Positions 1-30,103 of a DNA stretch of 30,103 nt are shown here, piece after piece. Every line of letters starts with the position of its first letter. Position 1 is the stretch's first letter. A program made the translations under genes and the position numbers. Location of the stretch: the IMG/VR virus record IMGVR_UViG_3300020442_003882, positions 1 to 30,103 of that record. The stretch is one strand, 5' to 3'. The stretch is from a virus. The notes below the pieces were generated by a model that was given only the letters and a program-made list of their open reading frames with translations, was not told the origin of the DNA and made no database searches.

Positions 1-1347
1 GAGCGATGAACCAAAACTACCTACAGTCGTGCTCACGCCGTCCAGGTAATTGTATAGGTTCGAGGTGCCTGCGCTTTTTGAGTGACCGACGATGTGCTTG
101 TCGTTTACGTTGACGTCGTATCGGTTGTACGTGGTATGCGAACTGTAGTTGTACGGCACAACTTGAGTCCCGCCAGCGCCATCATTCTGCGCGTAGATGC
201 CCCAGTAGCCACTTGCATCGCTAGGCCCGATGCCGTTGTTCTGCCAAGGGTTGCTAGAGCTTTGCGACGGCGTAGACGTTGGCTTAAACACAACGTGTGT
301 TTCGTACACGTTGCCGGTCATGATCAGCGATCTATTCAAACCGTATGAGCCTGCGCCGTAGTAGCCGACCAGACTGTCAACAACGCCAGTCGGGTTAAAC
401 TCAAGCCAGTTGCGACCGCCGTCAGCTACAAGCTGCGGCCCTGTTGGGCTTGCACTTGGTGCTACAAACGATGCGCGATCAACAGCACGCGCCTTGTCTA
501 GGATTGACAGCACTTCACTGCTGCCGCCGAGCGTGACAGTGTTCGCGTCATCAGGATCGATCCAGAGCGTCAGGCTGCTGATGTTGTCAGGCTGGAACGG
601 CGTGAACCTGGCAGCTTGCGCGGCGTAGTTTTGCGCTACCTCAGCCGCCGTAAACGTCGCGCGATCGTATACGCGAAGAACAGCAATATCGCCCTCAAAC
701 TGATAGCCGCCGGGGCTGTAGCGTCCGATGTAGGTGTTAGTCGAAAGCTGCTGCAAGTATTCGCTAGTTGCGCTGCCTCGCCGGAAATAAGGAGTTACCG
801 GCACGCCGTCAAGATAGATCTGATTAGCGGTGCCGTCGATTACACACATATAGTGATGCCACTCGGAATCCTTCAAAAACAGGTTGCCCGCTCGATAGTC
901 AATTGCGGCTGAATACCCGCCATAGTGCTCAATGGACTCATCCGGCAATTCTGCTGGTGAGATATTGCCGACCGCTAGCCAGTTGACGCCGCCGGAAAGC
1001 ATAATTGAGACTTGATCCGCGCTGTTGGTTTTCCAGCGAAACCAAATTTCAACCGCGCCATACTGCGGAAAGATCTGCGGCGATATACTGCGGTATGCTG
1101 GATTTGCCTGAAAATTGAAATACCCGATCTCTGCGTTGTAGAGCGGATCAGAAGCAAATGCGAAATCGTTGCTGCCTGCGAGGTCTGACCACGTTGTGCC
1201 GCTGCCGCTGTAGCTGCTCGCGTCGCCAGCGTCCAAATGAATCACAAGCCCGTCCGTGACAATGCCGCCGCCCCCGCCGCCCCCGCCGCCGGCGGTTTTG
1301 TAGGGCGTGTTGATCAGGTTGCGCGGGAAGTTATCGCGCCGGTTCAC
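1..1347 (-). CDS. LamG-like distal tail/receptor-binding protein (partial, C-terminus beyond left edge)
   Basis: The reading frame is open from a GTG at 1347 to the left edge (449 codons) with no stop, so the C-terminus is missing. The N-terminus is a short basic-polar segment, then nine consecutive glycines (residues about 20-28). A LamG/concanavalin-like module follows from about residue 30 (GLVIHLDAGDASSYSGSGTT, then TWSDLAG), with a typical strand WHHYMCVIDGTANQIYLDG. A second, similar module starts near residue 245 (SLTLWIDPDDANTV). Such jelly-roll domains are common at the tips and fibres of phage tails, where they bind glycans. Being last in the tail gene series fits an adhesin or tip role. 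The GTG start has only a weak upstream GAG, and a start further upstream, overlapping the previous gene, cannot be excluded. The fold call is fairly safe; the receptor role is inferred. Confidence 0.8.
   Translation of the reverse strand, partial: MNRRDNFPRNLINTPYKTAGGGGGGGGGIVTDGLVIHLDAGDASSYSGSGTTWSDLAGSNDFAFASDPLYNAEIGYFNFQANPAYRSISPQIFPQYGAVEIWFRWKTNSADQVSIMLSGGVNWLAVGNISPAELPDESIEHYGGYSAAIDYRAGNLFLKDSEWHHYMCVIDGTANQIYLDGVPVTPYFRRGSATSEYLQQLSTNTYIGRYSPGGYQFEGDIAVLRVYDRATFTAAEVAQNYAAQAARFTPFQPDNISSLTLWIDPDDANTVTLGGSSEVLSILDKARAVDRASFVAPSASPTGPQLVADGGRNWLEFNPTGVVDSLVGYYGAGSYGLNRSLIMTGNVYETHVVFKPTSTPSQSSSNPWQNNGIGPSDASGYWGIYAQNDGAGGTQVVPYNYSSHTTYNRYDVNVNDKHIVGHSKSAGTSNLYNYLDGVSTTVGSFGSSL
1264..1294. 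repeat. GCC/CCG-rich microsatellite encoding a glycine run
   Basis: A low-complexity tract of GCCGCCGCC and CCCCGCC units encodes nine glycines on the minus strand, between the N-terminal stub and the first LamG module of the tail protein. It looks like a flexible hinge, and a similar tract lies in the tape-measure gene near 7885. Such tracts are prone to slippage. Confidence 0.7.
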
Positions 1348-1349
1348 GG

Positions 1350-1724
1350 CTAATTGCTCGACAGCCAGAAGCGAGCGAAGCCGCCGCCGGCTGCGCCCTG
1401 GATCGCAAAGTTGGTGGCCGCCGCCGGGATCCGCACGCTGATCATCTGACCATCGGCGATCTTGATCGTGCTGTTGGCCGCTGCTGTGAGCGCTTTTGGT
1501 GATCCCGCCTCAGCGCTTACCGCCGTTTTGTCGGCTGTCACGCTTGGCCCGCCAAATTGGATATGCACCGCATCGCCATCGGCTGCAAACGTCGCATAAG
1601 CGCCGATCAGCTCTGCGGGCGTGACGTAGGGCACGCTTGATCCGGTTGTCGCCACGGCGTAAATCTCGCCGGCGATCGGTGGCCTAATGTCGTTGCTTTG
1701 CCGTGTTGGCTTGAATCCGCTCAT
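1350..1724 (-). CDS. Small distal tail protein, function unknown
   Basis: This 124-residue protein is acidic and alanine/threonine-rich, with regular alternation suggesting beta structure and no signal peptide or membrane segment. I do not recognise the family. It lies between a 342-residue tail protein and the LamG-like protein, three bases before the latter's start. The ATG is preceded by GGTAGGAGCAC, a good ribosome binding site. A glycine-rich stretch (AAGGGFARFW) near the C-terminus resembles trimeric fibre or adaptor proteins, but this is only an impression. Position suggests a tail-tip accessory or fibre-attachment protein. Confidence 0.75.
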   Translation of the reverse strand: MSGFKPTRQSNDIRPPIAGEIYAVATTGSSVPYVTPAELIGAYATFAADGDAVHIQFGGPSVTADKTAVSAEAGSPKALTAAANSTIKIADGQMISVRIPAAATNFAIQGAAGGGFARFWLSSN

Positions 1725-1818
1725 GTGCTCCTACCTTGGCGGCTGCGATAGGTTGCCAGAGATCAGCCGCAATCACTGCAAAGGCTAGCAGCGCGCGGCT
1801 GATGCTGCCATTACACGC

Positions 1819-2847
1819 TCAGCATGGCTTTTCGAAGCAGAAGATCCCCGCGACCTCAACGTCACCGGTTCCGGCTGTGCGCTGCGCTTCGATCGTGACC
1901 TCATCCCAAGCGCCCCCAATCCGGCCGTCAACGGTTGTCACATCTTCAGCGTCTACGGCGAGATCGGCAACGGTTGGCGGCGTCGGCCACAAACCAAACG
2001 CCGTAGTGATCGCGCCGGTAATGCCAATGGTCACGGTGTCGCCGCTGGCGGCCGTGAGCCTCACTTGGCCAGTCGTGCCCGCGTTTGTACAGCGCGCCCA
2101 GAGTCGCCACTCTGTGACGCCGGTCGTGCTCGTGTAGTTGCGGCGCCTGGTCAGGATAGGCACCGGCAAATTGAATAGCGCGGTAAAGGATCCGGCGTTA
2201 TTGACGATCGCGTCTGCCTCATCGACGGCGAAGGTGTAAAGGCCAGCGCGCCGGCCGATGCACTGGCCCGCGTGTATTGCGCGAGCCACGCCGCCCACGC
2301 CGCCATTATCTGCATCGGTGATCGGCATACGAGGCAAGCAGCTTGATGAGTCGATCCCATATTCGCCGCTGGCGCTGCTCTGCTGTAGCTCAGCGCGTGG
2401 CAGCTCGTGAATTGCCACGCCATACACGATCGGCGTGCTGGTCGCTGACGTGATCGTGATCTCAACGGTTTGCTCAATTGACGTGGGCGCCGGCACGTCC
2501 TCGATGAACTCAAACGCTTCCATGTCGCGATCATAGTCGCCGGTGGCGTGAGCTGTGGCGGTGCCGTTTATGTCAATCGTGCCAGCAAAGCCGCCGGCCA
2601 AGCCTGTGATCCTGATTACGTAGAGCCGCCGCAGAGCGATGCCGCGCGGCCTGATGCGGATCGTGAATTTGCCGGTTGGCGTTGGGATCGCAGTCGGGCA
2701 CCAAGCAGGCGACACGCAAGCGCCGCGGCCGATTATGTAATTGGCCTGTTGGCTCAAAGGCTTCCACGTTGGCCCGGCAACGGCGACGCCAGAGAGCACG
2801 CGCGTGCGCGGCGGCATGGGCGGGATCTTCGGCACTCGTTTGCTCAT
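1819..2847 (-). CDS. Tail tip/baseplate structural protein, unknown family
   Basis: This 342-residue protein starts with a proline-rich basic segment (SKRVPKIPPMPPRTR), then beta-rich sequence throughout. Around residues 130-155 the phrase TPIVYGVAIHELPRAEL resembles the C-terminus of its upstream neighbour (TPTVIHGVYAREFVG). The two may share a fold, possibly by duplication, though the similarity is short. Its start overlaps the end of the upstream gene by four bases (ATGA), implying coupled translation. A 94-base gap with no convincing gene follows it. The position downstream of the hub gene suggests a tail-tip component; no enzymatic motif is visible. Confidence 0.75.
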   Translation of the reverse strand: MSKRVPKIPPMPPRTRVLSGVAVAGPTWKPLSQQANYIIGRGACVSPAWCPTAIPTPTGKFTIRIRPRGIALRRLYVIRITGLAGGFAGTIDINGTATAHATGDYDRDMEAFEFIEDVPAPTSIEQTVEITITSATSTPIVYGVAIHELPRAELQQSSASGEYGIDSSSCLPRMPITDADNGGVGGVARAIHAGQCIGRRAGLYTFAVDEADAIVNNAGSFTALFNLPVPILTRRRNYTSTTGVTEWRLWARCTNAGTTGQVRLTAASGDTVTIGITGAITTAFGLWPTPPTVADLAVDAEDVTTVDGRIGGAWDEVTIEAQRTAGTGDVEVAGIFCFEKPC

Positions 2848-3539
2848 CCCACGAACTCCCGCGCATACACGCCGTGGATCACAGTTGGCGTCGCCGGATC
2901 TGTGCTCTGCGTCCAGATGGTTAGCTCCGCCATCACGGCGGTGGCTGTCGAAGCGTTGCCGCCAGGAATCAGCGGCGTGCTGATCTGCCGAGTGCCAAAA
3001 GCGGCCTCACTTGGATCGGTGATCTGCACGTATGACGGCGACGGCGTGAGCCACACCGGTGTTGCGCTTGCTGTCGTCATCTGCGCGACGTCTGGCCCGC
3101 CTGGCGTTGGCGGCGGCCCCACTGTGCCATCCCAGCGCCCTGCCCGCTCTGGAGCTCGCGCTCTGTACGCTGACACCTGCGCGAGCACGGTGCCGCTTCC
3201 GTTAGCAACCGCAGCCGCAACGCGCAGCACTAGCTTAGCCGGCAAGCCGTCAGGGCCGAGCGTGATCGGAAACGGCCCGATCGCAACTACCGGCAGCGCG
3301 TCGGCATAGCTCGAAGAAACCCAGATCAACGGCGGCGCAAACGTCCCGCCGCCGGCCGTGTTGTTGGCCCGGCCTGCCACGCTGATCCAATTGGATCGCT
3401 GCTGCGTCGAACTCTGCACCAAGTGCGCCGCGTTGTTGATCAGGTTGTCGCGCGTCGTCATGACGTCAACCGGCTCCTGGCTCGCAACCGTTGCCGGCGC
3501 GAAATCAACCAGGCCATTATACTCGCTGAAGCTGCTCAT
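2844..3539 (-). CDS. Tail tip structural protein, unknown family
   Basis: This 231-residue protein is beta-rich, with a proline/glycine loop near the middle (VGPPPTPGGPD) and no membrane segment. It overlaps both neighbours by four bases, so it is part of a tightly coupled trio with the hub protein and the 342-residue protein. The N-terminal phrase TTRDNLINNAAHLVQSSTQQ has no family I can name. Its C-terminus resembles an internal stretch of the next gene's product. It is likely a structural protein of the distal tail; this is inferred from position only. Confidence 0.75.
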   Translation of the reverse strand: MSSFSEYNGLVDFAPATVASQEPVDVMTTRDNLINNAAHLVQSSTQQRSNWISVAGRANNTAGGGTFAPPLIWVSSSYADALPVVAIGPFPITLGPDGLPAKLVLRVAAAVANGSGTVLAQVSAYRARAPERAGRWDGTVGPPPTPGGPDVAQMTTASATPVWLTPSPSYVQITDPSEAAFGTRQISTPLIPGGNASTATAVMAELTIWTQSTDPATPTVIHGVYAREFVG

Positions 3540-6196
3540 GGTGCAAACGCCCGCGCCGGAGTTGTGCCGCCAAGCAGCGCGCTGGCGTCGGCATCATAGG
3601 CATATTGCTGCTGATCTGTCACGCTCACGCTGTAATCGTCAAAGATCAGATTCCAAGTGCTAGCGCCTACGCCAGCCCAAGCGGCCGAAAATGTCACGTC
3701 AATCACGTTGCTGGCCACGGCCGTTACTTCGCCGGTGACTATGGTCGGCGCGGCGTCGTTCCACTCGATGATCTGCACTTTGTGACCTGGCAAAAAGAAG
3801 AAGGCATCGAGCACGCCAAACGGCGCGTACCTGTTGGCCTCGGTTGTGATCTGCCAGTTGACGCCAGCGCCAACGGCGCCAAGCACGCGCGCGGCTGGCG
3901 TGTAGCCGGCATAGCCCTGCGCAGCAAAAAGGATCGAGAGCGTGCCGTATGCATCGGCAACCGACCAGCGACGCGCAACCACGATCCCGGTGGCGTTGAG
4001 CCCGCGCGCGCCTTGAAACGGTAGCTGTGCGGCTTCGAGGCTTATTGACTCGCCGATCCCGGTGTTGAATAGCCGCCACGTGCAATCGACCTCAGCGACG
4101 GTGTACCGGTCAGCGTAGATCCCAAACAGGCTCATCGGGATATCTTCCGGCTGATCCTCGGTTGTGATCTGCGTCTGCGAGCGGCCCTTGGGCTTTATGT
4201 CCTCGTTTAGCTCGCGCCGCATACGCGAGATCGATCGCACGTCGCGCACTGCAAAGATCGGCCCCTCGTTTTTGCCGCTGGCGGGGTTGTAGCCCGTCTC
4301 AATGTTCACGCGGTTTATGAAGCCGTCAGGGCTTAGCTCTACAGTGCCAAATCCGTTGCTGACAACGCGATCGGCGGTGTTGAGCACGTAGGCGAGCAAA
4401 TCGGTGGGCACCGGCGCCCGGATCGGCTTTACGGTAAGCGTGCCGTCTGGCTTGGTTGTCAGAAAGCAGCCGAGCATTAAACACTCATGCTGGATCAGCT
4501 CGCGCAGCTTCACCGGCTTGCTGAAGCGGTAGAGCCTTTGCGTGAGATAGTGCCGGCCGGCTGCTGCCTCGCGCACGGTGTCGGTGATGTCTTCCCAGTC
4601 GTTAGTGATCAGCAATGGGATCGTGCCCGGCAGCGCGTCGGTGCTCTTGGCGATTAGGTTGGTGCGGAAGTCGGAGAGATCGCCGGCCACGTTGCCGATA
4701 CACGTCGCCGCGTCTATGCGACCGCCCCAGCCTTTAAGCAGCGCGTGGCCCACGATCGGACGCGCAACGCCGCCGATCGCATCTGTCAGCTCAACCGCGC
4801 CGGTGCTGCCGGTGATGGCGTTGATCACGCCCTGATATGGTCCGGCCGTCGGCGTCTCGCCTGGCTCAAGCTCGCGATCGCGCTTGCGCGGCGTGATCGT
4901 CACGTCATCGCCCTGATTCAGCTCGTAAGAATTCGCCAGATAGAGCACGTTGTCGGGGTTGGTTGCCGCCAGCGTTGTGTCAAAGGCGCGCCAGCCGCGG
5001 CCGTATGCTGCGCGCGGCACGGTGCGGCCCTTGATCTCATCGGTGAGCGTGGCCGCGTTGCCAAAGCCGAAATCGATCAAGTTCTGACGGACAGAGCCCT
5101 CGATCCAAGCCGCGCGGTATGTGTCGCCGTGCGTCACCTCGTCCGTCGGTATGCCTTCGAGATTGATCAGCCTGAAGTCCGTTTTGCCGTCAACCACGCT
5201 GCGCGCGTCGATGATCGTATAGTGCGCGGGAGATCCTGGCGTAAACTCAAACCACCAATTCTCGGCCGTGTATCTGCACGACACCGATCCGGTGTGCCCG
5301 GCTGACGCCATCGCCGCCGCGACCTGCGTGTCAACGTGAGCCGCAAAGGCCGATTGTGTCTCGAAGAAGCCAACGATCTGCACCACGGCGGTTGTGCCTG
5401 AAACCACGGCGCCGCTGTAGGTGTGCGTGTTGCTTTGCGTGAGCCTGATCTCAAGCGCAGAGCTGGCCGGGTAGTAGATGCCGCGGATCTGGATGTCGTC
5501 CAGCTTAGCGCTGATCTCTTGGTCGAGAATGGACAGCAGTGAGTCAACCTCAAGCGACCACTCACAAACGCCACGTAGGCGCGGCTCAGCGCGAATGACG
5601 CCACGGTAAAGCAGCTTTCCAACGTCGCTGGTTGCAAGCTGATCGGAGCCGTGCCCGTACACGAAGACGCGGCGGCCGCTTAGCGTAAGCGGATCAGTGG
5701 TGATCTCTGGATACTGCAAGCCCGCGCCAGCGGTCGCCGTTTGCCGCCTTGCAGAGCTGGCCCAATATCCGCGCGTGACAACCATGGCCGATGCTGACGG
5801 AATCGCCGTCACTAGCATGGCCTCATTCCCGCAGTGCACGACGTCGCCAACCACGAATCCTGAAGTGTTGGCAACCTTGAGCGCCGTGTCAGCCGCTAGC
5901 TCATCGCCGGTAAGCCACGAATAGTATCGCGGGGTCCGTGTAAACGTGGCAGTGCTCGCGGCGTCTAGGTCAACCAACGTGGCTGTGAATCCGCTGCGGT
6001 CGCTGTTGCCCTCTTCCATGTGCGCCGTCTCGTCAAAGCTAATGCCCTCGCGGATCAGGCCGTGCACGCGCTGGCGGCCGTCTGCAAGCGTGCCCGTGCT
6101 GATTCCGTCTGTGCAATATTGCACCGGCCAGCCCTCGATCTCAATGCGCACCTCAAACGCGCCGCCGCCCGCGTTTATGATGTCGTCAAAGGTCAC
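3536..6196 (-). CDS. Large tail hub/tip protein (siphovirus-type)
   Basis: At 886 residues this is the largest tail protein after the tape measure, in the slot normally held by the central tail hub. The N-terminus (FEVRIEIEGWPVQYC) begins a beta-rich domain. Residues around 250-330 form a small domain with the pattern of hydrophobic strands seen in many siphophage tip proteins. The middle (about 480-640) carries a helical segment followed by LTTKPDGTLTVKPIRAP, reminiscent of gp27-type hub domains. The C-terminal third is again beta-rich (HKVQIIEWNDAAPTIVTGEV). No hydrolase motif is seen. It overlaps the genes on both sides by four bases. The hub assignment rests on size, order and general beta architecture, not on a clear motif. 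Confidence 0.7.
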   Translation of the reverse strand: MTFDDIINAGGGAFEVRIEIEGWPVQYCTDGISTGTLADGRQRVHGLIREGISFDETAHMEEGNSDRSGFTATLVDLDAASTATFTRTPRYYSWLTGDELAADTALKVANTSGFVVGDVVHCGNEAMLVTAIPSASAMVVTRGYWASSARRQTATAGAGLQYPEITTDPLTLSGRRVFVYGHGSDQLATSDVGKLLYRGVIRAEPRLRGVCEWSLEVDSLLSILDQEISAKLDDIQIRGIYYPASSALEIRLTQSNTHTYSGAVVSGTTAVVQIVGFFETQSAFAAHVDTQVAAAMASAGHTGSVSCRYTAENWWFEFTPGSPAHYTIIDARSVVDGKTDFRLINLEGIPTDEVTHGDTYRAAWIEGSVRQNLIDFGFGNAATLTDEIKGRTVPRAAYGRGWRAFDTTLAATNPDNVLYLANSYELNQGDDVTITPRKRDRELEPGETPTAGPYQGVINAITGSTGAVELTDAIGGVARPIVGHALLKGWGGRIDAATCIGNVAGDLSDFRTNLIAKSTDALPGTIPLLITNDWEDITDTVREAAAGRHYLTQRLYRFSKPVKLRELIQHECLMLGCFLTTKPDGTLTVKPIRAPVPTDLLAYVLNTADRVVSNGFGTVELSPDGFINRVNIETGYNPASGKNEGPIFAVRDVRSISRMRRELNEDIKPKGRSQTQITTEDQPEDIPMSLFGIYADRYTVAEVDCTWRLFNTGIGESISLEAAQLPFQGARGLNATGIVVARRWSVADAYGTLSILFAAQGYAGYTPAARVLGAVGAGVNWQITTEANRYAPFGVLDAFFFLPGHKVQIIEWNDAAPTIVTGEVTAVASNVIDVTFSAAWAGVGASTWNLIFDDYSVSVTDQQQYAYDADASALLGGTTPARAFAP

Positions 6197-7008
6197 CGGA
6201 GCCGCTCCAGAATCGTGACGGAGAAAGGTATGTTCCAGTAGGTGTCGAGCGATGGGACAACGCGCTGCGGCGAGAATAGTGCGCCGTCAGCCGTCAACTT
6301 GAAGCGGATCACGGCGTGCGTCGCGTAAGCAGTAGCCGGCGCACCTGCGGCCCAGTCTGCGGAAGTGTTCACAATGACCATCGGCACTTGAGCGCCAACG
6401 TGCTCAAATAGGTGATCAAATGTGAACGGGGTCGCCGCCACTACGGCCGCGTATTTGTAGCACGTGGCGAGCAGCTCAAACGGCTGTGACCAATCGTGAC
6501 GCACTGCCTGCACAACGGCGGAGACTCCGAACTGCTGGCCGCCGTCAGTGATCGCCGCGTCAACGATGCCCTCACCGTCTTTGAAGTCGCCGGTTGAATC
6601 GCTCACGCCGTCGATCTGCGGCACGATGACAAACCAGGGCACAAAGCTGCTCGTGAGAATCGCCACGGCGCCAGGCGCGGCCGCGATGCCAAGCACCTGC
6701 TGCGCGGTCGTGTTGGCCGTTACCGTGATCGTACCTGCGCTTGGCACGATCTTATACCTTGGATAGAAGTTCTGCCACTCGACGACATAGGTGACGGTCG
6801 AGCCCGCAGCGACGGCCGCCGCGTTGATCGCTGTCTGGAGCGCAACCGCAAACGATCCGTACCCGGTGCCATCGTCTAGATCGTGATAGTAGGTGCCGGC
6901 GTCTACGCTGACGGCGTAATTCAAGCCGTCGTTGTCTGGCCCAATGTTGATAGCCACGCCCGCCGATGGCGTAAGCGTGAATCCTGCATAATAGCGTTTA
7001 GCGTCCAT
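6193..7008 (-). CDS. Distal tail protein, unknown family
   Basis: This 271-residue product directly follows the tape measure (11-base overlap) and precedes the hub gene (4-base overlap), the slot of a distal tail or tip adaptor protein. Residues about 28-105 look like the small beta domain recurring in siphophage tip proteins: NYAVSVDAGTYYHDLDDG, an alanine-rich helix (ALQTAINAAAV), then paired strands and VLGI. The rest is mixed alpha/beta with no catalytic motif. The ATG start lies inside the end of the tape-measure frame, which suggests coupling. Function is inferred from gene order. Confidence 0.75.
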   Translation of the reverse strand: MDAKRYYAGFTLTPSAGVAINIGPDNDGLNYAVSVDAGTYYHDLDDGTGYGSFAVALQTAINAAAVAAGSTVTYVVEWQNFYPRYKIVPSAGTITVTANTTAQQVLGIAAAPGAVAILTSSFVPWFVIVPQIDGVSDSTGDFKDGEGIVDAAITDGGQQFGVSAVVQAVRHDWSQPFELLATCYKYAAVVAATPFTFDHLFEHVGAQVPMVIVNTSADWAAGAPATAYATHAVIRFKLTADGALFSPQRVVPSLDTYWNIPFSVTILERLR

Positions 7009-8977
7009 CTCTGCGCTCCACGGCCTGCAAAGCCTGCTGCACTGCGCGGCCTACGTCTGCATCTGTGCTGACTGGGAAGGTGCCCACGTTGATCACAAGC
7101 GTCTGTTGCTCTTTGCGTTCGCGGTTCTTCGGCGGCTCTTTGGGCTCTTCCTGCTGCTTTTTTTTCGGCGCAAAGCTGCCAGCCGCCACGCCGACCGAAG
7201 CCGCCACGCCCGCCACGGCTGCATACTGCGCGGCCGCTGCACCGTGCGCGGCTGCTGCCGGGAAGTTGCCGATTGCGGCGGCTGCAAGCGCGGCAGCGCC
7301 CTGCTCAACCGCGGCGACTGTTGAGCGGAGCACGATCCCGCGGATGAACTCGTGTGTCTGCGCCTTGATCGCGTCTGCGAAGGACTGCTCGCCGTTGACC
7401 GCTGCCTGCACCGCAGCGCTAAAGGCTTCGGTTGCCCCGGCAGCCGTGCCGCTGGCCATGTCAGCATATGCGGCTTTCGTTGCCTGAACCATTAGATCGG
7501 TGGTGTCGATCGTGTCTTCGCCAGCCTTGCCAAGCGCCAGGTTGAGCCGTTCGAAGGCTGCGATCGTGCGGTCAACACCGCCCTCGAAAGCATCGCCAAA
7601 GTCGGCGCCAAGCTGCCGAAGCTGATCCTGCTGCTCAGCGTAGCGCTCTTGAGCAGCCGCGGCCAAAGCCTTTTCGCGCTCTTCGCGCTCTTCCAGCTTC
7701 GTGATGATCGCGTCTTGGATCTCGATCTCTAGCTCTTTGGCCTCAACCAGTCGCGCGGCCTCTTCGGCCTGGAAGCGCTCACGCTTAGCCCTTAGATCGT
7801 TTTGCATCTGTGAGATCGCACTCAGGCGCTCAAATTCTGCCTGTACGCGCTCGCGCTCTGCTTGCTCGGTATCCTCGCGGCCGCCTCCGCCGCCTCCGCC
7901 GCCTCGACGCCTGCCAGCTCCGAATCGATCGGGATCCCGCTCGGCGGCTAGCTCGAATTCGATCTCTTCTTGCTGCTGCTGGCGTGCATCTTCGCGGAAT
8001 TCGCGCGCACGGCGCTGCTGCACGTCGAAATCACGTTGTATGTTAGCAAGCGCGGTTGCTGCATAACGGATATTGTTCTGCGCCTGCTCAGACTGCGTGA
8101 TCGCGCCAGTTGCGGCGGCAAATTGGATCTGTTGCGTCACGGCCTGCGATACGTCTCGGCCTTGCGCGGCGGCTTCCCTGGCAACCTCTGCAATTCGCGC
8201 CATCGCTTGCTGGTTGACGCCTGCCGCCCGGCCAACGCGCTCAAGCCGCGCCTCAGCTTCGCCAACCTGCTCGCCTACCATCGCCGCGAGCCCCGCTTGC
8301 TCTTCGGCAGTACCCCCGCCAGCGCGCACGCGGGCCAATTGCTGCTCTGCGCGTGTGGCTGCGCGGTGCGCTGCAATAAAGTCTTGTAAGCTCCGCGTCG
8401 CTCGATCCGTTGACGCGGCTGTGTCGTCCATCTCCTCACTTGTGTCAGAGAGCAAAGAGATCAAGGCGGGAATCGCAGCACTTGCCGCAGCAACCGCGAC
8501 ACCGACCGGCCCCAAAGCGCGCGCAAGGCCGAAGGCCGAATTACCCGCGCCAGCAAATAGAATCGAAACCTGCCGCAATGCAGGGAAGGCGCTGCTCAGC
8601 ATGAAAACCATTTCGGTTCCCTCGTTGAACATCATCGCCATCCCCATGCCGGCCTTGCGCGATTCGTCAGAGACTCGCGGCAACGATAAGCCAAAGCGGT
8701 TGCTCGCCTCGGTTGCCCTGGCTTGCGTTGCGGCAACGTTCTGCGCGGCTGAAGCTAACGAAGAGGCGGCCGTTGCCTGCCTAGAAGACGCGGCGGCCGC
8801 TCTTCTGCTTGCTGCCGTTGCCTTCTCGGTAGCTGCCGCTGTCTGGTTGGTGACTGCTAGCTGGCGCTCTGCTGCCTGCGTCACGCTGTTTTCGGCGGTC
8901 GCTAAAGTGTCAAGTTGCGCGGACGCCTCTTGAGCCCCTACGGCCTCAACGCCAATAACTAGATTTGCTTCAGCCAC
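6998..8977 (-). CDS. Tail tape measure protein
   Basis: The chosen GTG start at 8977 has a strong upstream AGGGGG at proper spacing; the frame stays open further upstream, but that part overlaps the chaperone gene and looks like out-of-frame sequence. The product is 659 residues: long alanine/glutamine/arginine-rich coiled coil, a hydrophobic helix pair near residues 150-180 (LGPVGVAVAAASAAIPALI), a run of eight glycines near residue 365, more charged coiled coil, then an alanine-rich hydrophobic segment and a basic tail. This is the usual architecture of a siphophage tape measure, which sets tail length and enters the host envelope. At the usual 0.15 nm per residue, the tail would be about 100 nm. 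It follows two chaperone genes, as expected. Confidence 0.9.
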   Translation of the reverse strand: MAEANLVIGVEAVGAQEASAQLDTLATAENSVTQAAERQLAVTNQTAAATEKATAASRRAAAASSRQATAASSLASAAQNVAATQARATEASNRFGLSLPRVSDESRKAGMGMAMMFNEGTEMVFMLSSAFPALRQVSILFAGAGNSAFGLARALGPVGVAVAAASAAIPALISLLSDTSEEMDDTAASTDRATRSLQDFIAAHRAATRAEQQLARVRAGGGTAEEQAGLAAMVGEQVGEAEARLERVGRAAGVNQQAMARIAEVAREAAAQGRDVSQAVTQQIQFAAATGAITQSEQAQNNIRYAATALANIQRDFDVQQRRAREFREDARQQQQEEIEFELAAERDPDRFGAGRRRGGGGGGGGREDTEQAERERVQAEFERLSAISQMQNDLRAKRERFQAEEAARLVEAKELEIEIQDAIITKLEEREEREKALAAAAQERYAEQQDQLRQLGADFGDAFEGGVDRTIAAFERLNLALGKAGEDTIDTTDLMVQATKAAYADMASGTAAGATEAFSAAVQAAVNGEQSFADAIKAQTHEFIRGIVLRSTVAAVEQGAAALAAAAIGNFPAAAAHGAAAAQYAAVAGVAASVGVAAGSFAPKKKQQEEPKEPPKNRERKEQQTLVINVGTFPVSTDADVGRAVQQALQAVERRDGR

Positions 8978-9311
8978 GGCGCCCCCTGCTGCTAGCCTTG
9001 ACGCGGCGGTGCTCTGCCTCGCGGCGCTCGTCTTCTTGCTGACGGAAGAAGGCGCGCGCGTGCCTGTAGCACCGATCGAAGAAGCGCAAGCCCTCAACGG
9101 TGCGGCGGCTCATCTGCTCCCAACCGCCAGTGATCGGCTCCAGCAAATTGGACTCTCGCGCCGCGTAGATGCCGAGCACCTCGATGACAAGCGGATCCTT
9201 CATGGCGAACGCCGGGCAAACGTCTGGCGTGAGCCCGGTGGCCTTCTCCATTATGATCCGCGTGGCATCCACGACGCGATCAGCCGTCCGGCCAAGCAGT
9301 TGATCGCTCAC
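8970..9311 (-). CDS. Tail assembly chaperone, second frame (separate GTG start or frameshift extension)
   Basis: This frame lies between chaperone 1 and the tape measure, the place of the lambda T / GT component. With a GTG start at 9311, which overlaps the TGA of chaperone 1 (GTGA), it encodes 113 residues. They are helical and charged, with a basic tail (ending SSRGRRG), and read naturally from the start: SDQLLGRTADRVVDATRI. The same frame stays open upstream to 9509, covering a T TTT TTA slip site in chaperone 1, so a minus-one frameshift product is also possible. The upstream part looks like low-quality out-of-frame sequence (arginine/cysteine-rich), which favours separate initiation. The gene ends 8 bases inside the tape-measure start. 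Confidence 0.65.
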   Translation of the reverse strand: MSDQLLGRTADRVVDATRIIMEKATGLTPDVCPAFAMKDPLVIEVLGIYAARESNLLEPITGGWEQMSRRTVEGLRFFDRCYRHARAFFRQQEDERREAEHRRVKASSRGRRG

Positions 9312-9919
9312 GCTGTCGCATGGGCAGCCCCAGGCTCGGCGCCTGCTTCGTCGTTGTTTGTCGTTTCCGGCGCTGTTTTGCTCGCAGACGGACCAGCCGC
9401 CTGCGTACTCTCGACCGCTGCCGCAAAATGCTGCACGCTCGCCGCCAGAACCTGCCTGGACGTAGGCGGCAGAAGATAGCCGTCTTTGATCTCGCGGGGT
9501 AAAAAACACCGCGCGCGCGCAACCTCCCCAACGTCAATCACGTCACCAAGGTTGAACAGCTCATCGATCTCTTGCTGGCTCACAAGCAGAGGCATCTTGG
9601 CAAGCAAGCCGCCCTCTGACTCTGCAACGGCACGCGGGCGCCACTCAGGCACCTCGCGGCCGTCGTTAAGCCGTGCGTTTTTGATAGCGATCACGCTCAT
9701 CTGAAACGCGCGCAAGCGCTGCGCGTCTTCGCTGCCTTCGCTCATAAGGTGCGACACCGCAAGCCCGTTAGGGATATCGCGGAGCACGTACACGGTAGGG
9801 CTTTTGCCCTCTCTGGTCACTATGTGCTTCATGTCGCGTGAGCTGATAAAATTGGCTAAGTCTGTCTTGGTGAGATCGATCGCTCGATCCCAGATGGTCA
9901 TTGTCTCGAATGTCTTCAC
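9308..9919 (-). CDS. Tail assembly chaperone 1
   Basis: This 203-residue protein lies between the major tail protein and the tape measure, the conserved slot of the lambda G-like chaperone that keeps the tape measure soluble and recruits tail tube subunits. Residues 1-140 are mixed helix/strand with a compact look (TVYVLRDIPNGLAVSHL). The last 40 residues are low complexity (Ala, Thr, Glu, Pro), typical of a disordered tail. The start is GTG with GGGG seven to ten bases upstream. Family membership cannot be shown from motifs; the assignment is from order, size and the overlapping second frame. Confidence 0.7.
   Translation of the reverse strand: MKTFETMTIWDRAIDLTKTDLANFISSRDMKHIVTREGKSPTVYVLRDIPNGLAVSHLMSEGSEDAQRLRAFQMSVIAIKNARLNDGREVPEWRPRAVAESEGGLLAKMPLLVSQQEIDELFNLGDVIDVGEVARARCFLPREIKDGYLLPPTSRQVLAASVQHFAAAVESTQAAGPSASKTAPETTNNDEAGAEPGAAHATA
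9500..9506 (-). promoter_or_regulatory. Candidate minus-one ribosomal frameshift site T TTT TTA
   Basis: On the minus strand the heptamer T TTT TTA sits in the correct phase of chaperone 1 (codons TGT TTT TTA). A minus-one slip would enter the frame of the second chaperone, which is open from here to 8970. A possible downstream stem (GCCGCC paired with GGCGGC) begins about 28 bases away, further than usual. The shift would occur about 190 bases before the zero-frame stop, earlier than in lambda G-T. Confidence 0.35.
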
Positions 9920-9939
9920 AGCAAACCCCGATCTGCTTT

Positions 9940-9951
9940 GGTTGGTTGGTT
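9940..9951 (-). repeat. AACC tetranucleotide repeat in the gap before chaperone 1
   Basis: Three AACC units (minus-strand reading) lie in the 34-base gap between the stop of the major tail gene and the GTG of chaperone 1. A four-unit version occupies the equivalent place at 28620-28635. Both follow a stop codon and precede the ribosome binding site. Confidence 0.6.
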
Positions 9952-9953
9952 AA

Positions 9954-11198
9954 TTACAGCAAGTGAATGCGGAACGGTGAGCGGCGCAGAGCTGTGCTCT
10001 GATCTGTCGCCCATTGATCCTCAAGCGCTTGGCAAGTGACAGTCAGCCCGTGCAAGCCTTCGCTGTCGGAGCGCTGCACGTTCTGGATTTGAAGGTTGGG
10101 AATATCAAGCAGCGCAGTGCCGCCGGCGGTGTTGCCGATCTGAATGAACAGGCTCTTCTTGGTGCGTGCGTCGCGCTGCGTGAAGTATGAGATATCTTCA
10201 AAGGGGATCGTGAACTCTACGGTCAAGATCGGCTTCTGCGGGCGCAGCTTCATACGCCGGATCCCGTTGACGCCGCTCGGCGTGCTGATGGGCTCGAAGG
10301 TAATTTGCGGCGTGACCGTGATCGAGCTGCAATCGATCTCAGTGATGGCCGTGGCGCCTGCGCCGGCTGTGACGAATATGGCCGAGCTATCGACAAAGGG
10401 CACCGGATCACCGTCGGTGAGCGTGGCGCGTGCGATCGGGCTTCCGCTGATCGGGCTTGCGACCTCAGTGTCGTGGTAATAGTTGGCGCCAGCTAGGCCG
10501 AGCGTCATGCGCGCGAGCTGCGTCAGCGACAAGTCAAAGGCCATCGAGGTGCACTGATCGCCAGTCAGCCACCAGATATTATCACGATCGGCAGTCTCAA
10601 CCACGAACTGCAGAGACGTGTCAGGATCGTCAGTTAAAAAGAAGGTGTGTGAGTTGTAAACCGCGCTGCCGCCGGTGGGCGCTGCGCTGAACTGCACGCG
10701 CGGCGTGATGGCGTTGCCGACAATGCCCGCGATGCTGCGCGCCTCAAGGTTGCCGCCAACCAGTGCGCCGACCGCGCCGCCGGCCTCAAAGCGCGCGCCG
10801 CTTGTCGTGACGTCAAGTTGTGAGGTTGTGGACGTGCCCGCCTCAACGTCGCCCTGATCAGCGTCATATCCGCCAAGGATTGCCTTTAGCATAATCCCAA
10901 GCGCGTGATCGGTGTAGGCCGGAGTCACGCCAGCCGCCAACGCTGTGCCGGTGGGCATGAGGTCTGTTTCAAGGCTCAACTCATTTTGACGCCGGCTCAC
11001 GATGTCGAGGTTCTGCGCATAGGGCGTCTGGTTGACGTGCTCGTCTGGCAGAAGCTCGCGCGTGATCGTGGCCTCGGCGTTGCGGTATCGCACATCCTTG
11101 AAGTTGGCAATACTGGCGCTTAGCTCTTGGGCATACGTTGCAGATCCGGCCGCCTCTTCGATAACGCGCAAGCGCTCAACAATTAGTAATTCAGGCAT
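9954..11198 (-). CDS. Major tail (tube) protein
   Basis: This 414-residue protein is just upstream of the tail chaperones and tape measure, the usual place of the tube subunit. It is beta-rich and acidic, with an N-terminal helix/strand start (PELLIVERLRVIEEAAG) and a polymorphic alanine/glycine-rich middle. The region DNIWWLTGDQCTSMAFDLSL and the C-terminal stretch IQNVQRSDSEGLHGLTVTCQ are compatible with tube-type beta sandwiches. It is longer than lambda V, so an extra immunoglobulin-like or insertion domain is possible. The ATG is preceded by GGGAGTAAAAAAG. No contractile sheath gene is nearby, which supports a siphovirus tail. Confidence 0.8.
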   Translation of the reverse strand: MPELLIVERLRVIEEAAGSATYAQELSASIANFKDVRYRNAEATITRELLPDEHVNQTPYAQNLDIVSRRQNELSLETDLMPTGTALAAGVTPAYTDHALGIMLKAILGGYDADQGDVEAGTSTTSQLDVTTSGARFEAGGAVGALVGGNLEARSIAGIVGNAITPRVQFSAAPTGGSAVYNSHTFFLTDDPDTSLQFVVETADRDNIWWLTGDQCTSMAFDLSLTQLARMTLGLAGANYYHDTEVASPISGSPIARATLTDGDPVPFVDSSAIFVTAGAGATAITEIDCSSITVTPQITFEPISTPSGVNGIRRMKLRPQKPILTVEFTIPFEDISYFTQRDARTKKSLFIQIGNTAGGTALLDIPNLQIQNVQRSDSEGLHGLTVTCQALEDQWATDQSTALRRSPFRIHLL

Positions 11199-11210
11199 CT
11201 TTTTTACTCC

Positions 11211-11720
11211 CTAGGCGGCCATGTTGATCCGGCCGATCAAATCCATTGAGGCACGCACAAGCCGCGCCGTTGTGTCGGGGTCGCGCATGGACCACGATCG
11301 AAATTGTAAGCCTGCACCGCTCAAGCCGGTGGCCTCTGCCGCTGCCGTCTGGAGCAGGTTGCCAGGGTAGCACAAAGCACCGCGCGCGCGGTGCAGATCC
11401 GTCGCTATGGTGCCCAGCGTTGCGCGGAACGTCGCGTGAACCTCTGGATCCACAATGTGATAGAAGAAATCAACGCGGATCGTGAGATCATACATGAGCA
11501 CGTCATGCATTTCCGGCTGACGCATCGGCGTGGCCGTTGTGACGCTTGCAAAGATGCCCTTGCGCACCATGGCAGCCGTCCCGCTTGCGCTGCTCGTCTC
11601 GTCAGGATACGGCCCGCGCTGGAAGCGGTGAGCGGCCGAGATCGTGCGCTCGATGCCTGCGCCATCACAGAGCACTTCTTCGATCCGCGTCAAAAGCGGC
11701 GTCATGTCTGAAACGCTCAC
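11211..11720 (-). CDS. Tail terminator/completion-like protein
   Basis: This 169-residue product lies between the Mu G-like gene and the major tail protein, the usual position of a tail terminator or head-tail joining protein. It begins helical (TPLLTRIEEVLCDGAG) and continues with strands (HDVLMYDLTIRVDFFYHIV) and a final helix, a general alpha/beta plan like minor tail U/terminator proteins. The GTG start at 11720 overlaps the upstream stop (GTGA). Function is inferred from size, order and fold impression; no diagnostic motif is seen. Confidence 0.65.
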   Translation of the reverse strand: MSVSDMTPLLTRIEEVLCDGAGIERTISAAHRFQRGPYPDETSSASGTAAMVRKGIFASVTTATPMRQPEMHDVLMYDLTIRVDFFYHIVDPEVHATFRATLGTIATDLHRARGALCYPGNLLQTAAAEATGLSGAGLQFRSWSMRDPDTTARLVRASMDLIGRINMAA

Positions 11721-12295
11721 GCTCCACGCTCCACGTAGATCGCGATCTCGTCCATGATGTCACCGAGCTGCTCAGCCGGCAGATCCGTCTTGCCGTCAGG
11801 CCGCAGAGGCATAAACGGGCGCGCCGGGATCGGTGCTCTTGGCGGGAAGTTGCGTCTTGCTGTGCGGTTGTACTTCGCCGCAAACTTCTGCGGTGACACG
11901 TTTGGCAGTCGGTTGTTTGGATTGCCAAACTGTTGCACCGCGTTGTAAGGGATCGCCTGGCCGCCGCTCGCCACCTGCGAGAAGTTCTTACCAAACTTGC
12001 GCGAAAACGAAGCGAAGAGCGCGCCGGTATTGCCTCGCAAAAGGCTGCGCTTGCCGCCGGCTCTCTGCCGACCAAAAAGTCCGCCCTTGGCGTAAAGCTC
12101 AAGCGTCGTTTGGCTAAATGGCCGCCACTTTTCGCCATAAGGATCACGCTCTGTGCGGAACGTCTCAAGGATCCCGTCTAGCATAGTGTCCGCGGCCGTC
12201 TTCATTGGCGGCGTAAGGTCAGCCAGTCGATCGGCCATCTCGCCAACCACCTCGCCGATCGTGCTTTGGATGTCGATCCTAAACACGTCTACCAA
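11717..12295 (-). CDS. Mu G-like virion morphogenesis protein
   Basis: The 192-residue product resembles the Mu gpG / P2 gpS-type virion morphogenesis (tail completion) family. It has an N-terminal amphipathic segment, then ERDPYGEKWRPFSQTTLELY, LLRGNTGALFASFS, a phrase around IPYNAVQQFGN, and PPRAPIPARPFMPL near the C-terminus. These match the family pattern of W.pl...T...k..., L..TG.L..s and RpFlg. Members act at head-tail joining. The start could be TTG at 12295 or GTG at 12286, three codons later. In Mu the gene sits earlier in the head cluster, whereas here it follows the gp36-like gene. Confidence 0.8.
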   Translation of the reverse strand: MVDVFRIDIQSTIGEVVGEMADRLADLTPPMKTAADTMLDGILETFRTERDPYGEKWRPFSQTTLELYAKGGLFGRQRAGGKRSLLRGNTGALFASFSRKFGKNFSQVASGGQAIPYNAVQQFGNPNNRLPNVSPQKFAAKYNRTARRNFPPRAPIPARPFMPLRPDGKTDLPAEQLGDIMDEIAIYVERGA

Positions 12296-12735
12296 TCCCG
12301 GATTCGCTGCTTGCCGTACACGTCAACGCCGGCGAAGACTGGATCGGAGCGCTTGACCTTAAAGCCGCGAGCCTGTGCGCTGCTCGGCTGCTGGTCAGCG
12401 TCGATCTCAAATCGACCCTCAAGCAGGCCCTCAAGCAACTGCTCAGCCTTGCCGATGAAATACGTTGCGTGCGGCTGCTCTGGCCGGTGTCGAGCGTATA
12501 GCGCGCCGCTGACCATGTAGCGGCTGATGGTCTGGATGAGCGCCGGCGTTGCTGGCGTGTCGGTGAGCTGCGCAAACGGTGTGACGTACCGCTGACGCAG
12601 ACGCGCATCAATCTCGGCGTCTGCGTCGGCGATCATCTGTGCGAAGCTGATCGAGCCCTCGGAAGCGGTGACAATGGCGTTATAGAGATCGACGCCGATC
12701 AAGTTCTGAACCTGTGTTGCGTCGGTGTACGCCAT
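12289..12735 (-). CDS. DUF1320 / Mu gp36-like head-tail connector
   Basis: The 148-residue protein matches the Mu gp36 (DUF1320) pattern: an N-terminal YTDATQVQNLIG, then a helix with ADAEIDARLRQRYVTPF, LIQTISRYMVSGALYARH, and a C-terminal strand ending near the basic VYGKQRIRDW. These proteins form the connector ring between portal and tail. It follows the gene that occupies the Mu gp35 position and the major capsid gene, as in Mu. The ATG at 12735 lies 9 bases past the end of the preceding gene. The assignment is strong. Confidence 0.85.
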   Translation of the reverse strand: MAYTDATQVQNLIGVDLYNAIVTASEGSISFAQMIADADAEIDARLRQRYVTPFAQLTDTPATPALIQTISRYMVSGALYARHRPEQPHATYFIGKAEQLLEGLLEGRFEIDADQQPSSAQARGFKVKRSDPVFAGVDVYGKQRIRDW

Positions 12736-12744
12736 CGCCTGCCT

Positions 12745-12969
12745 TTATTCGTCGGGGTTGCTCTTCTTCTTTGCCGCCTTCTTCCGCGGCGCCTTCTTCT
12801 TTGGCTCTGGCTTGGCCTCGGCCTTCTCGGCCTTGGCTGATGCCTTTGCGCTCTTTGCAAGCCCTGCTTCAATCAGCCGCTCGGCCGTCTCTGCGGGCAA
12901 GTCAAGCACGGTGCCGCCAGGGTTGACGACACCGCGCCAGAGCACGGAGCTAAGCAGCTCCACCTGCAT
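12745..12969 (-). CDS. Small head protein in Mu gp35 position, lysine/alanine-rich tail
   Basis: The 74-residue product has a folded-looking N-terminus (MQVELLSSVLWRGVVNPGGT, then VLDLPAETAERLIEAGLA), the common phage pattern of a short beta unit with a helix. A highly basic histone H1-like tail of Lys, Ala, Pro and Glu follows from about residue 38. It starts within the stop of the major capsid gene (TGATG) and precedes the gp36-like gene, the slot of Mu gp35. The tail may contact DNA or the capsid interior, but no function is proved. Similar small proteins are common in head modules. Confidence 0.75.
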   Translation of the reverse strand: MQVELLSSVLWRGVVNPGGTVLDLPAETAERLIEAGLAKSAKASAKAEKAEAKPEPKKKAPRKKAAKKKSNPDE

Positions 12970-13919
12970 CAGATGCAGCCGGTAAGAAGGTAGCCCATGT
13001 CGTTTTGTACAACTTGCTCATCATCTGAGAAGCTGACCTGCACGGCCTGGGATCCACGGGGGCCAAGGTTTGGCTCTTCCCAGCGTCGCACCTGCACCGG
13101 CTGCGAGCCTTGCGGGGTGTAGCGGAAGGTAGAGCTGAACATGGCTTGCTTGCCGCGGGGCGCACCGTTGGGCAAGCGGAGCACGGCGACGCGGCCAGTG
13201 GCTACGACGTCGAAGATCCGCGAGTAGACTGGCGCAAGGCCAGCCGCTGCGGTGTTCTGCACGGCGCTTGAGACGTAGATCTGATCAAGGCCGACCAAGC
13301 TGGCAACCTCGTCACGTGTTGCAACAGAGCGCAGGGCGCCGCCGCCTCGCGTGTCGGGGTGTGTGCTCAGGGCGTTGAAAGTCTCCTGGCTCATGCAAGC
13401 CACAAGGCGAGTCTGACCAGTCGTGCCGGGAGCGATGCCAGCGATCGCGGAGAGCAGATCGTCAATTGGCGTGCCGTTCGTCTTGTTAGTCCAGGGGTTG
13501 GCAACCGCAACACCGCCGGCGGCGTAGTTGGCGCCAGTGGTGAGAAGCGTTGCAACTCGGCGCTCACGGCCGAGCATCAAGCGCATCATCAAGTTGTCGG
13601 TCGCGTCAAGAAGCGGATCAAGGGGCGCGTCTGCGTTGGTGATCGCTTCCATAGAGACCACATCTTTGAGAGCACGGTCAATCACGCGGTAGGGCGCATT
13701 GGTCATGCTGTACGAAGAGCGGTTAGCCTCCGAGTCTGGCCCGATGATGTCATCACGGATCGTGCTGGCGTCTACGCGGCTGTATTGGAAATATACGTCT
13801 GACCGCTTGTCAACTGCGACAATGGGAGACGTAACATCGGCGATCAAGTCGCCGTTGCTATACGCTGACGCAAATGCGCTCAGCGCGGAATCTACATGAA
13901 CTTCGTTTGCTAAAGGCAT
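12969..13919 (-). CDS. Major capsid protein
   Basis: This 316-residue protein sits between the decoration protein and the connector genes. Its sequence reads as a major capsid protein of the HK97 fold: a helical start (SALSAFASAYSNGDLIADVT), a domain with helix and strands (IDRALKDVVSMEAITNADAP), the motif-like stretch LVGLDQIYVSSAVQNTA, and a late strand FRYTPQGSQPVQVRRW. The C-terminal VVQNDMGYLLTGCI is typical of the Mu/B3-type and lambda E-like capsid groups. No N-terminal scaffold domain is present; the separate protease-scaffold gene supplies it. The ATG is preceded by AGGAGCCTAGAG. Confidence 0.88.
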   Translation of the reverse strand: MPLANEVHVDSALSAFASAYSNGDLIADVTSPIVAVDKRSDVYFQYSRVDASTIRDDIIGPDSEANRSSYSMTNAPYRVIDRALKDVVSMEAITNADAPLDPLLDATDNLMMRLMLGRERRVATLLTTGANYAAGGVAVANPWTNKTNGTPIDDLLSAIAGIAPGTTGQTRLVACMSQETFNALSTHPDTRGGGALRSVATRDEVASLVGLDQIYVSSAVQNTAAAGLAPVYSRIFDVVATGRVAVLRLPNGAPRGKQAMFSSTFRYTPQGSQPVQVRRWEEPNLGPRGSQAVQVSFSDDEQVVQNDMGYLLTGCI

Positions 13920-13936
13920 CTCTCTAGGCTCCTATG

Positions 13937-14329
13937 TTAGCTCTGCACAATGGCGGGTTGAATGAGAAGAGAGAACTCTTCACCGGCGCCGGCAGCCGCT
14001 TCAAGAGCGATTCCGACTGTATTGTTGACGGTTGCACCGGGGGCCGCGGGCGTTACCGCCTCAAGCCGTCCAGTTGTGGCAGCGATCCGCACGTGAGCGC
14101 CGCGCGGGATTGCGCCGTTGGCGATTCCGATGAAGGCGCCGGTGGTTACAACGTCTACTTGCTCAGTGTCGAGCGCGGAACCGAACGCGATGCCAAGGCA
14201 CTGCGCGTTAGCGGCTGGCGTGCAATCAACTTGCGTGTCAGCGGTGCCGATTCCTACGGCCTGATATTGCGTTGCCGCGCCTTCGGCGGTGTACGCGGTG
14301 ATGATTTGGGGGTTTACAATACGGGGCAT
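13937..14329 (-). CDS. Capsid decoration (cement) protein, DUF2190-like
   Basis: The 130-residue product is beta-rich, without charged helices, and has the pattern of capsid cement proteins near the protease and capsid genes: an N-terminal strand set (PRIVNPQIITAYTAEGAA), QCLGIAFGSALDTEQVDVVT, and GIALEAAAGAGEEFSLLIQP. Such proteins bind the outer capsid surface and stabilise it after expansion. It begins four bases after the protease-scaffold stop, with GGTAGAAG before the ATG. The family call is from pattern and position. Confidence 0.8.
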   Translation of the reverse strand: MPRIVNPQIITAYTAEGAATQYQAVGIGTADTQVDCTPAANAQCLGIAFGSALDTEQVDVVTTGAFIGIANGAIPRGAHVRIAATTGRLEAVTPAAPGATVNNTVGIALEAAAGAGEEFSLLIQPAIVQS

Positions 14330-14332
14330 CTT

Positions 14333-15901
14333 CTACCTCAACTCGCTGTGGTTTTTGGACAACTCGCGGAGCGCTGCACGGGTCGCCGCGTAGCGGTCCA
14401 AACTTGGATCGGCCTTCATGGCCTTATTGGTCAGCTCGGTGATCGCTTCGTCGCGTGACGCGAAGCGGATCGCCGGCTTGCTCTCGCTCATGACAACGCC
14501 AACAGGCGGAGCCTTGACGGCGGCAATGGTTGAGCGCAGCGCGTCAACGCCGGCCTTCTGCGCCAGCGCAACAAGATCAGAGACAACCTCGTCACTTGCC
14601 TGGATGCTGTGCTCTGTGATTACGCTCTTGACCTCATTGGCTACGGCCTCGGCCTGCGCGAGAGCGGCCATCTCGGCGTCTTTCTCTTCACGCTCTGCCA
14701 TCTTTGCGCGCAGCTCTTCGATCATGGCCTTGGCTTTGTCAAGTTCTGATCGCAGCATGTCGGCCTCTGCCTTTGCTGCGTCAAGCTCGCTCTGCTCTTC
14801 CATGGCCTTCTTCTCTTCGTCTTCTTTGTCGTAATGACCTGGCATAGTTTGATCCTCCATAACGGCGAGCACAAACGATGCCGCCTGAACTGATGCCGCG
14901 ATTCGTAGCCGGCCAGGCGTCTCGCGGTCAAGCCGGTGCGGCTGCAAGCCGGGCACAAAGGGCTTGTTTGTGAGCGCGTAGCTGTGCAGCGCTGGCCCGA
15001 TAGGCTCGCCCGTCTCGCGGTCAACTCCGCCCTCATCATAGGCGACCGAGCCAAAAAGCAACTGACCGGCCGCTATGGCCTCGGCGACCTCTGGCAATAA
15101 CTCGACGTAGCCCCAAAGGTGAGCGCGGCCGTTCTTATCTTCCATAATCGCCGCATCGAGAATCCAGCCGGCAGCGCCAACGCCGGAATCCCTGACCATC
15201 TCGTGAGGCAAGCTCACGCCGCCGCCATCGACTGGGATCGGCGTCTCTGCCCGCTTCACGCTTGCCAAAAGGTGCTCAAGCGTCTCACGGGTGATCTCGA
15301 TGCCTTTGCCGTCTGCGGTTGGGTAGCCGGCGAAAACGCCCTCGCGAGTAAGGTCAAGCCATGCGCGTTGCGAGCCGTCACGGTTGACGATCGGCTCTGA
15401 CAGATCAACGGCTAGCGCTCGCTTGCCCTTGTCAGGGTTGAACGCCCAATTCCTAAGGCTGATGTCGCGCTTGCTTGGGCAGCCCTCTGCGGCCGGCTCG
15501 CCCTGCTCTGCCTTGCTCATGCGAGCAATAAAGCTGATCGTCCGGTTGGCGTCTCGCGCGTCACGCTGATCCCATTGATCGGCCGGCGTCTCAAGCAGGC
15601 GCAGATTCCGCTTGATCACCGCGGCGGCGTCAACGCTGGCCTTTTTGCTGCACTCATTCTCTGACCACTCGCGCAGCTCGCTGGCGCTCATGTTTACCGA
15701 AGCGCGCCAGCGCTTGCGGATCTCGGTGATCTCTTCGGGCGTATATGCGAGCTGTGGCGCGGTGCCATCCTCGAACCGCTCGATCTGCTTGAGTCGATCG
15801 GCCGCCTCTTCGCGCGTGGCATAACAGCCCATGTTTCGGCCCTTTTCGCTCACGACGCAGAACTCACCGGCGCGCTCGGAAATGTACAATTTGACCGTCA
15901 T
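14333..15901 (-). CDS. Head maturation protease with C-terminal scaffold (Mu I-like)
   Basis: Starting at ATG 15901 the product is 522 residues; an ATG at 15913 adds four residues and has a poorer ribosome binding site. Residues 1-45 form a small alpha/beta domain seen in some phage proteases (KLYISERAGEFCVVSEKGRN). The middle (about 165-330) matches Mu I-like prohead proteases: GVGAAGWILDAAIMED, then WGYVELLPEVAEAIAAGQLL, FGSVAYDEG and HSYALTNKPFVPGL. The C-terminal third is an acidic charged coiled coil (KEDEEKKAMEEQSELDAAKA) ending in a helical tail, a scaffold that the protease would digest. As in Mu, protease and scaffold functions thus share a gene. Confidence 0.82.
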   Translation of the reverse strand: MTVKLYISERAGEFCVVSEKGRNMGCYATREEAADRLKQIERFEDGTAPQLAYTPEEITEIRKRWRASVNMSASELREWSENECSKKASVDAAAVIKRNLRLLETPADQWDQRDARDANRTISFIARMSKAEQGEPAAEGCPSKRDISLRNWAFNPDKGKRALAVDLSEPIVNRDGSQRAWLDLTREGVFAGYPTADGKGIEITRETLEHLLASVKRAETPIPVDGGGVSLPHEMVRDSGVGAAGWILDAAIMEDKNGRAHLWGYVELLPEVAEAIAAGQLLFGSVAYDEGGVDRETGEPIGPALHSYALTNKPFVPGLQPHRLDRETPGRLRIAASVQAASFVLAVMEDQTMPGHYDKEDEEKKAMEEQSELDAAKAEADMLRSELDKAKAMIEELRAKMAEREEKDAEMAALAQAEAVANEVKSVITEHSIQASDEVVSDLVALAQKAGVDALRSTIAAVKAPPVGVVMSESKPAIRFASRDEAITELTNKAMKADPSLDRYAATRAALRELSKNHSELR

Positions 15902-15948
15902 CGCCTGAAGCATGACGCAAGGCCAGCCGGCGCGCCATTACAAGCGCG

Positions 15949-16185
15949 CTACGTTTGCTCGCTGCCGGGTATAAGCTGCGAAACGTCGGCGCCCAGCGCG
16001 GAAGCCAGCCGCACAACGGTGCGAATTGTTGGTTCATGATATCCAAGCTCGACCCGCCTGATCTCGTGCTCAGTGCAGAGCGCAGCGTCAGCCACCTGGC
16101 GAACGCTCAGCCCGCGGCTCTGCCGGTGGTCGCGCACCAGCCGCCCAATCTCCCGCGCGAGCGGTGACTTGGGCGCGCGCCTCAC
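15949..16185 (-). CDS. XRE-family helix-turn-helix regulator inside the head module
   Basis: This 78-residue protein is almost entirely one Cro/CI-type helix-turn-helix domain: EIGRLVRDHRQSRGLSVRQV, then ADAALCTEHEIRRVELGYHE, followed by VVRLASALGADVSQLIPG. It lacks an oligomerisation or protease domain, so it is a small DNA-binding regulator. The GTG start at 16185 overlaps the stop of the portal-MuF gene (GTGA), so it is made with the late structural genes. Its position between portal and protease is unusual. It might control late transcription or shut off early genes; targets are unknown. Confidence 0.8.
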   Translation of the reverse strand: MRRAPKSPLAREIGRLVRDHRQSRGLSVRQVADAALCTEHEIRRVELGYHEPTIRTVVRLASALGADVSQLIPGSEQT

Positions 16186-18527
16186 TGCTCAAGCCTCCCC
16201 GCCGGATCCGTCCATCCCTTGTCTCCGGTGTACGGCTTGCCGTCAATGATCACGGTGCTGGTTGTCAGCTCGCTGCTCAAGTTGCGCCGCTGAAATTGGC
16301 GCTCGCTAAGCGTGACCATCTGACACCGGCAATTGAACCCCAGCGGCGGCGCATACTGCGCGTGTAGCTCGCTGCCATTCATGAACACCTTGCGATCAAG
16401 GTGCCGATGCTCATCGCGCACGCGCCGATCGTTGGCCGTCTTATATTGTACATATGGACGGAGCCCGCGGATCTCTGGATCGGTCATCTGCTCAAAGCGG
16501 CCGGCGCCGTAGCTTGCCGCCAGGTTGGTGCGAACGATCGTCTCTGCATACCAGCTCTTTTCACCAAGCCCAAGCTGACGCTCCATCGCGATCGCCATCT
16601 CTGCGCCGGTTAGCTGCTTGTTCATGCCGTCAGCCAGGATCTGCCGGGCACGCTCAACCAGTCGCGTATTTGCCAAGCGGCGCGCTATGAAGCCGCCTTG
16701 CTTCCAGCGGCCGCGCATCGAGTCGAACGCCTCAACGCTTACAACCTGCTTACGCTCGAAGTATGCGATAGCTTCGTCAAACTTTGCCCGGAAGAAGCGC
16801 GCGATCGCATCGCCAACGTTGAGCTGCACAACGTCGCGCAAGTCTACAGTGCGATCCGCGCCAAGCTCGACACCGGCCACGCTCAGCCGGCCGCCCATCT
16901 CGCCGATGGCTAGCGTCTGCTCTGCGATCGTCTCGAACTCTTCGCGGCCCTCTGTGCGCAGCTCCTCGGCCCAATCGAATAGCGCTGTGCTTTGCCGCCA
17001 GTCGCCGGCCGGTAAGCCTTCAAGCTTGTCGCGCAAGCTCTTCATGGTGGCGCGCGCCCAGGGGTTGAGCCGCTCAGCCAGGCGCTCAACGGCCTCCTCC
17101 GGCGTGCCGATCATACTCCAATCCTGATCATCGAGCGCGATCATGTTAGCGGGTATAAACGGCTCCGACTGCTCAACGGGCGGCGCTGCAAGGATCGCGC
17201 TGTAGTCTATGCCGGCCGCCTCGGCTGACTGCTCCTCTTCGGCCTGCTCTTCGGTCTGCTGCTCTTCTGCGACCTGGTTGTTGAGCGCAGCGAAGCCGAG
17301 CGCCTCGCGCGTCTCGTTGATCGACACGATGCCGCCGAGAACGTGCCACTCTTGGACGTCTGCCGTCTCTGTCTGCACTAGGGTGAAATCCCAGATCGGC
17401 ACCGGGAGATCCGGGAAGTTGTAACGCGCGATCGGCTCAAGCAGATCACGGCGCAGCGTGTCGGCAAGCTCTGCCGCGTCTGCGGCAAGGTAATCGAGCC
17501 TAACGGCGTCATGAACTTTGGCCGCCGCGTAGCTCCCGCCCTGAACCTCTGTGCTCAGGTTCTGCCCAAGGATCGCAACGGCCATCTCAGTATTAGCAAG
17601 CTCAACCATGCGGCTGTGTAGCTCGCCGGTAAAATTGCCGGAGCCGGGCAACTGCTCAAGCTCCATCCCCTCAGTGATCACGGCCTGCCAGTCTTCATTT
17701 AGCCCGCGCAACATATCGGCCGCGTCGTCAAAAAGATTATCATCGCCATCAGGCACCTTGAGCACCGGCGCCGGCTGGCCGAAGCGCTCAGCGGCAACCA
17801 GCCACCATCGCAGCCCGTACCGCTTTGTCATAGACGGCCAGAGACACGGGCGGAGAGCGCCGCGCCGCGTGACGTAGCAGGCGCGCCCGCCGCTTGGGCT
17901 GTGGATTATGAACCGATCGGGGCCGAAGCTGGAGAGCGGCACGCCAGGCCATGCGTCTTCCACGTCACTGCGGTGGATCTGCATTTTGTCATCAAAAGCA
18001 AACCGGGACGGATCGCGCCAGTAAAGCTCGACCGGCAAACTCAGCCCCTCGCGGCGGCCCCACTCCATCTCGACCACGGAGTAGCCGCGGAGCGCGCCGT
18101 CCATGAGTTGGGCTATGAGCTGCGTGAGCGACGGCAGCAAAGAGAGCGCGCGCGTCATGCGCTCAACGGCCTCAAGCGCTGCCGGATCCTGCTCCAGCCC
18201 TGGCGGCGGGCGCAGCGTCCACTCTTTGCCAGTCAGCGCGAGCACGCGCGTGCGGCAGACGGCATCAAGGCGCGGATCGCGCTCTCTCATGTCGTCATAT
18301 AACGGCATGAGCCTGCTCATATTGCCCTGTTCAGACTCGATCAGAGTGCTGACCAGGTTTTGCACGTCGTTACCCTGGATAGGGTGCAGAAAGCCGTTGA
18401 CGCCATATTTAGGCAGGCTCATCACCGTGCCGCGTGGCGCAAGCCTGCGGCCCCGGTCTGCCTTTGGTGTCAGCGCCTCGAATCGGCGAACGCGCGCAGC
18501 CTGGCGCACTCCAGCAAAAATGCTCAT
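16182..18527 (-). CDS. Portal protein (DUF935/Mu gp29-like) fused to MuF-like head morphogenesis domain
   Basis: The 781-residue product combines two virion functions. The first 430 residues resemble Mu gp29 (DUF935) portals: MSRLMPLYDDMRERDPRLDA, LALTGKEWTLRPPPGLEQDP, GYSVVEMEWGRREG, and LANTEMAVAILGQNLSTEVQ. A glutamate-rich linker follows near residues 435-455. The C-terminal part (about 640-745) matches the MuF/SPP1 gp7 head morphogenesis domain: VRTNLAASYGAGRFEQM, RRVRDEHRHLDRKVF and APPLGFNCRC, with the His and Cys ligands of the family. In Mu the two are separate genes. The ATG follows TerL by two bases. The portal forms the DNA gate; MuF-type proteins enter the head and assist assembly or ejection. 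Confidence 0.9.
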   Translation of the reverse strand: MSIFAGVRQAARVRRFEALTPKADRGRRLAPRGTVMSLPKYGVNGFLHPIQGNDVQNLVSTLIESEQGNMSRLMPLYDDMRERDPRLDAVCRTRVLALTGKEWTLRPPPGLEQDPAALEAVERMTRALSLLPSLTQLIAQLMDGALRGYSVVEMEWGRREGLSLPVELYWRDPSRFAFDDKMQIHRSDVEDAWPGVPLSSFGPDRFIIHSPSGGRACYVTRRGALRPCLWPSMTKRYGLRWWLVAAERFGQPAPVLKVPDGDDNLFDDAADMLRGLNEDWQAVITEGMELEQLPGSGNFTGELHSRMVELANTEMAVAILGQNLSTEVQGGSYAAAKVHDAVRLDYLAADAAELADTLRRDLLEPIARYNFPDLPVPIWDFTLVQTETADVQEWHVLGGIVSINETREALGFAALNNQVAEEQQTEEQAEEEQSAEAAGIDYSAILAAPPVEQSEPFIPANMIALDDQDWSMIGTPEEAVERLAERLNPWARATMKSLRDKLEGLPAGDWRQSTALFDWAEELRTEGREEFETIAEQTLAIGEMGGRLSVAGVELGADRTVDLRDVVQLNVGDAIARFFRAKFDEAIAYFERKQVVSVEAFDSMRGRWKQGGFIARRLANTRLVERARQILADGMNKQLTGAEMAIAMERQLGLGEKSWYAETIVRTNLAASYGAGRFEQMTDPEIRGLRPYVQYKTANDRRVRDEHRHLDRKVFMNGSELHAQYAPPLGFNCRCQMVTLSERQFQRRNLSSELTTSTVIIDGKPYTGDKGWTDPAGRLEQ

Positions 18528-18529
18528 AA

Positions 18530-19999
18530 TTACATCACCCTTCCAAAGTCGCGAGCCCGCGATCCTCTGCCGGTGCGCCTCCCCGCGCGCGAAGGCACTG
18601 CCGCAGTGTACACCGCCAGCGCCAGCGCGTCAGCCCGATCTGGCGATCTTCCTAGGTTTGAGCGCATTTGATCCTTGCTTGCGATCTGCACGCGGCCGCG
18701 CACGTCGTATGAATAGCGGGCAGAGAGCAACTCGGGATCCGTCTTCTTGCACGTCGGCAGCGCGCCGCCATCCCGCAGCCAGTCACGTATTCCCCACCAG
18801 AGTTGATCCCGCAAGATCCTGAACTTGTCCGGCTGCTGGCTGCGCGTGGCCACGTTGACGCCGATCGTCTTGACGGTGGTCCGGCGCTTGAGCTGGTCAA
18901 CCACGCCGGCGCCATAGCCGATCGAGTCAACGCGGATCGTGGGAGTCTCTCCGGGCCTGCGCAGCTCATCGGCGATTTGCATGACCTTTGCGGCCACTTC
19001 GATCGTGTCGTAACCGTGGATCACGGTAGGCCGCCCAGCCATCGAGCCGCGCACCGGCCAGATCACGGAGTCGTCATCACCGAAGCGCGCCACGTCAACG
19101 CCGATCGAGAGCGGAGCGTCACCGACCAAACCAGGCGACCAAGCAGCGTGCGACTGTCGAAGCATCGCAAGCGAGATTACTGCATCCTCAGACTCCGCGG
19201 CAAAATCCCCGCGAACGCGCACCGCGACGATCGGCGAATCCTCGCCATACTCGGCGATCATCTCATCGATCCACGCCTTGGTTGCCAGGCCCGGCACCGG
19301 CTCGCCGCCTGTAGCGCTTGGCGTCTCTGCGCTGCTAATGTGCACGGTGTGCCAAAGCTCGCGCGCGCTGTGAAAGGCATCGAAGAAGAAGCCGGCGGCC
19401 CTGGTTGGGTTGCCGAGCGCGACAACCTGACCGCCGCCGGCAAGGTTGCCCTGCACCGCTTCGTAAATCTGCTGCGGGAATCCTGACGCCTCATCAATGA
19501 CAAAGAGCAGCCGCGCGCCGCTTTGCCCTGCCATGCGCTCGGCGTCGTCAGTCGTAAAGCCGAGAATCTCGCGGCCGTCTGGGAGCTGGAGCCCGGTGCC
19601 CGGATCCAGATGGCAGCGGCCCGGAAGCCTGGCCTGCCGGTGTAGCGTGCGGATCTCGCGCCAGAGGATCGATTTCACCTGGCGGTTGCCAGAGCTGGTC
19701 AGGATCACGCGGCCGGCTGGCTGTGTGTATACCCACCAAAGCGCAACGGCGGCGCCTAGCCGGCTTTTGCCAACCTTGTGCCCGCTGCGCACCGCAACGC
19801 GGTGATGATCGCGCACGGCTTCCAGGCACTCCGCTTGACGCGACCACGGAGAGAAGCCGAGCCGCTCGATGCAGAAGCGCACCGGATCGTTAACGTATTG
19901 GGCGAGATCGTCAGCGGCTCCGCTACTGCGCGCCGCTGCCGCTTCCCAGCACGCCCGCGCTATTGATCTCGGTAATGTCAATTCCCGCCTCTTCTGCAA
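18530..19999 (-). CDS. Terminase large subunit
   Basis: The 489-residue frame has the full ATPase and nuclease signature. Walker A is SGHKVGKS at residues 72-79, Walker B LLFVIDE at 164-170, and the coupling motif ALGNPT at 194-199. The nuclease acidic residues are in IGVDVARFGDDD (D302), RVDSIGYG (D358) and a late SPDRADALALAVY. The conserved N-terminal NDPVRFCIERLGFSPW is present. It overlaps the small subunit end by 77 bases. The start is uncertain: TTG at 19999, or TTG at 19981, which has AGAGGCGG just upstream. The enzyme cuts and pumps phage DNA into the prohead at the portal. Confidence 0.93.
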   Translation of the reverse strand: MQKRRELTLPRSIARACWEAAAARSSGAADDLAQYVNDPVRFCIERLGFSPWSRQAECLEAVRDHHRVAVRSGHKVGKSRLGAAVALWWVYTQPAGRVILTSSGNRQVKSILWREIRTLHRQARLPGRCHLDPGTGLQLPDGREILGFTTDDAERMAGQSGARLLFVIDEASGFPQQIYEAVQGNLAGGGQVVALGNPTRAAGFFFDAFHSARELWHTVHISSAETPSATGGEPVPGLATKAWIDEMIAEYGEDSPIVAVRVRGDFAAESEDAVISLAMLRQSHAAWSPGLVGDAPLSIGVDVARFGDDDSVIWPVRGSMAGRPTVIHGYDTIEVAAKVMQIADELRRPGETPTIRVDSIGYGAGVVDQLKRRTTVKTIGVNVATRSQQPDKFRILRDQLWWGIRDWLRDGGALPTCKKTDPELLSARYSYDVRGRVQIASKDQMRSNLGRSPDRADALALAVYTAAVPSRAGRRTGRGSRARDFGRVM

Positions 20000-20408
20000 A
20001 CGCTGCGATCATCTCCTGGCCGGCCTGGTCGCTCATGCGCTGCACCGCAGCCCCGACAACCTGCCGCAGCTTGCGCACCGTCTCGCTACGCACGTCTGGC
20101 CGTGCCCAATTGTCAGGGTCGCGCCGCTCAAGATAGCCAAGCATCGCCCGCACGTCGCCAGACTCGGCAGCCGTCACAAGCGCAGACTCAACGCGAACTT
20201 GTGCCTCTGCCTCGGCCTGCTCGATCTCAGAGAAAAGCGCCAAATGCTCGGCCCTGCCGTCTGCGGCCTCGGCCTTCCAGCGATAGAATGTTGTGCGCGT
20301 GATGCCTGCTGCTTTGCACGCCGCGCTGATGGTCGCGCCCCTCTTGACTGCGTTGAGCAGAGCGCCCCGCGCGCGCGTCAGCTTGCCACGCTTGCCACTC
20401 TCAACCAT
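19923..20408 (-). CDS. Terminase small subunit
   Basis: Starting at ATG 20408 the product has 161 residues; a longer frame upstream reads as shadow sequence of the overlapping membrane-protein gene. Residues 17-45 form a helix-turn-helix (GATISAACKAAGITRTTFYR followed by WKAEA) typical of small terminases that bind pac or cos sites. A helical oligomerisation region follows with EIEQAEAEAQVRVESALVTA and the phrase YLERRDPDNW, common in this group. The C-terminus is glycine/serine-rich. It is directly upstream of TerL and overlaps it, as expected. Confidence 0.85.
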   Translation of the reverse strand: MVESGKRGKLTRARGALLNAVKRGATISAACKAAGITRTTFYRWKAEAADGRAEHLALFSEIEQAEAEAQVRVESALVTAAESGDVRAMLGYLERRDPDNWARPDVRSETVRKLRQVVGAAVQRMSDQAGQEMIAAFAEEAGIDITEINSAGVLGSGSGAQ

Positions 20409-20559
20409 CGCCACGCCCCGCAATCCAGAGCACAAGAAGCGCCCAACTGACCGAAGCCAAGCCCGCGGCCACGCTCCAATTGTGCCCAAGATCTGCAGCG
20501 ATCCCCGCGTACAAGCAGAGCAGGATCGGCGCCCATGTGAGCCAGCCCGGCGCCGTCAC
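20401..20559 (-). CDS. Small two-helix membrane protein (holin-like candidate)
   Basis: This 52-residue gene was found by reading the gap between the 94-residue gene and the small terminase. The GTG at 20559 overlaps the previous stop (GTGA), and the TGA at 20401-20403 overlaps the terminase start. It encodes two hydrophobic segments, WLTWAPILLCLYAGIAADL and SVAAGLASVSWALLVLWIAG, separated by a short HN turn, with a basic-acidic tail GRGDG. Size and topology fit a small holin, a spanin-like or another membrane protein. It is not beside the amidase, so the lysis role is a guess; the coding call rests on perfect coupling at both ends and membrane character. Confidence 0.65.
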   Translation of the reverse strand: MTAPGWLTWAPILLCLYAGIAADLGHNWSVAAGLASVSWALLVLWIAGRGDG

Positions 20560-20840
20560 TGGTCGGCCCTCACTTCATCAACCATGCAAAGCCCATCAAG
20601 CTCGCACCTGCTCACGCGCACCGCTCCGCCTGGATGGCTGGCCACGTAAGCGCACGCGAACGCCTGCGCGCTCTCGCGGTTCTGCAACCAGTGCCCGGTA
20701 TCCGGCTGGCCGTCGGCGTCAAATGGCGCCACGTGAAAGCGGCCAAGATACTCAGCGACCGTGATCAGCTTTGCCAGCGTTTGGCTTGGCGTTTCGCCCC
20801 TTTGCGCTGCGAGCGCGTGCAATCGTTTCTCTGCCGTCAT
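20556..20840 (-). CDS. Hypothetical phage protein
   Basis: This 94-residue protein has a helical N-terminus (TAEKRLHALAAQRGETPSQT) and a strand/helix C-terminus (SAQAFACAYVASHP, then VRVSRCELDGLCMVDEV). I do not recognise a family. It overlaps the methyltransferase stop by four bases (ATGA) and its own stop overlaps the small membrane protein start, so it belongs to the same coupled string. No membrane segment, signal or metal site is clear. Confidence 0.7.
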   Translation of the reverse strand: MTAEKRLHALAAQRGETPSQTLAKLITVAEYLGRFHVAPFDADGQPDTGHWLQNRESAQAFACAYVASHPGGAVRVSRCELDGLCMVDEVRADQ

Positions 20841-21604
20841 GACTCGTCACCTCCGAAGTTGAGCCCTCTTTGCTCTGCCGGCGCTTGCTCAGTCAGGCCA
20901 AGCAGCGGCGGCGTGATCGTTGTGCGCTCGATGCGCTTGACCGCCTTCTCAAACGTGGCCGGATCGATCTCCGAGCCAATAGCGCGGCGGCCTTCCATCG
21001 CGGCGGCGATCAGCGTCGTGGCTCCACCGGCGCACGGATCGCACACAAGATCGCCCGGCTTGGTGTAGTCGCGGATGATCTGCCTCATGAGCTGGATCGG
21101 CTTTGCCCCAGCTACGATCCCGGTTTTGTCAGTTTGGGAAAAGTAGGCGCCAGGCAAGCAACCCCAGCGCGAATATGCAACCGAGCGCGGGCGCGCTACG
21201 TAAAGGTAAACCGCCCAATTTGCCGGCCCGTCACCGATCAGCCTTGGGCGCTTTTGAATAACTGGCAACGGCGCAAAGGCATACTTGCCGCGCTCTGCCG
21301 CCGCTTTGTCGAAGGGCAAGAGCGCATAAGTATCATTGAACATGCAGATCCAGCCTCTAGAGCGCTGCATCCAAGCACCAGCAAATTGCTGAATTTGATC
21401 AGGCGTCATGCTGCCATAATTTACGTTTTGCCGCGTGACCTGCCCGGTGATCGCGTTGGTGCTGTCCGCCCCTGCATTGTGCCCGCTGTGCGTGCGCTCT
21501 GAGTATGGCGGATCCGTGATCACCGCGTCCGGCTCAACGTCTGCGAGCACCTCGCGCCAGTCGCCAAGCCGCAGCTCAATGCCGGCCTTGCGGTACACGC
21601 TCAC
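20837..21604 (-). CDS. Orphan DNA methyltransferase (adenine-N6 or cytosine-N4, beta class)
   Basis: The 255-residue protein carries motif IV DPPY at residues 31-34 (DAVITDPPYSE) before motif I (VCDPCAGGATTLIAA, about 187-201) and motif II GSEID at 210-214. This order defines the beta class of amino-methyltransferases. It uses S-adenosylmethionine to methylate adenine or cytosine amino groups. No restriction endonuclease lies nearby, so it is an orphan enzyme: phage DNA protection against host restriction is the likeliest role. The target sequence cannot be read from the protein. The GTG start overlaps the RusA stop (GTGA). Confidence 0.9.
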   Translation of the reverse strand: MSVYRKAGIELRLGDWREVLADVEPDAVITDPPYSERTHSGHNAGADSTNAITGQVTRQNVNYGSMTPDQIQQFAGAWMQRSRGWICMFNDTYALLPFDKAAAERGKYAFAPLPVIQKRPRLIGDGPANWAVYLYVARPRSVAYSRWGCLPGAYFSQTDKTGIVAGAKPIQLMRQIIRDYTKPGDLVCDPCAGGATTLIAAAMEGRRAIGSEIDPATFEKAVKRIERTTITPPLLGLTEQAPAEQRGLNFGGDES

Positions 21605-22074
21605 CGGATCACCTCGACGCGCATGGTAAACCGGCTCGGCTTGTCGGCGTGCGTCTTGGTGGCGTGCAGCTCATCGATCTGGTTGTCATCAAGCCACGCA
21701 ATCCCGTTGCAAGCGTCCAAGACGGCTTTGCACAAGTTATCCACATCACACCGGCGACGATCACCAAGACGGAAATCCAGCCGCACGCGAAAGCGCGTAT
21801 CGGGGCACTCGCTCGGCCAGTCCTGCCGCGCGGCCGTTTGTGCAGCGCAGAAAAGCGCAACTTGGCGCTTATAGATGCGCTGCGCCTTTGGCGTGATCCT
21901 GCGCCCGTTGTGGATCGCAGTGCGCGCCCAGCTAAGCGGCCGGCCCTGGTAGAAGAGCACCAGCGGCGCAATTGTTGCCCGCGTTGAGCCTGTGCCGCTC
22001 TCTGCTGGCGTTTCTGCCTGCTCCCGCTGTGCTCGCTCGTCTGCGGCGCTTGCGGCCTTCTCTGCGTCTCTCAT
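21601..22074 (-). CDS. rusA: RusA-family Holliday junction resolvase
   Basis: The 157-residue protein has the RusA pattern: RRRCDVDNLCKAVLDACNGI with Asp110, Asp112, Lys116 and Asp120, followed by AWLDDNQIDELHATK with the Asp129/Asp130 pair and Lys140. These acidic residues bind magnesium and cut four-way junctions. The N-terminal 30 residues are extra, polar and Ala/Glu-rich compared with the usual 120-residue RusA. It overlaps the replication gene by ATGA at 22071-22074. The role is to resolve branched DNA from replication and recombination before packaging, alongside ERF and SSB. Confidence 0.92.
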   Translation of the reverse strand: MRDAEKAASAADERAQREQAETPAESGTGSTRATIAPLVLFYQGRPLSWARTAIHNGRRITPKAQRIYKRQVALFCAAQTAARQDWPSECPDTRFRVRLDFRLGDRRRCDVDNLCKAVLDACNGIAWLDDNQIDELHATKTHADKPSRFTMRVEVIR

Positions 22075-23153
22075 GCTGTCACCGTCCGTTTGATCTGATC
22101 GATGATGCCGGCGACCGTCTGCGGATCCGGCACCTCTGCCGCCGCTGCGAATTGCTCATCATCGCGCTTCTTCTCGTCCAACCTTGCGCGCTCGGCCTGC
22201 GCTCTGCGCACGTAGCTGCGCCGATACCGGCCCGGCTCATTGAGGAAGAAGGGCAATATCCAGCCCTGATCTTTGGCCTGCTGGTCATGCTCAAAGCCGA
22301 TGAGCGCGCACCATATCGCCTCGTGTAGCCCGCACGGCTCGCCGCGTTGCTCTGCGATCTGTTGCGCCATGAGCCGAAACGCTGGCAGCGCCTTGTCATC
22401 GATCCGCTTGCGCTGGCTGCGGAGCGTCCACGTAAGGTGCACGCGGTTGGCCCAGGCGGCCGCCATCTCGGCAACTAGCTCTTCCGCAAACAACTCCCGC
22501 GCCCTCTCCGGCGGTATCAGCTCAGCGAAGCCGAGCGCCCGCGGATGCAGCCTCGGAAGCTCCGATCTTGAGTACAGTATGTATTCATTAATTGGTTTGG
22601 TGTTGGTGTTGGAGTTGGACCACGCGCGCGCCCGCGAGGCGTCATCCGTGACAGCCTGCGGAATCGCTAGGCTTCTCGGCCGTTGTGTGTGGTTTTGCGG
22701 CACGTCTCGTGCACTTTTCGTGCTCATCTCGTGCACTTTTCGTGCGCGTTTCGTGTCGGTGTTGGTGCACTTCTCGTGCACTTCTCGTGCACTTCTCGCG
22801 CGCTTCTCGGCACGTGATCGGCGCTTGCTCTCGGTGTTGGCCTCGCGCGCCGCGTCCCGCTGCGCCTGAGTCTGGTTGTAGCGGTGCCAGTTGACGAATT
22901 GCCAGCCGTCGCCGCTCGGCTCCCAAAGGCCGACCGCAACCAGGCGAGCCGCGATCTTGTCCACGTCTGCGCGCCTGCGCTTGCCTGACGTGTGCAAAGC
23001 CTCGGCCGCGCTGATCTGCCCGTCCGTACCAAAGCGCGCGCAGTAGGCGCCGCAGAGAGCCCAGAAGCCGAAGGCCGCCAAGCCGCCGCGCTCGCTGACC
23101 AAGCGCACGATCTTTGGGTGCTGCGCCGCGTCGTCAGAGACTCGAAACCACAT
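22071..23153 (-). CDS. Replisome organiser / replication initiator-like protein
   Basis: The start is ATG 23153, which overlaps the previous TGA by one base (TGATG); a longer upstream frame is shadow. The product is 360 residues. The N-terminus has the phage replication winged-helix pattern (MWFRVSDDAAQHPKIVRLV, then FGFWALCGAYCARF and WQFVNWHRYNQTQAQRD). A low-complexity basic linker, residues about 116-152, is encoded by 11-bp DNA repeats; then comes SNSNTNTKPINEY, a linker seen in several phage initiators. The C-terminus is helical (LTWTLRSQRKRIDDKALPAF). Such proteins bind the origin and load helicase, like lambda O or DnaD-type organisers. No helicase or loader gene is visible here. The embedded repeats support an initiator role. 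Confidence 0.75.
   Translation of the reverse strand: MWFRVSDDAAQHPKIVRLVSERGGLAAFGFWALCGAYCARFGTDGQISAAEALHTSGKRRRADVDKIAARLVAVGLWEPSGDGWQFVNWHRYNQTQAQRDAAREANTESKRRSRAEKRARSAREVHEKCTNTDTKRARKVHEMSTKSARDVPQNHTQRPRSLAIPQAVTDDASRARAWSNSNTNTKPINEYILYSRSELPRLHPRALGFAELIPPERARELFAEELVAEMAAAWANRVHLTWTLRSQRKRIDDKALPAFRLMAQQIAEQRGEPCGLHEAIWCALIGFEHDQQAKDQGWILPFFLNEPGRYRRSYVRRAQAERARLDEKKRDDEQFAAAAEVPDPQTVAGIIDQIKRTVTA
22568..22598. other. AT-rich patch inside the replication gene (possible unwinding element)
   Basis: This 31-base stretch is about 74% A+T (23 of 31) in a genome near 60% GC. It encodes the NEYIL part of the initiator linker. It lies about 100 bases downstream, in gene direction, of the 11-bp repeat array, a layout like the lambda origin. 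Unwinding activity is inferred. Confidence 0.45.
22698..22808. repeat. Array of ten 11-bp iterons in the replication gene (candidate origin)
   Basis: Reading the plus strand, consecutive 11-bp units run CGGCACGTCTC, GTGCACTTTTC, GTGCTCATCTC, GTGCACTTTTC, GTGCGCGTTTC, then a 12-bp divergent unit, then GTGCACTTCTC three times exactly and GCGCGCTTCTC. Five units match GTGCACTTYTC. The array is bracketed by two CGGCACGT copies (22698 and 22808). Eleven is not a multiple of three, so the unit repeats in different codon frames; selection therefore acts on DNA, not protein. The period is close to one helical turn, placing sites on one face. It is a candidate origin bound by the encoded initiator. 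Confidence 0.7.
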
Positions 23154-23485
23154 CAGGCAAGATCCCAGGTTTGAGCGTTGCCAGGGTTCACCGAGCACTT
23201 GCGCACCGGCCCGCTGATAAGCTGGCCATCACGCCGCAAGTCGGGAAGCCGGCGGCATACCATGTGATAGGCTCTCGCGGCCCTCATGCCCTGCCAAGCC
23301 TCGCGCATGATGATCCGCTCCGTCAGCTCTGCCGCCGTCTTGCCCGGCCAGCGCTCAACGGCCTCAAGGACGATCTGTTTTTGCGTGCGGTTGCTGCCGC
23401 CTCTGACGTGTCGCGCGGCGCTCTGCCGGCTGCTCGCTGGATCGTCGCTGCGGTATAGGTGGCTGAAATCAATTTCTGTTTGCAT
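23153..23485 (-). CDS. Winged-helix DNA-binding protein
   Basis: The 110-residue protein has a disordered N-terminus of about 30 residues, then a winged-helix pattern: RTQKQIVLEAVERWPGKTAA, ELTERIIM, YHMVCRRLPDLRRDGQLISG and a final strand ending NAQTWDLA. Similar proteins occur beside replication genes in many phages and bind DNA. The ATG has AAGGAGCACAGGAC upstream. It overlaps the Cro-like gene by 17 bases and the replication gene by one base. A role in replication control or transcription is inferred. Confidence 0.75.
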   Translation of the reverse strand: MQTEIDFSHLYRSDDPASSRQSAARHVRGGSNRTQKQIVLEAVERWPGKTAAELTERIIMREAWQGMRAARAYHMVCRRLPDLRRDGQLISGPVRKCSVNPGNAQTWDLA

Positions 23486-23717
23486 GTCCTGTGCTCCTTA
23501 CGTCTGCGCGGCGCGGCAGCATCACAAGCGCGCTAGCCGTCACCGCTCCATTTGTGACCGTCTCAAGTTTGCGCGCATTCTCAGGCGACACGCGAGCGCC
23601 GCGGCTTGCGTAATGCAGAGCGCCGAAACTGATCCCAGTCTCCGCGCTCAACTCAGTCAAAAACCGCGAGCGGCTGGCGTGGCCCCTCTGTGCGTCGATC
23701 CAATCCAAAAAGGTCAT
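23469..23717 (-). CDS. Cro/YdaS-like helix-turn-helix regulator
   Basis: The 82-residue product begins MTFLDWIDAQRGHASRSRFL, then a helix-turn-helix (LSAETGISFGALHYASRGAR) and the phrase SPENARKLETVTNGAVTASA, which matches the YdaS/Cro-like pattern of S-P-E-x-A followed by E-x-x-T-x-G-A-V-T. It is the first gene of the leftward unit and is divergent from the recombination operon, the classic place of a switch repressor. A perfect palindrome adjoins its start codon and another lies in the opposite promoter, both possible targets. No ribosome binding site is visible, so the message may be nearly leaderless. Confidence 0.78.
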   Translation of the reverse strand: MTFLDWIDAQRGHASRSRFLTELSAETGISFGALHYASRGARVSPENARKLETVTNGAVTASALVMLPRRADVRSTGHANRN

Positions 23718-23729
23718 AGGCTAAGCCTA
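23717..23729. promoter_or_regulatory. Palindrome at the start of the Cro-like gene
   Basis: TAGGCTAAGCCTA is a perfect 13-base palindrome (arms TAGGCT and AGCCTA, central A) whose first base is part of the start codon of the Cro-like gene. An operator here would let the protein shut off its own expression. No clear minus-strand promoter could be fixed. Confidence 0.45.
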
Positions 23730-23786
23730 GCCTAACCTCTGCACCTCGCGCAAGTAAGCGCCCGCGCTTTGTCGTCTGCGCTTTGC

Positions 23787-23815
23787 TTGACGCGGCAAAA
23801 GTTTGCCGGCATGAT
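23787..23815 (+). promoter_or_regulatory. Promoter of the rightward recombination operon with operator in the spacer
   Basis: TTGACG at 23787-23792 and CATGAT at 23810-23815 are 17 bases apart, a good sigma70 arrangement, though the minus-10 match is partial. Between them lies a perfect palindrome, CGGCAAAAGTTTGCCG (23793-23808, arms CGGCAAA/TTTGCCG). A repressor bound there would block polymerase. The predicted transcript start falls at about 23822, the ATG of the first gene. Confidence 0.55.
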
Positions 23816-23821
23816 CGGGCC

Positions 23822-24133
23822 ATGGACTTTCGCTATCTAGTGCTCTGGTTTGTGAATGACGCTGCGATCCCGCGCGTTGTGGATGGTCGCGTTTTCTTCA
23901 GCCCTGAAGAAGTCGCGGCGTGTTTGCTCGATGCGGTTGACGCGCACGATCCAGAGAAGCCGCGCACGGCGCAAGTGTGGCAAGTCGATCCGATCGGCGA
24001 GATCCACGCGGTGCCCGCAGACGCGCTTGATCGGTGGGTTGAGCATACGCACTTGCCGCCGACCATCTACGATCCGGCGGCCTGGTCTGCCTTCTCTCGC
24101 CTTTGCGACTGGCTGCGAGCTGACGCCCGATGA
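23822..24133 (+). CDS. First gene of recombination operon, hypothetical
   Basis: The 103-residue protein begins MDFRYLVLWFVNDAAIPRVV and continues SPEEVAACLLDAVDAHDPEK, with a tryptophan-rich C-terminus (AWSAFSRLCDWLRAD). I do not recognise the family. An ATG at 23812 is not in the same frame; the ATG at 23822 lies where transcription is predicted to begin, so translation may be leaderless. The stop overlaps the ERF start (ATGA). Lying immediately behind the operator-controlled promoter, it is likely an early gene. Confidence 0.7.
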   Translation: MDFRYLVLWFVNDAAIPRVVDGRVFFSPEEVAACLLDAVDAHDPEKPRTAQVWQVDPIGEIHAVPADALDRWVEHTHLPPTIYDPAAWSAFSRLCDWLRADAR

Positions 24134-24936
24134 GCGCCGCAGACGCAGAGCACGCGCGCCGCCTGGCGCTTGACCTCGACAACGCGCGGCGCGCAGTGCG
24201 CCGCCTAGAATCCGCTCACGCGGATCTAACTGGAGACACAATGCACGAAGACACAAACAGAGACACAAACAAACCGATCAACCTGCCCGGCGGCGTCACG
24301 CTCTCGCACCTCTGCGCGCCGGAGCTGTTCACCGCGCTTGCAAAAATGCAAGGCGCCACGCGCGACGTTTACGCGGCGAGCCACAATCCGCACTTTGGCA
24401 GCTCCTACGCGAAGCTGGTTGATATCCTGCAAGCCAACCGAGCCCAAGCGGCGGCGGCTGGCGTGTCCTATCTCGGCCTGCCTGCTGGCCCTGGTCACAC
24501 TGTGCACGTGATCGGGCACGCCTCTGGCCAGTGGATCAGTTTTGTCACAGAGTATCACTTGGCCAAGACTGGCCCGCAGCAATGCGGCAGCGCGAACACC
24601 TACGCGCGGCGCCAGGGCTTCAGCGCGGCGCTCAATTGTGCACCGACTGACATTGAGCAAGACGACGACGGCGAGAGCGCGCGCGTTGCGCATGAAGAAG
24701 CTGAGCGAGCAGAGATCGAAGCCAAGCACGGTAATTGGGTTAAAGGCGCGATCGAGTGGCTGGCCGATGTCGAGCGCGCGCCCGATGAAGTGATCGCGAG
24801 CCTCGACGGCGGCAAGCTCGGCGTTGGCATCATGCGCGCAATAAAGCTCAGCCTTGATCTTGGCCAGATCATCGAAGGTGTGCGGCACGTTGGCGATGAG
24901 CGCGCGGCGGCGTGGCTTGACGGGCGCGGCCTGTGA
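24130..24936 (+). CDS. erf: ERF-family single-strand annealing protein
   Basis: The frame gives 268 residues. The ERF core starts near residue 58: PELFTALAKMQGATRDVYAA, NPHFGSSYAKLVDILQANR (86-104), VHVIGHASGQWISFVTEY, then GPQQCGSANTYARR (148-161) and DIEQDDDGES. These match the family pattern of N-P-x-F-x-S-x-Y-A and QxxGSxxTYARR followed by an acidic stretch. ERF proteins anneal complementary single strands and promote recombination and genome circularisation. A second ATG at 24241 (residue 38) has a good GGAG site nine bases upstream, so a shorter form starting there is plausible; the long form is coupled to the upstream gene by ATGA. Confidence 0.9.
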   Translation: MSAADAEHARRLALDLDNARRAVRRLESAHADLTGDTMHEDTNRDTNKPINLPGGVTLSHLCAPELFTALAKMQGATRDVYAASHNPHFGSSYAKLVDILQANRAQAAAAGVSYLGLPAGPGHTVHVIGHASGQWISFVTEYHLAKTGPQQCGSANTYARRQGFSAALNCAPTDIEQDDDGESARVAHEEAERAEIEAKHGNWVKGAIEWLADVERAPDEVIASLDGGKLGVGIMRAIKLSLDLGQIIEGVRHVGDERAAAWLDGRGL

Positions 24937-25136
24937 GAGCGTCGGGGCGATCGTTTATCATGCGCGCAAACGGCGAGCGCGTGCGCGTGACTGTGACACA
25001 ATACCGAACGCCGGCCGGGATCGCGGTGCGCTACGTGGCGGCCGATCCTCGCACCGGCGAGAAGTTGATCAGCGGTGACACGCTGAAAAGTAATCAAGAC
25101 GTAATACAAACCATCAAAAGGAGACTCAACCAATGA
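24933..25136 (+). CDS. Small hypothetical protein between ERF and Gp157-like
   Basis: A GTG at 24933 overlaps the ERF stop (GTGA), giving 67 residues; an ATG at 24960 (MRANGERVRVTVTQYRTPAG) is an alternative start. The product is basic and beta-rich then helical (TLKSNQDVIQTIKRRLNQ). No family recognised. Its 3' end carries AAAGGAG, the ribosome binding site for the next gene, and overlaps it by ATGA. Confidence 0.6.
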   Translation: MRASGRSFIMRANGERVRVTVTQYRTPAGIAVRYVAADPRTGEKLISGDTLKSNQDVIQTIKRRLNQ

Positions 25137-25690
25137 AAACGCTTACACACAAAGGCGCGGTGTACCCGAGCACAGTGCGCGCGGCCGTCAGGCTTGGCGC
25201 GGAACTTGGCCGCGAAACCTACGATCCCGAAACTGGAGAGATAGACGAAGAGCGCGACGCGCTGCGCTTTGAAGCGCTGCAAAACCTCGAAGCCGGGATC
25301 GAAGTGCTTGCGGCTCGGATCCAGCGATACGAGACAAACGCGAAGATCTGCAAAGAGGTTGCAGCCGATTACCGCTCGCGCGCTGACTCGTGGAAGCGGC
25401 AAGCCGATGGCCTGCGCTCACTGGTTGGCGAGGTGCTCGCCATCGCAAACAAGACCAAGGTCAAGACTGCCCTTGTGACCGTCAGCGTGCGCGAGAGCGC
25501 CGGCGCGCTTGTCATCGAAGACGACGCGCAGATCCCGGCGGAGTATATCCGCACAGTGGAGAGCCCAGACAAAAGCGCGATCAAGGCGCACCTCAAAGCA
25601 GGCGGCACGCTCGACGGCTGCCGCATCGAGACAAAACAGAGCGTGAGCCTGCGCGTTGCAGGCGGGAAGAGGGCCGAAGATGTACATTGA
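25133..25690 (+). CDS. Siphovirus Gp157-like protein
   Basis: The 185-residue protein has the Gp157 plan: a long N-terminal helical region (EALQNLEAGIEVLAARIQRY, then KICKEVAADYRSRADSWKRQ), then KVKTALVTVSVRESAGALVI, IPAEYIRTVESPDKSAIKAH and LKAGGTLDGCRIETK. The family is widespread in siphophages, usually beside recombination genes, and has been linked to phage resistance in Streptococcus thermophilus phage work. The exact function is not known. AAAGGAG lies upstream of the ATG. Overlap by ATGA with the upstream gene and 11 bases with SSB places it in the recombination operon. Confidence 0.85.
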   Translation: MKTLTHKGAVYPSTVRAAVRLGAELGRETYDPETGEIDEERDALRFEALQNLEAGIEVLAARIQRYETNAKICKEVAADYRSRADSWKRQADGLRSLVGEVLAIANKTKVKTALVTVSVRESAGALVIEDDAQIPAEYIRTVESPDKSAIKAHLKAGGTLDGCRIETKQSVSLRVAGGKRAEDVH

Positions 25691-26120
25691 TTCTGCAAAC
25701 GCCGTTCACGTTGTCGGCAACCTGGCGGCAGAGCCGCGGCTGTCAACGACGCAAAACGGAGCCATGAACCTGCGGCTTCGCGTTGTCGTCAAAGAGCAAT
25801 TCACCGGCCGCGACGGCCAGACGCGCGACAAGGACACCTACCTGAACGCCGTCGTCTGGGGCAAGCAGTGCGAAGCGCTGCAAGCCAAGATCACGGTGGG
25901 AACAACGGTGCAGCTCGTCGGCTCGCTGACGTCGTGGAAGCCTCAAGACTCAACCGACTGGAAGACTGAGATCAAGGCGCAGTCCGTCAACGTCGTTGGC
26001 CAAGATCTGCAACTCCGATCGGCGGCGTCTGCGGGCGCTGCTGGCGTCGTTGCTGCCGTGTCTCGCAAACCCTCGGCCCCGCTGCCCGCGGATGACTTCA
26101 GCGATGATCTGCCGTTTTGA
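25680..26120 (+). CDS. ssb: Single-stranded DNA-binding protein
   Basis: Starting at ATG 25680, after AGAGGG, the product has 146 residues. Residues 1-105 form an SSB OB fold: VHVVGNLAAEPRLSTTQNG, LRLRVVVKEQFTGRDGQTRD, KDTYLNAVVWGKQCEALQAK, VQLVGSLTSWKPQD. A short linker and the canonical acidic tip DDFSDDLPF follow. The tip recruits partner proteins of replication and repair. It protects single strands for the ERF annealing protein and phage replication. A longer reading from 25656 lacks a better start. Its end overlaps the next gene. Confidence 0.93.
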   Translation: MYIDSANAVHVVGNLAAEPRLSTTQNGAMNLRLRVVVKEQFTGRDGQTRDKDTYLNAVVWGKQCEALQAKITVGTTVQLVGSLTSWKPQDSTDWKTEIKAQSVNVVGQDLQLRSAASAGAAGVVAAVSRKPSAPLPADDFSDDLPF

Positions 26121-26643
26121 TCTGTGCCTGGCCGCGTGCCTGCTGTGCGTGAGCACGGCCGGCGCGCAGCCCTTGCCAGCGGAGCAGTGGACGCCCAGCG
26201 CGCGGATCGTGCTCGCTCAAGCGTGCGTTGCGGAGTCTGGTTGGGATACGGCACACACTGAAGAGTGTGCCGCCATCGCTCACCTGCTAGCGCGCCGGTG
26301 GGCGCTGCTTGTGCAGACGCGGCCGCGGTTGACGTTTGAAGGGCTGATCCGGCGCTACTCTTCACCGATCCGCGAGCGGCGGCGGCCCTGGCTGCTGCGG
26401 CTCAATGCGGAAGCCTCGCGGCCTCGCGGCTATTCCGTGCGGCGTTGGGATCGGCTGCGGCCAAAATGGATCGCGACCCTGGCCTTTGTTGACCGTTGGG
26501 CGGCCGGCGCGCAGCGCGATCCGTGCCCCGGTGCGGATCACTTCGGCAGCGTACAAGACGGCGCTCCGAGCCGCTGGCGGCCCGTGCGGTGCTCACCTCG
26601 GATGCGGAATCGCTACTGGGTGATCCCGCGTCGTCAGCGGTAG
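26104..26643 (+). CDS. Exported cell-wall-hydrolase-like protein
   Basis: From ATG 26104 (or 26092, four residues earlier) the product has 179 residues. It begins with a signal peptide, MICRFDLCLAACLLCVSTAG, cleaved probably after AGA. Next comes IVLAQACVAESGWDTAHTEE and CAAIAHLLARRW, a pattern like SleB/lysozyme-type hydrolases with a candidate catalytic Glu in AESGW. The C-terminus DPCPGADHFGSVQDG, then RWRPVRCSPRMRNRYWVI, matches a recurring unnamed family with the same His-containing block. The four cysteines suggest disulfides. The gene is in the recombination operon rather than beside the amidase, and its 5' end overlaps ssb by 17 bases. Hydrolase activity is inferred. Confidence 0.6.
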   Translation: MICRFDLCLAACLLCVSTAGAQPLPAEQWTPSARIVLAQACVAESGWDTAHTEECAAIAHLLARRWALLVQTRPRLTFEGLIRRYSSPIRERRRPWLLRLNAEASRPRGYSVRRWDRLRPKWIATLAFVDRWAAGAQRDPCPGADHFGSVQDGAPSRWRPVRCSPRMRNRYWVIPRRQR

Positions 26644-26885
26644 GCGCCGAGCCGCAACCATCGCAGATCGTGGCCCGTGACTTGTGCGATCAACTCCAGA
26701 TCGCGCAAGCACGGATCACTCTGCCCCGTTTCCCAGCGCGACACGCTGCGCACGCTGGCGCCGACTGCGGCCGCGATCTGCGGCTGGAGCAGCCCTGCGT
26801 TTTTGCGCGCTTGCGTGATGCGCTCGCCCTGCTCTCGCAGCAGCTTGGCGCGCCCTCTGCTTACTGGCTTGCTTGCTGATGTCAT
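26634..26885 (-). CDS. XRE-family helix-turn-helix regulator
   Basis: The 83-residue protein carries one XRE domain: LREQGERITQARKNAGLLQP, QIAAAVGASVRSVSRWETGQ, then LRDLELIAQVTGHDLRWL. The basic N-terminus (ASKPVSRGRAK) may contact DNA. It is the last gene of the small leftward unit and ends tail-to-tail with the exported hydrolase, overlapping it by ten bases. A repressor role is possible, but no cleavage or dimerisation domain is present, so it is not a full CI-type repressor. Confidence 0.82.
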   Translation of the reverse strand: MTSASKPVSRGRAKLLREQGERITQARKNAGLLQPQIAAAVGASVRSVSRWETGQSDPCLRDLELIAQVTGHDLRWLRLGAYR

Positions 26886-27385
26886 CCGTGGCGATCCCTA
26901 GCTAAAAAGAAGCGTTCAGAGGCAGACGCCTGCGCGATCGCGGCTCGGCGCCTTGCCCAAAATCTAACGGTCGATCCAAATCCGGCGGCGTCTACTGGTG
27001 ACAGTCGATTCACAAAGATCGGAATCCAGCGCGCGCCCTCGCTGCTGCCGTCGTCAACCAGCGCAAAATTCCCGCACACCTGATCCCACTCGCGATTTAC
27101 AACCGTTTCAGCGTCCCAAAGGCGCGAGATTTCATCTTCAGCGTGAGAGCCGCTAGACACTCGGCCACGATACACGGCGGCGGCGTTGCCTCTGCGGCTC
27201 AGCGCTCTGGCTCGAAACTCAGGCCGCGTGTAGGTGTCCCAAAGGCCGCCTCCGGTGCTTAAAACTTTGTAGTCACAATTCACCGTCACGCCAGAGCAAA
27301 CCAAGACGGCAAGCCCGCGCACGTTGTTGACGTCAAGCTCTGCCCCGGTCTGCGCGTTGTGCAGATATATATCTTCATAGCTCAC
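26882..27385 (-). CDS. Hypothetical protein of small-gene unit
   Basis: With the GTG start at 27385, preceded by AGAAGGGCAATC, the protein has 167 residues; the longer frame upstream is arginine-rich shadow sequence of neighbouring genes. It begins SYEDIYLHNAQTGAELDVNN, has beta-rich sequence with two cysteines (VLVCSGVTVNCDYKV), and a C-terminal arginine-rich helix (VRFWARRRAAIAQAS). No family is recognised. Its stop overlaps the XRE start by ATGA. Confidence 0.65.
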   Translation of the reverse strand: MSYEDIYLHNAQTGAELDVNNVRGLAVLVCSGVTVNCDYKVLSTGGGLWDTYTRPEFRARALSRRGNAAAVYRGRVSSGSHAEDEISRLWDAETVVNREWDQVCGNFALVDDGSSEGARWIPIFVNRLSPVDAAGFGSTVRFWARRRAAIAQASASERFFLARDRHG

Positions 27386-27402
27386 GATTGCCCTTCTTTC
27401 CC

Positions 27403-27651
27403 TTATCGTCCTGACCTCAAAAAGTTGCGGTTGTCTAGCTCGTCTTGATAGGCGCTCAGAATGTCGTCGAGCAACCTTGCGGCGTGCTCGTAACCGATCG
27501 TGCGCTCCGCAAACGCACGCACCTTTTGCGCGTTGGGCACAATTAAGGCGGTGCCGTAAACGTCGCACCTCACCGCCTTCCGGCAGTCCGGCATCTGAGA
27601 AACGACGCGATCGATTCTTGCCGCGTCGCCGCATAAGCTGAAGCGGCTCAT
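27403..27651 (-). CDS. Small hypothetical protein
   Basis: The 82-residue protein starts at ATG 27651, overlapping the previous stop (ATGA), with GAGAGG seven bases upstream. It has a Cys-containing N-terminus (SRFSLCGDAARIDRVVSQMP, then DCRKAVRCDVYGTALIV) and a helical C-terminus (HAARLLDDILSAYQDELDNR). Function is unknown. It is the sixth gene of the unit. Confidence 0.65.
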   Translation of the reverse strand: MSRFSLCGDAARIDRVVSQMPDCRKAVRCDVYGTALIVPNAQKVRAFAERTIGYEHAARLLDDILSAYQDELDNRNFLRSGR

Positions 27652-27890
27652 GTCAGATCCTCTCTGCGGCAAAATCCGCGCTTTTGTGCTTCCCGCTCTG
27701 CCGCCGCCATCACACTGACAAACAATGCGCCGCAAATCTGCGCAGTGATCCGGTGCTTGGTTTTGTCTGCAATGACCGAAAGCAGCCGTATCCGGCAAGG
27801 CTGATCGCCGGCTTGGTGCGTAACCTCGATCCACGCGATCACGGCGCCGAAGTCGGAGAGCAGCATCCTAAGCTTGATCGTGCTTATCAC
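27648..27890 (-). CDS. Small hypothetical protein
   Basis: The 80-residue product has an amphipathic start (ISTIKLRMLLSDFGAVIAWI), strands (CRIRLLSVIADKTKHRITAQ) and an alanine-rich helix. The end GFCRREDLT parallels GFFRGEDLL in the upstream gene. The GTG start at 27890 overlaps that gene's stop (GTGA), and GAGAGG lies seven bases before it. No family recognised. Confidence 0.65.
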   Translation of the reverse strand: MISTIKLRMLLSDFGAVIAWIEVTHQAGDQPCRIRLLSVIADKTKHRITAQICGALFVSVMAAAEREAQKRGFCRREDLT

Positions 27891-28213
27891 AGTAGATCCT
27901 CTCCGCGGAAAAAGCCGCCTTCTGATTGCTGCTGTCGAAGCAGCGCGGCCGCCTCGCGCCTAATGTCGTCTGCCAGGCAAAGGCCGCTGCTGCGCAGCGT
28001 AGAGCCGCGACGGCCAAGCCTGTTGCACACCTGCCGCGCGTCGCCGCCGTCGAGCCACTCGCGCACGTGACCGCCGTCAACGGGCACGAAGAACTCGCGC
28101 ACCTGGCCGGGCAAGCCAAGCCAGCAATCCGCGAGCACGTGCAGCTCAACCGAGCCGGCGCCAACCTCGCGCACGACGTACCGGCGCGGCCTGCGTGCCT
28201 TGCGGGCGCTCAC
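27887..28213 (-). CDS. Small hypothetical protein
   Basis: Starting at GTG 28213, which overlaps the upstream stop (GTGA), the product has 108 residues. After a basic start (SARKARRPRR) it reads VELHVLADCWLGLPGQVREF, then FVPVDGGHVREW and NRLGRRGSTL, with a C-terminal helix (ADDIRREAAALLRQQQSEGG). No known domain is evident. The last codons overlap the ribosome binding site of the next gene. Confidence 0.68.
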   Translation of the reverse strand: MSARKARRPRRYVVREVGAGSVELHVLADCWLGLPGQVREFFVPVDGGHVREWLDGGDARQVCNRLGRRGSTLRSSGLCLADDIRREAAALLRQQQSEGGFFRGEDLL

Positions 28214-28479
28214 TGCTCGCCCCCAACAAAAGCCTGCACAAGGTCTACCGGAAACCACGCTGCGCCGGAGCCCTCATCAATTAGAGCCCAGAGATCTCTG
28301 TCAGCATCTAAATGACAGGCTTGCCAAAGATGCCCGCACTTGCGGAAGCCTGGCCGGCTCTCAAAGCTCTCTCGTGTGTGGCATTTGCTTCTGTCTGCGC
28401 CGGGGTTTGCGGCGAATGCCTTGACCCTGCTTAGGGGATATTCCGAGCGGCTAAGTGACTCTTCAACAAACAAAATCAT
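28210..28479 (-). CDS. Small Cys/His-containing hypothetical protein
   Basis: The 89-residue protein has two Cys/His blocks, SKCHTRESF and KCGHLWQACHLDADRD, which could bind zinc, then ALIDEGSGAAWFPVDLVQAF. The spacing is not that of a known zinc finger. ATG 28479 overlaps the stop of the 43-residue gene (ATGA). Function is unknown. Confidence 0.65.
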   Translation of the reverse strand: MILFVEESLSRSEYPLSRVKAFAANPGADRSKCHTRESFESRPGFRKCGHLWQACHLDADRDLWALIDEGSGAAWFPVDLVQAFVGGEQ

Positions 28480-28607
28480 CGCTTGCCTCGCTTTGCGGCT
28501 TCGCGGTCGGCCTGCTTGAGTCGGCGGCGGGCGCGGCGCTTAGCGGCCTGCTTGTCGGCTTCTTGGTGGTAGCCTTTAGTCAGTTTCCTGTATTGCTCTT
28601 TGGTCAT
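28476..28607 (-). CDS. 43-residue highly basic protein
   Basis: This gene was found by reading the gap upstream of the Cys/His gene. ATG 28607 has GGAGACGTAAG just before it, and the stop overlaps the next start (ATGA). The product is helical and strongly basic (MTKEQYRKLTKGYHQEADKQ, then AAKRRARRRLKQADREAAKR). A nucleic-acid binding or anti-host peptide is possible; no family is known. Confidence 0.6.
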   Translation of the reverse strand: MTKEQYRKLTKGYHQEADKQAAKRRARRRLKQADREAAKRGKR

Positions 28608-28619
28608 CTTACGTCTCCG

Positions 28620-28635
28620 GGTTGGTTGGTTGGTT
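28620..28635 (-). repeat. AACC tetranucleotide repeat before the 43-residue gene
   Basis: Four AACC units (minus-strand reading) occupy the 37-base gap between the 87-residue gene and the 43-residue gene, just before the ribosome binding site. The same repeat, three units long, lies in the gap before tail chaperone 1 at 9940-9951. Confidence 0.65.
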
Positions 28636-28644
28636 GGTTAGGGC

Positions 28645-28908
28645 TCAGAGCGCCGCGATCTCGGCGGCAATCTCGCGGCCATTCATGAGAAGGTAGAAGT
28701 AATCCATTCCGTCAGCGGTGCCCGCGTAGCTCAAGCAGTTGCGCGACGCGATGCGCTCGGCGCTGTCGCAAAGCGTCACGCCGTCGATCTCGTAAGTGAC
28801 CGTGCCGTGCAGGCGGTCAAAGCGAATGGCGGCCAGCGCGCGGCTGTCGCTGTGGCTGCTGCTGCGTGATCCGGTGAGTTGTGCGCGCGTCTTCAAAGTT
28901 ACGATCAT
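28645..28908 (-). CDS. First gene of small-gene unit, hypothetical
   Basis: The ATG at 28908 is preceded by GGAGGACACA, a strong site; a longer frame to 28959 uses a poorer GTG and would run into the palindrome. The 87-residue product reads MIVTLKTRAQLTGSRSSSHS, then AAIRFDRLHGTVTYEIDGVT and MDYFYLLMNGREIAAEIAAL, a compact alpha/beta protein. No family recognised. It is the first gene after the 221-base regulatory gap. Confidence 0.7.
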   Translation of the reverse strand: MIVTLKTRAQLTGSRSSSHSDSRALAAIRFDRLHGTVTYEIDGVTLCDSAERIASRNCLSYAGTADGMDYFYLLMNGREIAAEIAAL

Positions 28909-28954
28909 TGTGTCCTCCGTCGTTGCTGACACCCGGTACTTATGCACTCCGCGT

Positions 28955-28967
28955 GCCACTCAGTGGC
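28955..28967. promoter_or_regulatory. Palindromic operator candidate
   Basis: GCCACTCAGTGGC is a perfect 13-base palindrome with a single central base, about 47-59 bases upstream of the ATG of the first small gene, near where a promoter would lie. Confidence 0.5.
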
Positions 28968-28994
28968 TGGTCAAAAAAGTCAATGATTGTCTTG

Positions 28995-29009
28995 TGACGC
29001 ACTGCGTCA
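28995..29009. promoter_or_regulatory. Palindromic operator candidate
   Basis: TGACGCACTGCGTCA is a perfect 15-base palindrome (arms TGACGCA/TGCGTCA). Its centre lies 41 bases from the centre of the neighbouring 13-base palindrome, roughly four helical turns. Confidence 0.5.
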
Positions 29010-29111
29010 GCTTTGCGAATCGCGCCGGTCTGGCTCACAAGTGCGAAAAACTTTTCACGCCAAGCTGTCGCACTTTGAGGCGCTCAGCGTTTCTCCAGCT
29101 CGCCGATTTTG

Positions 29112-29134
29112 ACTGATCAGCGGCGCGGATCAGT
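29112..29134 (-). terminator. Weak hairpin at the end of the amidase gene
   Basis: ACTGATC and GATCAGT form a 7-base stem with a GC-rich 9-base loop overlapping the amidase stop on the minus strand. It is followed by CAAAATC rather than a run of U, so it is a poor intrinsic terminator and may only mark the transcript end. Confidence 0.25.
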
Positions 29135-30026
29135 AGTGGCCAACGCCGTTTGGATCCCACTCAACAGGCACCGGCTGGCCGCTTCCAAACGTCAGCCCCG
29201 GCGAAGTGCGCAGCCCCAAAACGGGCACGGCATAGTCAAGCACCACGGCCCGCCATAGGCCCTCACCGCAGTCTGAGCGGCGGCTTTCGGAGCTTTGGCG
29301 GTGCGTGTAGATATGCGTGATCTTGATCCCGCTCTCCGCGGCCAGCTCGACAAGTTGCCGCACGGCCTCGCGCGCGGCGTTGATCATCGTCTCGGTTAGC
29401 GGCGTTGGCTCGCCGCCCCAGGTTGTACCGTCGGGATCGTTGGTGAGCCCTGGTAGCCTGCCTTCGCACTCTAAGCCCACGCTAATAGAGTTTAGCGGCC
29501 CGGCGTGCTGAATATAGGCTGGCAGCTTATTGGCAATAACCACGGTTCCATCCATGAACGCCATCGCGTGACACGCGACGCCGAGCGCGCGACGGTGGAG
29601 CGCCAGCGCTCGATCTCCGCCGGCCGCGTTGATCTGCTGCTGGCTGACGCCGAATGTGCACGCGGTTTGGTGGATGCAAATTGCGGTTACCGTCTCCGGC
29701 GGCCGCTGCACGGTTTTGCCGTTCACCACTTTGCTCTTAGGCGCCGGATCGCTCTGCTCGTGTCGCAAGTCGAGCACGGGCACCGGGCCAGGCGGCGGCG
29801 GTGTAGGCCCTGGCGGCTCAGGCGCCACGGAGAGCGCCGCAAGCGTCTCGGCCGGCACACTCGGCCGCCAGCCGATGCCTGCGCCCTTAGAAAAGCGCTC
29901 AAGCGCCGCCCATGTCTCATCACCTAGGTGAGAATCAGGGCCATATTTGGGCAGCGCCCGTGGGTCGCGCTCAAGCAAAGCGAGCTGCGCGGCTTTGACC
30001 TCGCTCCCGCGGTCGCCATATTTCAT
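29130..30026 (-). CDS. Endolysin: N-acetylmuramoyl-L-alanine amidase with peptidoglycan-binding domain
   Basis: The 298-residue protein begins with a PG_binding_1-like domain (residues 1-50, YGDRGSEVKAAQLALLERDP and LGDETWAALERF), then a proline-rich linker (about 68-85). An Amidase_2 domain follows from about 110. Zinc ligands are likely His119 (ICIHQTA), His242 (IYTHRQ) and Asp252 (SDCGEGLW), with Glu187 in ISVGLECEGR as the catalytic acid. It cuts the amide bond between muramic acid and the stem peptide to lyse the host. There is no signal peptide, so a holin should release it. It overlaps the preceding gene by ATGA. Confidence 0.9.
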   Translation of the reverse strand: MKYGDRGSEVKAAQLALLERDPRALPKYGPDSHLGDETWAALERFSKGAGIGWRPSVPAETLAALSVAPEPPGPTPPPPGPVPVLDLRHEQSDPAPKSKVVNGKTVQRPPETVTAICIHQTACTFGVSQQQINAAGGDRALALHRRALGVACHAMAFMDGTVVIANKLPAYIQHAGPLNSISVGLECEGRLPGLTNDPDGTTWGGEPTPLTETMINAAREAVRQLVELAAESGIKITHIYTHRQSSESRRSDCGEGLWRAVVLDYAVPVLGLRTSPGLTFGSGQPVPVEWDPNGVGHY

Positions 30027-30103
30027 TGGTTGAACTTCTCCATCGCGGCGATCTCTGCGCGTGCGCGTGCGATCGTCGTCTCAAGATCATCACCAAGGAT
30101 CCG
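30023..30103 (-). CDS. C-terminal end of a gene upstream of the amidase (partial)
   Basis: The frame is open from the right edge to a TGA at 30023-30025 that overlaps the amidase start (ATGA). Only 26 residues are visible, helical and charged (DDLETTIARARAEIAAMEKF). The position before the endolysin would suit a spanin, holin or tail gene, but nothing more can be said. Confidence 0.7.
   Translation of the reverse strand, partial: RILGDDLETTIARARAEIAAMEKFNQ

Follow-up and report, generated by a model that had tools for sequence, protein, structure and literature searches.

We asked whether an array of 11-bp direct repeats lying within a replication gene of a phage belongs to the replication origin of that phage. 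The repeats were found in a stretch of 30,103 nucleotides of viral DNA, hereafter the window, and an original prediction had read them as a helically phased iteron array with a nearby AT-rich patch, comparable to the origin inside gene O of lambda. The features discussed below are collected in Table 1.

Table 1. Features of the initiator gene and of the putative origin in the window.
Feature	Position	Strand	Basis or remarks
RusA-like Holliday junction resolvase	21601..22074	(-)	Next gene downstream of the initiator
Replication initiation protein gene	22071..23198	(-)	375 aa as listed
Helical C-terminal domain, coding region	22071..22511	(-)	Predicted helices, moderate confidence (AlphaFold2)
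Predicted disordered linker, coding region	22512..22697	(-)	AlphaFold2 pLDDT <50, residues 153-214 (counted from Met16)
AT-rich patch, proposed DNA unwinding element	22568..22598		74% A+T
Imperfect hairpin, TGAGTACA-GTA-TGTATTCA	22569..22587		Fold; 8-bp stem with one G-T, 3-nt loop
Short-unit array, hexamer type, putative	22592..22618	(-)	CCAACT CCAACA CCAACA CCAAA CCAA (coding strand); period 6, 4.7 copies
Spacer, iterons to short-unit array	22619..22698	(-)	
Iteron array	22699..22809	(-)	Nine 11-bp units and one 12-bp unit; position and phasing shared by relatives
N-terminal winged-helix DNA-binding domain, predicted	22809..23153	(-)	64-sequence alignment, AlphaFold2, fold matches

The repeats themselves proved to be real. 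All ten predicted units were found, with coordinates that had been right within one base, and they run from 22809 down to 22699 with the coding-strand consensus CGARAAGTGCA. Three consecutive units are exact copies of CGAGAAGTGCA and two of CGAAAAGTGCA. Tandem Repeats Finder reported a period of 11 with 10.4 copies at 22700-22813, and the identity at lag 11 was 0.70, against 0.18-0.37 at lags that are neither multiples of 11 nor neighbours of 33. The lag-11 score (50) was the maximum over lags 5-60 in the whole 30,103-base record. By comparison, the maximum reached in 2000 synonymous shuffles of the initiator gene was 32, and that in 300 first-order Markov simulations was 16. When only the linker of the window was shuffled synonymously, none of 1000 shuffles reached the observed score, which agrees with the earlier argument that selection on the protein does not explain an 11-bp period. 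The initiator gene thus contains phased direct repeats that are not explained by its protein sequence.

The gene product matched the profile phrog_2447, 'replication initiation protein', with an E value of 9.8e-29 over residues 16-186, which correspond to the N-terminal domain, placing the array inside a replication gene as predicted. The real start codon is probably not the one listed but Met16 at 23153, since homologs begin at M-W-F in the alignment. Homologs of the N-terminal domain were present in more than 200 phage records, with identities of 26-39% among the matches listed, and the hosts of these phages include Gordonia, Mycobacterium, Streptomyces, Microbacterium, Arthrobacter and Propionibacterium. 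In an alignment of 64 sequences, this domain was the conserved part of the family. AlphaFold2 predicted it with a pLDDT of 96.2 as helices with a beta-hairpin wing. Residues 115-152, where a long helix ends and the linker begins, are encoded by the iterons. Fold comparison identified a generic winged helix with plasmid initiators among the tied matches: 5kbj (Z 7.7, 82 aligned, rmsd 2.9) and 4pql (Z 7.8, 79 aligned, rmsd 2.6), both tied with unrelated winged helices, and also 4pt7 and 4pta, all of which we take to be RepA_N proteins (initiator structures). A profile search of solved structures gave no initiator among its matches, a Pfam search at E 1e-3 assigned the initiator to no family, and a PHROG search with the C-terminal domain returned no match. 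Beside the initiator gene of the window we recognised neither a helicase gene nor a loader gene; in several relatives the gene downstream of the initiator encodes a DnaB-like helicase or a helicase loader.

Some observations were made in passing on the annotation of these genes and on other genes of the window. Initiator homologs are annotated, probably wrongly, as 'mucin-2' and 'tail assembly chaperone protein' in the Streptomyces phages Raleigh and Darolandstone and in the Mycobacterium phage RitVan. On an 86-kb plasmid of Saccharopolyspora pogona (locus L292, NZ_CP031143.1, a circular record), an initiator homolog adjoins genes for an exonuclease and RecT, and the record is possibly a plasmid-like prophage. 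In the window, a single ORF of 781 aa (16182-18527, minus strand) carries Mu-type portal and Mu F-like head morphogenesis domains, which are separate genes in the phages matched. A Mu Gam-like end-protection protein (25133-25690, plus strand) is encoded near an Erf-like annealing protein (24130-24936, plus strand). These two genes accompany the Mu-type head module, and none of the proteins scanned was recognised as a Mu transposase.

The original prediction had proposed aligning homologous phages to see whether the repeats are kept while codons change. No close relative of the window was found by its initiator (in viral contigs and genomes), by RusA or by DNA comparison with phages, and therefore only the architecture, and not the exact unit, was compared across phages. 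The sole weak match, locus L026, was ruled out as a relative of the window, as it was an unrelated capsid-like region. Homologous loci were gathered by scanning viral and genome contigs with subfamily alignments, used as seeds because a 24-row family alignment was too diverse, and by adding 23 annotated phage loci. This gave 282 loci, 216 of them non-redundant, which had been picked by the initiator gene alone and not by partition systems. The length of the reading frame was bimodal: the gene was long, with 550 bp or more, in 167 loci and short, with 280-450 bp, in 40. The region past the domain is translated in the long genes, and the same region is untranslated in the short ones.

In 158 of the 216 loci, direct repeats of a period not divisible by three were centred 300 to 600 bp from the start codon; the remaining 58 homologs had no such repeat at the threshold used. 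In each of the other 300-bp windows between -2400 and +2400, the same kind of repeat occurred in 2-9 of about 184-216 loci (about 2%). The loci are related and hence not independent draws, but the contrast lies within each locus: among long genes it was 123/167 at +300 to +600 against 60/2412 for the other windows summed, and among short genes, where the repeats are non-coding, 28/40 against 7/542. Because the excess holds in both coding and non-coding contexts, it is the DNA itself that is conserved. Consistent with this, the repeat score of the linker was not matched by any of 100 synonymous shuffles in 96 of 162 long genes, and that of the domain-coding part of the same genes in only 5 of 162. 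The repeat is therefore kept as DNA.

These results bear on the possibility that a repetitive basic or proline-rich linker is what has been selected, the DNA repeat being a by-product of slippage and duplication. The region does encode a low-complexity linker, predicted to be largely disordered, which would tolerate tandem duplications. However, a period of 11 shifts the frame at each unit, synonymous shuffles do not reproduce the repeat, the untranslated position still bears repeats in the short genes counted above, and the pentamer arrays described below were found in all three frames. We regard this explanation as largely refuted and very improbable. The 216 loci, 40 of them with the region untranslated, clearly indicate conservation at the DNA level.

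What is shared among the loci is the spacing. Repeat lags were counted over the 130 bp ahead of the pentamer array in 120 loci. A lag of 11 was observed in 14 loci, where 0.3 were expected from control regions. Lags of 12 (14 observed, 2.0 expected), 22 (8, 0.3), 23 (11, 0.4), 24 (8, 0.9), 33 (7, 1.0) and 34 (4, 0.3) were also in excess. The repeat units vary by phage (for example GTTCGGGCGAAC, GTCACGCGTGAC and GTAACGCCGTTAC), and the spacings cluster at 11-12, 22-24 and 33-34 bp. The remark that the period is close to a helical turn therefore extends to the family as a whole, in which the spacing is helically phased. That the spacing is kept and the unit sequence is not would be expected if the initiators differ in their binding sites and share an assembly geometry. 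The 11-bp array of the window is one instance of the spacing rule of the family.

The repeats are followed by a second, shorter array. Arrays of pentamers, mostly CCCGA, CCCGT, CCCAT, CCCTT and CCCCT, were present in 131 of the 216 loci with a median start at +423. At least four CCC runs with loops of 1-3 nt occurred at +300 to +600 in 120 of the 216 loci, against a background of about 1.7 per 216, and the excess was confined to the coding strand. In short-gene loci of the mycobacteriophage type, ACGG/ACGT tetramers take the place of the pentamers, and some loci have hexamers. The median total length of the array was 26, 26.5 and 26 bp for periods of 4, 5 and 6, an agreement that is suggestive only, as the score threshold imposes a lower bound on length. 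Apart from these counts, we noted that many of the short-gene loci L007, L012 and L259-L285 share a block resembling CTCACCTT ... GTAACGCGCG past the ACGT/ACGG tetramers, at about +400 to +520. The spacer between iterons and short-unit array is short or absent in most pentamer-type relatives and about 140 bp in LOCV2/Jebeks. We propose, weakly if it is taken alone, that the hexamer array of the window is the counterpart of the CCCNN/ACNN arrays of about 26 bp in its relatives. Arrays of period 6 also scored in 116 of 1476 control windows, and this class was therefore dropped as independent evidence.

A universal G-quadruplex reading of the short-unit array was considered and rejected. At least four GGG runs on one strand, the template strand, are present in 120 of the 216 relatives, but tetramer-type arrays and the window have no GGG runs, the array of the window having GG runs only.

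Next to this array lies the AT-rich patch, which had been correctly described and begins about 100 bp downstream of the iterons in the direction of the gene. The only other 31-bp stretch in the window that is as AT-rich lies near 11176. Among relatives, the fraction of A+T increases from about 0.25 to 0.58 right past the pentamer array. In 44 of 120 loci, a hairpin scoring at least 7 for its stem started within 25 bp past the pentamer array, compared with 3/120 and 3/120 at two control offsets; the hairpin of the window scores below the threshold of this count. The hairpins of the relatives have long perfect stems and loops of 3-4 nt, mostly TAAA, TGAC or TAAC, and lie inside coding sequence. 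The order of elements in the window is that of its relatives, namely iterons, short-unit array and AT patch with hairpin; the elements of the window that follow its iterons are plausible counterparts, each weak by itself. Since period-6 arrays are common by chance, the hexamer array and the hairpin of the window rest mainly on this order and position.

Other markers of origins were less informative. A switch in GC skew, which the original prediction had suggested looking for, was not seen at the array and lends it no support. Only a small local minimum was present at about 24.5 kb, near a change in gene direction, and we rejected skew as an origin marker here as it tracks gene direction. The DnaA box nearest to the array in the window is at 21737. 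In a minority of loci, DnaA boxes were slightly enriched close to the putative origin and rarer elsewhere in the same loci. DnaA-box-like TTRTCCACA sequences were noted near the putative origin in L007 (+586), L012 (+621), L073 (+469), L227 (+494), L232 (+472), L242 (+446) and L260 (+599).

The position of the array and the elements that accompany it bear on two further explanations. The repeats might be an operator through which the winged-helix protein represses or otherwise regulates its own transcript. The predicted domain resembles those of transcription factors, and array and gene go closely together, but the array lies in the middle of the gene or just past a short gene and not upstream of a promoter, it is followed in relatives by the short-unit array, AT-rich patch and hairpin, and the protein, annotated as a replication initiator, is often encoded ahead of helicase genes. 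An operator is thus improbable in our estimation. Less probable still, and with hardly any weight in our judgement, is a centromere-like partition site, as found in some extrachromosomal mycobacteriophage prophages. Such sites can be similar in form, the parS loci of RedRock being made up of an 8-bp motif in eight direct copies (PMC7157519). However, none of the window proteins scanned was recognised as a partition protein, and loci that had been chosen for the initiator gene alone have the array behind the initiator domain.

Taken together, the array is very probably the initiator-binding part (iterons) of the replication origin of this phage, embedded in the gene of its own initiator. An in-gene iteron origin, in a distinct and mostly actinobacteriophage family, is the best-supported reading of the mechanism. 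We infer the steps that follow, from binding through melting to helicase loading, as well as the part that the short-unit array plays in them. On one face of the DNA, the N-terminal winged-helix domain would bind the 11-bp units, which are in helical phase. Assembly of the initiator would strain and open the AT-rich patch, and the short-unit array and the hairpin by the patch may help to keep one strand open and to position helicase or primase. The helical C-terminal domain, whose function is proposed, would recruit the host replicative helicase or primase. As the origin would code for no more of the protein than a tolerant linker, the DNA is free to be selected as DNA. The arrangement is a clean natural experiment, in which one sequence is shared by DNA signals and a protein linker. 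To our knowledge, replication origins have been mapped for few phages of actinobacteria. A positional rule, by which iterons and next a short-unit array are expected at about 300-600 bp from the initiator start codon in either coding or non-coding DNA, predicts the origin of considerably more than a hundred phages and prophages.

The closest known arrangements differ from this one in several respects. In lambda O, iterons lie in the middle of the initiator gene and are followed by an AT-rich region, and the initiator binds the iterons (PMC7466680). The window likewise has iterons in mid-gene and an AT-rich region, but its unit is 11 bp in about 10 copies, whereas lambda has four iterons and the Stx phages compared have six (PMC7466680). 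Unlike in lambdoid origins, the AT patch is about 100 bp away rather than adjacent, the next gene encodes RusA and not a P-like loader (in some relatives it encodes a helicase or a loader), and relatives carry an array of 4-6-bp units and often a hairpin. The Pfam search at E 1e-3 gave no match to the lambda O family. In the pSK41 rep gene, an N-terminal winged helix binds boxes central in its own gene, the segment encoded by the origin is a dispensable linker, and the C-terminal domain of Rep contacts primase (PMC5703833). The window resembles this system in its winged-helix N-terminal domain (here predicted), its centrally placed putative binding sites and the linker encoded by its putative origin. 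pSK41 has four Rep boxes, and the family of the window belongs mostly to phages and prophages of high-GC actinobacteria. No RepA_N domain was detected in the initiator by Pfam. The likeness to lambda O and RepA_N would accordingly be one of mode of working, membership in either family being unsupported by sequence.

Initiators that bind direct repeats inside their own genes are also described, in the parts of the sources available to us, for SPP1 (gp38 and gene 38, with an AT-rich unwinding element at oriL; PMC6316719) and for the lactococcal phages TP901-1 (ORF13) and Tuc2009 (Rep2009) (PMC8965321); phased 11-12-bp spacing and a short-unit array are not among the features described in those parts. 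The original view of an in-gene origin like that of lambda is thus supported by the comparison, and its wording as an independent version with a much shorter unit has to be changed, because the 11-12-bp spacing is a family rule and in-gene origins are known outside lambda.

For the short-unit array, the nearest parallel is the DnaA-trio of bacterial oriC, a short tandem repeat that separates the double-strand binding sites from the unwinding region (PMC10797057). This likeness is an analogy only; the trio has a 3-nt unit, the arrays of this family have units of 4, 5 or 6 nt, and, unlike in bacterial oriC, only a minority of the loci have a nearby DnaA box. It is possible, if rather doubtful, that the array of about 26 nt, built of ACNN, CCCNN or CCAACN units and placed between iterons and AT patch or hairpin, represents an unrecognised class of origin element: a DnaA-trio-like, strand-specific loading track for the initiator or a helicase loader, whose total length is fixed and whose unit size differs by lineage. 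The window would then be an example of the hexamer type. In a literature search that took in few subscription papers, we found no published description of such an arrangement in actinobacteriophages. An origin inside the gene of its initiator is of a kind already known. What appears to be new, within the papers searched, is an architecture, family-wide and mostly in actinobacterial phages, of phased 11-12-bp iterons, a short-unit array of about 26 bp and an AT patch or hairpin, whose place is fixed whether or not the DNA is translated.
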